Positions 1 through 54,133 of a stretch of 54,133 bases of DNA are shown piece after piece. Source of the DNA: Desulfopila aestuarii DSM 18488 (GTDB lineage: Bacteria > Desulfobacterota > Desulfobulbia > Desulfobulbales > Desulfocapsaceae). The stretch is taken from positions 1 through 54,133 of the forward strand of contig CAMBBS010000030.1 in NCBI GenBank assembly GCA_945863875.1, written 5' to 3'. The notes below the pieces were generated by a model. The model had not been told where the DNA came from. It worked only from the letters and a program-made list of their open reading frames with translations, and searched no databases. The position numbers were made by a program, and so were the translations under genes. How positions within the stretch are numbered: position 1 is the first letter of the stretch; each line of letters begins with the position of its first letter.

Positions 1-2
1 AC

Positions 3-179
3 AAAGGCAAAAAGCCCGGGACGTATGTTGGCAGGGTGTCTGTGCGAAAGTCCGGCAGTTTCAATATCAAGACAGAAGCGGGTACAATACAGGGGATTGC
101 ATGGAAACATTGCTCTCTTTTGCAGCGTGCCGATGGTTACAACTACTACTTAGGAGACAGCGTTTCCTCCTCCACCTGA
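3..179 (+). CDS. iscB: IscB-like RNA-guided nuclease, C-terminal end only (5' part outside window)
   Basis: An open frame enters from the left edge and stops at TGA 177-179, giving 58 residues. The peptide carries YVGRVSVRKSGSFNI, then TIQGIAWKHCSLLQRADGYNY. This matches, from memory, the conserved C-terminal tail of IscB proteins (RRXRR plus RuvC/HNH nucleases of IS200/IS605-type elements, the relatives of Cas9). The nuclease motifs would lie to the left and cannot be seen. In known IscB loci the guide (omega) RNA lies 5' of the ORF, so it too is outside the window. The alternative is another RRXRR/HNH family protein. The call is from motif memory only. Confidence 0.65.
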   Translation, partial: KGKKPGTYVGRVSVRKSGSFNIKTEAGTIQGIAWKHCSLLQRADGYNYYLGDSVSSST

Positions 180-200
180 AGGAAGAGGTATCCACGCTGT
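157..200 (+). terminator. inverted repeat at the end of the IscB-like frame
   Basis: ACAGCGT at 157-163 pairs with ACGCTGT at 194-200. The loop contains partly complementary TCCTC and GAGG stretches, and AATTTTAG follows. It overlaps the last codons of the IscB-like frame and could be its terminator or the conserved right end of the element. Only a short T run follows, so the terminator role is uncertain. Confidence 0.35.
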
Positions 201-208
201 AATTTTAG

Positions 209-676
209 ATGAAAGTTAAAGACCTTATGGAACCAATTAAAAACTGGCTGACCCCGGACATGACCCTGCGTCAAGCGATCCAGGTTATGAAATCAACCAA
301 ACGCGGCCACGGCTTATCCGTAAACGGCATTGTCGTGCTTGATGGTGCCATGAACCTCATAGGTATTGTTTCCACCATAGATATCATGCGCATCCTCATT
401 CCTTCGCATATCTACTTTGACGACCGCTATAGTCGTGTCTCATGGGAGTCTCTTCGCAAGGAAAAGACCACTGCCATTCAATCGACCCATGTCAGCGCAA
501 TCATGACGGAAGATGTCAGGGTTATTTCCGCCGAAGAAACCCTCCTGCGCTGCGCCGATATGCTGCTCACTGAACAGATACGGCGCCTGCCGGTGATCCG
601 AAGTGACGGCAAGGTAGTAGGGATTATCTATTTGCGCGACGTCTATAACGCCATGACGGAGTTACTGCTCAACTGA
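209..676 (+). CDS. CBS-domain pair protein
   Basis: A 155-residue soluble protein made almost wholly of two CBS domains, at about residues 1-75 and 95-152. Both repeats show the family signature of a helix that begins with a KDLM/AIMT-type motif, and each ends with an IGIV or VGII strand followed by a D-[IV] turn (STIDIMRI and YLRDVYNA). CBS pairs bind adenosine nucleotides such as AMP, ATP or SAM and usually act as energy-state sensors. No catalytic domain is attached, so the partner is unknown. The start ATG follows the IscB-like stop by 29 nt and has no clear Shine-Dalgarno sequence, so it might be read from an upstream promoter. Confidence 0.85.
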   Translation: MKVKDLMEPIKNWLTPDMTLRQAIQVMKSTKRGHGLSVNGIVVLDGAMNLIGIVSTIDIMRILIPSHIYFDDRYSRVSWESLRKEKTTAIQSTHVSAIMTEDVRVISAEETLLRCADMLLTEQIRRLPVIRSDGKVVGIIYLRDVYNAMTELLLN

Positions 677-740
677 GCCGTTGTCAAAAAAAAGAATATC
701 TGCTGAGCCATCTGGACATCCGACTTTTTAGCAATTTATC

Positions 741-779
741 AAAAATGAGGCAACCGGCTCGCCTGTTTATGCCGGTTGC
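741..779 (-). terminator. rho-independent terminator of the heme chemoreceptor gene
   Basis: GCAACCGGC at 750-758 pairs perfectly with GCCGGTTGC at 771-779 (9 bp, 12-nt loop). On the minus strand the stem is followed a few bases later by a run of five T (plus-strand A run at 741-745). It lies just downstream of the minus-strand chemoreceptor gene. Confidence 0.6.
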
Positions 780-827
780 ATCCTATGATGCCGTCTGCCG
801 ATTCTTATCAGTTCCTGCCGCGCCGGC

Positions 828-2546
828 CTAGACCTTAAACTCGCTGATCATCGTACGCAGCTCCCTGGCCAGTTCCCGCAGGTGCACGGCATTCCTGTTC
901 ATTGCCTCACTCTGTTCGGCGACCTGGGATGAGTTGTTGCTGACGGTATTGATGTCCTTGGCGACCTCATCGGCGACGGTGGAGCTTTGACTGACATTCT
1001 CCGTCACCTCCTGGATACCGATGGTGGCCTGGGAAATATTCTCGGCTATCTCAATGGTGGTGGCGTTCTGTTCTTCAACCGCCCGCACAATGGTTGAAAC
1101 GGTATCATTGACCTCATTGATGACATGGGTAATGTGCTCTATCTGGGTAATCGTTTCCGAAGTGGAGGTCTGGATCCCTTCAATCTGGGTCTTGATCTCC
1201 GCCGTGGCGTTTGCCGTCTGACGGGCCAGATCCTTTATTTCATTGGCCACCACGGCAAACCCCTTGCCGGCCTCTCCGGCACGGGCCGCTTCGATAGTGG
1301 CATTCAGGGCGAGGAGATTGGTTTGTTCGGAGATCTCGGTAATCGTCTCAGTAACCCGGCCGATTTTTGAAGCGGCAATACCCAGTTCATCGACTTTCGC
1401 CGATGCAGACAGCGCCTCCTTGACGGCATTGGCGGTGATTCGCTGGGCACTCTCGGTGTTCCTGACAATTTCATTAATGGTCTTGGCCATCCCTTCGGTA
1501 GCCTCGGAAACGAGGGCGATATTCGTTGACGCTTCTTCCGTGGCCGCTGCGACGGAATTCATATTGGCACTCATCTCTTCCGCCGCGGTGGCGACCGACA
1601 TTGATCTGGAATTCATTTCCGTGCTGCTCGAGGAAAGATCTTCCGAGGCGTCATGCAGTTGCTTCGATCTCTCTTCGAGGGAGTCGGCGGTGGTGAAAAT
1701 TCCTTTGATCACCATACGCAGCTGTTCTTTCATGCTGAGAAGATCACTGTTCATATCGCCAAACTCGTCCCTGTTGGTAATCTCGATGCCGCCCGTAAGG
1801 TCTTTCTGAGCAATCTTTTTGATCTCTTTGGAGGATTTTTTCAGTGGTTTTACGATATTACGATCAAGGAGCAGTAAGGTGACGAGAGCACAGACGGCGA
1901 GAATTCCCATGGCCCAGGCGATAATCTGCAAGGTGGTGTTCCGCACCTGCCGATTTACTTTTTCCATGGAGCTGATGATCTCAAAGGCTCCGTGGATTTC
2001 GCCAACCTGCCAACCTTCAAGCTGTCCCCCGGTAGGGTCTTTTTTCCCTTTGGGGTCACCGTGACAAAACAGACATTCTTCGGTCAATTTGATTGGTTTG
2101 AAATAACGCACCTCATCACGGGAGACAATGATTTTCTCGTCAAGATTGTTGGCCTTGATCTCCTGCAGTATCTCCAGCTCAAAAGCCGTCGGTTCGTTTT
2201 TGGGGTTTCTTGGGCTGACTTTGGGTACCCGGAAAGTATAGCCCGATTTTTCGGCATTCATGGCTGCAGTCTGCATGGCAGTTACCACGGGAACCGCCTC
2301 AATAACATTGCTCGGATCAATCTGATCAAAAGGTTTAATGATACCCAGCTTGAGTTTACGCGACATTTCATTTCGCGTCGCCTCAGCCATAAGGACTATC
2401 GCTTTACTCTTGTCGATGACCGTTTTTTCCGCTTCCGCGCGTATCCCATTTGTCCACTGCCAGGCCATTATACAGGCGATGACCAGCGGTCCAGCCAATG
2501 CCAACAAAAAAACTTTCCATTTAATAGACATATCCCGAAATTTCAT
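828..2546 (-). CDS. methyl-accepting chemotaxis protein with c-type heme sensor (DUF3365/Tll0287-like)
   Basis: A 572-residue chemoreceptor. An N-terminal membrane segment lies at about residues 11-30. It is followed by a periplasmic domain of the DUF3365 type holding a heme c motif (C158, C161, H162), a second membrane segment near 215-235 and a HAMP linker. The C-terminal coiled-coil signalling domain carries the conserved hairpin tip with [19 protein letters not shown]. The domain order suggests that it senses redox state or a gas ligand through covalently bound heme and signals to CheA/CheW. I chose ATG 2546 over an in-frame ATG at 2573 because AAGGAG lies 5 nt ahead of it. The gene is monocistronic, with a terminator behind it. 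Confidence 0.88.
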
Positions 2547-2746
2547 CCCATCTCCTTTCAACTCAACGATCAAAATTGGAAAAACCGCAGCATGATACCT
2601 CAGTTAATCACAAAACTTCGTCGAAGGTCAAAGAAGAATTGAAAAATGATTGGCCTCCCTGAAAGTTACCCATCGATAATAAACGATGGTGGTGCCTCGG
2701 AAATGGGTTCACCCACCACCAGGCCGGTTAGGGAAATGCATCGAGG

Positions 2747-3319
2747 TTATCCTTTTTCGGCAACGACTAAGAAATGTTTTGGCATGTCCTCGAAAAATTG
2801 CCCATTTTCAAATGCAGCCTTCGCCAGTTGTGCCTGAACCTGCTGCGGAGAATATCTGATATGCAGCGGCGGTCCTTCGGACATTTCTTCTTTTTTCCAA
2901 TCGACAATAAAGAGTGCCCCATTCTTTTTTAAGATTCTGTATGATTCTTCAAGTATCGACTGGGGGTTATCCAGCTCATGGTGCAGATTTATCATATAGA
3001 CCAGGTCGGCAATGCCTTCTTGGAGAGGAACAACGCTCTCCGCCATTTCCAGCGGGACGATATCGGGATACTGCGGACATATATTGGCCGTCATCCATTC
3101 GATCATAATAGCGGATGTGTCACAAGCAAATATCTTTCCATTTTTCAGATACTTCAGAAAAGGCACACTGAAAAAACCGGTACCGGCGCCTATATCGACA
3201 AACACTTCCGGCGTCGCCCGTTGAATTTTACTCCAGATGTATTCAACCGGGATATCCAGCAGCCTTTGCGGATTATTGAGTTTATGCAGTTTTTTCGGAT
3301 CAAATTTTTTTTCGTTCAT
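2747..3319 (-). CDS. class I SAM-dependent methyltransferase
   Basis: A 190-residue protein with a Rossmann-type methyltransferase core. Motif I is VFVDIGAGTGFFS (about residues 39-51), the acidic strand-2 end is ACDTS, and motif IV is DLVYMINLHHELD, followed by LKKNGALFIVDWKKEE. This pattern is typical of the Methyltransf_11/UbiE-like group. The substrate cannot be told from sequence. The start is supported by AAAGGAAA 7 nt upstream. It is transcribed away from the neighbouring EamA gene's start and is not clearly in an operon with the chemoreceptor. Confidence 0.8.
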   Translation of the reverse strand: MNEKKFDPKKLHKLNNPQRLLDIPVEYIWSKIQRATPEVFVDIGAGTGFFSVPFLKYLKNGKIFACDTSAIMIEWMTANICPQYPDIVPLEMAESVVPLQEGIADLVYMINLHHELDNPQSILEESYRILKKNGALFIVDWKKEEMSEGPPLHIRYSPQQVQAQLAKAAFENGQFFEDMPKHFLVVAEKG

Positions 3320-3498
3320 GTCACTTTCCTTTATGATATTTTGATTCTTCCAGCGGTATCAAGGTACTTCAGCGGGAACCGCGAAGTCGAAGGATGCCAA
3401 CCGGTACGAGAAGCAAGGGCCATTGCTTCGAAAACATCTTGGGCTGCCCCAAGGGAAGGGTATTCAGATTGGAGAGAAGGGCATTCTCAAACAGCCTC

Positions 3499-4401
3499 CT
3501 AGCTGAGCGGACGGGGCCTGCCGAGCCGCGTCATCGGCAGCAGTTCGACGGCGAGGATGCTGCCGAGTATGAGAATCCCGCCGGACAGCTGCAGCGGCGA
3601 TAACCGCTCCCCCAGGAAGATCATGCCGCAGATGGCGGCAAAGACAGTTTCGGAACTGAGGATGATGGCCGCATCGGCAGCCGGGGTGTACCGTTGTCCG
3701 ACCACCTGGAGGGTAAAGGCCATGCCCACGGAAAAAATGCCGATATAAGCGATGCCCCATCCGGCGCCGACTATCTGACCGACACTTGGCGACTCAATGA
3801 AAAAACCAAGGAGAAGACCAAGGCAACCGCTCACCAGAAACTGGGCTGAGGCAACAACCAGGGGAGCCCGGGTTCGAGAGGCGAGAATGCCGACCAGCAT
3901 GACATGAGTGGCCCAGAAAATCGTGCTCGAGATTATCCACAAGTCGCCCGCAACCAGATCAACCTCTTGGGCACCGCTCAATATATAGGTGCCGAAAAAA
4001 CAGCAGATTGCCGCCGGCCAGATGGTAAAATGGACTTTTCTCTGCAATACGATTAATCCGAGTACCGGCACCAGAGGGACATAGAGGGCGGTCAGGAAGC
4101 CTGAATTGGTTACCGTCGTGCGAAGAATTCCATGCTGCTGCAGGGCGGCCGCGATAAAGAGCACAGAGCCGGTGGCAAGTATTCCCGACCAGTCGGATAC
4201 TTGAAACTTCCGTTCTTCTCGCTCGACCCGCAAGAACTGCCGGACGGCAAAAGGCAGTACAACCAGAGCTCCGACAAGAAAACGGGCGCCGGTAAAGGTA
4301 ACAGTACCCAGCTCTCCGGTACCAATCTGCTGCACGACGAAACTGCTGCCCCAGATAATTGCCGCCAGGGTCAACAGGAGATTAGCCTGTAAACGATTCA
4401 T
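3499..4401 (-). CDS. EamA/DMT-superfamily membrane transporter
   Basis: About 300 residues with ten hydrophobic segments arranged as two EamA repeats. The first repeat opens with LLLTLAAIIWGSSFVVQ and the second with DLWIISSTIFWATHVMLVG. The family exports or exchanges small metabolites (amino acids, drugs, nucleotide precursors) across the inner membrane; the substrate is unknown. A GTG at 4404 directly precedes ATG 4401, and I prefer the ATG. Basic residues at the C-terminus (RLGRPRPLS) are normal for a cytoplasmic tail. Confidence 0.85.
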   Translation of the reverse strand: MNRLQANLLLTLAAIIWGSSFVVQQIGTGELGTVTFTGARFLVGALVVLPFAVRQFLRVEREERKFQVSDWSGILATGSVLFIAAALQQHGILRTTVTNSGFLTALYVPLVPVLGLIVLQRKVHFTIWPAAICCFFGTYILSGAQEVDLVAGDLWIISSTIFWATHVMLVGILASRTRAPLVVASAQFLVSGCLGLLLGFFIESPSVGQIVGAGWGIAYIGIFSVGMAFTLQVVGQRYTPAADAAIILSSETVFAAICGMIFLGERLSPLQLSGGILILGSILAVELLPMTRLGRPRPLS

Positions 4402-4709
4402 CACTCACCAAAATAAATATTACCAACCCCGGCATCGACCGCCGGCATCTCTCTGTTTTCATGTGCTGCTCACGACAATAATTATGCGTCGGCAGTATAC
4501 AGGCAAAGCGATTTTTTTCAAGTTCGCCGACATCCTGGCGGCGAGGCCGCGCGCGCTTTTTCCTTGTCATTTGCTGATATTCATTTTCAGCCTTTTAATC
4601 GCACCTTTTCTTTCATATGAAATACAAATTGACTTTTACGAAACTTCGATGAATAATGCACCCCTGACGGTTACACTTCGATTAACCAGCACGTTGCAGA
4701 GGCGGTGTC
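4402..4709. other. intergenic region between the EamA gene and glpR
   Basis: About 308 bases between the divergent EamA and glpR genes. It holds the glpR promoter and TTCGA-type operator described separately. I see no small gene or RNA in the rest. Confidence 0.6.
4630..4658 (+). promoter_or_regulatory. sigma-70-type promoter of glpR overlapped by a putative GlpR operator
   Basis: TTGACT at 4630-4635, a 17-nt spacer and AATAAT at 4653-4658 form a near-consensus promoter about 50 nt ahead of glpR. The spacer and -10 contain TTCGATGAATA (4646-4656). A second TTCGATTAA lies about 30 bases downstream. The TTCGA core recurs in front of glpD. Binding there would block RNA polymerase, which suggests autoregulation by GlpR. 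The promoter is read directly; the operator role is inferred. Confidence 0.6.
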
Positions 4710-5477
4710 ATGGAAATTCTCTCCGAGCGACAGAACAGCATCCTCGAGATTGCACGGGAAAACGGCAGAGTCGATGTCGAAAAACTGTCAAATGCCTTCA
4801 AGGTCTCTGCCCAAACCATCCGCAAGGACCTTAACGAGCTCTGCGACAAACAGCTGCTGCAGCGAATACACGGCGGCGCCATCGTCGGCTCAGGCATTGA
4901 AAATGTCAGCTATGAAGCCAGACGTCTTCTTGCTCCCGGCGCGAAAAAAGCCATCGGCCTGGCGGCCGCCGCGCTGATCCCGGATAACAGTTCCCTCCTT
5001 CTCAATATCGGTACCACGACGGAACAGGTCGCTCATGCCCTGAGCCACCACCGCGGTCTCCTGGTAATCACCAATAATATCAATGCAGTTCAGATCATGA
5101 AAGATTTCCAAGGTATTGAACTGATCATCGCCGGCGGCCAGGTTCGCCGTTCCGATGGAGGGATCATTGGTCTCGCGGCGGTTGATTTTATCAATCAGTT
5201 CAAGGTCGATTATGCGGTCATCGGCGTTTCAGCAATCGATGAAGACGGCTCCCTCCTCGACTACGATTATCGAGAAGTACGGGTCGCCCAGGCCATAATC
5301 AGCAATGCCCGCAAGGTCATTCTGGTCGCCGATATCATGAAATTCGAAAGGAGCGCCCCCATCCGCATCGGCCATATTTCTCAGATAAATACCATCGTTA
5401 TCGACGACGTCCTGCCCAAGAAACTTGCGGATATCTGCGCGGAAAACGACGTCGAGGTTGTCGTCGTCAAACCTTGA
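4710..5477 (+). CDS. glpR: DeoR-family transcriptional repressor of glycerol use
   Basis: A 255-residue DeoR-family regulator. Residues 3-57 form the winged helix-turn-helix (ERQNSILEIARENGRVDVEK, then VSAQTIRKDLNEL). The C-terminal DeoR sensor domain begins near residue 74 and contains the phosphosugar-binding pattern LLLNIGTTTEQVA. Family members of this type bind glycerol 3-phosphate and release DNA. Position directly ahead of glpD, the glycerol ABC importer and glpK makes GlpR the natural assignment. AGAGGCGG precedes the ATG. Similar TTCGA sites before glpR and glpD support autoregulation and control of the operon. Confidence 0.88.
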   Translation: MEILSERQNSILEIARENGRVDVEKLSNAFKVSAQTIRKDLNELCDKQLLQRIHGGAIVGSGIENVSYEARRLLAPGAKKAIGLAAAALIPDNSSLLLNIGTTTEQVAHALSHHRGLLVITNNINAVQIMKDFQGIELIIAGGQVRRSDGGIIGLAAVDFINQFKVDYAVIGVSAIDEDGSLLDYDYREVRVAQAIISNARKVILVADIMKFERSAPIRIGHISQINTIVIDDVLPKKLADICAENDVEVVVVKP

Positions 5478-5496
5478 CGCGTACAATAGTGTAGCC

Positions 5497-5592
5497 TTCG
5501 AACCGCTTGTTACAAAAATGTACGCTCGAAGAATATTTTCACTTGCCTCAATATTTGATTTCGGTTAACTAACGATTATGCTTGCGTTCGAA
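5497..5592 (+). promoter_or_regulatory. glpD promoter region with three putative GlpR sites
   Basis: Three similar sites lie between glpR and glpD: TTCGAA at 5497-5502, CTCGAAGAATATTTT starting at 5525 and TTCGAAAGTATTTAT starting at 5587. A weak promoter candidate is TTGATT 5555-5560, 16 nt, TATGCT 5577-5582, which puts the last site near the transcription start. The sites share the TCGAA core and a following AT-rich half with the site before glpR. The assignment to GlpR is inferred from position and the repeated motif. Confidence 0.5.
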
Positions 5593-5667
5593 AGTATTTA
5601 TCAACACAATTGAAAGTAATTCCGAGGGAAGGATTAAATTACCTTAACCTCCTGCCAGGTCCCGGTT

Positions 5668-7209
5668 ATGAAGACTCCCGTTTTCGATGTAGCGATTATT
5701 GGTGGCGGCATCAATGGCTGCGGTATTGCGCGTGACGCTGCCGGACGGGGGCTAGCAGTATTTCTCTGTGAAAAAGACGATCTGGCCAGCGGCACTTCGT
5801 CGCGTTCCACGAAACTGATTCACGGCGGTCTGCGCTATCTCGAATATTACGAATTCCGCCTGGTGCGTGAAGCCCTGCGCGAACGTGAAGTGCTGCTCCA
5901 GGCCGCGCCGCATATCATCTGGCCGCTGCGCTTCATCCTGCCCCATCATCAAGGCCTGCGGCCGGCATGGCTGATACGCCTCGGCCTCTTCCTGTACGAT
6001 CATATCGGCGGCAGAAAGCTCCTCCCCGGCACAGGCAGCGTCGATCTCCGCACCGATGTTGCAGGACACGTCCTCAAAAAAAACTTTAGCAGGGGTTTTG
6101 AATACTCCGACTGCTGGGTAATGGACAGCCGCCTGGTCGTCCTCAACGCCATGGACGCCAGGGACAAGGGAGCGAAGATCAGGACCCGCTCGCCTTTGCG
6201 CACAGCCACGCGAAGGGGCAAAACCTGGCAATTGACTCTCTTTGACGAACTCGTCAATAAAGAATTTCAGATCGAAGCCAAAGTACTCATTAACGCCTCC
6301 GGCCCGTGGCTTGACGAACTGCTTAACCATATCTCTCACTCGGCGACCAGAGAACATATCCGCATGGTACAAGGCAGCCATATCATTGTCCCGCAACTGT
6401 TTAATCATGGTCGGGCCTATATTTTTCAAAACGCCGATGGCCGGATCATCTTCGCCATCCCTTACGAAAGTGAATTCACCCTGATCGGCACCACCGACCG
6501 CGATTTTCATGGCAATCCGGACACGGTGCACATCTCCCCGGAAGAGACCGACTATCTGTGCAAGGCGGCCTCGGAATATTTTCTCCGACAGATTGTCAAA
6601 GAAGATGTGGTCGGCAGCTTTTCCGGCATCCGCCCTCTTTTTGATGACGGCAAAAGTGAAGCGAAAGCCGCCACCCGCGATTATGTATTAAAACTCGATA
6701 CCGGCAAAAACGAAGCCCCGCTGCTGTCCATCTATGGCGGCAAGATTACCACCTACCGTAAACTTGCCGAATCGGTACTGGACAAGCTCGCCCCCTTTCT
6801 ACCGGAAATGGGCAAAGAATGGACGGAACCGTGCCATCTTCCCGGCGGAGATTTTCACCCGGGCGACTTCGACCTCGAGGTGAAAAAACTATTGCGCCGT
6901 TGTCCGGTGCTGCACCGGGAACTCGCCACCCGTCTCTTGAGAACCTACGGCACCAGGGCCTATGCCATGACCGACAAGATCAAGGAGGCCGGCGATTTGG
7001 GGCAACATTTCGGCCACGATCTGTATGGTGTTGAGGTCGATTATCTTCTCGCGGAAGAATGGGCCGGATGCGCGGCCGACGTACTCTGGCGACGCACCAA
7101 ATTAGGCCTGTTCCTGTCTGCAGAGAAAACCGAAACCCTCGATGGGTATATCAAAAAGAAAATATCGGGAGAAACTCATTCTTTACCGACAGCCAATGAG
7201 GAGAAGTAA
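5668..7209 (+). CDS. glpD: FAD-dependent glycerol-3-phosphate dehydrogenase (GlpD type)
   Basis: This 513-residue flavoprotein oxidises glycerol 3-phosphate to dihydroxyacetone phosphate and passes electrons to quinone at the inner membrane. The FAD-binding motif GGGINGCGIARD lies at residues 12-23. It is followed by the family block GTSSRSTKLIHGGLRYLE, a central LIGTTDRD strand and IYGGKITTYRKLAE. The C-terminal DAO_C helical domain fills about 380-500. Length matches GlpD. It overlaps the next gene by 1 nt and heads the importer operon. A second, GlpABC-type enzyme for the same reaction is encoded downstream, so the cell probably chooses between them by electron acceptor. Confidence 0.93.
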   Translation: MKTPVFDVAIIGGGINGCGIARDAAGRGLAVFLCEKDDLASGTSSRSTKLIHGGLRYLEYYEFRLVREALREREVLLQAAPHIIWPLRFILPHHQGLRPAWLIRLGLFLYDHIGGRKLLPGTGSVDLRTDVAGHVLKKNFSRGFEYSDCWVMDSRLVVLNAMDARDKGAKIRTRSPLRTATRRGKTWQLTLFDELVNKEFQIEAKVLINASGPWLDELLNHISHSATREHIRMVQGSHIIVPQLFNHGRAYIFQNADGRIIFAIPYESEFTLIGTTDRDFHGNPDTVHISPEETDYLCKAASEYFLRQIVKEDVVGSFSGIRPLFDDGKSEAKAATRDYVLKLDTGKNEAPLLSIYGGKITTYRKLAESVLDKLAPFLPEMGKEWTEPCHLPGGDFHPGDFDLEVKKLLRRCPVLHRELATRLLRTYGTRAYAMTDKIKEAGDLGQHFGHDLYGVEVDYLLAEEWAGCAADVLWRRTKLGLFLSAEKTETLDGYIKKKISGETHSLPTANEEK

Positions 7210-8297
7210 TGCAGCTCGAGCTACGCAACGTATGCAAAAAAGTCGGTAAAGAATTCCACATCTCCGACGTATCACTCACCTTTGAACCAGGGACCCTGAA
7301 TATTCTGCTCGGCCCGACCCTTTCCGGTAAGACATCGCTCATGCGTCTTATGGCCGGACTTGATCAGCCGACCTCCGGCACCGTTCACTTCGGTGGGCAG
7401 GATGTCACCGGAATTCCAGTGCAAAAACGCAATGCGGCAATGGTCTATCAGCAGTTCATCAATTACCCGAACCTGTCGGTCTTTGAAAACATCGCCTCGC
7501 CGCTGCGTATCGCCCGGGTCGCCGCACCGGAAATAAAAAAGAGGGTCGCCAAGGTTGCGGCGCTGCTCAAACTGGAAAACATGCTCAAACGTTCTCCCAA
7601 CGAGCTCTCCGGCGGCCAGCAGCAGCGAACCGCCTTGGCCCGGGCCCTCGTCAAGGAGGCCGATCTGGTTCTCCTCGATGAACCTCTGGCCAACCTCGAT
7701 TACAAACTGCGCGAGGAACTCCGGGAGGAACTGCCGCGAATCTTTTCGGAGACCGGCTCGATTTTTGTCTATGCCACGACGGAACCCTCCGAGGCCCTGC
7801 TTCTTGGCGGCAACACCGCATCGCTGCACCAGGGAGAAATCACCCAGTTCGGACCGACCATCGAGGTCTTTTCCCGGCCGCAAAACCTCATCACCGCCAA
7901 GACTCTTTCCGATCCACCCTTAAACAGCCTGCCGGTTACAAAACTGAACAACCGGATGCTGTTCAAGAGCCATGTGGAAATCCCGGTTCTAGGACAACTG
8001 CCGCAATTGCCCGACGACGACTACACCATCGCCTTCAGACCGCACCATCTCTACCTGCACCGTACATCGGAGAGGGCAATTGCCGTCAAAGCGAAAGTCG
8101 CCGTCACGGAGATAACCGGTTCGGAGAGCTATGTGCATATCGATATAGCCGGTATCCGCTGGGTACTGCTTGCACCCGGCATTCATAACTTCGATGTCAA
8201 CGAGACAATCGAAATATTCATGGACCCGAGTAAATTTTATGTGTTCGACAGAAACGACTGCCTGGTCGTGACGCCGGAAAATGTTGCTGACGTGTAG
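7209..8297 (+). CDS. glpS: glycerol ABC importer, ATP-binding subunit 1
   Basis: A 362-residue ATPase of the MalK/UgpC-like group with a C-terminal TOBE regulatory region. Walker A is GPTLSGKT (35-42), the signature LSGGQ is at 133-137 and Walker B LVLLDEP at 153-159. The H-loop histidine is missing: the usual YVTHDQTEAL block reads VYATTEPSEAL, with Thr191 in place of His. Its partner GlpT has the opposite defect. The gene order with glpT, two permeases, a DUF2160 protein and a long solute-binding protein matches the rhizobial glpSTPQUV glycerol importer. It overlaps the glpD stop. Confidence 0.87.
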   Translation: MQLELRNVCKKVGKEFHISDVSLTFEPGTLNILLGPTLSGKTSLMRLMAGLDQPTSGTVHFGGQDVTGIPVQKRNAAMVYQQFINYPNLSVFENIASPLRIARVAAPEIKKRVAKVAALLKLENMLKRSPNELSGGQQQRTALARALVKEADLVLLDEPLANLDYKLREELREELPRIFSETGSIFVYATTEPSEALLLGGNTASLHQGEITQFGPTIEVFSRPQNLITAKTLSDPPLNSLPVTKLNNRMLFKSHVEIPVLGQLPQLPDDDYTIAFRPHHLYLHRTSERAIAVKAKVAVTEITGSESYVHIDIAGIRWVLLAPGIHNFDVNETIEIFMDPSKFYVFDRNDCLVVTPENVADV

Positions 8298-8309
8298 AAG
8301 GAGAATGTA

Positions 8310-9398
8310 ATGGCCAACATCACCCTCAAAGATATTGCTCACTCCTATACGGGAGCTTCGAACAATCCTGACGATTACGCCCTGAAAAAACTCAATCTGA
8401 CCTGGCGTGACGGCGGTGCCTACGCCCTGCTTGGCCCGTCTGGCTGCGGCAAGACCACGCTGTTAAATATCATTTCCGGCCTGCTGACTCCGACCAAGGG
8501 GCAGGTGCTGTTCAATAATGATGATGTCACCAGGCTGCCCACCGAGCGGCGCAATATCGCCCAGATCTTCCAGTTTCCGGTCATCTATGACACCATGACG
8601 GTGTTTGAAAACCTGGCCTTTCCCCTGAAAAACAGAGGGCGCAGCAAAACAGAGATTGAGCCGCGGGTCATCGAGCTGGCCAAGATGCTTGGCCTGGAAA
8701 AAGATCTTTTCACCAAGGCCCAGCACCTGACCGCCGATGCGAAGCAGAAAATCTCTCTTGGCCGGGGCTTGATCCGGCAGAGCGTCAATGCCATTTTATT
8801 TGACGAACCGCTCACCGTCATCGACCCGCAGCTGAAATGGGAGCTGCGCTCCCAACTTAAATATCTCCATAAGCAGTTCGGCTTCACCATGATCTACGTC
8901 ACCCATGACCAGACCGAGGCCTTGACCTTTGCCGACGAAGTTATCGTCATGTTCGAGGGTGAAATTGTCCAGGTCGGCACGCCGGAAGCCTTGTTTGAAC
9001 GCCCGGAACACACCTTTGTCGGCTATTTCATCGGCTCGCCGGGGATGAACATCGTCCCCTGCCGGCTGCAGGGCCGCAGCATGCTGATCGAAGATCATGA
9101 AATCACCCTCGACCAAACGTATAAAGAGCAGCCTGACTCAGCAAAGATCGAAGTGGGCATCCGCCCCGAATACCTGCGCCTGGCGCCAGCCGAGGAGAAG
9201 GGGCTGCCGGTGAAGATCATCAAGGTCGACGATATCGGCCGTCACAAGATCGCTCGTGTCGCGGTAAATGACCATACCTTCCACGTGGTCATGCCGGAGA
9301 TTTCCGGCATGACCGGAGATACAGCCTCCCTGGTCTTTGATACCGCCCATACCAATATCTATGTCAACGACCACCTCATCACAGGAGAGCAGTCATGA
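8310..9398 (+). CDS. glpT: glycerol ABC importer, ATP-binding subunit 2
   Basis: A second 362-residue MalK-like ATPase. Walker A GPSGCGKTT (42-50) and the H-loop YVTHDQTEAL (His199) are canonical, and Walker B reads ILFDEP (162-167). The signature is degenerate, LTADAKQKISLGRGL, instead of LSGGQQQR. In a GlpS-GlpT dimer this leaves one full ATP site (GlpT Walker/H-loop with GlpS signature) and one degenerate site. The start has AAGGAGAATGTA just upstream. It overlaps the permease gene by 4 nt. This GlpT is the ABC subunit, not the E. coli antiporter of the same name. Confidence 0.85.
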   Translation: MANITLKDIAHSYTGASNNPDDYALKKLNLTWRDGGAYALLGPSGCGKTTLLNIISGLLTPTKGQVLFNNDDVTRLPTERRNIAQIFQFPVIYDTMTVFENLAFPLKNRGRSKTEIEPRVIELAKMLGLEKDLFTKAQHLTADAKQKISLGRGLIRQSVNAILFDEPLTVIDPQLKWELRSQLKYLHKQFGFTMIYVTHDQTEALTFADEVIVMFEGEIVQVGTPEALFERPEHTFVGYFIGSPGMNIVPCRLQGRSMLIEDHEITLDQTYKEQPDSAKIEVGIRPEYLRLAPAEEKGLPVKIIKVDDIGRHKIARVAVNDHTFHVVMPEISGMTGDTASLVFDTAHTNIYVNDHLITGEQS

Positions 9399-10279
9399 TC
9401 GCCAAACAAACGAATCAGAAAGCATGGTTCATGGTCCTGCCCGTTTTTCTGGTGGTCGCCTTCAGTGCCGTCATTCCGCTTATGACCGTGGTCAACTACT
9501 CCTTCCAGGATACCTTCGGCAGTAACCAGTTTTTCTGGGTGGGCATGACCTGGTTCAGAGATCTCATTCATTCGGAACGTTTCCATGACGCTTTTCTCCG
9601 ACAGATCATGTTTTCGAGCATCATCCTGGCCATTGAGATTCCATTGGGAATCGCCATCGCCCTGACCATGCCGAAAAAAGGCTGGGGAGTCCCCGTCTGT
9701 CTCATCTCCATGGCCCTGCCCCTGCTCATTCCCTGGAATGTCGTCGGCACCATCTGGCAGATCTTCGGCCGGGTGGACATCGGCCTGCTCGGACACACCC
9801 TGGCCTCTCTCGGCTTTGACTATAACTATACCCAGGATCCGGTTGCGGCCTGGCTCACCATCATTATCATGGATGTCTGGCACTGGACGAGCCTGGTCGT
9901 CCTGCTTGCCTACGCCGGTCTCTGCTCGATCCCGGATGCCTATTATCAAGCCGCCAAGATCGACGGCGCCTCGCGCCTGGCGGTGTTTCGCTATATTCAG
10001 CTGCCGAAGATGCAGCGGGTGCTGCTCATTGCCATTCTGCTCCGTTTTATGGACAGTTTCATGATCTACACCGAACCCTTTGTCATCACCGGCGGCGGCC
10101 CGGGCAACTCGACGACCTTTATGTCCATCGACCTGGTGAAGATGGCCATCGGGCAGTTCGACCTCGGTCCCGCGGCGGCCATGTCTCTTATCTATTTTCT
10201 GGTTATTCTCCTGCTCAGCTACGTCTTTTACACGGTGATGAGCAATATAGGCGAAGAAAGTTCAAACGGAGGTGCCTGA
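9395..10279 (+). CDS. glpP: glycerol ABC importer, permease 1
   Basis: A 294-residue inner-membrane permease of the MalF/UgpA group with six predicted membrane segments; the first is at about residues 12-34. The cytoplasmic EAA loop reads YYQAAKIDGASRLAVFRYIQ, the contact site for the ATPases. It overlaps glpT by 4 nt, and the next permease follows at once, so translation is likely coupled. It forms the transmembrane pore together with the next gene. Confidence 0.87.
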   Translation: MIAKQTNQKAWFMVLPVFLVVAFSAVIPLMTVVNYSFQDTFGSNQFFWVGMTWFRDLIHSERFHDAFLRQIMFSSIILAIEIPLGIAIALTMPKKGWGVPVCLISMALPLLIPWNVVGTIWQIFGRVDIGLLGHTLASLGFDYNYTQDPVAAWLTIIIMDVWHWTSLVVLLAYAGLCSIPDAYYQAAKIDGASRLAVFRYIQLPKMQRVLLIAILLRFMDSFMIYTEPFVITGGGPGNSTTFMSIDLVKMAIGQFDLGPAAAMSLIYFLVILLLSYVFYTVMSNIGEESSNGGA

Positions 10280-10280
10280 T

Positions 10281-11078
10281 ATGCGCTGGAAATGGCTTGT
10301 CCCCGCCATCTATATTTTTTTCCTGCTGTTGCCGATCTACTGGCTGGTCAACATGAGCCTGAAGACCAACGATGAGATCCTGTCCATCTTCAGTCTCTGG
10401 CCGCGCGACCTGACATTAGCCAACTACAAGGTCATCTTCACCGATGCCTCCTGGTATTCCGGCTATATTAATTCGATGATATACGTGTCGATCAACGTGG
10501 TCATCTCCGTCACCTTCGCCCTGCCCGCCGCCTACGCCTTCTCGCGCTATTCCTTTGTCGGCGACAAACACCTGTTCTTTTGGCTGCTGACCAACCGCAT
10601 GGCCCCCCCGGCCGTTTTTGCCCTGCCGTTCTTTCAGCTCTATTCGTCAATTGGTCTCTTCGACACCCATATCGCCGTGGCCATCGCCCACTGTCTCTTT
10701 AACCTGCCGCTGGCGGTGTGGATCCTTGAAGGTTTTATGTCCGGCATCCCCAAGGAGATAGACGAAACAGCCTTTGTCGACGGCTACTCCTGGCCGCGGT
10801 TCTTTGTGAAAATCTTCATCCCGAACATCGCTTCGGGCATCGGCGTCACCGCCTTTTTCTGTTTCATGTTCTCCTGGGTGGAACTGCTTTTGGCCAGGAC
10901 GCTCACGGCGGTACATGCCAAACCGATTTCCGCCATCATGACCCGTACCGTCTCCGCCTCGGGACTTGACTGGGGGGTGCTCGCCGCCGCCGGCGTGTTG
11001 ACTATTTTACCCGGCGCACTGGTTATCTGGTTTGTCCGTAACCATATCGCCAAGGGATTTGCCCTTGGACGTGTATAA
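10281..11078 (+). CDS. glpQ: glycerol ABC importer, permease 2
   Basis: A 265-residue permease of the MalG/UgpE group with six predicted membrane segments. The EAA loop is EIDETAFVDGYSWPRFFVKI. An in-frame GTG at 10272 would add three residues and overlap glpP, but GGAGGT 7 nt ahead of ATG 10281 favours the later start. It pairs with glpP. The name follows the rhizobial operon; it is not the periplasmic phosphodiesterase also called GlpQ. Confidence 0.86.
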   Translation: MRWKWLVPAIYIFFLLLPIYWLVNMSLKTNDEILSIFSLWPRDLTLANYKVIFTDASWYSGYINSMIYVSINVVISVTFALPAAYAFSRYSFVGDKHLFFWLLTNRMAPPAVFALPFFQLYSSIGLFDTHIAVAIAHCLFNLPLAVWILEGFMSGIPKEIDETAFVDGYSWPRFFVKIFIPNIASGIGVTAFFCFMFSWVELLLARTLTAVHAKPISAIMTRTVSASGLDWGVLAAAGVLTILPGALVIWFVRNHIAKGFALGRV

Positions 11079-11092
11079 AGGAGAGAGAGATT

Positions 11093-11377
11093 ATGAACCT
11101 AAGCTGGATGGCCTGGACAAAACCCACCGCCACTTTTTTTATCTTAATTTTCTGCATGCTTGTCGCCATGACCATCTGGGAGATGAAAAGCCCGGGCGGC
11201 GCCCCGCGTGTCGGCATCCTTCGGTTTGAGACGACACGGGGCGACCGCCTCTTTGTCTCTCTTCTCGGAGCAGCCTATATTCATATTCTCTGGCTGGCTC
11301 TGTTTCCCGGCTTGGCTCTCTGGTGGGCCTTTGCCATTGCCTGTGTGTATGCATTCTGCGTGTTCAAATGGGTGTAG
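11093..11377 (+). CDS. glpU: DUF2160 small membrane protein of the glycerol importer
   Basis: A 94-residue protein with two or three membrane segments (about 11-30, 57-77 and 78-92) and a conserved middle loop RVGILRFETTRGDRLFVSL. It matches the DUF2160 family that sits between the permease and binding-protein genes in glycerol ABC operons. Its function in the complex is unknown. It starts 14 nt after glpQ, with GGAGAGAGA ahead of the ATG. Confidence 0.8.
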   Translation: MNLSWMAWTKPTATFFILIFCMLVAMTIWEMKSPGGAPRVGILRFETTRGDRLFVSLLGAAYIHILWLALFPGLALWWAFAIACVYAFCVFKWV

Positions 11378-11470
11378 TAGGGGTGTAGTGTGTTGTTCGT
11401 ACCGTTGTTTCGTTCTGTCATTCGCCATCGGGGTGGCAGGAAAATCGCAAAACAATAGAGGAGATTATCG

Positions 11471-13192
11471 ATGATCAAAAAACTCGTAACAGCAACAGCT
11501 CTGGCAGCCTTTTTAGCCGGTGCCACCGGCGTACAGGCCGGGGTGGAAGAGGCCAAGAAGTGGGTAGAGAGTGAATTTCAGCCCTCAACTCTTTCCCAGG
11601 CCGAGCAGATGAAAGAGATGGAATGGTTCATCAAGGCCGCCGAACCCTTTAAAGGGATGGACATCAAAGTGGTATCGGAGACAATTACCACCCACGAGTA
11701 TGAATCGAAGACGCTGGCCAAGGCCTTCACGGAAATCACCGGCATCAAACTCACCCATGACCTGATCGGCGAGGGTGATGTCATCGAAAAGCTGCAGACA
11801 CAGATGCAGTCGAACAAAAATATCTACGACGCCTACATCAACGACTCCGACCTCATCGGCACCCACTTCCGTTATCAGCAGGCCGTTCCGCTTACCGACT
11901 GGATGAATGATGAAGGAAAAGACGTGACCAATCCCGGCCTGGATGTCGAGGACTTCATCGGCATTTCCTTTACCACCGGCCCGGATGGAAAACTCTATCA
12001 GATCCCCGATCAGCAATTTGCCAATCTGTACTGGTTCCGCTATGACTGGTTTAAACGCCCTGACCTGAAGGCACAATTCAAAGAACTCTACGGTTATGAA
12101 CTCGGTGTACCGGTGAACTGGTCCGCCTATGAAGATATCGCTGAATTCTTCACGGAAAAGGTCAAGGAAATCGACGGTAAAAAAGTTTACGGCCATATGG
12201 ACTACGGTAAAAAAGATCCTTCACTCGGCTGGCGTTTTACCGACGCCTGGTTCTCCATGGCCGGTGGCGGTGATAAGGGCATTCCAAACGGTCTGCCGGT
12301 AGATGAGTGGGGAATCAGGGTTGAAGGTTGTCAGCCGGTCGGTTCTTCCGTCTCCCGCGGTGGTGCAACCAATGCTCCTGCCGCAGTCTACGCTCTCACC
12401 AAATATATTGACTGGTTGAAAAAATATGCCCCTCCCGAGGCTGCCGGCATGACCTTCTCCGAGGCCGGACCGGTACCTGCCCAGGGTGCGATTGCCCAGC
12501 AGATTTTCTGGTACACTGCCTTCACCGCCGATATGGCCAAACCGGGAACGCCTGTTGTCGACGAAAACGACAATCCCAAGTGGCGTATGGCTCCTTCCCC
12601 GCATGGCCCCTACTGGGAAGAAGGCATGAAACTCGGATATCAGGATGCCGGTTCCTGGACCCTGTTGAAGTCGACTCCCGTTGATCGTCGCAAGGCAGCC
12701 TGGCTGTATGCTCAGTTCGTTATTTCCAAGACCGTCAGTCTGAAGAAAACCCACGTTGGTCTCACCCCGATCCGCGAGAGCGATATCTGGGATGCCTCTT
12801 TCACCGAGCGTGCCCCGAAGCTCGGCGGTCTGGTGGAATTCTACCGCAGCCCGGCCCGGGTTCAGTGGACCCCGACCGGTACCAACGTACCGGATTACCC
12901 GAAACTTGCCCAGCTCTGGTGGCAGAACATCGCCGATGCGGTAACCGGCGACAAGACTCCCCAGCAGGCACTGGATTCACTGGCCGAGCAGCAGGATAAA
13001 GTTCTCGAGCGTCTTGAGCGTGCCGGCATTCAGGGCGAATGCGGCCCGAAATTGAATAAAGAACAGGATCCTGCTTTCTGGCTCAACCTGCCCGGATCCC
13101 CCAAGCCCAAAGTTGCTAATGAAAAACCCCAGGGCATGACCGTCGACTACGACGAACTGGTGAAAAGCTGGGCGGCATCCGCCAAAAAATAA
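11471..13192 (+). CDS. glpV: glycerol ABC importer, periplasmic binding protein
   Basis: A 573-residue extracellular solute-binding protein. A signal peptide ends near residue 24 (FLAGATGVQAG). The mature part has the type 1 binding-protein hinge pattern, with EITGIKLTHDLIGEGDVIEKL and later DLIGTHFRYQQAVPLTDWM. It is longer than usual sugar-binding proteins, as expected for the GlpV/long MalE-like glycerol group. AGAGGAGATTATCG precedes the start. It is the last importer gene before a hairpin and glpK. High expression relative to the permeases would fit the intergenic hairpin. Confidence 0.85.
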   Translation: MIKKLVTATALAAFLAGATGVQAGVEEAKKWVESEFQPSTLSQAEQMKEMEWFIKAAEPFKGMDIKVVSETITTHEYESKTLAKAFTEITGIKLTHDLIGEGDVIEKLQTQMQSNKNIYDAYINDSDLIGTHFRYQQAVPLTDWMNDEGKDVTNPGLDVEDFIGISFTTGPDGKLYQIPDQQFANLYWFRYDWFKRPDLKAQFKELYGYELGVPVNWSAYEDIAEFFTEKVKEIDGKKVYGHMDYGKKDPSLGWRFTDAWFSMAGGGDKGIPNGLPVDEWGIRVEGCQPVGSSVSRGGATNAPAAVYALTKYIDWLKKYAPPEAAGMTFSEAGPVPAQGAIAQQIFWYTAFTADMAKPGTPVVDENDNPKWRMAPSPHGPYWEEGMKLGYQDAGSWTLLKSTPVDRRKAAWLYAQFVISKTVSLKKTHVGLTPIRESDIWDASFTERAPKLGGLVEFYRSPARVQWTPTGTNVPDYPKLAQLWWQNIADAVTGDKTPQQALDSLAEQQDKVLERLERAGIQGECGPKLNKEQDPAFWLNLPGSPKPKVANEKPQGMTVDYDELVKSWAASAKK

Positions 13193-13247
13193 GCAGTAAA
13201 AAGTACCTCCCTCTGTGCAGTGCCGGCAGGGGGAACAAAAAGCATGC

Positions 13248-13282
13248 ACAACAGGTTGCCGGTTTGGCCGCCAACCTGTTGT
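13248..13282 (+). terminator. stem-loop between glpV and glpK
   Basis: ACAACAGGTTG (13248-13258) pairs perfectly with CAACCTGTTGT (13272-13282). A weaker CT-rich/AGGGGG hairpin lies just before it and an AATTCTTT/AAAGAATT repeat just after. T-rich sequence follows. It probably protects or attenuates the transcript after the abundant binding-protein message rather than ending it completely, because glpK follows on the same strand. Confidence 0.45.
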
Positions 13283-13395
13283 TTACCTTATCAATTCTTT
13301 TCTTTTTCAGGGAAAGAATTTCGCAAAGATTCGTAGATCCTTCAGGGGTGTACTGCAAGAAGTGCCGTTTGAGGGGTTAGAGAAGGAGATTCTCA

Positions 13396-14883
13396 ATGGC
13401 ATCGTACATCCTCGCAATCGATCAGGGGACCACCTCCAGCAGAGCGATTATCTTTAATGAGCAGCTCGAAATAGTAGCCGCCGCCCAACAGGAGTTCGAG
13501 CAGTTTTTCCCCCAATCGGGGTGGGTAGAACACGATCCCGAGGAGATCTGGAGTACGACACTGGCCACCTGCCGGAAAGCGTTGGAAAAATCGGACCTCC
13601 TGGCCACCGACATCGCCGCGATCGGCATCACCAACCAGCGGGAAACCACCATCCTCTGGGATAAAGACACCGGCATACCGATTCACAAGGCGATCGTCTG
13701 GCAGGATAGAAGAACGTCTGACTATTGCAGTCAATTGCACGAGCAAGGGCATGATCCGATGATCACCGCTAAAACCGGGCTGCTGCTCGACTCCTATTTT
13801 TCCGGCACCAAAATTAAATGGCTCCTCGATAATGTCCCCGGGGCCAGGGAAAAGGCGATCCACGGCCGGCTCCGCTTCGGCACCGTCGATAGTTTTTTGC
13901 TCTGGCGTCTCACCGGCGGCAAAGAGCATAGCACCGATGCCACCAACGCCTCGCGCACCATGTTGTATAATATCCATGACAACTGCTGGGATAAAGACAT
14001 CCTCGAACTGCTAACCATACCGGCTGCGCTTCTGCCAGAGGTGAAAGATTGCTCCGCCGACTTCGGCCTGACCGACCCGTCACTTCTTGGCGCAGCCATC
14101 CCCATCGGCGGCATCGCCGGCGATCAGCAGGCGGCTCTGGTCGGCCAGGCCTGTTTTCAGCCGGGCATGATCAAATCCACCTATGGCACCGGCTGCTTCG
14201 TCGTCCTGAACACCGGCGACCAGGCGGTCCAGTCGCACAACCGGCTATTGACCACCATCGGTTATCGTCTGAATGGGAAAAACACCTACGCCCTGGAAGG
14301 TTCAATCTTTGTCGCCGGGGCAGCGGTGCAATGGATGCGTGACGCCATGGGGCTGATCGAGGCCGCCTCGGAAACCGGCAAACTTGCCCGGAAGGCGGAC
14401 ATCAATCAGGATGTTTATCTGGTCCCGGCCTTTACCGGCCTGGGTGCGCCGCACTGGGACGGCGACGCCAGAGGAGCTATTTTCGGCATCACCCGGGCTA
14501 CCGGCCCCGCCGAACTGTCCAAGGCGGCACTGGAATCGGTCTGTTTTCAGACCCGCGACCTGCTCGAGGCCATGCGCGGCGACTGGCAGAGTATGGGCGA
14601 GACGGTTCTGCGCGTCGACGGCGGCATGGTTGCCTCCAACTACACCATGCAGTTTCTCGCCGATATCCTCGACGCCCCCGTCGATCGACCGGTTATCCTG
14701 GAAACCACCGCCCTTGGCGCCGCCTACCTGGCCGGACTGCAGAGAGGAATTTTCCCGCCACCGGAGCAATTCAGCAGTTCCTGGAAGCGGGAAAAACGTT
14801 TTACTCCGACCCTTGATGAAGAAATTCGTATCCGAAAATACAACGGCTGGAAGGACGCCGTACGACGCACCTTGACAAAATAA
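13396..14883 (+). CDS. glpK: glycerol kinase
   Basis: A 495-residue FGGY-family kinase that makes glycerol 3-phosphate from glycerol and ATP. The N-terminal phosphate loop [12 protein letters not shown] starts at residue 9. Other conserved blocks are [49 protein letters not shown] and, near the C-terminus, [19 protein letters not shown]. Length is standard. GAGAAGGAGATTCTC precedes the ATG. It feeds both glycerol-3-phosphate dehydrogenases encoded here. Confidence 0.95.
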
Positions 14884-15153
14884 TTTTTCATTACGCTGGG
14901 GCTCTTCTTTTTTGTTAGCAGGCTTAGCGTAGGATCAAATTTTTTATCAGTGTCTCATTGCCCACTGCACGCGAACCATGCTTCACTTTGGTATTTTTCA
15001 TGTTTCAGATGAACCTTTTTTAGATTTCACTTGAACTAACCTTCAAACAGGTATACAACAAAAGCATGCATATTCCCGCCGTGACCGCGAGGAATACACG
15101 GGAAAAGGTTTAGAAAAACCTCCAAAACTATTCCATGGCAAGGAAACAGTAAC
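14884..15153. other. intergenic region glpK-glpA
   Basis: About 270 bases with a weak TACGCT/AGCGTA repeat and a T run (near 14940) that could end the glpK transcript. I see no open frame or named RNA. A separate promoter for glpABC is plausible but I cannot point to a convincing one. Confidence 0.4.
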
Positions 15154-16761
15154 ATGACGCCAACTCTCATCGAAAGGACTTCAGGAGCAGGTGAACAAAC
15201 CCTTCTCACCGATGTGCTGATCATCGGCGGCGGGGTCACCGGTGCAGGCATCATGCGTGATCTTGCCCTGCGCGGCCTGCACACCCTGCTCATTGATAAA
15301 CACGATCTCTGCGCCGGTGCCTCCGGCGGCAACCATGGACTCCTCCATTCCGGCGCCCGGTATGTCTCCAATGATCTGCACTCGGCGATTGAATGCAGGA
15401 TAGAAAACGAACTTCTCAAGCGACTGGCGCCGCAATGTGTCGAAGACACCGGCGGCCTGTTCGTTGCCGTAGAGGGCGACGATCCGGCCTTTGCCGAAGC
15501 CTTCCCGGGTTTTTGCCAATCGGCCGGCATTTTCTGCGAAGAGATCAGTCCGGCGGAAGCCCGCAGGCTCGAGCCGCTGCTTTCAGAGGAGATTTTCAGA
15601 GCCTACCGGGTACCCGATGCCACCGTCGATCCGTTCCGCCTGGCCCTGGAAAACGTCGATCATGCACGAATGCTGACGGACAGCATCTATCTGCCCCATA
15701 CGGAAATTATCCGTTTTGAAATCGATGCCGGCGAAATACGCGCGGCAATCTGTCGGGATAACCGCACCCTGGCCGCCCTGCGCATCGTGGCGAAACAATA
15801 TGTCAACGCCGGGGGGGCCTGGGCGATGAACATCGCCAGACAGGCCGGCTGCACCGACGTCAACCTGCTCTATTCGAAAGGCACCCTGCTCATCAGCCAT
15901 GACCGGATGACCCACCATGTCATCAACCGGCTGCGGCCACCTGGTGACGGAGATATTCTTGTTCCTGGCGGGACGGTCTCGGTACTGGGAACCACCTCTG
16001 TACGGACCGACAACCTGGAAACCAATCGTCCGACCGTGGCCGAGATTGACACCAATGTTATCGAGGGTGCGGCAATGATCCCCGCCCTGGCCACCACCAG
16101 GTACATCAGGGCATTCTCCAGGGTACGGCCGCTTTTGCAGTCATCAGACAGCGGAGATGGCCGGGAGGCAACCCGTGGTTTTGCCCTTCTTGATCACACC
16201 TCCCAGGGGCTCATCAACTTCTGCACCATAACCGGTGGGAAACTGACGACTTTTCGCCTGATGGCCGAGAAGACCTCGAACCTTGTCGCGGAGCGGCTCG
16301 GCAACACCCAGGCGTGCACAACCGACAGCGTCCCCCTGCCGGGCAGCGCCGCCTGCAGATGGACCGAACCAGGAGCCGCGCCCCGCTACTGGTATAAGGC
16401 CAACAACCCCGACGATATGATTCTCTGTGAATGCGAAATGGTACCGCAATCGGCCATTGACGAGATCGTCAGATGCGCCCCGGGTGCGGAAGCGGACATG
16501 ACCCTCGAGGCCATTGCTCTCAGGTCCCGCGCCGGCAAAGGCCCGTGCCAGGGATCCTTCTGCGGCATCCGTATCGCCTCCTATCTCTACGACCGTGGCT
16601 ACTACCGCGATAAAACTGGCCTGGTGCATATGCGCGATTTTTTTAACGAAAGGTTCAAAGGCATGCGCACGGTCATCTGGGGCCAGCAGGCGGCACAGAT
16701 GGAACTGGCCGAAGCGCTGCACTGCGGCCTGCTTGGCCTTGATAATCTGGATAACGAATAA
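15154..16761 (+). CDS. glpA: anaerobic glycerol-3-phosphate dehydrogenase, catalytic subunit A
   Basis: A 535-residue FAD flavoprotein. The N-terminal motif GGGVTGAGIMRD begins at residue 25 and is followed by SGGNHGLLHSGARY and a central NAGGAWA. Unlike GlpD it has a C-terminal BFD-like [2Fe-2S] domain with C425, C427, C465 and C470. This is the GlpA subunit that oxidises glycerol 3-phosphate and hands electrons to GlpB and then GlpC. The three genes follow in the standard order A, B, C. In E. coli the complex is used under anaerobic conditions. Confidence 0.92.
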   Translation: MTPTLIERTSGAGEQTLLTDVLIIGGGVTGAGIMRDLALRGLHTLLIDKHDLCAGASGGNHGLLHSGARYVSNDLHSAIECRIENELLKRLAPQCVEDTGGLFVAVEGDDPAFAEAFPGFCQSAGIFCEEISPAEARRLEPLLSEEIFRAYRVPDATVDPFRLALENVDHARMLTDSIYLPHTEIIRFEIDAGEIRAAICRDNRTLAALRIVAKQYVNAGGAWAMNIARQAGCTDVNLLYSKGTLLISHDRMTHHVINRLRPPGDGDILVPGGTVSVLGTTSVRTDNLETNRPTVAEIDTNVIEGAAMIPALATTRYIRAFSRVRPLLQSSDSGDGREATRGFALLDHTSQGLINFCTITGGKLTTFRLMAEKTSNLVAERLGNTQACTTDSVPLPGSAACRWTEPGAAPRYWYKANNPDDMILCECEMVPQSAIDEIVRCAPGAEADMTLEAIALRSRAGKGPCQGSFCGIRIASYLYDRGYYRDKTGLVHMRDFFNERFKGMRTVIWGQQAAQMELAEALHCGLLGLDNLDNE

Positions 16762-16802
16762 CAACCCCTGCAGAATACAAAGACGGACGTGGAGAGAGAG
16801 AC

Positions 16803-18095
16803 ATGAGAGAGGAAACCCGCAAATTTGATACTGAACTTGCCGTCATCGGCTCCGGCATCGCCGGATGTGCCGCATCGATATTTGCCCTCAATCGCCAGAT
16901 CGACTGTGCCCAGGTCGGAAACACCGGGGCGGTGGCCTATACCACCGGCTATCTCGATCTGCTCGGCGCAATCGAGGAATCTTCGGCGGCCGTCGCCAAG
17001 CCCTGGGAGGGATTGGCGCAGTTAAAAAATCTGCATCCCGACCATCCTCTCAGCCGGATTCCCGTAACAGATATCAGAAAAGGCTTCGACCAGTTCGCCA
17101 CCTTTCTCGGCGAATGCGGCATCACCTACACCGCCCCTCGGGAAAGCAATATTACCGCCCTTACTCCCGCCGGCACCTTAAAAAAAACCCTCTGCGTCCC
17201 TGCCACCATGGCCGCCGGCCCAGAGGCCTTCGCCGACAAAACCCCTTGCGTGATTATCGATTTCAAGGGGCTGAAAGGCTTCAGTGCCCGCGAGGTGGTT
17301 GCCAATCTTCAGGACCAATGGCCAACCCTTTTGGCCGCACGTATCATCTTTCCGGATATGGACAAAGGAGAAATCTATCCGGAGGTCATGGCCCGTGCCC
17401 TGGAGGTACCAGCAACCCGGACAAGGCTTGCCGAGCTGCTGCGGGAGGCGGCCGGAGAGGTCAAGGTCATCGGTCTTCCGGCTGTTCTCGGCATGCACCG
17501 ACCGGATCATGTCCGAGCCGAACTCGAACAGCTCACCGGCCTGACGATCTTCGAGATTCCCACCATGCCGCCGTCGGTTCCCGGCATACGCCTGCGGGAG
17601 ATGTTCGAACAGGTTTTTCCCGAAAAAGGCATCACCCTTATCCCACAGCAAAAAGTCACCGCACTCAGTTTCGATACGGACGGCGCCCTGTTATGCCTGA
17701 GCGATAATTACGGCCCGATCACCATCCAGGCCAAGGCGGTCATCCTGGCCACCGGACGCTTTTTAAGCGGTGGACTGGAGGCACATATCACCGGCATCAG
17801 CGAATCTTTGCTCGATCTGCCCGTCAGCCAGCCGCCATCGCGCACAGACTGGTATCGTGACGGCTACACCGACCGGCGCGGTCATCCCATCCATAAAGCC
17901 GGCATCGACATCGATACGTCCTACCGGCCTCTTGGCAAAAACGGTAAGCCCTACAACGAGCACCTGTTCGCCGCCGGCATTATTCTCGCCCACCAGGACT
18001 GGATTCGCGGCCGAAGCGGTGCAGGTATAGCCATCGCCACCGCCTATAAAGCGGTGGAAGCCGCGGAAAAATTCTTACTCGCTCAACACGCATGA
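16803..18095 (+). CDS. glpB: anaerobic glycerol-3-phosphate dehydrogenase, subunit B
   Basis: A 430-residue flavoprotein with an N-terminal dinucleotide fold (LAVIGSGIAGCAASIFA, about residues 13-29) and a C-terminal FAD block with ILATGRFLSGGLEA and LFAAGIILAHQDWIRGRSGAG. These are typical of GlpB, which links GlpA to the membrane Fe-S subunit. GAGAGAGAC precedes the start. It lies 41 nt after glpA and 22 nt before the GlpC-like gene. Confidence 0.9.
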   Translation: MREETRKFDTELAVIGSGIAGCAASIFALNRQIDCAQVGNTGAVAYTTGYLDLLGAIEESSAAVAKPWEGLAQLKNLHPDHPLSRIPVTDIRKGFDQFATFLGECGITYTAPRESNITALTPAGTLKKTLCVPATMAAGPEAFADKTPCVIIDFKGLKGFSAREVVANLQDQWPTLLAARIIFPDMDKGEIYPEVMARALEVPATRTRLAELLREAAGEVKVIGLPAVLGMHRPDHVRAELEQLTGLTIFEIPTMPPSVPGIRLREMFEQVFPEKGITLIPQQKVTALSFDTDGALLCLSDNYGPITIQAKAVILATGRFLSGGLEAHITGISESLLDLPVSQPPSRTDWYRDGYTDRRGHPIHKAGIDIDTSYRPLGKNGKPYNEHLFAAGIILAHQDWIRGRSGAGIAIATAYKAVEAAEKFLLAQHA

Positions 18096-18117
18096 GCGAC
18101 AGGAAGAAGGAACAGCC

Positions 18118-19398
18118 ATGTCGGATACAATAAGACCTGCCATCAATTTCAAAGAGAAGGCCCTGGAACTGCTACCGGAAGGCGCAAGTTTTGAATCCTG
18201 TTTAACCTGCGGTCTCTGCTCCTCCGGCTGCCCTGCCTCCGGCATCGAGAACATGGACCCGAGAAAATTCATCCGCATGGCCATGCTCGGCATGGACAAG
18301 GAATTATCGACAACACCGTGGGTATGGTGCTGTACCCTCTGCAAGCGGTGCCAGCATGTCTGTCCAATGAATATCGACATCTCGCAACTGGTGTTTTTCG
18401 CCCGCAGCAACTGGCCGCAGGAGGAAAAACCGTCGGGAATCGTCCGTTCCTGCCAACTCATTCGCTCCACCGACTCGACCAGTGCCATGGGCCTGCCGCC
18501 GGAAGATTTTGTCTTTGTCGTCCAGGACGTTTTAGAAGAGGTTCGCGTGACCCAGCCCGCCTTTAAAAACCTGCAGGCGCCGATGGATAAAAAAGGCGCC
18601 TTCTTTTTTGTCAATCAGAATTCCCGCGAACCCATGAACGAGCCGGACGAAATGGTCCCGCTGTGGAAGATCTTTGACCTCGTCGGCGCCGACTGGACCT
18701 ACTCGTCCAAAGGGTGGGCCGCGGAAAATTTCTGCATGTTTTCCGGCGATGAAGAGGCCTGGTACGAAGTCATCAAGAAACGGGTCGAGGCGGTCAAAGC
18801 TCTTGGCTGCAAGGTCTGGCTGAACACCGAATGCGGCCATAGTTACTATACCATGTGGAATGCCCTGCACCGGTTTGGCATGGAGGCGGATTTCAAGCTG
18901 GAAAGCCTGATTACCTATTATGCCAGGTGGATCCGGGAAGGCAAACTGCCGGTCAATTCGAAATGGAACAGGCACAACATTACATTCACTGTGCAGGATC
19001 CCTGCATGATCGTCAGAAAAGCCTATGGCGAGTCCATTGCCGAGGATATGCGCTTTGTCGTGAAAAGCCTGGTGGGAGAAGAAAATTTTATCGATATGCA
19101 GCCGAACCGCAGCGCCAACTACTGCTGCGGCGGTGGCGGCGGTTTCCTGCAGGCTGGAATGACCGAGCACCGGCGGACCTACGGCAAACGAAAATTTGAC
19201 CAGATCGCCACCACCGGTGCCGCCTATGTGCTGACGCCCTGTCATAATTGTCATTCACAAATGGAGGATATCGGCCATTTCTATGGTGGTAACTACGGCG
19301 TGGTCCATTTCTGGACGCTGATCTGCCTCTCGCTCGGCATCCTCGGCGAGAACGAACGGACTTACCTCGGGCCGGATCTCCTGGCGCTGATTGACTGA
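18118..19398 (+). CDS. GlpC-like/HdrD-like iron-sulfur subunit (CCG domain)
   Basis: A 426-residue protein with two N-terminal [4Fe-4S] motifs (C28, C31, C34, C38-Pro and C72, C75, C78, C82-Pro). A C-terminal cysteine-rich CCG-type domain contains TVQDPC, NYCCGGGGGF and TPCHNCHSQM. Position right after glpAB suggests that it is the electron-transfer subunit leading to quinone. The layout is also like heterodisulfide reductase HdrD/HdrB or lactate/fumarate-type Fe-S proteins of Desulfobacterota, so I do not give it the glpC symbol. A decayed paralogue lies at 43645-44927. Confidence 0.82.
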   Translation: MSDTIRPAINFKEKALELLPEGASFESCLTCGLCSSGCPASGIENMDPRKFIRMAMLGMDKELSTTPWVWCCTLCKRCQHVCPMNIDISQLVFFARSNWPQEEKPSGIVRSCQLIRSTDSTSAMGLPPEDFVFVVQDVLEEVRVTQPAFKNLQAPMDKKGAFFFVNQNSREPMNEPDEMVPLWKIFDLVGADWTYSSKGWAAENFCMFSGDEEAWYEVIKKRVEAVKALGCKVWLNTECGHSYYTMWNALHRFGMEADFKLESLITYYARWIREGKLPVNSKWNRHNITFTVQDPCMIVRKAYGESIAEDMRFVVKSLVGEENFIDMQPNRSANYCCGGGGGFLQAGMTEHRRTYGKRKFDQIATTGAAYVLTPCHNCHSQMEDIGHFYGGNYGVVHFWTLICLSLGILGENERTYLGPDLLALID

Positions 19399-19665
19399 GG
19401 AGCTCTCTGCCCGAAGTTTTGACGCGGCATTCTTTTTACCGACAGAGGCTGCATACACGCGCCTTATGACGTGACATGTTGTATGGCTATCCCTTGCTCT
19501 TCGTCAACCGGACTGGTGTTTTGCACAAATAGTCCTTGACCGCCTCCCAGCTTCTTTGTAATCATATCATCTGGACATACCTTCAGGAACCGCTTCTGGT
19601 AACGGAATGATTACCGACACTTGACCTCCTCTTTTTGATTCCGATTACCTCTACTTTCACCTCGG

Positions 19666-21333
19666 ATGAACAGGATGATCATTGGATTAGATGTAGGCGG
19701 CACCCATACCGACGTCATTCTTCTGCACGGCAGGCAACTTGTCCGCGAGGTAAAAATTGCCACCGATGCGGACAATCTTTTTCAAACCCTGCTCGCTGGT
19801 CTCGGCGCGGTAATCGAGGGCATTGACCCCAAATCTATTCGACGGGCCGTCCTCAGCACCACTCTGGCCACCAATCTCGTCGCCCAGCAGAAACTCCCCG
19901 ACGTCGGCATGGTCGTTGCCGGTGGTCCGGGCATCGATCCCCGCCACTTCCGTACCAACCCTTTTTACTATACGGTGGATGGCGCCCAGGACCATCGCGG
20001 CCGGGAAATACAAGCCCTTGATGAGTATCAGGTGCAGTCCATCGGCAAGGACCTCAAACGCCATGGGATACGCTATGCCGGGGTGGTATCCAAGTTTTCC
20101 GTGCGCAATACGGCACAGGAAGAAAAGATGGCTGCCCTGCTGCAGCCCTATGTCGAACGGGTCTTCATGGGCCACCTTTTTTCCGGCAACCTCAATTTCC
20201 CCCGCCGCATCGCCACCACCTACCTGAACTGCGCCGTCTATCCTGTGCATAAAATGTTCTTTGAGGCCATGCAGAAAGCCCTGACCCAGAAAGGGTTGAC
20301 TGTACCCATCCGCATCCTCAGACCCGACGGCGGCAACATGAATATTGAATCATCGGTCAACCACCCGGCGCAGACTATTCTGTCCGGACCGTCGGCCAGC
20401 GTCATGGGTGCCATCTCCTCGGCCCCTGCCCAGGGTAGCTGTCTGGTACTGGATATCGGCGGCACGACCACCGACATGGCGGTCTTGATCGACAAGGATC
20501 CCCTGCTTGAGCCCCTCGGCATCGAGGTTTCGCCTTACAAGACCTTGATTCGCGCCCTGCTCACCCAATCCATCGGCATCGGCGGCGACAGCTCGGTCCG
20601 GATCCGCGACGGCAAACTGACCATCGGTCCGGACCGGACCGGCAGGGCCATGGCTTACGGCGGTTCGGCACCGACGCCGACGGATGCCTTCCATGTGCTC
20701 GGCCGAGGCGGCAGTGGCGATGTGAGCAGATCGAGAACCGGCCTGGAACCAGTCGCCCAAGCCCTGGGGCTGAACCTGGAGCAGACGGCCGAATTAATAT
20801 TTACCAGCGCCTGCCGTACCATTCTCGAAGGCGCAGGGAAGATGATCGAGGCCATTAACAGCAAACCGGTCTATACCGTGCACGAGCTCTGGGAGGGCAG
20901 CCGGATCGATCCTAAACATATGCTCGTTCTCGGCGGTCCCGCCCCGCAGTTTGCCGCTCAGCTACAGACGATGTTTGACGGTAAGGTAGAGGTCGTCCCC
21001 AACTATCAGGTGGCCAACGCCATTGGCTGCGCCCTGGCCCGGACAACCTGCGAAGTCACTCTGTTTGCCGATACCGCTCTCGGCCGGGCCACCGCCCCCA
21101 GCGAGGGCTTCAGACAAGCAATTCCACCCGGTTTCACCCTGAACAATGCCCGCGACCTGACCGACGAGCTCCTGCGAAAAAAGGCCATCCTGCGTGGCGC
21201 CGACCCCGAAGACATCGAAACGGAAATCCTGGAGGAGAGTCAGTTCAACATGATCCGGGGCTTTCAAACAATCGGCAAGAACATCCGGGTCCGCATGCAG
21301 CTGAAACCCGGCCTTATCAGTGAAGATGATTAA
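19666..21333 (+). CDS. hydantoinase/oxoprolinase family protein (HyuA-like)
   Basis: A 555-residue ASKHA-fold protein. It has an N-terminal nucleotide-binding motif IIGLDVGGTHTDVILL, a second phosphate motif LDIGGTTTDMAVL near residue 264, and between them the family block RILRPDGGNMNIES and ILSGPSASVMGA. Members hydrolyse cyclic amides (5-oxoproline, hydantoins) with ATP, or carboxylate acetone or acetophenone, usually with a HyuB partner. No HyuB gene is adjacent; instead the neighbour is a deacetylase-fold hydrolase. The actual substrate is unknown. A second in-frame ATG lies at 19675. Confidence 0.8.
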   Translation: MNRMIIGLDVGGTHTDVILLHGRQLVREVKIATDADNLFQTLLAGLGAVIEGIDPKSIRRAVLSTTLATNLVAQQKLPDVGMVVAGGPGIDPRHFRTNPFYYTVDGAQDHRGREIQALDEYQVQSIGKDLKRHGIRYAGVVSKFSVRNTAQEEKMAALLQPYVERVFMGHLFSGNLNFPRRIATTYLNCAVYPVHKMFFEAMQKALTQKGLTVPIRILRPDGGNMNIESSVNHPAQTILSGPSASVMGAISSAPAQGSCLVLDIGGTTTDMAVLIDKDPLLEPLGIEVSPYKTLIRALLTQSIGIGGDSSVRIRDGKLTIGPDRTGRAMAYGGSAPTPTDAFHVLGRGGSGDVSRSRTGLEPVAQALGLNLEQTAELIFTSACRTILEGAGKMIEAINSKPVYTVHELWEGSRIDPKHMLVLGGPAPQFAAQLQTMFDGKVEVVPNYQVANAIGCALARTTCEVTLFADTALGRATAPSEGFRQAIPPGFTLNNARDLTDELLRKKAILRGADPEDIETEILEESQFNMIRGFQTIGKNIRVRMQLKPGLISEDD

Positions 21334-21429
21334 CTCGTACGAACCTATATCTTTAGATGGCTAAGTAAAAAAGATCATAGACACGGCGCCTCGCAGGAAG
21401 AAAACACTCAATAACCAGGAACCAGCACT

Positions 21430-22749
21430 ATGCTACAAGCCAAGAAAAAAACAGGTCTAGTCTTCTTTCCGGCCTTTGACTGGGCCATCTCCCCGACTCA
21501 TCCGGAGCGAGAAGAACGGCTCCTCTATACCCAGGATCAGGTGTTTGAAGAAGGGCTGCTGGATATTGACGGTATTGTCGAGTTTAAGCCGGATCTGGTA
21601 ACCATAAACGATGTGCAGCGGGTGCACTTCTGTGTTCCCGACCCCTGGGCGGTGATGACCGAATCGCATTTTATCAGTGCCGGCGGCGCCAAGACCATCG
21701 GCATGGCGGTGATGGACGGCAAAGTTGAACGCGGTTTTGCTCTGGTCCGCCCACCCGGCCACCATGCCTGCCGCGTTGTCCATGGCACCCGCGGTTTCTG
21801 TAACGTCAACATCGAAGCGATCATGATCGAGTATCTGCGCCGGGCTTACGGTGTGGAGCGGGTGGCGATTGTCGATACCGACTGCCACCATGGCGATGGA
21901 ACCCAGGACATCTACTGGCATGACCCCCATACCCTGTTTATCTCCATGCATCAAGATGGCCGGACCCTCTATCCCGGCACCGGCTTCGTGCAGGAGATGG
22001 GCGGCCCCAATGCCATCGGCACGACCATCAACATCCCCCTGCCGCCACATACCTCGGATGAAGGCTATCTCTATGCGACCAAGGAAATCGTTCTGCCGAT
22101 TCTTGCTGACTTCAAACCCCAGTTGATCATCAATTCGGCCGGCCAGGACAATCATTACTCCGACCCAATCACCAACATGAATATTTCCGCCCAGGGATAC
22201 GCGGCACTGACCACTCTGCTCCAGGCGGATATCGCCGTACTCGAAGGTGGGTACGCCATCGAAGGGGCGCTGCCCTACATCAACACCGGCATCATCCTGG
22301 CTATGGCCGGACTGGATTATAACCGCCTCAGGGAACCGGACTTTGATGCCGAGCGCTACCGGCAGAGCAGGGATATAACCGAACATATCGAATTACTCGG
22401 GGAAAAGGTGCTGAAAATCTGGCGTCAGCGGGAGCTGCTTGCTGAAACGGCCCGCGCCAAGAGTTACCCGGACCAGCGCAACCGGCATATCTACTATGAC
22501 CAGGACGGCATCCACGAACAACAGAACGAGATGATCCGCATCTGTGACGACTGTGGCGGTGCGCTGCGCATAGAATCAACAGCCGTCCGGCCAAAACCGA
22601 TCCTCGCCGTTCATATTCCGGTCAACGCATGTCCGGCCTGCCTGGACCAGGGCCATCAGTGGTATGAAACCGCCGACCGGAATAAATTTGCCGACATTTT
22701 TCTGCAGGACCGAACAACGGATCGATATCTTTCAGGGGCCAAAAAATGA
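21430..22749 (+). CDS. histone-deacetylase-fold amidohydrolase with C-terminal zinc ribbon
   Basis: A 439-residue protein. Residues 1-340 form the HDAC/AcuC/acetylpolyamine amidohydrolase fold. The catalytic pair H111-H112 lies in RPPGHHACR, and the zinc ligands are in DTDCHHGDGTQD (D151, H153), followed by SMHQDGRTLYPGTG and LEGGYAIEG. The enzyme should remove acyl groups from amines with Zn2+. The last 70 residues add a four-cysteine module (CDDCGG and CPACL), which looks like a zinc ribbon and is not usual in the family. It lies 97 nt after the HyuA-like gene on the same strand. Confidence 0.82.
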   Translation: MLQAKKKTGLVFFPAFDWAISPTHPEREERLLYTQDQVFEEGLLDIDGIVEFKPDLVTINDVQRVHFCVPDPWAVMTESHFISAGGAKTIGMAVMDGKVERGFALVRPPGHHACRVVHGTRGFCNVNIEAIMIEYLRRAYGVERVAIVDTDCHHGDGTQDIYWHDPHTLFISMHQDGRTLYPGTGFVQEMGGPNAIGTTINIPLPPHTSDEGYLYATKEIVLPILADFKPQLIINSAGQDNHYSDPITNMNISAQGYAALTTLLQADIAVLEGGYAIEGALPYINTGIILAMAGLDYNRLREPDFDAERYRQSRDITEHIELLGEKVLKIWRQRELLAETARAKSYPDQRNRHIYYDQDGIHEQQNEMIRICDDCGGALRIESTAVRPKPILAVHIPVNACPACLDQGHQWYETADRNKFADIFLQDRTTDRYLSGAKK

Positions 22750-22769
22750 CAGCGCCAGGCCATTTTTTT

Positions 22770-23735
22770 TCAAGGCGAAACGAGTAGATTTCGAATATCT
22801 TCAAGTTGTTCCTGCACCCCAAGATAGCCTTCGTTAATGGCATGGGCGACCTGGTCAAAATTCATCATCTTCAACTCCCCCAGACGCGGCTGGATAAGGA
22901 TGTCCGGACGATCGACAGCCAGATTGATACGTGTGATACGCTCCTGCATAATGCTGATCGACGTCATAACGGTTTCGATGATATCCGGAGTCACCAAATC
23001 ACGCCGGAACATCTCGCTGGTCTTGTGTTTAAATCTGTTTTCGGCACTCTCGTAAAAGTCGGACATCTTTTTCATCAGCTCATTGCGGGTGTCAGGTGCG
23101 CTATTATCTATCTTCGCCGGCAGTCTTTCACAATCTTCAATTACAGCCAGCGCATGTACCGGCCTGGTACGCGAGACGATCCTGCTGTTCAGATCCACGG
23201 CAATGACAACCCCGGCACCCATCGCCCTGGCCACCCCCACCGGAACGGGATCGACCAGGCCGCCGTCGACCAGCCAGCGACCCTTTATCTTTACCGGAGC
23301 AAAGAGCCCCGGGTAGGACATGGTCGCTCGGAGGCCTTCGATAATGTCACCGGAGTTGATGACGACTTTTTCACCCCGCTCCAGATCAGTGGCCAGCATC
23401 ACCAACGGAATGCTGAGTTCTGCGAATGTCAAGACGTTGGTATGCATCGAAAACAGTTCCTGGACCCGCCTCGAACCGTTGAGAAGACCGGATCGGGGAA
23501 AAACAACATCAAAATAGGAAAATATCTTTTTACCGTCCATGCGAAGAAGAAATTCCTTCAGGCTCTGAATACTGTCGCTGGCATACAGCGCCCCGATGTA
23601 GGCGCCGACGCTGCAACCGGCAATAAAATCAATGGGGATTTCCGCCTCCACCAGCGCTTCAATAATGCCGATATGCGCCCACCCGCGAGAGGCTCCACTG
23701 CCCAGTACCAGGCCGACTGTTTTGCGCGATGACAT
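22770..23735 (-). CDS. patatin-like phospholipase (RssA-like)
   Basis: A 321-residue patatin protein. The oxyanion glycine stretch GLVLGSGASRGWAHIG starts at residue 8, the nucleophile motif GCSVG places Ser42, and the catalytic Asp is D157 in DGGLVDPVP. These form a Ser-Asp dyad that hydrolyses acyl esters. I chose ATG 23735 over the in-frame 23765 because TTTGGAGAA stands just ahead. The protein is probably cytoplasmic or membrane-associated, as it has no signal peptide. It converges on the deacetylase gene with a 20-nt gap. Confidence 0.85.
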   Translation of the reverse strand: MSSRKTVGLVLGSGASRGWAHIGIIEALVEAEIPIDFIAGCSVGAYIGALYASDSIQSLKEFLLRMDGKKIFSYFDVVFPRSGLLNGSRRVQELFSMHTNVLTFAELSIPLVMLATDLERGEKVVINSGDIIEGLRATMSYPGLFAPVKIKGRWLVDGGLVDPVPVGVARAMGAGVVIAVDLNSRIVSRTRPVHALAVIEDCERLPAKIDNSAPDTRNELMKKMSDFYESAENRFKHKTSEMFRRDLVTPDIIETVMTSISIMQERITRINLAVDRPDILIQPRLGELKMMNFDQVAHAINEGYLGVQEQLEDIRNLLVSP

Positions 23736-24106
23736 GATTTTTTTCTCCAAAGAAATTTTCCGCAAGAAATTCTTTTTCCTGCCTTACTGACTCCCGCGGG
23801 CAGAAAAAAACATTACTTAGTTCCCACCGCACCGCATTGCTCTTCAACATTGGCAACCGGCTTTCCGAGGGATACCCTATTCATTCCCCAGGAATATACC
23901 AAATTTCACGAAGGAAAAAATCTTCATCTGCGCGCTCGAAACGAAACTCTCCACCACTCCGAATATATTCAGGTTACACAGCGGCGCGTACTGAAAATAT
24001 CATTGAAATGATTGCCTGAAAACGTTAGCATCACCAACTTGTCCTATTGTTGAAGTGCTTGTCTCCATGAGAGAATGGTCACTGAATCTTTTTAAGCGTT
24101 TTCCTG
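23736..24106. other. intergenic region between the patatin gene and kdtA
   Basis: About 370 bases between divergent genes. I see a short CTGCC/GGCAG repeat near 23780-23805 and otherwise nothing I can name. Promoters for both flanking genes should lie here. Confidence 0.4.
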
Positions 24107-25390
24107 TTGATACATATATTGCTTGCTCTCTACAATCTTGGCTGGCGTCTGGCCCTGCCGTTTTTGAAACGTTCACCACGGGTGCAACTCGGCTGGCGGC
24201 AGCGGACCATGCAGGACTACGCTGAAGGCCCGTTTGATCTGTGGATCCAGGCAGCATCCGGTGGTGAATCAATACTCACCACCATGATTCTGGAAAGCCT
24301 GGTCACCTCCCTGCCAAAAAATAAAAAATGGCGCGTACTGGCCACCTCCGGGACGCAGCAGGGCATCGACAGCCTGATAAAAGGGCTGCAAAACCTGCCC
24401 TCGGACAACACCTTCGCCATCACTGTCGCCTACTTTCCCCTCGACGCCCCCTATCTTATGGAAAAGGCCTTTCGTTGCTTCGCCCCAAAACTGGCGATTA
24501 TCCTGGAAACCGAGCTCTGGCCTGCCTTTCTGATCCAGGCTAAAAAGAACCACGTCCCAGTCCTTCTTGTGAACGGCAGAATGTCGGTGAAGAGTTACGC
24601 ATCATATAAATATTTTGCCGGATTTTTTCATAAATACGGTCCGGAAAAAGTCCTGGCCATTTCCCCGGCTGATGCGCAACGCTTTGCCCGGATAGTTGGC
24701 CCGGAAAAAGTCAGCCTGATAAACAACATCAAATTTGACCGGATAGAAGCTGGTCAAGACCTGCCCAATAACAGTCCCATCGCCCTTCTTTTGCCCAAGG
24801 ACAGTCCCTTCCTGCTGCTTGGCTCCATCCGCAAAAAAGAAGAAAGTAAAATTCTGCAGACAATCGTGCACATCCTCGCCACGCGCCCCAAAAGTACCAT
24901 CGGTCTCTTCCCCAAGCATATCGAGCGGGCGGATCACTGGCTTGACCTGTTGAAAAGAGCGGATATTTTTGCCGCGAAACGTTCAGAAATCGACTCTCGC
25001 CAGGCTCCTGGATCGGTTATTGTCTGGGACGTTTTTGGTGAACTTGCCGGTGCCTATGCACTGGCCGATGCAGCTTTTGTCGGCGGCTCCCTGGAAAATT
25101 TGGGTGGCCAGAATTTTCTTGAACCGTTAGTATTCGGACGCAAACCGATCATCGGTCCCTATTGGAAAAACTTTGCCTGGGTTGGCCGGGAAATCATTGA
25201 TTGCGGACTGGTTCGGGAAGTCGCTGACGAAAAAGAACTGATGACCTGCCTGCTCAGGGCGATCGACACCGTCCTTCCTAAAGACGCAGTGATCAAAGAG
25301 GTTCAGGCTTTTTTTGAACCGCGTAAAGGAGGCACACATCAGGTGTGTCAGCAGATTATCGATACATTGGCTGTTCTGGGACAAAAATAG
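24107..25390 (+). CDS. waaA: 3-deoxy-D-manno-octulosonic acid transferase
   Basis: A 427-residue GT-B glycosyltransferase that transfers KDO from CMP-KDO onto lipid A precursors at the inner membrane. The N-terminus is a membrane anchor ([16 protein letters not shown]). The catalytic base is the Glu of QAASGGES (E54 by this start), and [10 protein letters not shown] and [20 protein letters not shown] match the family. No ATG is available, so the start is TTG 24107 or TTG 24119. The gene ends 1 nt before kdsB, which makes its donor substrate. Confidence 0.9.
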
Positions 25391-25391
25391 T

Positions 25392-26144
25392 ATGCACACC
25401 TTACCCCCTTGTTACGGCATTATTCCGGCCAGATATCAATCCCACCGTTTCCCTGGAAAACCCCTGGCCGATATTCTCGGCAAGCCGATGTTCTACTGGG
25501 TTTACGAACGTGCGGCCAGCTGCCCGCTGCTGAAGAAAGTCTGCCTGGCCACCGACGACCAGCGTATTTATGATGCGGCCAGAGATCTGCATGTACCGGT
25601 GGTCATGACCGACCCCAACCATCCCAGCGGTTCGGACAGGATCATGGAGGCGGCCGGGATTCTCGGCTTGGAAGACGAGGCGGTGGTGGTCAATATCCAG
25701 GGCGACGAACCGGCACTCGACCCGGAAATGCTCCGAAAACTTGTCGAACCCTTTGTCGATTCAGACATTCAGGTTACCACCCTGGCCCGGCTGATCGATG
25801 CCAAACAGGCAGAAAATACCGATCGCGTGAAAGTTGTCCGATCGGAAAAAGGTTTTGCCCTCTATTTTTCCCGAGCAAAAATACCCCACATCCGTGATAT
25901 CGATCAGACCGACACCGATTACCTGCTGCATATCGGGCTATACGCCTACCGGCTTGCCGCCCTCAAGACCTTCACCTCTCTTCCGCCAAGCCCGCTGGAA
26001 CAGATAGAAAAATTAGAACAACTCCGCTTCCTTGAAACCGGTATCAGCATCTACGTCGTGCTGACCGACTACCTGGGCTTTGGGGTTGATCGACCGGAAG
26101 ATCTCCAATTGATCACGCGACAGCTCCAGGGCAACCAAAGGTAA
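25392..26144 (+). CDS. kdsB: 3-deoxy-manno-octulosonate cytidylyltransferase (CMP-KDO synthetase)
   Basis: A 250-residue nucleotidyltransferase that activates KDO with CTP. The N-terminal signature [19 protein letters not shown] starts at residue 10. Further conserved stretches are [33 protein letters not shown] and LRFLETG. The open frame extends 26 codons upstream, but that would overlap waaA, and the homologous start is ATG 25392, 2 nt after the waaA stop. The pair supplies KDO for LPS and shows an outer membrane. Confidence 0.93.
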
Positions 26145-26285
26145 TTTTTTCTAAAATTATTGTCCCGCAGCTTTCTTTTGCTGGAATTCCTGGCAACGAA
26201 TACCCCCTTTGCTCGCTAGTATTACGCCTTTTTTTTCCCCCACCTTGCAGTTTCATGGTTTTTGTGCTGATAATTAAACATACCT

Positions 26286-26330
26286 GATCAATTCTCGCCC
26301 ATGCAACACCGTGCTGGGCGAGAATTGATC
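26286..26330. repeat. 16-bp perfect inverted repeat upstream of the double-Cache chemoreceptor
   Basis: GATCAATTCTCGCCCA (26286-26301) is the exact reverse complement of TGGGCGAGAATTGATC (26315-26330), separated by 13 nt. It ends 55 nt before the chemoreceptor ATG. No T run follows on either side, so it does not look like a simple terminator. It could be a 5'-leader structure, an operator or a small mobile-element scar. Confidence 0.7.
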
Positions 26331-26384
26331 TCGAAGTGCAGGCCGGCACGATCAAAATGATGAAATTTCAGCCGAGGTAATTGT

Positions 26385-28541
26385 ATGACCATTACTAAAA
26401 AAATTCTTCTGGCCACTTTGCCGTTTTTTCTTCTTTTCGGCGGAGTTCTGCTCTTTCTCAGTATCAGCAGTATTGAAAAACAGGGGGAACAGAGCCTGGA
26501 CATTATTCATTCGACAATGCTCAACGATAAAAAAGAAAAGCTGACGGATCTTGTCCGCAATACCTTTGAAATCCTTTCGTCCCAATACCAGACCGCCCAT
26601 GATACAGAAAAGATTGCCAAGGCCTATGAAAATGAACTGCAAGCAGTCGTTAACCTGGCCTTTTCTGCTCTCCAGGCCATCTATGACGAAGAAGGCCCTT
26701 CCATCGAAGACAAAAAGGCCCAGGCGCTGAAGGTAATCAAAAGCATGCGCTATGCCGGAGATAATTATCTCTGGATAAACGACATGCAGCCGACGATGGT
26801 CATGCATCCGATGAAACCTGACCTCGATGGAAAAAATCTTACCGACTTCAAGGATCCAAAAGGGAAAAACCTCTTTGTCGAAATGGTCAAGGTCTGTCAA
26901 AGTGACGGCCAGGGCTTTGTTGATTATATGTGGCCTAAACCCGGCGAAGAACTGCCCGTTGCCAAACTTTCTTTCGTGCGATTGTTCAAACCCTGGGGCT
27001 GGGTCATCGGCAGCGGCGTGTATCTCGAAACCGCTGAGAAACGGTTCATGGATGAGGCGAAGACACAGATCAGCAAACTCCGCTTCGGTCCCGATGGCAA
27101 AGACTACTTTTTTATTATCGATACCAATGTCAACATGGTCATGCACCCTATCAATCCGGCGTTGGACGGAACGTCCGTAAAGGATTTTCGCGATCCGAAA
27201 GGAAAAGCCCTTTTTGTCGAAATGGTGAAAATCTGTCGGGAAAACAACCAGGGTTTTATCGATTATCTATGGCCGAAGCCCGGCGAGGCTGAGACTGCAG
27301 CCAAACTGTCCTATGTACAGCCGTTCAACGAATGGGGCTGGATTGTCGGCACCGGTATCTATATCGACGATATTGACAAGGCGATGGCCGAACAGGAAAC
27401 GGGCATCCATACCGTTCTCAACCAGCAGAAGATATTCATAGCTCTGACCGTGACGATAATGATCCTTATCGTCGGCACGCTGATGGCCTTTTTGGCCAGC
27501 CGTATCGCCAGGCCAATCCGTCAAGCCGATGCGTTTTTCCTGGATATCTCGGAGGGTGAAGGCGATCTCACCGGTCGCCTGCAGGTGAAAAGCAATGACG
27601 AGCTGGGCGATATGGCCCGATCGTTCAACAACTTTGCCGATAAACTCCAGGGGATGATTGGCTACATTGCCGACGAGTCCATGGCAATCAATAACTCCTC
27701 CCGGGCCTTAAGCACCATAAGCTCGGGTCTGTCTTCAGTTGCCGAGGACACCTTGAATCAATCGACGACGGCGGCTTCCGCTGTTGAAGAGATGTCGGCA
27801 AATATGCATCTTGTCGCCACCTCGATGGAAAACGCCGCAGCCAACGTGAACGCGGTTGCCTCGGCCATCGAGGAAATGACCTCGACCATCAATGAGATAG
27901 CCGAAACATCGGAAAAAGCACGGACGGTCACCGATAATGCCGTGGCCCAATCCGCCAATGCCTCGGTGCGTGTTGACGAACTCGGCACGGCCGCGAGGGA
28001 AATCACCAAGGTACTGGAAACAATATCGGAAATTTCCCAGCAGGTCGATCTCCTCGCCCTCAATGCAACCATCGAGGCCGCCCGAGCAGGCGATGCCGGG
28101 AAAGGTTTTGCCGTCGTCGCCAGCGAAATTAAGGATCTCGCCAAACAGACCGCCCAGGCGACCGATCAGATAAAAGAACGTATCGAGTCCATTCAAAAGA
28201 CCACCAAAGCAACCGTTGCGGTCATTGCCGATATCGGCAAAGTGGTAGGAGAAAACAGTGAAATTGTCAATACCATCGCCACCGCCGTAGAAGAACAGTC
28301 GGTGACGGCCAGGGAGATTTCGCAAAATGTTGCCCAGATCTCCATGGCCATTCAGGAGGTCAACAACAATATCACGGAAAGCGCCAATGTCTCGCAAATT
28401 GTCGCGCAGCAGATTGCCGGGATCAGTAATTCGAGCAAGGATATGCACGACAACGCCCGGCAGGTCGATGCAAACTCCAGTTCCCTCGATTCCCTGGCAC
28501 AATCCCTTGATAAACTGGTATCGAGTTACAGGTTTAAATAG
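26385..28541 (+). CDS. methyl-accepting chemotaxis protein with duplicated Cache sensor
   Basis: A 718-residue chemoreceptor. One membrane segment lies at residues 7-29. The periplasmic part holds two similar Cache (sCache_2-type) modules of about 120 residues each. Both contain a hydrophobic strand, VMHP, DLDG or ALDG, a DPKGK stretch, a VDYMWPKPGE or IDYLWPKPGE turn and a final WGW[VI][IV]G segment. A second membrane segment near 345-370, a HAMP domain and the signalling coiled coil follow, with [19 protein letters not shown] at the tip. WPKPG-type Cache modules often bind small carboxylates or gases, but the ligand here is unknown. GAGGTAATTGT precedes the start. Confidence 0.88.
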   Translation: MTITKKILLATLPFFLLFGGVLLFLSISSIEKQGEQSLDIIHSTMLNDKKEKLTDLVRNTFEILSSQYQTAHDTEKIAKAYENELQAVVNLAFSALQAIYDEEGPSIEDKKAQALKVIKSMRYAGDNYLWINDMQPTMVMHPMKPDLDGKNLTDFKDPKGKNLFVEMVKVCQSDGQGFVDYMWPKPGEELPVAKLSFVRLFKPWGWVIGSGVYLETAEKRFMDEAKTQISKLRFGPDGKDYFFIIDTNVNMVMHPINPALDGTSVKDFRDPKGKALFVEMVKICRENNQGFIDYLWPKPGEAETAAKLSYVQPFNEWGWIVGTGIYIDDIDKAMAEQETGIHTVLNQQKIFIALTVTIMILIVGTLMAFLASRIARPIRQADAFFLDISEGEGDLTGRLQVKSNDELGDMARSFNNFADKLQGMIGYIADESMAINNSSRALSTISSGLSSVAEDTLNQSTTAASAVEEMSANMHLVATSMENAAANVNAVASAIEEMTSTINEIAETSEKARTVTDNAVAQSANASVRVDELGTAAREITKVLETISEISQQVDLLALNATIEAARAGDAGKGFAVVASEIKDLAKQTAQATDQIKERIESIQKTTKATVAVIADIGKVVGENSEIVNTIATAVEEQSVTAREISQNVAQISMAIQEVNNNITESANVSQIVAQQIAGISNSSKDMHDNARQVDANSSSLDSLAQSLDKLVSSYRFK

Positions 28542-28554
28542 CAACCGCCAAGCT

Positions 28555-28593
28555 CGTTGGGAATCGACTTGTTTAAAAAGTTGATTCCCAACG
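28555..28593 (+). terminator. stem-loop after the double-Cache chemoreceptor gene
   Basis: CGTTGGGAATC (28555-28565) pairs perfectly with GATTCCCAACG (28583-28593). The loop can form a further ACTT/AAGT pairing. No T run follows, so it may be a processing or stabilising structure rather than a true rho-independent terminator. Confidence 0.45.
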
Positions 28594-28788
28594 GGACGGC
28601 AAGCAGAACCTGCCTGGAAATTTTCAAGTGAACTCCACAGTGACCTCAAAAGATAAACCTATAGTTTCACCCCGCAGCATAGGAATTACCTGTTTGACAT
28701 AACTCTCCCCTCTCTCTATTGTCAGGCCAATACGTTCAAGCTTTAATGAGAACGGCAATGAGAAACCATTAAAAACACTGCATACCCC

Positions 28789-29634
28789 ATGAACTCGTAT
28801 CCCCCGACAACCAAGCCCGGCAATTTGCATCCTGTCACACTCGCAGTTTCTGCCAAATGGCATGTCTTTCCTGAGAAATTCGATTGGCTTATACAAAAAG
28901 GATTTTCACTCGAGTACACTCCTGATCCAAACAATCTGACCAATTCATCCAACCACCTGACACCCTATCTTAATGAAGGCGCCCGAGTACGGCATCACGG
29001 CTACTTCCCCGGTTACGAAATTGGCGACAAACGGCCTGATCGGGCAAGACAAGCAATGCAGCTTCATTACCAGGCCCTTGAAGCAATAAAGGGCCTGGGT
29101 GAACAGAATATTACTGTGCATGTGGGGCTGACAGCCGATATTAAACTGGACCATGATTTGGTTATACAAAATCTTCGCAGCATCGTCAGGTATGGTCAGA
29201 AGCATGGCATAACAGTCAGTCTGGAAAACCTACGATTTGGGCCAACAAGTAATCCTGAAATCGTTCTCAAATGGACACAGCTCACTGGTGCTAAAATCAC
29301 CATGGACATTGGTCATGCCGTATCATCTGAACGTGTAGCAAAGAAAGAGCTGAGCGTTCCCCAAATCATCAACATGTTTTGTCATGATCTTGTCGAGGTG
29401 CATTTTTATGAGTCAGAGACCGACAGGCACCATGCACCGCAGGACATGACAATACTTGGACCTGTTGTTGATAAACTACTCACTACACATTGCAGTTGGT
29501 GGACCATCGAGCTCGACACGTATGAAGACATACTCCGCACACGTGATCTGTTATTGAACCACTTACTTTTGACGAACACAAAACCGGCGACACGTGCCAA
29601 TATACCGAATGCAACTTCAAGCGCCATCTCTTGA
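28789..29634 (+). CDS. sugar phosphate isomerase/epimerase-like TIM-barrel protein
   Basis: A 281-residue protein of the AP-endonuclease-2/xylose-isomerase-like TIM-barrel family. Characteristic strands are ITVHVGLTADI, GITVSLENLRFGP (metal-binding Glu), ITMDIGHAVSS (Asp and His) and VEVHFYESE, near the barrel's C-terminal mouth. Such enzymes isomerise or epimerise small sugars or hydrolyse related compounds with a divalent metal. The substrate is unknown. Base composition from here to 33.55 kb is visibly more AT-rich than the flanks. The gene lies 109 nt upstream of an ABC importer. No clear Shine-Dalgarno sequence precedes the ATG. Confidence 0.7.
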   Translation: MNSYPPTTKPGNLHPVTLAVSAKWHVFPEKFDWLIQKGFSLEYTPDPNNLTNSSNHLTPYLNEGARVRHHGYFPGYEIGDKRPDRARQAMQLHYQALEAIKGLGEQNITVHVGLTADIKLDHDLVIQNLRSIVRYGQKHGITVSLENLRFGPTSNPEIVLKWTQLTGAKITMDIGHAVSSERVAKKELSVPQIINMFCHDLVEVHFYESETDRHHAPQDMTILGPVVDKLLTTHCSWWTIELDTYEDILRTRDLLLNHLLLTNTKPATRANIPNATSSAIS

Positions 29635-29743
29635 TGGCCCGAAGTTACTTTGACTCATTCTCAATCAACTATGCGAAGACCAATAAAAATTGGCATTGGT
29701 AAACCCATAAAGCAAATAACAAATACATCAAGGAGAAAGGAAA

Positions 29744-30781
29744 ATGAAAAGAAAAATGGCCCAAACATTGATTGGCACATGTGCACTGTCGGCTTTGCTT
29801 CTTGGCAACTCAGCCCTGGCCGCGGAGTTGGAAAAAAAGGTGGTAATCTATTCAACCCACGGCGAAGCCATGCTCGAATTGGTTGCAGACGAGTTCAAGA
29901 AAGAAACCGGTGTGCAAGTCGATTTCATCAACCTCAAGGGCGAACTTGCCGACAGGATTCGAGCCGAGAAAGCCAATCCTCAGTCTGATATTATGTATGG
30001 AGCACCTTCTTCGGTTTTTATCGAATTAAAGGGGGAAAACCTGTTCGAGACCTCTTCTCCATCATGGGCAAAAGAGATCGACCCGATCTTCAAAGATGCG
30101 GACGGATACTGGTACGGAACGATCCAGACGCCGGTTGTGATGTTTTACAACTCAGAAGTACTTGCCAAAGAAAATACTCCCACGGATTGGCGCGATCTGG
30201 CCCAACCGCAGTACAAGGGTCAACTTGTGTTCAGAAACGGATTGTCCTCGTCAGCTCGTGCGACCTATACATCCTTACTCCAGCAATATGAAAATGAAAA
30301 TGATTTAACGAACGGCTGGGCCTTCTTGAAAGAGGTAGACGCCAACACCAAGCAATATTTCAGCAGTGGATCCTTGTTATTTCAAGCAATCGGCAGGAAG
30401 GAAGCAGCCATAGGCTTTGCGGTTCTCAGTGAGGTAATTGACAATAAAATGAAGAATAAAATGCCACTGGAAATAATTAATGCAAAGAGTGGCTCTCCGA
30501 TAATTACAGACGGTATCGCCCTTATAAAAGGTGCCAAGAATCCGAATGCCGCAATTGCTTTTCTGGATTTCGCCGGCAGTGAAAAAATTCAATCGTTGCT
30601 TGCCAATACATTCAATCGTATGCCAACCCATCCAGCAGCTCTCTTAACCTCGCCAAAATGGATGGCAGACACAAATTTAAAGGCAATGAACGTTGATTGG
30701 GGTGCCCTGGCTGCCAAACAATCCGCATGGATGCAAAGGTGGGATACTGAAATTAAGGATTCCGGCAAAGATAAGAAGTAA
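29744..30781 (+). CDS. ABC importer periplasmic binding protein (Fe3+/2-aminoethylphosphonate type)
   Basis: A 345-residue solute-binding protein with a signal peptide of about 26 residues (ending NSALA). The mature part starts with KVVIYSTHGEAMLELVADEF and continues with ETGVQVDF, DIMYGAPSSVF and GYWYGTIQTPVVMFYN. This is the FbpA/AfuA/PhnS-like class (SBP_bac_6). The paired tyrosines used by true iron-binding FbpA are not obvious, so the ligand may be a phosphonate, phosphate ester or other anion. GGAGAAAGGAAA precedes the ATG. The ATPase gene follows after 33 nt. Confidence 0.8.
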   Translation: MKRKMAQTLIGTCALSALLLGNSALAAELEKKVVIYSTHGEAMLELVADEFKKETGVQVDFINLKGELADRIRAEKANPQSDIMYGAPSSVFIELKGENLFETSSPSWAKEIDPIFKDADGYWYGTIQTPVVMFYNSEVLAKENTPTDWRDLAQPQYKGQLVFRNGLSSSARATYTSLLQQYENENDLTNGWAFLKEVDANTKQYFSSGSLLFQAIGRKEAAIGFAVLSEVIDNKMKNKMPLEIINAKSGSPIITDGIALIKGAKNPNAAIAFLDFAGSEKIQSLLANTFNRMPTHPAALLTSPKWMADTNLKAMNVDWGALAAKQSAWMQRWDTEIKDSGKDKK

Positions 30782-30814
30782 GGCAATGGTAAATACTGCC
30801 GGCAAGGAAAGGTA

Positions 30815-31858
30815 ATGGAAGCGGTTGTTTTAAGGAATATTGAGAAGTTGTATGGCGGAATCACTGCCTGCACAGACATCAACCTCTTTATAAATGAAGG
30901 CGAATTTTTTACATTTTTAGGGCCTTCAGGCTGTGGCAAAACGACAATACTGCGCCTTATTGCCGGATTCATCCAACCAGGGAAAGGGACAATTCATCTG
31001 GGCGGAAGGAACATAACCCATCTGGAAGCCGAAAAACGCCAGGTAGGCATGGTCTTTCAAAATTATGCCTTATTCCCCTTTATGACGGTTGCTGAAAATA
31101 TTGAATATGGTCTCAAGATCCAGAAGAGGGACAAAAAAGAACGAGCTGAGAGAGTTGAAAAATTTACCGAAATGGTTGGCCTCACCGGCTTTGAACAACG
31201 TAATATTGCAGAACTCTCCGGCGGCGAACAGCAACGGGTGGCGTTGGCGCGATCGCTTGCTACAGAACCTAAAGTACTACTCCTTGATGAACCTTTATCC
31301 AATCTCGACGCCAGACTTCGTGAAAAAATGAGAGCCGAGATCAAATCCCTGCAAAAAAAGCTGGGTGTCACGACTATCTTCGTAACCCATGACCAGACGG
31401 AGGCCCTGATACTATCAGACAGGGTTGCGGTATTTGAAAAAGGCAGGTGTATCCAGATCGGAACTCCTCAAGAAATATATTTACATCCTGCCAACTCTTT
31501 TGTTGCCGGATTCATTGGTGACACCAATCTGTTTTCTGCCGAGATCAAAAACGGCAAGGCCTCGATTTCTGAAAAGCTGTCCATCGACCTCGACACCGAT
31601 GAAGCTGGAAGATTTGTCTCGATACGGCCTCAGGATGTTTTTTTCACAAAAGCACAAGATGGTCGCACAAATGTATTCCCAGGCAAAGTCGAAACCATTC
31701 AGTTTGACGGCATATCAGTAGGATACAACATCAGAGTGGAGAGCATAATTTTTCGATTAACACTCCTCAACACTTGCGCATTCCGTCACAGCATCACTGC
31801 CGGCGCAGATGTACATATCTCATTCGATACGAAGAGCATCAAAATATTAGACTGTTAA
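30815..31858 (+). CDS. ABC importer ATP-binding subunit (FbpC/PotA-like)
   Basis: A 347-residue ATPase with Walker A GPSGCGKTT (about 35-43), signature LSGGEQQRVALARSLA, Walker B LLLDEPLSNLD, H-loop VTHDQTEAL and a C-terminal TOBE-like region of about 110 residues. All catalytic motifs are intact. It energises the importer formed with the preceding binding protein and the following double permease. AAGGAAAGGTA precedes the start. Confidence 0.86.
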   Translation: MEAVVLRNIEKLYGGITACTDINLFINEGEFFTFLGPSGCGKTTILRLIAGFIQPGKGTIHLGGRNITHLEAEKRQVGMVFQNYALFPFMTVAENIEYGLKIQKRDKKERAERVEKFTEMVGLTGFEQRNIAELSGGEQQRVALARSLATEPKVLLLDEPLSNLDARLREKMRAEIKSLQKKLGVTTIFVTHDQTEALILSDRVAVFEKGRCIQIGTPQEIYLHPANSFVAGFIGDTNLFSAEIKNGKASISEKLSIDLDTDEAGRFVSIRPQDVFFTKAQDGRTNVFPGKVETIQFDGISVGYNIRVESIIFRLTLLNTCAFRHSITAGADVHISFDTKSIKILDC

Positions 31859-31874
31859 GCCGGGCTCTATCACA

Positions 31875-33554
31875 ATGGAAATGCTGACTAACCCCAAGAA
31901 ATTCGCCGGAGTCCTTGGAGTTATTCTTTTACTCTGGTTCCTGGTCGGTGCTATTCTTTTCCCCGCATTCAAGACTGCTGAGGTAAGCCTGACTGACCAT
32001 GGTGAAATTTCTCTCATCCATTACAGGACGTTTTTAACCAATCAAGCAAACATTATTCCCCTGGCTAACTCAATCATTTTGGGACTTTTAACCGTCGCAA
32101 TTTGCGGTATCATTGGTACAGCACTCGCCTTTTTCGTTCACTATTTTGCATTTCCAGCTAAGAGAATTGTCGACAAATTGTTGCTGATGCCATTGATATT
32201 GCCAGGTATTGTTGTTGTCTTTGCCTTTGTGCAACTCTATGGGGAGAGCGGCCTGATTACTGAATCCATTGAATGGCTCTTTAAGCTGGAAAACGAGCCA
32301 TACACTTTCTCCGGCTTGCAAGGAATACTTTTCGTCCATGCCTATACCCAATATGTTTATTTTTACATCAGTGTCTCAATCGCCATCAGACATATCGATT
32401 ATTCGGTTCTCGAAAGCGCCCGCAATCTTGGAGCTTCAAAAACACAGATCTTTACCTCCGTCATTCTGCCCTTCATTAGCCCCGCCTTGATTTCTTCGGC
32501 ACTGATCACCTTTATATCCGGAATTGGTTCTTTTACCGCGCCCAGTATTATTGGTGGTGGTTACAGGGTTCTAACCACGCAGATACTTTTTTCTAAGGCT
32601 AATAACTATATGGAGGTTGCGGCAACACAGGTGATTATTCTGACATGCATCTCCTTATTTCTTTTCAGTATTTTCAGGCTCTATGAGAAGAAGGCAGTAT
32701 TTACCTCTTCAGTGAAGGGGGTTGCGCTGCAAGCTGTAACCATCAAAAGTCCCCTAGTCCGCTTTCTCATGCTGTCTACTGCCGGTATTACCATAATCAC
32801 TATACTGTTACCGGTTTTCGCCATACTCCTCCTGTCTTTTGTGAAATCAGAAACGTTGATGGTAAATGTCTTTCCCCAAGAATTTACAAACGAGAACTAT
32901 CTCGATATATTTACCAGGTCGAGAAAGTTTGCTCCTTTTCTGAATAGCATAATCATGGCATTTATTGCCTCTCTGCTGGGTCTGTTTATCGCGATACCTT
33001 CATCATATCTTCTCGTAAAAACGCAGATCAAATTCAAATGGTTTATTGAGATACTGGTTATGCTGCCTTGGGCCATGCCAGCCAGTGCAATCGCTATCAA
33101 TATTATCAACGCCTATAATACCCCAAACATTTTCTCCTGTAATTCGGCCCTAGTCGGGACATTCATTTTGCTGCCGTTAGGTTATTTTGTTCGTTCGCTA
33201 CCGCTCATAGTCAAAACCACCAGTATTTCTTTTCAGAACCTAAATGAAACTTTTATTGAAGCCTCAAAAAGCCTGGGAGCCTCTCAACTCCGAACATTCA
33301 TCAGCATTATCCTACCGATGATTTCACCAGGGCTTCTTGCCGGGTTTCTCTTGGTATTCGTGCGCAGCATGGGAGAATATACCATTTCAGTATTTCTTTA
33401 CACTCCCTCCAACAAACCGGTATCTCTCGCTGTGGTAAACGGTATCTTCGAATATGACATAGGACTGGCTATGGCCTATGGGACACTTCTGATTGTGATC
33501 ACCTCTATATTGAGTTTTATGATCAGTAAATTCACTACCGCCACATACAGATAG
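31875..33554 (+). CDS. ABC importer permease, fused two-domain type (FbpB-like)
   Basis: A 559-residue inner-membrane protein with about 12 membrane segments, made of two permease halves in one chain, as in FbpB. Each half has an EAA loop: YSVLESARNLGASKTQIFTS in the first and FIEASKSLGASQLRTFISI in the second. One chain therefore makes the whole pore. It follows the ATPase gene by 16 nt and ends the three-gene unit. Like its neighbours it is AT-richer than the rest of the window. Confidence 0.86.
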   Translation: MEMLTNPKKFAGVLGVILLLWFLVGAILFPAFKTAEVSLTDHGEISLIHYRTFLTNQANIIPLANSIILGLLTVAICGIIGTALAFFVHYFAFPAKRIVDKLLLMPLILPGIVVVFAFVQLYGESGLITESIEWLFKLENEPYTFSGLQGILFVHAYTQYVYFYISVSIAIRHIDYSVLESARNLGASKTQIFTSVILPFISPALISSALITFISGIGSFTAPSIIGGGYRVLTTQILFSKANNYMEVAATQVIILTCISLFLFSIFRLYEKKAVFTSSVKGVALQAVTIKSPLVRFLMLSTAGITIITILLPVFAILLLSFVKSETLMVNVFPQEFTNENYLDIFTRSRKFAPFLNSIIMAFIASLLGLFIAIPSSYLLVKTQIKFKWFIEILVMLPWAMPASAIAINIINAYNTPNIFSCNSALVGTFILLPLGYFVRSLPLIVKTTSISFQNLNETFIEASKSLGASQLRTFISIILPMISPGLLAGFLLVFVRSMGEYTISVFLYTPSNKPVSLAVVNGIFEYDIGLAMAYGTLLIVITSILSFMISKFTTATYR

Positions 33555-33906
33555 AACCTACTGATGAAAATGACAGCTGACGCATTCAAATTACTCGCAT
33601 GGCCAGGACATACTGCCCATCCCGTAGAACAGGATACCGATCAACTTTTTGCAGGGATGAAAACGGGGATATCTGGAATCCCCGGCAGGACAAGTGTGGG
33701 GGGATTTTCAAGAAATCTTAAGTTTTAACAATCTCACACATAGTCAAATCCAATTCATAGACCCCGCAGTATATATATTACCTATTTGTTTTTTAATGTT
33801 TAAAAGGGTACAGCTTTGTCGGCTTTAGAGAAACGCTATCGTTTATATTTCTCTCGACAGGTCATTTTGTCTGATTATTAAGATCCCTTTAAACCGGAGT
33901 TTGGCT
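33555..33906. other. intergenic region between the two ABC importers
   Basis: About 350 bases. A 54-codon open frame (33564-33728) is present but matches nothing I recognise and may be chance or a remnant. A symmetric AAACG(4 nt)CGTTT element lies near the right end. The rest shows nothing I can name. Confidence 0.4.
33831..33844. promoter_or_regulatory. possible LacI-family-type operator
   Basis: AAACGCTATCGTTT has symmetric AAACG/CGTTT arms, with outer GAGAAA and TTTCTC adding weak symmetry. LacI-family sugar regulators use similar spaced CG palindromes. It lies about 60 nt before the sugar-binding-protein gene. No regulator gene is next to it, so the role is inferred. Confidence 0.3.
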
Positions 33907-34905
33907 ATGATGAATACAGGAAGAAGTTTCGTGCTGCTGGCAGCGGTGCTGGTTCTGTTCGGCACGAATGTTTTTGCAGAAAATTCACTCGAGCAAAGTG
34001 GCAAAGGAATGAAGATCTGGTTCGATACAGGCGGCCCTGTGGGTGGTACCTACAACACGATCGTGCAAAACGGCGCCAGACAGGCCGCAGTGGATCTTGG
34101 CTGTGAAGTTGCCTTCATGTACTCCGACTGGAGCCCGCAAAAGATGGTCGAAAATTTCACCAAGGCGCTTTCGGCCAACCCTGACGGCATAGTCGTCATG
34201 GGCCACCCCGGGGATGATGCCTATGCTCCCTTTATCAAGGAAGCTGTTGAAAAAGGGATCATCGTCACCGCGGCGGATACCGAACTCCCTGGTCTGATGG
34301 AAAAATATCATACCTCTGGCTTTGGCTATACAGGGGTCGGCAATTACGCCCGCGGCCAAGCACTGGCATCAGAAGCGGTTAACCGTTTCGACTTGAAAAA
34401 GGGCAGCAAGGCGCTGGTCTGGGGTCTGAAAAGTCAGCCGACCCGTGGGCTCAGCTCCAAGGCCTTGATCGAAACGCTTGAAAAAGCTGGCCTGCAGGTT
34501 GACTACATGGAAATCACCCCGGAAATCGACAAAGACGCCAGCCTCGGTACCCCCATTATCACCGCTTACCTGTCGTCGAACCCGGATTGTGCTCTGGTCA
34601 TTACCGATCATGGCGCCTTGACGGCTCAGCTCGAAAATTTTTTCCGTGCGGCAGGGATTGCCCCCGATGCAATCATCGGCGCTGGATTCAGCCTCTCGCC
34701 GGCCACCGCGTCGGCCATCAAATCCGGCTATGTTGATCTAGTCGGCGATGGGCAGCCCTATCTGCAGGGCTACCTTCCCGTACTGCAGATCGTCCTGACA
34801 AAACGTTTCGGTTTTTCCGGACTGGAAATCGAGACCGGAGGCGGCTTTGTCCATGCGGCCAATGTCGATCTCATTGCCCCTCTCGCCAAGAAGGGCCTGC
34901 GATAA
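33907..34905 (+). CDS. periplasmic sugar-binding protein of a ribose-type ABC importer
   Basis: A 332-residue protein with a signal peptide (about residues 1-24, ending NVFAEN) and the Peripla_BP_4 fold: KALSANPDGIVVMGHPGDD, IIVTAADTELPG, GYTGVGNYARGQALASEA and VDLVGDGQPYLQGYLP. The ligand is probably a monosaccharide or related polyol. An in-frame TTG at 33901 exists, but CCGGAG 7 nt before ATG 33907 favours the latter. It is the first gene of the importer. Confidence 0.84.
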   Translation: MMNTGRSFVLLAAVLVLFGTNVFAENSLEQSGKGMKIWFDTGGPVGGTYNTIVQNGARQAAVDLGCEVAFMYSDWSPQKMVENFTKALSANPDGIVVMGHPGDDAYAPFIKEAVEKGIIVTAADTELPGLMEKYHTSGFGYTGVGNYARGQALASEAVNRFDLKKGSKALVWGLKSQPTRGLSSKALIETLEKAGLQVDYMEITPEIDKDASLGTPIITAYLSSNPDCALVITDHGALTAQLENFFRAAGIAPDAIIGAGFSLSPATASAIKSGYVDLVGDGQPYLQGYLPVLQIVLTKRFGFSGLEIETGGGFVHAANVDLIAPLAKKGLR

Positions 34906-34970
34906 CTTTCCTGAATATGGGTGCGGCACACTACGCTCATCGGCCGCACCCATTACCTGCGTTGACATCC

Positions 34971-35744
34971 ATGGATACCATTCTCAAGGCGACATCCCTG
35001 AACAAATCCTTTGGGCCGATACACGCCCTCTTCGACGCCAACCTGTCCATAAACAGGGGGGAGGTTGTAGCGCTTATAGGCGACAACGGTGCTGGCAAAT
35101 CGACTCTTATTAAAATCCTCTCCGGGGTATTTAGTCCAGATTCCGGTTCGCTGCAGATAAACGGTACAGCAGTAAACTTGCGGCGATATTCCGTCCGCAA
35201 AGCTCGTTCTCTTGGCGTCGAAACCGTCTACCAGGAGCGATCTCTCGGGGAAAAGCAACCACTGTGGCGCAATGTTTTTGTTGGCCGGCACTTACGAAAT
35301 CCACTTGGTTTTATCCGAGTCAAAAAAGAAAAAGAAATGACGCTGGCTATGCTGCGGAACAGTATCGGTCTCAAGGGTGTCGGCATATCAGCGGACGCGC
35401 TTGTCGGTACCTTGTCGGGAGGTGAGAGGCAGGGGCTGGCAATCAGCCGGGCCATGCACTTTAATGCCGGTCTGACCATCCTTGATGAACCGACAACGGC
35501 CCTGGCTGTGGGCGAAGTCGGCAGGGTCTTGAACTTTGTCCGTTCCATTGCCGAAAAGGGTAATTCCGCGCTCTTTATCTCTCACAACCTGCACCATGTT
35601 CATGAAGTCGCCGACCGTTTTGTCTTCGTCAACCGGGGAACCATTGTTCATCAATGCACCAGGGCTGAGATGAGCGTTGCTGCGCTGTTTGACAAACTTG
35701 AGCAACTTTCGATGGCGCCCTTAACTCCCGATGAACAAAGATAA
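34971..35744 (+). CDS. ribose-type ABC importer, single-domain ATPase
   Basis: A 257-residue ATPase similar to one half of RbsA (as in FrcA-type systems). Walker A is GDNGAGKST, the signature LSGGERQGLAISRAM, Walker B LTILDEPTTAL and the H-loop FISHNLHHVHEVAD. The open frame extends 18 codons upstream, but homology starts at ATG 34971. It overlaps the permease gene by 14 nt. A homodimer must drive transport because only one ATPase domain is present. Confidence 0.85.
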   Translation: MDTILKATSLNKSFGPIHALFDANLSINRGEVVALIGDNGAGKSTLIKILSGVFSPDSGSLQINGTAVNLRRYSVRKARSLGVETVYQERSLGEKQPLWRNVFVGRHLRNPLGFIRVKKEKEMTLAMLRNSIGLKGVGISADALVGTLSGGERQGLAISRAMHFNAGLTILDEPTTALAVGEVGRVLNFVRSIAEKGNSALFISHNLHHVHEVADRFVFVNRGTIVHQCTRAEMSVAALFDKLEQLSMAPLTPDEQR

Positions 35745-36705
35745 CATGCACGCACTTCTGTCGAAATACCGTTTCCAGTGCGGCATTCTTCTATTGCTGC
35801 TGGGGCTTCTTGGCCTGTTTCTGTATGTAAGTCCCCAGACTTTTCTGCACAGGCGTATTTATGTCGCGTTCATGTCCACCATCCCCTTCCCTACTCTTCT
35901 TGCCCTTGGCCTTACCTTGCTCATTGTTGCCGGGGAACTGGACCTTTCATTTCCCTCAATCATGGTCATCTCGGGGCTGAGTTTTGCCACGGTCTCCCAG
36001 ACAACGGCCAGCCCCTTTTTGGGCCTGCTTGCCGCCCTCGTCACCGGCGGCCTGGCCGGACTCATCAACGGGGTGATTGTCGTGCTCATCGGGGTACCCG
36101 CCATAATTGCCACGATCGGCACCCAGTTTTTCTGGCGTGGCGCCTCGACACTGCTGGCCGACGGGCTGGCCCTGAACATGACGGAGCTGCGCGACACCAC
36201 CTTCCATCACGTCATGGTCGGCAGACTTTTCGACTGGATTCCCATGCAGACCCTCTGGTGTCTCGCCGTTGCCGTCCTGTTCTGGTTTCTTCTGAACAGA
36301 CATATCTTCGGCGATGATGTCCGATTTATCGGCGATGATATCAATACAGCGAGAATGATGGGCATTCGAACCGATGGTGTGCGCATTGGCCTTTTTGTTC
36401 TCATGGGGCTTGTCAGCGCCCTGGCATCCGTCATGGTCTGTCTTGAAATGGCCAACTGGTGGCCTACCCAGGGTGAGGGGTATCTCCTCCTGGTCTTTGC
36501 CGCCATCTTCCTGGGCGGCACTTCCGTCTTTGGAGGACAGGGAACAATTTCCGGGACGGTGATCGGCTCAATCATCATTGGCATACTCGAAGCCGGGATT
36601 ATCAGTGCCGGCCTTTCCGGGTACTGGACAAGGCTTATCCATGGCCTGGTCATTGTCATTTCTGTTTCCCTCTATGCGATGGCCTTTAAGAGCAGGCGAA
36701 GATAG
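35731..36705 (+). CDS. ribose-type ABC importer, permease
   Basis: A 324-residue RbsC-like permease with eight to ten membrane segments. It has the family features LTLLIVAGELDLSFPSIM, GVPAIIATIGTQFFWRGAS and FAAIFLGGTSVFGGQGTI. An alternative start is ATG 35746. It overlaps the ATPase gene, so translation is coupled. The double-cubane-cluster gene follows after 77 nt on the same strand. Confidence 0.85.
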   Translation: MNKDNMHALLSKYRFQCGILLLLLGLLGLFLYVSPQTFLHRRIYVAFMSTIPFPTLLALGLTLLIVAGELDLSFPSIMVISGLSFATVSQTTASPFLGLLAALVTGGLAGLINGVIVVLIGVPAIIATIGTQFFWRGASTLLADGLALNMTELRDTTFHHVMVGRLFDWIPMQTLWCLAVAVLFWFLLNRHIFGDDVRFIGDDINTARMMGIRTDGVRIGLFVLMGLVSALASVMVCLEMANWWPTQGEGYLLLVFAAIFLGGTSVFGGQGTISGTVIGSIIIGILEAGIISAGLSGYWTRLIHGLVIVISVSLYAMAFKSRRR

Positions 36706-36782
36706 CTATTGACCGGGCGGCTGCGGGGAAGGATGCCGCACTTTACTCTGAAGACAAGGAAATACCTCAATAAGGAAAATTT

Positions 36783-37922
36783 ATGCCAACCGATATCATG
36801 AACAGCCTGCAACAGATCACCGAGCAAAATCTCGCCGACATAGAACAGGCCAAGACCGAAGGCCGGTCGATTATCGGATTTTACTGTCTCTATTCTCCGA
36901 CGGAAATAGCCGTGGCCGGGGGTGCCATCCCACTGCCGCTCTGCGGAACACGCAACGACCCGATTGCCGCAGCCGAAGAGGTACTTCCTCGCAATCTTTG
37001 TCCTCTCATCAAGAGCAGTTATGGCTTTGCCGTCAGCGACGCCTGCGCTTTTTTCCGGGCGTCCGATATCATCATCGGCGATACCACCTGTGACGGCAAA
37101 AAGAAGATGTTTGAGTTACTTTCCCGGCAGAAGACCACCCATGTGCTCCAATTGCCGCAGAACCAGAACACCGAAATGTCTCTGACTCTCTGGCACGCTG
37201 AACTGGAACGGTTCAAGGACCTCATTGAAAAAGAGACCGGAAGAACAATCGACGACGAGAGTCTGCGTGCTGCCATCCGGCTGATGAACCGGGAACGACA
37301 CGCCCGGAAGGCCCTTATGGATGTGAACAAGGCCACCCCCATCCTCCTGCGTGGTTCACAACTTCTGGAGATCCTCTTCAAGATCGGATTTCTTGTCGAT
37401 AAAGAAAAGGGCATCTCGTTTATGGAGGCAGTGACCGCCGAGGCGTGCAGCGGCCGGTTCCGGCAGAATATTCCTGGCCATGGCTGTGGCAAACGCCTCC
37501 TTCTGACCGGTGTGCCGGTAGGGCTCGGCAGCGACAAGGTGATAAAAATTGTCGAACAATGCGGCGCAGAGGTGGTGGCCTTCGAGAATTGCTCCGGATA
37601 CAAGCAGGCCTTTGTCGTCGATGAAGAAAAAGCTCCGATGCAGAGTCTGGCTGAGCAGTATCTCGCTACTCCCTGCTCGGTCATGAGCCCGAATACCGGT
37701 CGCTTTGATTTACTGAAAGAGATGATTCGTGACTTCAAGGCCGAGGGCGTCATTGATCTCACCTGGCAGGCATGTCACACCTATAATGTCGAGGCATATC
37801 AGGTCGATGAAATGATTCAGGAGACTTTTGGCCTGCCCACCCTGCATCTGGAAACGGATTATTCCGAAAGCGATACCGAACAGCTCCGGGTGCGCATTGA
37901 AGCCTATCTGGAAATGCTTTAG
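36783..37922 (+). CDS. double-cubane-cluster protein, HgdB/BadD-like (YjiM type)
   Basis: A 379-residue member of the 2-hydroxyacyl-CoA dehydratase D-component family. The motifs GFYCLYSPTEIAVAGGAIPLP, LCGTRNDP, LPRNLCPLIKSSYG, DACAFF and GDTTCDGKKKM hold cysteines for Fe-S clusters, and EACSGRF and GHGCGKRLLLTG follow in the second half. Relatives with a double-cubane [8Fe-9S] cluster reduce small hard-to-reduce molecules and need an ATP-driven activator (HgdC/YjiL type). I find no activator gene in this window. AAGGAAAATTT precedes the start. The substrate is unknown. Confidence 0.78.
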   Translation: MPTDIMNSLQQITEQNLADIEQAKTEGRSIIGFYCLYSPTEIAVAGGAIPLPLCGTRNDPIAAAEEVLPRNLCPLIKSSYGFAVSDACAFFRASDIIIGDTTCDGKKKMFELLSRQKTTHVLQLPQNQNTEMSLTLWHAELERFKDLIEKETGRTIDDESLRAAIRLMNRERHARKALMDVNKATPILLRGSQLLEILFKIGFLVDKEKGISFMEAVTAEACSGRFRQNIPGHGCGKRLLLTGVPVGLGSDKVIKIVEQCGAEVVAFENCSGYKQAFVVDEEKAPMQSLAEQYLATPCSVMSPNTGRFDLLKEMIRDFKAEGVIDLTWQACHTYNVEAYQVDEMIQETFGLPTLHLETDYSESDTEQLRVRIEAYLEML

Positions 37923-38073
37923 AAAAGCATCGAAATTCCGGATATTTTCGCAAGAAGTAATCGTAAATTCCTATTTGCCATATCAAGCGGGCACGTGTAA
38001 AAATGCAGTCAGGTAAAAACGAATTGCCGAGGAGCTTGTCCGAGAATGCCCTTATCCTGGTCAACAAAACACT

Positions 38074-38523
38074 ATGCTGCAGCCCATAGCTTTGCGATTA
38101 CAGCCGGGTCAAGACCTGAAACTTGAGCTGGACAGACTCGTCGCAACGAGGAATATAGACGCCGCCTGTATTTTGACCTGCGTCGGCAGCCTGACCACAG
38201 CCGTCCTGCGCTACGCCAATGAGGAGAAAGCCGTTCAGCTGACAGGGCATTTTGAGATCATCTCGCTGACAGGCACCCTCTCAAAACATGGTTCCCACTA
38301 TCACATAGCCATTGCCGATGGCCGCGGGCAAACCACCGGGGCACACCTCCTGGGAGGAAGCAAAATATATACAACAGCTGAAATTGTTATCGGCATTTTA
38401 CGTGAGGTCAATTTTTTACGGACACTCGATCGACAAACCGGGTATCCCGAACTTGCAATAACACAGCGCACAATATCAGACAAGGAGTACAAAAATGGCC
38501 CGGCCCGAAATACTGAAAAGTAA
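38074..38523 (+). CDS. PPC/DUF296-domain protein
   Basis: A 149-residue protein formed by one PPC (DUF296) domain: RLQPGQDLKLELDRLVATR, the conserved GTLSKHGSHYHIAIADGRG, and GAHLLGGSKIYTTAEIVIG. In plants the domain is part of AT-hook proteins. In bacteria it stands alone as a trimer with metal-binding His residues, and its role is not settled. Its end overlaps the ECF S-component gene by 29 nt, so it is the first gene of the ECF-selD operon. No strong Shine-Dalgarno sequence is visible. Confidence 0.8.
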   Translation: MLQPIALRLQPGQDLKLELDRLVATRNIDAACILTCVGSLTTAVLRYANEEKAVQLTGHFEIISLTGTLSKHGSHYHIAIADGRGQTTGAHLLGGSKIYTTAEIVIGILREVNFLRTLDRQTGYPELAITQRTISDKEYKNGPARNTEK

Positions 38524-39091
38524 ATTTTCTTCTGTAACCCTCGCCCTTATCGCCTTTGCTATTGTATTAAACATGGCAACAGGTCAACTGGTTTCGCTGC
38601 TCAAACTGCCCATTTTTCTGGACTCCATAGGGACCATTCTCGTCGGCATACTGGCTGGTCCAATAGCCGGTGGTTTAACCGGACTGCTCACCAATCTGCT
38701 GTGGGGCTTGATCAGTTCACCGGTTGCCGCCGCATTTGCTCCGGTGGCAATGGTCATCGGCGTCATTGCCGGGCTGTGTGCCAGATATGGCCTTTTTAAA
38801 ACCTGCTGGCTGGCCATTATCAGTGGTCTGATCATTACCGTCTTCAACGCCATTGTTGCGGTTCCCATCCGCTTATATATGTTTGGCGGCATAACCGGTA
38901 GCGGCGCAGATTTTATAACTGCCTATACGCTCGCCCTTGGTAAGGATTTGTTTGGCTCGGTAGTCATTACGGTCTTTACCTCCAACCTGCTCGATAAGGT
39001 TGCCACCGCCTTGCTCGCCTGGAGCATCGTCAAGGCCTTACCGGAAAGAACAGCCAATCGATTATCGCGGGTCAAGAGTGCCACAACCTGA
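38495..39091 (+). CDS. ECF transporter substrate-binding S component
   Basis: A 198-residue, highly hydrophobic protein with five to six membrane segments and the S-component pattern LKLPIFLDSIGTILVGILAGPIAGGLTG near residues 35-62. It binds the vitamin-like or micronutrient substrate in the membrane. The substrate class cannot be read directly; resemblance to general vitamin-precursor S components is only by feel. It overlaps the PPC gene by 29 nt and the T-component gene by 14 nt. The run continues without a break into selD and yedF. Confidence 0.8.
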   Translation: MARPEILKSKFSSVTLALIAFAIVLNMATGQLVSLLKLPIFLDSIGTILVGILAGPIAGGLTGLLTNLLWGLISSPVAAAFAPVAMVIGVIAGLCARYGLFKTCWLAIISGLIITVFNAIVAVPIRLYMFGGITGSGADFITAYTLALGKDLFGSVVITVFTSNLLDKVATALLAWSIVKALPERTANRLSRVKSATT

Positions 39092-39872
39092 GAAGCAGAG
39101 CGGCAACGCCACCCTGTTTATTGCCGGGAAAAGCTGGCTGCACAGACTGCATCCCTTTAACAAGTTACTCTATATCCTGTTAACCGGGGTGATTATCTAC
39201 GCCGGTCCCAAGGGATGGCCTGTTGAGGTCTTCCTCATAACGCTCAATGGAATCATGGCTCTGACTGGTGGCGTGTTTACCGCCGCGTGGCGTCTCTTGT
39301 GGCGTTCCCTGCTGCCGCTCACACTGTTCATGATCACCATTCATGGCTTTCTCCATGCCGACAACCGGATAATTCTTTTTTCTTTTGGCCGGTTACATTT
39401 TTATCAGGAAGGGTTCGTCTTTGCAATAAACGTCCTGCTGCAGCTCAATGCCGTGCTGACTGCTTCGCTGCTGTTTGTTTTCTGTACCCACCCGGCAGAT
39501 TTAATATCGGCAATTTCCCAGGCCGGCTGGCCGCCGTCACTCGCCTATCTTCTCAGCAGTCCCCTGCTGTTGCTGCCGCTCATGCACACACGAATACGAA
39601 CAATTCAGGCGGCACAGCGTTCTCGTGGTCTGGATTCCGAGGGCAACTTCTTCAAACGTTTTCTCGCCCTGTTCCCTCTCGTCACGCCGCTTGTTTTAGG
39701 AGCTCTTGTGGAAATGGAACAGCGTTCGATTGCGCTTGAGATCCGTGGGTTCAATGCACCAGGCCCGACAACATCGTGGAGAACGATAGCGGATTCGACC
39801 GGGCAGCAGGCTGCCCGGTGGACGATGTTTTTCCTGATTATCCTTCTCATCATAGGACGAATTTTTCGTTAA
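39078..39872 (+). CDS. ECF transporter T component
   Basis: A 264-residue membrane protein of the CbiQ/EcfT family. The N-terminus has the typical HRLHPFNKLLYILLTGVI. The cytoplasmic coupling motifs are present as RTIQAAQRSRGLD and MEQRSIALEIRGF. The open frame reaches back to a TTG at 39000, but that would lie deep inside the S gene; GTG 39078 gives a 14-nt overlap and the expected N-terminus. It links the S component to the two ATPases. Confidence 0.84.
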   Translation: MPQPEKQSGNATLFIAGKSWLHRLHPFNKLLYILLTGVIIYAGPKGWPVEVFLITLNGIMALTGGVFTAAWRLLWRSLLPLTLFMITIHGFLHADNRIILFSFGRLHFYQEGFVFAINVLLQLNAVLTASLLFVFCTHPADLISAISQAGWPPSLAYLLSSPLLLLPLMHTRIRTIQAAQRSRGLDSEGNFFKRFLALFPLVTPLVLGALVEMEQRSIALEIRGFNAPGPTTSWRTIADSTGQQAARWTMFFLIILLIIGRIFR

Positions 39873-39875
39873 TGT

Positions 39876-40721
39876 ATGCCGGCTCTGGAAATCGCCCACC
39901 TGACCTATACCTATCCAACCGGAACAAGGCCGTCCCTGCAAGATCTCTCCCTGCGGGTTGAAAAAGGAGAACTGCTCGCCGTCATCGGAGAAAATAATAG
40001 CGGAAAATCAACTCTTTGCTATGCAATAGCCGGGGTTATTCCGCATTTTTTCCATGGTCAATTTAACGGTTCGATGCTCGTTGGCAAAGTCAACACCGCC
40101 GACCAGACCATAAGCGCCCTGGCCGAACATGTCGGACTGGTCATGCAGATACCAGGCAACCAGCTGTCCGGTGTTCGTTTTACTGTTTTTGAAGAAATTG
40201 CCTTTGGCCTGGAAAATCTCGGCATGAACAGACAGGTGATACACGCGCGGACGACTGCGGCTCTTGCCCTCACAGGCTTGTCCGCTTTTGCTGAGCGTTC
40301 TCCTTATCAGCTGTCCGGCGGTCAGCAACAGAAAGTGGCCCTGGCCGCGGTGCTGGCGGTGTCGCCCTCTCTTCTGGTCTTGGATGAACCGACCACTTTT
40401 CTTGATCCCCAAGGAGCTCGGCAGGTTTTTGATATTCTGCTGGAACTGAAACGACAGGGCAAAACCATCATTCTCGCCGAACAGCGGCTCGAATGGATAG
40501 CTGAATTTGCCGATCGGGTCATTGTGCTACAAAACGGAGAAATAATGCTTTGTGATACACCCGAAGAAGTACTGCGTCATCCGCAGATAAAACGCATGGG
40601 GCTCGACTGGCTGCCCTATACAAAAGCTGCCGCAATGGCCAAGGAAGAAGGACTCTGGGCAAAAGACCGCCCCCTCTCCTCGACGTTTTCGGCAACTGTC
40701 GCCGGTTTACAAAACGGCTGA
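39876..40721 (+). CDS. ECF transporter ATPase A1
   Basis: A 281-residue EcfA/CbiO-type ATPase with Walker A GENNSGKST, a Q-loop region with VMQIPGNQLSG, signature LSGGQQQKVALAAVLA, Walker B LLVLDEPTTFLDP and a switch region IILAEQRLEWIAEFADR. The H-loop position holds Glu-Gln (AEQR), as is usual in EcfA1-type subunits. It begins 4 nt after the T-component stop. It works with the next ATPase as a heterodimer. Confidence 0.86.
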   Translation: MPALEIAHLTYTYPTGTRPSLQDLSLRVEKGELLAVIGENNSGKSTLCYAIAGVIPHFFHGQFNGSMLVGKVNTADQTISALAEHVGLVMQIPGNQLSGVRFTVFEEIAFGLENLGMNRQVIHARTTAALALTGLSAFAERSPYQLSGGQQQKVALAAVLAVSPSLLVLDEPTTFLDPQGARQVFDILLELKRQGKTIILAEQRLEWIAEFADRVIVLQNGEIMLCDTPEEVLRHPQIKRMGLDWLPYTKAAAMAKEEGLWAKDRPLSSTFSATVAGLQNG

Positions 40722-40732
40722 GCGGTAAAATT

Positions 40733-41539
40733 GTGCAGATACGGCTTGAGAACATTATTTTCCGTTACAGTGCCGGGGTTCCGGTCCTCAACGACATCTC
40801 GCTGGATATTAAAAAAGGAGAACGTGTCGCTCTGATCGGCCACAATGGTTCAGGAAAAACCACTCTGGCGAAACATCTCAATGGTCTTTTGCGTCCAGCA
40901 GCGGGAACAATCCGCATCGACGGCAGGAAAACGGATACCGAGAGTGTTGCCCGTCTTTCCGGAATCGTGGCGCTTTTATTCCAGAACCCGGACGACATGA
41001 TTGCAAAACGACGCGTATGGGACGAGGTGGCCTTTGGGCCAAAAAACTTGGCCTACCCGGAAGGCCGTATAAAAATTCTTGTGGCAGAATCCTTAGCTCT
41101 CTTTGAGCTTTTGCCACTGCAGGATTGTAATCCTTACGATCTCGGCTACAGTGAGCGCAAAAGGGTTGCCCTGGCATCGATTATCGCCATGGATACGCCC
41201 ATTCTCGTTCTCGACGAACCTACCGCGGGTATGGATCCGCGCGAAATTGTTCTGTTAACCGGGGCGCTTGAAAAACTCCGGGAAGATTATAAAACCGTGA
41301 TTATTATCAGCCACGATATGGATTTTATCGCCGAGCTGGTTCCCCGGGTAATTTGTCTGGCAGGGGGCAAAAAGAGATTTGACGGCCTGGTCCGACAAGC
41401 ATTTCAGGATCAGTCCCTGCTTGCGGTATGCGGCCTGCTGCAGCCTCAGATTGTTCGCTTGAGCACATATTTTAGGCAAACTGAACCAGCCCTGACACCT
41501 GTCGAATTTCTCGAAAATTGGCAGAGAAGAGCAAAATAA
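40733..41539 (+). CDS. ECF transporter ATPase A2
   Basis: A 268-residue EcfA'-type ATPase starting at GTG 40733. Walker A is GHNGSGKTT, the Q-loop block LLFQNPDDMI, Walker B ILVLDEPTAGMDP and the H-loop ISHDMDFIAEL. The signature is altered to LGYSERKRVALAS, a change seen in some CbiO proteins. It is 12 nt after A1 and 23 nt before the small Cys-rich gene, all on one strand. Confidence 0.86.
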   Translation: MQIRLENIIFRYSAGVPVLNDISLDIKKGERVALIGHNGSGKTTLAKHLNGLLRPAAGTIRIDGRKTDTESVARLSGIVALLFQNPDDMIAKRRVWDEVAFGPKNLAYPEGRIKILVAESLALFELLPLQDCNPYDLGYSERKRVALASIIAMDTPILVLDEPTAGMDPREIVLLTGALEKLREDYKTVIIISHDMDFIAELVPRVICLAGGKKRFDGLVRQAFQDQSLLAVCGLLQPQIVRLSTYFRQTEPALTPVEFLENWQRRAK

Positions 41540-41561
41540 TTCCTTAATTTATGTTGATGTC

Positions 41562-41789
41562 ATGAAACTTTATTTCACATGTCCGATAAAAAAAGAAACT
41601 TTCGCTTCCAACGATTATTCCCTGCATCCAGGGCATAGTATAGTCCTGGATGACCAAGGCGGGAAAGAACTGCAGGGCACCGTCAGTCTGAATGCGGCAT
41701 GTCCGTTATGCGGACAGAAACATCAGTATGCGGTGAAAGATGTGCTCTGTCCATTAAGTAGAGAGAGTAGAGGGGAAAATGTACGATAA
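41562..41789 (+). CDS. small Cys-rich protein between ECF transporter and selD
   Basis: A 75-residue protein with four cysteines (C7, C47, C50 and C63); the CPLCG motif suggests a zinc-ribbon-like or metal/selenium-binding fold. I do not recognise the family with certainty. It sits between the ECF ATPase gene and selD and overlaps the selD start by 11 nt, so it is translated from the same message. No membrane segment is present. Its position makes it a candidate accessory factor of the transporter or of SelD. Confidence 0.65.
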   Translation: MKLYFTCPIKKETFASNDYSLHPGHSIVLDDQGGKELQGTVSLNAACPLCGQKHQYAVKDVLCPLSRESRGENVR

Positions 41790-42825
41790 ATCGATTCGCC
41801 TGACAACCTGTGTGAAAGGTGGCGGCTGAGCCTCGAAACTTTCTCCAGGGGACCTGGAACAAGCACTCAGCGGCATTAAATTCCCGACAGACGAAAATGT
41901 TCTGGTCGGAATGGCCACCTCGGATGATGCCGGAGTCTATCGCGTATCGGATGAGCTGGCCCTGATCCAGACCCTGGATTTTTTTACGCCAATCGTTGAC
42001 AACCCATACGATTTCGGACGGATAGCCGCGGCAAATGCCCTCTCTGACGTCTATGCGATGGGCGGCGTCCCGAAAACCGCGATGAATATCGTCGCCTATC
42101 CGATGGACAGTATGGGCCGGGAGCCATTGCGGGAAATGCTCGCCGGCGGTGCGGCGACATTGGCGGAGGCAAACACGGTCCTGCTCGGGGGACACAGTGT
42201 CGAAGATGAGGAATTGAAATATGGCCTGTCGGTCACCGGCTTCGTCCATCCATCAAAAATTCTCACCAACCAGGGCCTTCGTGCCGGAGATTGTCTGGTA
42301 CTGACCAAACCACTCGGTACAGGAATAATTAACACGGCAATCAAAGGCGGCCTGGCGTCGGAGGCGACCATCCGCCAGGTAACCGAGCTGATGGCCACCC
42401 TGAACCGCAAGGCGGCCGACATTATGACCGAGTTTACCGTGTCAGCCTGCACCGACGTCACAGGCTTCGGCCTGCTCGGCCACATAGCCGAGATGATCTG
42501 CGGCACCGGCAAAGGGGTGGTTATTGATGCAAACAAGGTGCCGGTGCTGGCCGAAGCATATGAATTCGGCGCAATGGGCTTTGTGCCGGTCGGCGCCCAC
42601 AAGAACCGGGAATTCAGGAAAAACATGGTGCTGGCAGCAGCCGATTTTGACCCTGTTCTTCGTGATATTCTTTATGACCCGCAGACCTCCGGCGGGTTGC
42701 TGATTGGTTGTGCGGAAAGAGATGCCCCTGCCCTGGTGCGAAGACTGCAGAATGAAGGGATCGAAACGGCGGCGGTGATCGGTTTTGTCACTGAACGCCT
42801 CAAAAATACAATACAACTTCAATGA
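41779..42825 (+). CDS. selD: selenide, water dikinase SelD, itself a selenoprotein (Sec17)
   Basis: The true gene starts at ATG 41779 behind AGGGG, 132 bases before the first ATG of the uninterrupted frame. It reads through an in-frame TGA at 41827-41829. Codon 17 is thus selenocysteine in the motif RLTTCVKGGGUASKLSP, which aligns with E. coli GAGCGCKISP (Sec at Cys17, Lys20 kept; the second Cys is Ser). The protein is 348 residues. Other family blocks are DDAGVYRVSDELALIQTLDFFTPIVD-type strands (residues 53-78), MGGVPKTAMNIVAYP and DPQTSGGLLIG. It makes selenophosphate for Sec-tRNA and other Se uses. A SECIS-like hairpin follows the TGA. Confidence 0.93.
41839..41863 (+). promoter_or_regulatory. 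bacterial SECIS-like hairpin in selD
   Basis: TCCAGG (41844-41849) pairs perfectly with CCTGGA (41853-41858) around a GGA loop. A two-nt internal loop and three more pairs (CTT 41839-41841 with AAG 41861-41863) extend it. The helix starts 9 nt after the UGA codon and the apical loop is G-rich, as expected for the SelB-binding SECIS of bacteria, which lies inside the coding region. Confidence 0.75.
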
Positions 42826-43451
42826 TTGAGAAAAAGACCATGAAAAAAACAATTGATGCCTGTGGTTTGACATGTCCCGCACCGGTTTTACTGGTAAAAG
42901 ACGCCGTGGAGCAGAGCAATGCGCAGGAACTGACGGTACTCGTTGACAATGGGGCCTCCCTTGAAAATGTGAACCGTTTTTTAGGTTCCAGGGGATATTC
43001 GGTGACCGATAGCCACGAAGGTGGCGTGTACAGACTCGAGGCCCGGCGCGACGGAAACGAAGCAGCTGTTCCAGTGGAAAAAACCGCAGTACGGGCAGAC
43101 AAAGGGGCGGAACAAAAGGTTCTCGTCCTGATCACCAGTGACTGTCTCGGATCCGGTGATGACGAACTCGGCGGAAAATTGATGGTCAGTTACATAAAGA
43201 CAATTAAGGAAATGGGCAGCGAACTCTGGCAGCTTATCTTTGTCAACAGCGCCGTCAAACTAACCATTGCCTCCTCACCCGTTCTCTCTGAATTGCAGGA
43301 ATATGAAAAATCCGGGGTGATCATTTTTGCCTGCGGCACCTGCCTGGAGCATTTTGGCCTCACCGCTGAAAAACAAGTTGGCGGCTCGACCAATATGCTT
43401 GATATCGTCACCGCCACCCAACTCGCCGACAAGGTTGTCACCATCAGCTAA
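42822..43451 (+). CDS. yedF: selenium-metabolism protein YedF (TusA-like plus DsrE-like domains)
   Basis: A 209-residue fusion. Residues 7-80 form a TusA/SirA-like domain with the active-site motif CGLTCPAPVLL (C14, C18). Residues 95-200 form a DsrE-like domain with FACGTCLEHFGL. This architecture is the YedF family found with SelD in many anaerobes and proposed to handle selenium or reduced sulfur. The ATG overlaps the selD stop by 4 nt; a second Met lies at 42840. The usual YedE membrane partner is not present. It is the last gene of the operon. Confidence 0.88.
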   Translation: MIEKKTMKKTIDACGLTCPAPVLLVKDAVEQSNAQELTVLVDNGASLENVNRFLGSRGYSVTDSHEGGVYRLEARRDGNEAAVPVEKTAVRADKGAEQKVLVLITSDCLGSGDDELGGKLMVSYIKTIKEMGSELWQLIFVNSAVKLTIASSPVLSELQEYEKSGVIIFACGTCLEHFGLTAEKQVGGSTNMLDIVTATQLADKVVTIS

Positions 43452-43535
43452 CCACCCAGGATATCGATGCAAAAAAAACATCAATGCCCCGTATCCGGTT
43501 ATGACGCCACAACAACAGGAAAATACAAGAGATGA

Positions 43536-43626
43536 AGGCTGGGTTCGGAGTTGAACCGAACAAGACCTTTTCACAATCCTCAACGGGTTTGCAGTCCGCG
43601 GAGAGCACCGGCTCCCTTAACCAGCC
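43536..43626 (-). tRNA. tRNA-Sec-shaped tRNA with cysteine anticodon GCA (8/4 branch)
   Basis: Read on the minus strand from 43626. Acceptor GGCTGGTT pairs with ACCCAGCC over 8 bp with one T-C mismatch. The D arm is GGGAGC-CGGT-GCTCTC, 6 bp with a 4-nt loop, the hallmark of tRNA-Sec. The anticodon loop is CTGCAAA (GCA at 43590-43592), with an A-C mismatch closing the stem. A 22-nt variable arm pairs AGGATT with GGTCTT. The T arm is TCGG-TTCAACT-CCGA, 4 bp. Position 73 is U, the tRNA-Cys discriminator, and no CCA is encoded. From memory, Mukai and colleagues (2017) reported extra cysteine tRNAs with an 8/4 structure mimicking tRNA-Sec in deltaproteobacteria; this fits. It is 18 nt after the decayed Fe-S gene. 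Confidence 0.8.
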
Positions 43627-43644
43627 TTCGAAAGGGGTAACAAA

Positions 43645-44927
43645 CTATTTGCTCTGCAGAAGGTTCGGAGTTCCCGGTTCGCCCGGAAGCCAGACATCAC
43701 GCAGTTCCTCGCAGAGATCTTCCCGCTCATTTTCTCCAAGTACCCCAAGAGACAGGGCGAGAAAAACCCAGAGATTGCTCACAGAGAACCCGCCATTGAA
43801 ATGATGCGACAAGTCGTGAATCTATGCATGGCAGTTGTGGCAGGGAGTAATACAGTATCTCACTCCGGTGTCCATAATCTGCTCAAATTTTATTTTGCCA
43901 TACAAATGCCGTTCTTCGTTACAACCTGACTGTAGCTAACCGCCACCACCTCCGCAGCAGTAATTATTCGACTTATTCGGCGTCATGTCGATAAAATTAT
44001 CCTTACCCACGCAAGCCTTCACGACGAAGCGAAGGTCGTCGGCATAGACATCACCGTATTCCTTGCGTACCTGGTTGCAGGGATCCTGTACGGTAAAACG
44101 CATTTTACGATCCGTGTTCCATGCGCTGCTCGGTTTAAGTCTACCTTCCCTGATCCTTTTGGCGTAGTAGTGTACGACTATTTTGACATTGAGTTCGGGA
44201 TAGATTTTGAACCGGCGGATACCCTGATTGACTGAGAAGGTGGAATGGCCGCACTCGGTGTTCAGATACACCCGGCAGCCGAGCTCCTCCGCCTTTTTCA
44301 TCGTAACTTCGGTAAGCTGCTGCCAGCCATGGTCATCGGCGAGGAACATGCAATAATTTTCGCCGGCCCAGGCGGCGCTGCCATAGGTCCAGTCGGCACC
44401 GGCGAGGTGGAGGATCTTCCACAGAGGGACAATTCCTTTGGCAATGACGCAGGCTCACGGGAGTTTTGACTGAGAAAGAAGGTTGCACCCTGCTTGTCGA
44501 TCGGCGCCTGCAGGTTCTCCCACCCCGGTTGTGTCTGCCGGACCTCTTCCAGGGCATCTTCAACAACAAAACGAAAGTCGTCTGGAGGCGTGCCGGTGGG
44601 ACGATCTTCACGAGGCCATAAAAGCCTGCGGCCTTCCATGATCAGCCCGGCGATGTTGATCTCCATGGGACAGACATAGCTGCACCGCATACACATGGAA
44701 CATAACCAGACCCATTTGTGAACAGTGAACGTATCATCCATGCCCATGGCCGCCATGCGCAGAAATTTACAGGGATCCATATCCAGAAGCCGGGTGGCGG
44801 GATAACCGGACCCACATGCACCACAGGTCAGACAGAGGTTGACATTGCCGCCCTCCGGCAATTCTTGCCGGACCTTGTCCAGAAAAGTCTCACGTTTTGC
44901 TGCATTGATTCGCAATCCTTTGCCCAT
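43645..44927 (-). pseudogene. decayed paralogue of the GlpC-like/HdrD-like Fe-S protein
   Basis: Residue by residue this follows the GlpC-like protein at 18118: CLTCGACGSG, CSMCMRCSYVCP, TVQDPCNQVRK, NYCCGGGGG, TPCHNCH. Three lesions break it: a frameshift near 44430, TAG at 43936-43938 just after the CCG glycine run, and TAG at 43822-43824 after CHNCHA. One Fe-S ligand is already lost (GCP to GYP). All stops are TAG, not TGA, so selenocysteine recoding does not rescue it. The start is behind GAGGAAAAACC. The tRNA-Sec-like tRNA lies directly downstream. Confidence 0.88.
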
Positions 44928-45013
44928 GGTTTTTCCTCAATATGTCGCGCACCGACTTTTCCAGCCCCGCTCTCTGTCGTGACGGCTCCTATTGCTCCGG
45001 GAAGAAGATGAGA

Positions 45014-45310
45014 TCAGCAGCCACAGCCTCCCGATCCGCAGGAACCGGAACTGCAGCCACCGCCTGCCCCAGGCAGTGGATTGGTGCAGCTGATACTGAA
45101 TCCAGAACGACTACCGGCATCGTAATAATCAACTTTAATACTGCCGCACTGCTCGAGAAGGTTCTTTTCAACGAGAAAGGTCAGACCCTGTTGTTGGAAA
45201 AGTTTATCCGTGGCCTTTTCTTCATCCAAAGCCAGGCCAAGCGAAGGACCTGCACAGCCCCCCTGCATCAGTGCAACCCTGAGGGCTGAAGAGATATTGT
45301 TGGTCTGCAT
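45014..45310 (-). pseudogene. HesB/IscA-like protein with disrupted N-terminus
   Basis: 98 residues from ATG 45310 show the HesB-like core: LRVALMQGGCAGPSLGLALDE, TFLVEKNLLEQCGSI, a SRSGFSISC strand and a Cys/Gly-rich tail ending GSGGCGC. Some homologues of this group are selenoproteins in deltaproteobacteria; here all positions are Cys. The expected start, ATG 45330 behind GAGGAA, begins MLEV but is out of frame by 20 nt with the core, as if a small deletion had removed the first helix. It may be a pseudogene or may use ATG 45310. It probably handles Fe-S or selenium/sulfur when intact. Confidence 0.65.
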
Positions 45311-45527
45311 ATATTCGCTACTTCCAGCATGCTGATTCCTCGATGTTAGTTTTCTACTTCGTAAAATTAATGTAGTTAGCAAAGTGTCCGGGTGATCCTG
45401 GGCAACTGAGCCAAGAATCACAGCGTACGGAAAGTACGTTATCAACCTGGATATCTGCAGTCAAGAAGGTGCTTTCGATATTTTCGATATTATATACAGG
45501 TATTTTCTATTAACTAGACAGTCGATC

Positions 45528-45571
45528 AAAAAAGATCAAGCCCGCGCCTGAAAGCAGCCGCCGGCTTGATC
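45528..45571 (-). terminator. rho-independent terminator of the AhpD-like gene
   Basis: GATCAAGCC (45534-45542) pairs with GGCTTGATC (45563-45571); an A run at 45528-45533 gives TTTTTT after the stem on the minus strand. It starts 2 nt beyond the stop of the AhpD-like gene. Confidence 0.8.
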
Positions 45572-45572
45572 G

Positions 45573-45917
45573 CTATTTCCTGTCAAATTCTTCCAAACAC
45601 TCGAGCAGCAGCGTCGCACTGGAACCAAGTGCCGGCCCACCACCAAAAACCAAGGCCATTCCTGCCGCCTCCATTATTTCTGCACGGGTGCAGCCCGCTT
45701 CCAGAGCTTTTTGACAATGGACAGCGATACATTCCGGGCAACGTGAGTAGAGTGCCACAGCAATGGCCACCAACTCTTTTTCTCTGTAGGTTAGCGCGCC
45801 ATCTTTTGCCGCGATTCCCATAAAGTTGACCATGGCTGGAATGGTTTCGGGCATGGCCTCCGCCAACACGCCCATGCCTTTTTTGAATTGCTGCACTAAT
45901 TCTCTCGCTTTTGCCAT
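45573..45917 (-). CDS. carboxymuconolactone decarboxylase/AhpD-like protein
   Basis: A 114-residue helical protein of the CMD/AhpD family with the redox motif SRCPECIAVHCQKAL (CxxC then His), followed by EIMEAAGMALVFGGGPAL. Family members act as alkylhydroperoxidases or peroxidase-reductase partners; the CxxC is the active site. ATG 45917 is chosen over the longer frame because GAGGT stands 7 nt ahead. It is monocistronic with its own terminator. Confidence 0.85.
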   Translation of the reverse strand: MAKARELVQQFKKGMGVLAEAMPETIPAMVNFMGIAAKDGALTYREKELVAIAVALYSRCPECIAVHCQKALEAGCTRAEIMEAAGMALVFGGGPALGSSATLLLECLEEFDRK

Positions 45918-46464
45918 TTCAATTACCTCGATTGTTATTTTGACTCCCATAAAATTTGAGACTGCTGCCCCATAAGTCCCTGAGAAACTCTTAAAAATAA
46001 AATCCGCTCAAGGCAACAGCTCACCAGACAGATTCCGCAAGGCCATCTGCATAGACTGTGTTTAGAACAAAGTCCAAAATAACTCAAATAGGAAATTACT
46101 ATTACTAATAGGTCAATTATCACTGCGGCGAACTGCTGCTCTTTTGAGTATTCAGAGAGAAAGACGAATAAAAACCGGAGGAAAATGAAAAAGACAGCTA
46201 CAGCCTGAAACCGTAACTACCTTATATTATGTTAAATATATGCTGAATGGACAAGAAATCGAACCAGGGCCAACTCTTCTGGCTATGACGCCTAGAGGAA
46301 TTCTAGTTGTTATTATCCTTGAGTCGATATATTTTTACGAAATCCCTAAGAATTTTTCTTGGATAATTCATATTGGTGACAAGCAGATCTTATTCCACAA
46401 GATGAAGATCGGCCACCAAAACTGCATCTCTGATGCGCTTCGTTTCAATGAGGAACACTGCATT
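45918..46464. other. intergenic region before the universal stress protein gene
   Basis: About 550 bases between the divergent AhpD-like and Usp genes. An upstream extension of the Usp frame exists to 46240 but has no homologous character. I see no RNA gene or repeat here; promoters of both genes should lie in it. Confidence 0.4.
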
Positions 46465-46983
46465 ATGTCGAACGAATACAAAACGATTCTGTTTACTTCA
46501 AATCTTTCCACGGCCAGTCGTGTTGCTTTCAAACAAGCCGCCATGCTGGCGGCTCGCTTTGACGCAAAGCTTGTTTTGCTCCATGTTATGGAAGGACCTT
46601 CCAGCAGTTATGAAGGCTATGTGGCTAGTGTCTTTGGTCATGATAAGTGGCAGCAAGTATTAAAAAACAACAGGGAAGAAGCCAAGCATGCCCTTGTCGG
46701 CAAAGTGACTCCTAAACAAATCGTGCGGACAGCTCTTAGCGAATTCTGCAAGGAGAACAAAAGAGAAGACGAAAACTACGTCATCCCCAACTATGAGATT
46801 GTGGTCAAAGATGGAGATGTGATCGAGGTGATCCTTAAGCAAGCAGCTGAATTTAAATGCGATCTGATTGTCATGGGTGCCGGCGAGGGGTTATTGTCCG
46901 GGATTTCCGTTGGCAATCATATAAAATCGGTACTGAAAAAATCAAAAGTCCCGGTTCTGGTTGTACCTGTAAACGTTGGTTAA
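46465..46983 (+). CDS. universal stress protein (UspA family)
   Basis: A 172-residue UspA-fold protein: YKTILFTSNLSTASRVAFKQA at the N-terminus, KLVLLHVME, a middle insertion, then DLIVMGAGEGLLSG and the ATP-binding-type tail GNHIKSVLKKSKVPVLVVPV. The frame opens at 46240, but homology begins at ATG 46465 (GAGGAA 10 nt ahead). Such proteins bind ATP and help cells through starvation or stress. A strong terminator follows. Confidence 0.87.
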   Translation: MSNEYKTILFTSNLSTASRVAFKQAAMLAARFDAKLVLLHVMEGPSSSYEGYVASVFGHDKWQQVLKNNREEAKHALVGKVTPKQIVRTALSEFCKENKREDENYVIPNYEIVVKDGDVIEVILKQAAEFKCDLIVMGAGEGLLSGISVGNHIKSVLKKSKVPVLVVPVNVG

Positions 46984-47002
46984 AGGACAGATCCGGAAAA
47001 AC

Positions 47003-47048
47003 AAAAAGAGGCAGGAGTCAATTTATGCAATAACTTCTGCCTCTTTTC
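47003..47048 (+). terminator. rho-independent terminator of the universal stress protein gene
   Basis: AAAAGAGGCAG (47004-47014) pairs with CTGCCTCTTTT (47037-47047), extended inward by three pairs around a loop of about 16 nt; T bases end the stem. It lies 20 nt after the Usp stop. It may also serve the minus strand. Confidence 0.75.
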
Positions 47049-47132
47049 GATTAGGCAAAGGGTTGATCCCGCCTAGTGGAAGACGGGAATTATTGGCTAT
47101 AATATGCAGTGCATACAGTGCGTTTCCGCACG

Positions 47133-48662
47133 CTACAGCATCCGGGCCGGAGGTTTCGCAGGTTTTTGATGATCCCGATCGAGGTGAAAGTTGATCCATG
47201 AAGAGGTGCCTTTTAATTCCCAGAGCCGGGGAGGGACAAATGCGCAGGTGAGTTTTTCCGCCTCGCCATGTTGTTTCATCCGCCGGTAGGCCCGTACCCA
47301 GACACAGAGTTTGTCGGTATTCACCTCACAGAAACCATCCTTGCTGCCCCCGCAGGCGCCATTCCGCGTATGCTTTGGGCATCCCGACTCGGGGCAGAGA
47401 AAGCCCACGTGCTGGATACCGCAATCCCCGCAGCTCTTGCAGGAGAGCATCAGCTTTTTAAATGGGTCCTCGAAAAAGACTTTCAACAGCCAAGATGCCT
47501 TGTTTTTCTCCAGAGAGCGGGAAATTCTCTTATACATCGGGGCAAGAGAGGCACCTTTGTCGAAAAAGAGATCATGGGCGGCACGCAGGAAAAGATAGTG
47601 GCAGTTTTCGGTGAGCTTGACCGTTATGGTATCTTTGCCGGGAAGAACCGCTGTTGCGGTTGTCTGTTGTTTTGTCGGTTGTTTATAGAGGTAAAAACGA
47701 TTCGGTTCGTTCTCGCGAAATTCTTCGATATAGTCTTGCCAGTTATGTTCAATCACCGCCATCCGGTCGAGAATCTTACCGACGTCCTCGAAGCCGCCAT
47801 GGATGCCGCCGAGGTGAATACCCTTATAGCCGATTCCTTTTAAAACCACACCCAGCCTCGCCGTCCGCTCTATGGCCTGCGGCATGCCCCCACCGTGCTG
47901 TTCCCATTCCCGCAACACCGTCTTGCAGAGCCTGTCGGTGACGTGGACACCGGGAACTCTGCCGGCATGCATCGCCCGGGCCGATCGTTTATCGAGCAGA
48001 TAGAGCGAGGCAAGAACCGGGGTATCGATGTTCTTGTCTCTGTTATACTGCAGCAGCTCTTCATATTTATCGATATCGTAGCCCAGCTGGGTGATGGCAA
48101 AAGAAGCCCCCGCTTCAATTTTCCGTTCCATTTTCTTGTACTGGACCCAGGCCTCGGCTTCGGTATACTTAAATGGCGAGACGGCACAGCCGGTGACAAA
48201 TATACTGGAATGGCCCGACCGTATCAGCCGTTTGTTGAGGTCTTTCAGCATCGAGGTAAGAATGACCGAATCAAAGTCAAAGACAGGTAAACCAACCCCG
48301 CCGAATCCCTTGCCGGAATAGTCGCCGGTCAGGGCCAGAATGTTTTTCATGCCCATATGGGCAAGCTGCAGCGCCCGGCTTTCCATGCCGACCCGATTGG
48401 TGTCCCGACAGGTGAAATGGACAATAACATCCATCCCATTATTGAGGATTTCATGGCCAAGGGCATCGGGACTCAGTGCGGGATTGCCGCCGGGGTTATC
48501 CGTTATCGACACCGCGGTGATTCTCCCGTCCGTGGAGGCATCTTTGGAAATTCCGGTAATAGTGTCAATGGTTCTGCCACTCGATTCGCGGCCGGGAACC
48601 AGTTCGAGAGTTACGACAAATTTATCCGGAATTGAAATGTCATCATGGAAATTGTGAAGCAC
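47133..48662 (-). CDS. metF: methylenetetrahydrofolate reductase with Cys-rich C-terminal domain
   Basis: A 509-residue protein. The MTHFR TIM barrel fills about residues 20-290 (VVTLELVPGRESSG, AVSITDNPGGNPALSPD, NILALTGDYSGKG, SFAITQLGYD). A C-terminal extension carries a cysteine cluster (CKSCGDCG, FLCPESGCPKHTRNG, ACGG, FCEV), the MTHFR_C module of acetogen- and sulfate-reducer-type enzymes related to MetV. GTG 48662 behind AAGGAG is preferred over the in-frame ATG 48725. It reduces methylene-THF to methyl-THF, for methionine synthesis or the Wood-Ljungdahl pathway. Confidence 0.85.
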   Translation of the reverse strand: MLHNFHDDISIPDKFVVTLELVPGRESSGRTIDTITGISKDASTDGRITAVSITDNPGGNPALSPDALGHEILNNGMDVIVHFTCRDTNRVGMESRALQLAHMGMKNILALTGDYSGKGFGGVGLPVFDFDSVILTSMLKDLNKRLIRSGHSSIFVTGCAVSPFKYTEAEAWVQYKKMERKIEAGASFAITQLGYDIDKYEELLQYNRDKNIDTPVLASLYLLDKRSARAMHAGRVPGVHVTDRLCKTVLREWEQHGGGMPQAIERTARLGVVLKGIGYKGIHLGGIHGGFEDVGKILDRMAVIEHNWQDYIEEFRENEPNRFYLYKQPTKQQTTATAVLPGKDTITVKLTENCHYLFLRAAHDLFFDKGASLAPMYKRISRSLEKNKASWLLKVFFEDPFKKLMLSCKSCGDCGIQHVGFLCPESGCPKHTRNGACGGSKDGFCEVNTDKLCVWVRAYRRMKQHGEAEKLTCAFVPPRLWELKGTSSWINFHLDRDHQKPAKPPARML

Positions 48663-49042
48663 GGTACTATCTCCTTGTTGAACCCGGCAGGCGCGGTAAA
48701 GCTTCGCATTGCTGCCGGTAATCATGCATATCCTGCCTCCGGATATGTCGGAAAGGATACCAAAATCCCTATCACATTATTTTATCCGATATATCCGGTG
48801 CGCTGCGCATCTTCTCGTTAAGAATTTACAGTAATAATTCTCAACCTTAGCTTGCAATATACATCGTATATCACGAAAGTATAGAGATTTACGTCACATT
48901 ATGGCAATAAAACAATACTATATTTTTTATGACGCTTGTCATATTATTTGATGGGAAAGAGATGCAGACAGAAGTTTAAAGGGTTACGGTGTCTTGCAAT
49001 GTGGTATTCTTTGACAAATGGTCAAAACCTGGCACAAAGAAA
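48663..49042. other. intergenic region between metF and the serB terminator
   Basis: About 380 bases, AT-rich, with several AT runs that could be promoters for metF. No open frame with protein-like character and no obvious riboswitch are visible. A plus-strand frame that crosses into serB is judged a shadow. Confidence 0.4.
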
Positions 49043-49085
49043 GCGCCTCCTTCTTTCCCAAACAGGGGAAGAAGGAGGCGTTTTA
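49043..49085 (-). terminator. rho-independent terminator of serB
   Basis: A 16-bp stem (49044-49059 with 49065-49080, one G-T pair) with a 5-nt AAACA-side loop. It begins directly after the serB stop on the minus strand and is followed by a T-rich run there; on the plus strand it also ends in TTTT. Confidence 0.85.
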
Positions 49086-49961
49086 AAAATTTCCATACCC
49101 TTGTGCATAGAGAAGAGCGGTCAGATCGCCATGAATAATATTGTTTGCCACCCGGTCCTTCAGATAAGGTTTTGGATGATAGCCGACACCCAATCCCGCA
49201 GCGCTTATCATGGCCAGATCATTGGCCCCGTCGCCAATAGCCAGAGTCTGTGCGACATCCAGGCCATACTTTTCCCGGTAATATTGGAGAAAAGTGAGCT
49301 TGGAGTGATGGTCAAGAATCGGCTCGCACACCTTGCCGGTCAAGCGGCCTGCACGAATTTCAAGGGTGTTGCCATGACTGACCTGAAAACCAAGTTTTGC
49401 CGCGACTGCTTGGGTAAAACAGGTAAATCCGCCGGACGCGAGTACACACCGGGCTCCATGGCGGCGCATTACGGTCACGAGAAGTTCCGCACCGGGCATC
49501 GGCTGAATGGCGGCAAGAGTGATTCGTAATGCCTCTTCCGGCAGGTTTTCCAGCATCGCCACCCTGTGGCGCAAGGCTGTCTGGAAATCGAGCTCTCCCC
49601 GCATCGCCCGGTCGGTAATTGCAGCTATTTTTTCTTTTAAACCGCATTGCGCGGCAAGCTCATCGATGGTTTCACCAACGACCATGGTATTATCCATGTC
49701 AGCGACGAGGAGCATCTTCCGCCTGGTCTGATCATCAGGAACAATGAAGAAATCAAGCCGATCTCTAGCGAAAAGTGATTCCAGCTGGAGACATACACCA
49801 CGCTCCGGCCACCCAGATACGTGTACATCTGCGGCCTTGCCGGGAGACAGCCAGCGAATCCGGCCTATCTTCATGGGAAGACATTGTTCCACTTCCAGCA
49901 AGTGCCTGCTTAAAAGCGGTCTTTCTTTGTCGGAAGAGACCAGGGTAAGAATACAGTCCAT
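49083..49961 (-). CDS. serB: phosphoserine phosphatase
   Basis: A 292-residue HAD-family enzyme for the last step of serine synthesis. An N-terminal regulatory part of about 85 residues precedes the catalytic core. The core has motif I DMDNTMVVGETIDE (nucleophile Asp), motif II VLASGGFTCF and motif III/IV GDGANDLAMI. The usual SerB Met-Thr-Cys context reads MVVGE, so it is slightly atypical. The start is ATG 49961. A strong terminator follows. Confidence 0.88.
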   Translation of the reverse strand: MDCILTLVSSDKERPLLSRHLLEVEQCLPMKIGRIRWLSPGKAADVHVSGWPERGVCLQLESLFARDRLDFFIVPDDQTRRKMLLVADMDNTMVVGETIDELAAQCGLKEKIAAITDRAMRGELDFQTALRHRVAMLENLPEEALRITLAAIQPMPGAELLVTVMRRHGARCVLASGGFTCFTQAVAAKLGFQVSHGNTLEIRAGRLTGKVCEPILDHHSKLTFLQYYREKYGLDVAQTLAIGDGANDLAMISAAGLGVGYHPKPYLKDRVANNIIHGDLTALLYAQGYGNF

Positions 49962-50048
49962 AGTGGATAACTTAAAGTTTACATTTAATTTTTATGATGT
50001 TTCGCCACAGGGCAATATCTGTTTCGAGAAAAAACCATCCGTCGCGTT

Positions 50049-50666
50049 TCATAGCCAGAATTGTCTCAGCCATTTCCAGGGAAATAACATCGATACCCGC
50101 CGGCGATACCGGCGATAGCTGTCACCATATTGGGCGACAATCTTTCTTTCCTCAAGCATTGTGCCGATGACCAGGTAGATACTCAGGATACAAGCGGCAA
50201 GAAAGACCGGCTGCGGATACTCCGGCAAGATTGACCAGAGTAAAATCAGCGATCCAAAATACCATGGATGCCGCGTAATAGCGAAGACTCCCGTTTCGGT
50301 AAACTCTTCGGTGTCGCTCAACAACAGATGCTCCTCCCCGGTGTGCAGCTGTTTCATGCCGAGAACATAGTTCATATCATACTTCTTGGCACCCCCCTTA
50401 AACAGCAAAAACACCAACACGAGGAGAAGAATACGCACAGGGACACCATACCCTTCCCAGGCAAATATCACCGGTTCATCCGCCATTCGGGTGGCAACAA
50501 TCAAGGGAAGGAAAGTGATGAGAGACAGTCCGTTATAAAAAAGACGGTAGTAACGCGTCAGACCGGGCAGGCGGCCTTTGATAAACCCGGCAACAGAGGT
50601 GTCAATCAAGATGGAATGCATGATACACCAGCTTATCCAGAGGACACAGAGTAAACCAACGTTCAT
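50049..50666 (-). CDS. NnrU/ICMT-like membrane methyltransferase-family protein
   Basis: A 205-residue membrane protein with four to five hydrophobic segments. The C-terminal half carries the SAM-binding pattern of isoprenylcysteine/phospholipid methyltransferases: VFAITRHPWYFGSL, then a membrane segment and LEERKIVAQYGDSYRRYRRRVSMLFP. NnrU proteins share this layout. The substrate is unknown. ATG 50666 behind AGGAGAAATTTAC is preferred over the longer frame. Confidence 0.75.
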   Translation of the reverse strand: MNVGLLCVLWISWCIMHSILIDTSVAGFIKGRLPGLTRYYRLFYNGLSLITFLPLIVATRMADEPVIFAWEGYGVPVRILLLVLVFLLFKGGAKKYDMNYVLGMKQLHTGEEHLLLSDTEEFTETGVFAITRHPWYFGSLILLWSILPEYPQPVFLAACILSIYLVIGTMLEERKIVAQYGDSYRRYRRRVSMLFPWKWLRQFWL

Positions 50667-51272
50667 GTAAATTTCTCCTGAGAATGATTTATTAAACACG
50701 TATCGGATGTTGCCTACGGCAAAAAAAACAGGGGGCAGCTGCAATAAGCACGCAGTTGCCGATGCCCGACATTATAACACCTCTCTGTCACAGCATATTC
50801 AGAAAAAGACAGCATGGAACATCTCCAGTTGATTAAATTTTATCCGGAGCAGCACGTGGTAACAGCACACCCTCCCTGATGTTTGTGGTTGTTTTAAAAG
50901 TTTTGCGGCAAGTACCACGATTGAATGATTATATGTTTATCATTGATACAGAATCGCCTGCGCGTCGACTGACCGGCGGGAGGCTTTGTCATGGAACCGA
51001 CGATGACGGCCATACCGGGCCTCTTGCCCAACTATCCCACATAAATATAATGATATTATAACGATAATATCATTATTCGCCCTCCGGCAAATATGCCATA
51101 CCTTTCCTGAAGGTCCCATTAGAATACAATCTACACTCTGGTATACCTTTCGCTATTACACTCTCCAAGAGAAATGCTTAACAGGCCGTTTTTCAGAGGC
51201 TTAAAGCAACACTTCTCAACCTATCCCAACTGGATTTAACCCGGTCAATCCTCATCATGCGGAGGGTATTCT
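50667..51272. other. intergenic region before the decayed FAD gene
   Basis: About 600 bases with no protein-like frame. It holds an AT-rich hairpin (next entry) and otherwise nothing I can name. It lies at the edge of the insertion-sequence graveyard. Confidence 0.4.
51047..51076. repeat. AT-rich perfect hairpin
   Basis: AATGATATTAT (51049-51059) and ATAATATCATT (51064-51074) are perfect inverted repeats around a 4-nt AACG loop, extended by two more A-T pairs. No T run follows. It may be a protein-binding site or the tip of an old insertion end. Confidence 0.55.
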
Positions 51273-51999
51273 GTGGCTTCAGCAGATGTAATTGTTATCA
51301 GCGGCGGTATCGGTGGCGCGGCAACAGCCCTAGGTCTTGTTGAAGAAGGTGCCGAAAAAGTCTTTGATTTTGACGAACATCTCCCCTCACTGCGATTATC
51401 CAGAGGTAATTTGGGCCTCACCTGGTTCATGTGTAAAGGCACCAACAATTCCGTCTATGCCGAGTGGTGCCGCATGGCTACCGAGCAGTGGCCGCAATTT
51501 GCCGCCAGGCTGGAGAAAAAAACCGGCTATCATCTGGAACTGGAATGGACCAGGGGGGCTATTCAGGCCTTTGGCGAAAAACAATACAACACCTACGCCA
51601 CGTCCATAGAATCGCTTAAAGTGGTGTGCACTGAAGTCGGTCTTAACTATCCGGTCAGGATGCTCTGCCGGAAAGAATTCACCGAGCTCCTTCCCGATAT
51701 ACAGGTTGGCGAGGACGTCACCGGCATCATGTGTAAGGTGGATCAGGGCCATGTCAATCCCAAAAAACTCCTCGATGCTGTACGCTGGGCCTTTCAACAA
51801 AAGGGAGGGCACTATTATGGCGCCCACAGCGTGACCGCCATTGTTCCGGAAACGTGTGGCGCAAACGGTAAAAACCAATAAAGTCACCTATAGCTGCGGC
51901 AAGCTGGCTATCGGCGCCGGGCATGGCTCGCAGCGGCTTCTTACCCTGCTGGGACAAAAGCTGCACATCTATCCACAACGCGGCCAGCTGCTTTCCATT
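51273..51999 (+). pseudogene. FAD-dependent oxidoreductase (DAO family), frameshifted and truncated
   Basis: Starts at GTG 51273 behind GGAGGG. The N-terminal dinucleotide fold VIVISGGIGGAATALGLVEE is followed by LRLSRGNLGLTWFMCKGTNNS, DLE-type strands and IMCKVDQGHVNPKKLLDAV. A frameshift near 51850-51880 moves the frame into YSCGKLAIGAGHGSQRLL and IYPQRGQLL. At about 52000 the gene is cut by an ISAzo13-like remnant, and the rest is gone. It probably oxidised a D-amino acid or secondary amine when intact. Confidence 0.75.
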
Positions 52000-52470
52000 G
52001 TCGACGGCCTTCTTCTCTGGTGGGAAGAGTGAAAGCAGGATCTTTGTGATGTGAAACAGTTTGTCATTAATGTAGATAACGGACCGGAATGCAGCGGACG
52101 CCGTACCCAATTCCTGAGGAGGTTGATAGAATTTGCCGATTTGACCGGACTTCGTGTTCGAATTATTTACTACCCTCCTTATCACAGCAAGTACAATGGT
52201 ATTGAACGTTATTGGGCTGGGCTGGAAAAGTCATGGAACGCATATTTATTGGATACTGTGGAGACTGTGTTAAAGCGAGCTGGAAATTTCCTCTGGAAGG
52301 GGTTGCGCACTGTGACACGGTTATTGGAGGCACCATATGAAAAAGGTGTCAAGGTATGTGGCGATGAAAAAACAGATCTTGAAAAACGATTGCATCGCTC
52401 AATATTTCTAACATGGTGGGATATAACAATTTCCCCTAAAACAGTAAATATGTACTTTCTGAATCCCTAA
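52000..52470 (+). mobile_element. ISAzo13-family transposase remnant (C-terminal part)
   Basis: From about 52000 the frame reads DGLLLWWEE, then a stop, then VKQFVINVDNGPECSGRRTQF, IIYYPPYHSKYNGIERYWAGLEK and later SIFLTWWDITISP. The DNGPE and the SKYN-IERYW block are the second and third catalytic stretches of ISAzo13-type DDE transposases. The N-terminal half is missing and an early stop breaks it, so it is inactive. It interrupts the FAD gene. Confidence 0.8.
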
Positions 52471-53640
52471 CAGGAAAACTCACGTCGGCGAACGGCGTGA
52501 GAGGCGTCCGAATGGCGATATTTACATCTATGAACGGATTACGGCCTACGACGAGAAGACCAGAAAGACCTATTCGGTTAGCCAGAAGCTCAAGGGAAAA
52601 ATCAAGTCGGGAGCACAAGAAACTGTGCCGACTCGTCCGAAAAAACAGGGAGGCGAAGGAGGCATTGCCGATGCAACGCGTCCGCATACCGGCCTCACGG
52701 ACATCCTGGAATGTTTCAGCCCGGGCGGCACGCCTGGGAGAGTCGCCTGTGCTGGCGTTTGACTCTACAACTATCTCTACCTGCTCTGAAAATCAATCGG
52801 AGGCACGGCGGGGGTTCGACAAGGATGGCGACGGACTCAACACGATCAAGTTTTTGACCGTATATTCCGTGAAGGCTCACGAACCGAGGGCCCTCGCTGA
52901 ACAGCCCGTTAATATGCCGGATGTCATCTCCATAGAAGACACCCTGACACAACTCAAGTGTCTCAATCTGGAGAAGCCCCTGATCGTCACCGATAACGGC
53001 TGCTACAGCCAGAAGGACATGATGGAATTCGCCTTGCGCAATGTGAAGTTTCTGACCCTGGTTGATGCAAATATTATCTCGGTCCACGAGACAGTTGATG
53101 CGCTCCGTGCAACGCTGGCGGGTATGTCCAGCACGTGTCCGTTCGACCCGTCCATCTGCGGAGCAACTTCGCCCAGAATGCACCAGTTCACCCGGGCACG
53201 CCAGCGATCGCGCAACGGCACGATCGCACTTGAAAATTATCGGCTGCGTGAAATAATCGAACAACTCTTTGCCGTGCAAAAAGGAAGGCTCGACGGTGCC
53301 AGGGCCGCGCACATGGCACCCGGACAATCTGCGTGGAAGACAATTCACACAATTTGTCTTGCTGGGCTATCACTGTTTCCTGACGAAAAAAATAAAGCAA
53401 GTACAGGCCAAGCTCGGAAAGAGAGAATCCGGAAAAACCGAATCACTCAGCAAGCTTGAAAAGAAACTGGAAAACTGGCTTGGGCAACGCTCTCTCGCCC
53501 AGATTCTGGATTGGTTCGACTGCATTGAAACCACAAAGGCACAGACTGCCATGGCCAGCTATCGGTGGTCCACCGAATCAGTGGCCAGTGACAGACTGTT
53601 CTTGAAGTACTTGGGAGTAGACACCGAACAGTGTACGCTT
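52471..53640 (+). mobile_element. IS1634-family-like transposase, degenerate copy 1
   Basis: In one frame at the left end the sequence reads RRPNGDIYIYERITAYDEKT and KLKGKIKSGAQE, typical of the IS1634-type N-terminus. After a shift near 52750 another frame gives LAFDSTTISTCSENQSEARR, PLIVTDNGCYSQKDMM, LVDANII, and a jump from SRNG to LENYRLREIIEQLFA marks an internal deletion near 53220. Another shift leads to QILDWFDCIETTKAQTAM. It is broken in several places and inactive. Imperfect direct repeat with the next entry. Confidence 0.78.
52902..53219 (+). repeat. imperfect direct repeat, partner at 53652-53969
   Basis: The block QPVNMPDVISIEDTL through ARQRSRNG in copy 1 recurs as QGNIPDVISIENTL through ARQRSRNG 750 bases to the right, with scattered substitutions. 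The substitutions show that the two diverged before or after being joined, rather than arising from a recent duplication. Confidence 0.8.
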
Positions 53641-53651
53641 TATCCGACTTT

Positions 53652-54133
53652 CAGGGTAATATTCCGGATGTCATATCCATTGAAAATACTCTGAAACAAC
53701 TCAAGTGTCTCAATCTGGAAAAACCTCTGATCGTCACCGATAACGGTTACTACAGCCAGAAAAACATGATGGATTTTGCCTTGCACAATGTGAAATTTCT
53801 GACCCTGGTTGATGCAAATATTATCTGGGTCCGCGAGACAATTGATGCGCTACGTACAACGATAGCGGGTATGTCCAGCACGTGTCCCTTCGACCCGTCA
53901 ATCTGCGGAGCAACTTCCATCAGAATGCACCAGTTCAGCCGAGCACGCCAGCGATCACGAAACGGTAAGGTTGCCGGTGAAAAAGAAACGATCTCGCGCC
54001 GTCTGTATGTGCATGTTTACTATTCCCCCGACAACGAAGCCAAGAAAGAAATCGCCTTCCGTATGGACCTGCTTGAACTGAAGGCACAAATTGAAGAAGG
54101 GAAAACCGAGTTCACCGAATCAGCGCAAAAGAA
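53652..54133 (+). mobile_element. IS1634-family-like transposase, degenerate copy 2 (runs off the right edge)
   Basis: The frame from 53652 reads QGNIPDVISIENTLKQLKCL, then NLEKPLIVTDNGYYSQKNMM, LVDANIIWVRE, SICGATSIRMHQFSRARQRS and, beyond the point where copy 1 is deleted, SRRLYVHVYYSPDNEAKKEI and IEEGKTEFTESAQKK. Its first 315 bases repeat 52902-53216 of copy 1 at an offset of 750 bases. It lacks its own start here, so the two look like a mosaic made by recombination. Confidence 0.78.

Follow-up and report, generated by a model that had tools for sequence, protein, structure and literature searches.

A tRNASec-like tRNA-Cys (GCA) beside selenium-metabolism genes in Desulfobulbales and its possible use at selenocysteine codons

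Cysteine tRNAs built on the plan of tRNA-Sec go under the names selC* and tRNA-ReC, and the latter is reportedly owed to Vargas-Rodriguez et al. 2018. The selC* tRNA-Cys (Mukai et al. 2017) is found in anaerobes including deltaproteobacteria, and it has U73, a GCA or UCA anticodon and arms like those of tRNA-Sec (PMC7609411). Its acceptor branch adopts the 8/4 fold with a bulged A51a, and selB* or cysS* is located downstream in some orders; the 8-bp acceptor is described as the main determinant for SelB, and the A51a bulge is reported to be dispensable for CysRS* (PMC7609411). For the tRNASec-like tRNA-Cys(GCA) of Desulfotomaculum nigrificans, it has been reported that SelB delivers the tRNA and that the Sec UGA codon is decoded with Cys (PMC11415595). 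A tRNA-Sec with a GCA anticodon, which places Sec at a Cys codon, has also been reported in Aeromonas salmonicida (Mukai et al. 2016, as cited in PMC11415595). In Methanococcus maripaludis, Cys enzymes replace Sec enzymes when selenium is depleted (PMC11097638). As for the gene context of selenium, YedE, YedF and a LysR subfamily have been named selenium-metabolism genes by comparative genomics, and genes of 2-hydroxyglutaryl-CoA dehydratase and its activase are listed beside them (PMC5322559).

The window, i.e., the whole stretch of 54,133 nucleotides that was analysed, contains one gene of this kind, which bears on the question of why a cysteine tRNA in the guise of tRNA-Sec is retained by bacteria. 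A preliminary description had stated that related tRNAs were already described, and this kind of tRNA is indeed in print.

The tRNA gene, its fold and its relatives

The tRNASec-like tRNA-Cys (GCA) is encoded at 43536..43626 on the minus strand (nt 1-73; U73 at 43536, anticodon at 43590-43592), is 91 nt long and is supported by ARAGORN, Rfam RF01852, homologs and covariation. ARAGORN calls a tRNA-Cys (gca) at 43534-43627 minus as the sole tRNA in the window; the strand, anticodon and U73 given in the preliminary description are confirmed. The tRNA-Sec model RF01852 matches over its full length (model positions 1-91) with 54.8 bits against a gathering threshold of 47 and an E value of 2.1e-8; a comparison with this model had been proposed as a check, and it is the single Rfam match at the gathering threshold. 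The full-arrangement pattern (D loop, GCA anticodon arm, long variable region and T loop) has one match in the window and none in 100 shuffles. The hallmarks of tRNA-Sec that had been noticed are present, that is, a D arm of tRNA-Sec type with a 6-bp stem and the 4-nt loop CGGU, together with a long variable arm. The odd A.C pair closing the anticodon stem is also present; it is common to 6 of the 7 Desulfobulbales copies and is A-U in the seventh (Desulfoprunum), and of the 12 further class members in the alignment, 11 have G-C there. As encoded, the 3′ end is U-UCA in the window tRNA and U-CCA or U-CCU in relatives.

The Cys identity elements are the GCA anticodon and U73, which, together with the D arm and the long variable arm, agree with a tRNASec-like tRNA-Cys in the broad, ReC-like sense; a tRNA-Sec (GCA) would have G73 for SerRS, and U73 stands in its place. 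The acceptor/T domain of the window tRNA consists of 12 pairs, in which A65 can pair with either U8 or U49 and U7.C66 is mismatched. The folding energy is weak (z -1.6, with 11 of 200 shuffles as good), and the minimum-energy fold misses the anticodon arm. Because the energy alone is weak, it is the covariance model and the covariation that support the cloverleaf. A motif search at 43400-43900 found no promoter or terminator motif. Since an ordinary tRNA-Cys(GCA) is also located in the same genome (contig C9 of the window's own assembly, G000), the window tRNA is an additional one, which agrees with its earlier reading as a minor Cys tRNA mimicking tRNA-Sec. In summary, the gene is real and intact.

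By blastn, the tRNA was found in 7 of 257 genomes of the order, its own included, and an eighth match is a 26-base stretch without a tRNA call. Its occurrence is patchy, with 3 of 15 genus members carrying it. The carriers include Desulfopila sp. IMCC35006 (L086, identical with L170), Desulfopila aestuarii DSM 18488 (L088 = L216, which the genome set files under a different genus) and two MAGs, one of Desulfoprunum (L092 = L191) and one of Desulfobulbaceae (L090 = L214); Desulfopila is placed by NCBI in Desulfocapsaceae, Desulfobulbales. The preliminary description had considered that close relatives might carry an ordinary tRNA-Sec (UCA) at the same place, but all six have GCA and U73 (ARAGORN names five of them and misses L088). 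Between the window and the IMCC35006 copy the tRNA is 93.4% identical (85/91), against 76.0% in the adjacent Fe-S pseudogene, 55% in the spacer and 52.6% in the downstream stretch. Because the identity is 93% in the tRNA and 76% in the dead gene beside it, the tRNA seems to be under selection in its own right. The differences in the D arm and the variable arm between these two copies preserve pairing, and the A.C and U.C mismatches recur in relatives whose neighbouring genes are unbroken.

A pattern scan of genome contigs gave 102 stretches, of which six were excluded because they could not be clearly recognised as tRNAs of this shape (L127, L136, L143, L160, L163 and L198) and five as repeat loci (L170, L189, L191, L214 and L216). 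The final set, made up of the scan remainder, the window and its six relatives, comprises 24 G73 tRNAs and 74 others, and the latter have U73 wherever the end can be placed. Nitrospirota and Clostridia tRNAs among the 74 have a 13-nt 3′ strand. Another 21 form class D, with a 12-nt 3′ strand and mostly GGCYGG or GACUGG acceptors, and their hosts are Desulfobacterota, Planctomycetota, a Spirochaetes, a Blastocatellia, other MAGs and bacterium UASB270. The class D alignment holds 19 of the 21 tRNAs (L154 and L181 were omitted for irregular acceptor ends). In it 94.2% of the cells pair, and pairing falls to 56-57% when the partner is slid by one column; compensatory change on both sides is seen in 16 of 28 pairs, against a shuffled mean of 8.9, and 0 of 500 shuffles reach 16.

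The preliminary description had given an 8-bp acceptor with a 4-bp T stem as a firm fold, which does not hold in that form. The pair 49-65 of the 7/5 fold is found in 16 of the 19 aligned members (UA 9, GC 4, CG 3), and the pair 8-65 of the 8/4 fold in 12; L088, L205 and L213 allow 8/4 only, and the window tRNA allows both. The pair 7-66 is unpaired in 10 of the 19, the window included. Judged from these pairings, 7/5 fits the class better than 8/4.

Neighbouring genes and the codons at selenocysteine sites

The nearest gene to the tRNA is a pseudogene of a GlpC/HdrD-like (CCG-domain, 4Fe-4S) protein at 43648..44927 on the minus strand, which ends 21 nt upstream of the tRNA and was recognised by tblastn with an intact 445-aa Desulfopila homolog. 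It was rightly described as dead: it has a frameshift near 44430-44457, an 18-codon deletion near 44598 and TAG stops at 43936-43938 and 43822-43824, and one cluster Cys is lost. In L086, L088, L090 and L092 (4 of 7 Desulfobulbales loci) an unbroken homolog precedes the tRNA by 40-51 nt, and an unbroken paralog of the dead gene is encoded in the window at 18148..19380 on the plus strand (56% identical to the Desulfopila copy, tblastn). An IscA/HesB family protein of the subfamily NF038090 (IscA_HesB_Se) is encoded at 45014..45310 on the minus strand (NCBIfam 127.6 bits, cut-off 85), and a hesB homolog is also near the tRNA in L086, L088 and L089.

Two selenium genes lie on the plus strand, namely yedF at 42822..43451, encoding a sulfurtransferase-like selenium metabolism protein (TIGR03527; NCBIfam 205.9 bits, cut-off 110), and selD (selenide, water dikinase) at 41779..42825. 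The Sec-containing nature of this selD, as noticed earlier, is borne out by the in-frame TGA at the Sec site (41827-41829, context GGG-U-ASK), by the read-through translation and by TIGR00476 with 373.5 bits (query with C at the Sec site); the stretch behind the TGA folds weakly better than shuffles (z -1.6). Since selD-yedF converges on the tRNA, they do not form one operon with it. Among the Desulfobulbales loci, some of which are short stretches, the commoner neighbours are the GlpC/HdrD-like Fe-S gene, hesB and flpD, with flpD within 3 kb of the tRNA in 4/7 and fdhA in 2/7. One large neighbour was considered as HdrA, an assignment that was rejected when family comparison identified it as formate dehydrogenase alpha. 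The preliminary description held that the position next to selD-yedF makes the link to selenium concrete. The link itself holds beyond this locus, but selD-yedF is near the tRNA in only 2 of the 7 loci, the window and Desulfopila aestuarii, again with some stretches short.

This wider link was counted by tblastn as the presence, within 1.5 kb, of yedF, yedE, selD, LysR, the double-cubane reductase or its activase, where LysR and yedF near the loci were called by tblastn and the family check applied to the query proteins only. Such a gene is found at 29 of 74 non-G73 loci (28 of 73 without the window), at 0 of 24 G73 loci and, in the same family, at 0 of 45 loci of canonical selC, which represent 43 genes; these are counts that are not independent since many loci are related. 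The mean flank counted is 2.6-2.8 kb in all three groups, and the control set of canonical selC keeps 45 loci out of 46 tried, with two genes counted twice (G139 and G149). When the reductase and activase are omitted, 23 of 74 remain; in class D alone, the link is seen at 7 of 21 loci.

The enzymes encoded near the U73 tRNAs were compared at the Sec site over all scan loci, the relatives and the g16 group, and none of the alignable copies has TGA. The site is Cys in 13/13 FlpD, 8/8 HdrA and 8/9 FdhA, and Gly in the ninth FdhA (L149, 35% identical); for some of the scored copies the distance to the tRNA is 2.4-4.3 kb, and the L100 FdhA shows just 26% identity. In the Desulfoprunum and G094 genomes the tRNA-linked fdhA has TGT at the Sec site and a second copy, 81-82% identical, has TGA, to which a further TAG is added in Desulfoprunum. 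In 11 genomes, all 22 unlinked FdhA copies (≥44% identity, site covered), which sit on contigs without the tRNA, have TGA, compared with none of the 2 linked copies; among 21 more distant FdhA rows (28-35% identity), 4 are with TGA and 17 without. Both Desulfopila sp. IMCC35006 and Desulfopila aestuarii DSM 18488 possess a UGA fdhA as well as a canonical selC. The window's own genome has an hdrA-flpD-fdhA set on C20 in which each of the three sites is TGA and no tRNA is interposed. This genome also has an fdhA of Sec type (G000:C63, 7772-10201, L282) that retains the TGA but is disrupted by frame breaks. At L134, L152 and L200, which have other acceptor types (the acceptor end of L152 being ambiguous), fdhA adjoins the tRNA at 42-80 nt.

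In genus g16, seven UCA/U73 tRNASec-like tRNAs occur in six genomes, between hdrA and flpD in 7/7 loci (L093, L094, L095 and L097-L100; near 8001-8099, and at 6722-6820 in L095). ARAGORN does not call them, one acceptor base is lost in L095 and L100, and L096 was set aside from the group as another tRNA. Both flanking genes have Cys codons at the Sec site. Since the g16 tRNA has UCA and yet neighbours Cys codons, these neighbours are not its target.

The G73 tRNA-Sec(GCA) are a group separate from the U73 tRNAs. They comprise 21 from Proteobacteria (18 titled Betaproteobacteria or its genera, 3 by phylum only) and 3 from Cloacimonadota, and the 3′ strand has 13 nt in 21/24. Within 1.5 kb, selB is found in 20/23 and selA in 16/23 (e.g., L115, L123, L126 and L128), L131 being included in counts of 24 and left out of counts of 23. 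The Cloacimonadota members L131, L173 and L174 are G73 GCA tRNASec-like tRNAs with a 12-nt 3′ strand only. The fdhA near G73 tRNAs has TGC at the Sec site in 13/13 alignable copies, mostly near 2.7 kb away, and at these loci Sec is probably placed at the Cys codon. Finding a Cys codon next to a GCA tRNA therefore does not prove a Cys isozyme, because near a G73 tRNA-Sec(GCA) the codon may itself mean Sec. For the U73 group, such a Sec reading is made less likely by U73 itself and by the g16 tRNAs, which have UCA and yet neighbour Cys codons.

Canonical selC and the selenocysteine machinery of the genome

It had been proposed to look for a canonical selC elsewhere in the genome. In the window's assembly there is no further match over the tRNA-Sec cut-off among the 150 of 475 first-look candidates that were scored, and a search allowing up to 3 mismatches did not find the canonical anticodon arm, but selC is present in 6/6 relatives with the tRNA. 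Among the other listed genus members it is intact in 11 of 12 and cut by the contig start in the twelfth (G141). The usual selC site is rearranged in G000: its glyQ side is on C64 by a sucrose-metabolism cluster, its tRNA-Met side is on C31 by an integrase, and the acyltransferase gene preceding selC in most congeners has a 24% match only. No part of the sucrose-metabolism cluster occurs in the canonical-selC stretches compared. In coordinates, the integrase and the adjoining tRNA-Met are at L113 7236-8420 and 8685-8761 and the cluster by glyQ at L112 5891-17947, where congeners have selC. The flank downstream of selC also varies in several congeners, and selA in many drafts starts within a few hundred bases of a contig end, as if a repeat were beside it.

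The assembly is 98.5% complete in 93 contigs, and SelA, SelB and UGA-containing genes remain in it. One SelB is over the cut-off, on another contig than the tRNA; CysRS copies over the cut-off are on C65 and C27, and neither looks truncated. The missing selC block fits a gap or a deletion, and the gap, as the simpler account, is probably right. It is very doubtful that the strain truly lost canonical selC together with at least one adjacent gene, and that the remaining Sec UGA codons (selD, hdrA, flpD and two fdhA) would be read as Cys by the GCA tRNA alone. If this were true, the loss would be a natural Sec-to-Cys recoding with codons unchanged, and the window tRNA the only known reader of the Sec codons of this genome.

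The CysRS on C27 (L026, 1483-3810) is part of a 775-aa protein in which a second cysteinyl-tRNA synthetase, with its anticodon-binding domain kept, is fused to a domain of cysteine synthase type (PALP; domain content as checked in G000). As a synthetase dedicated to the tRNA it was rejected, for 63 of the 79 genomes of the family have a CysRS match in a frame of ≥700 aa, whether they carry the tRNA or not. It is conceivable that Cys is made and loaded by this one protein.

Possible function and comparison with known systems

Considered together, the data are best explained, with somewhat better than even confidence, by a selected extra Cys tRNA on the tRNA-Sec plan, which would place Cys at Sec UGA codons as a backup in selenium shortage. 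CysRS would charge the tRNA with Cys, and the Sec-like shape would let SelB take the Cys-tRNA to the ribosome; EF-Tu may also be a carrier, because the acceptor domain has 12 pairs. At the ribosome, Cys would be inserted where UGA stands for Sec, in line with the report on the D. nigrificans tRNA. The link to Cys isozymes suggests when this would happen: in selenium shortage, the tRNA would be made together with the Cys versions of selenoenzymes, and the remaining selenoprotein messages would yield full-length Cys forms. Several points count against the proposal. The 12-pair, 7/5-capable acceptor branch is unlike the 8-bp SelB determinant, the linked Fe-S gene is dead in this genome, and the tRNA is present in only 3/15 genus members. 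To these are added the Cys codons in fdhA near the G73 tRNA-Sec(GCA) genes, the negative motif search for a promoter or terminator, the 7 of 21 loci with a selenium gene in class D alone, the mixed codons of the more distant FdhA rows and the relatedness of many of the loci counted.

The same acceptor branch can be read in favour of a minor, odd-shaped tRNA-Cys that EF-Tu delivers to ordinary UGC/UGU codons and that serves the Cys-rich Fe-S proteins encoded beside it, as the 12-pair domain fits 7/5 in 16/19 class members and the neighbours are indeed such proteins. Nevertheless, an ordinary tRNA-Cys is present, and the Sec-type D arm, the long arm and the selenium neighbourhoods are left unexplained, which makes this account unlikely, though it is the strongest of the alternatives. 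It is improbable that the gene is a leftover that is being lost, or that it acts as a non-coding decoy of CysRS or SelB: the adjacent gene is dead, the encoded CCA is altered and the stems contain A.C and U.C mismatches, but these mismatches also occur in relatives with unbroken neighbours, and the 93% identity against 76% next door, with differences from the Desulfopila copy that keep pairing, is not what this account would lead one to expect.

Insertion of Sec at Cys codons, which the preliminary description had also put forward, is little supported. A tRNA-Sec with GCA, acting for example on the UGU of the fdhA beside some relatives, has the Aeromonas salmonicida precedent (as given in PMC11415595) and a parallel in the 24 G73 loci with TGC in 13/13 alignable fdhA. 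However, U73 with GCA is a Cys identity, G73 is lacking in the window tRNA and its relatives, the selB and selA genes that accompany the G73 group (20/23 and 16/23) are not at the window locus, and the UCA relatives adjoin Cys codons as well; this possibility is highly improbable. The preferred reading, a backup that inserts Cys at Sec codons, gains its general interest from the wider set, in which U73 tRNAs of several acceptor types and both anticodons adjoin hdrA, flpD and fdhA without UGA at the Sec site, and sister copies use UGA. As a "safeguard", the idea leads to a selenium-starvation gene set that can be tested in cultured Desulfopila strains.

An association of such a tRNA-Cys with genes of Cys isozymes was not found in the open literature, a scope outside which the original 2016-2018 papers lie, and its novelty is provisional. 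Compared with selC*, the window tRNA has the same tRNA-Sec-like arms, U73 and GCA, with the UCA form in the g16 genomes. On the other hand, its class is without the A bulge, has a 12-pair domain and fits 7/5 better than the 8/4 fold with bulge, and neither SelB* nor a CysRS* lacking the anticodon-binding domain is next to the window tRNA; it is not filed as selC* in the strict sense. With tRNA-ReC it has in common the GCA anticodon, the Cys identity and the Sec-like shape, but its 12-nt 3′ strand is one shorter than that of the Nitrospirota and Clostridia U73 tRNAs of the scan, and UGA reading was demonstrated for the D. nigrificans tRNA while the window tRNA is known from sequence. The tRNA-Sec(GCA) resembles it in Sec-like shape and GCA, and differs in G73, in a mostly 13-nt 3′ strand and in its usual place by selA/selB. 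The Sec/Cys isozymes of M. maripaludis are a likeness of another kind, i.e., Cys stand-ins when selenium is short, and the excerpts of that source (PMC11097638) mention no such tRNA. Because the identity elements and the general shape are held in common, the window tRNA most likely works like the published tRNASec-like tRNA-Cys (selC* / tRNA-ReC), of which it would be a structural variant with a different acceptor branch.
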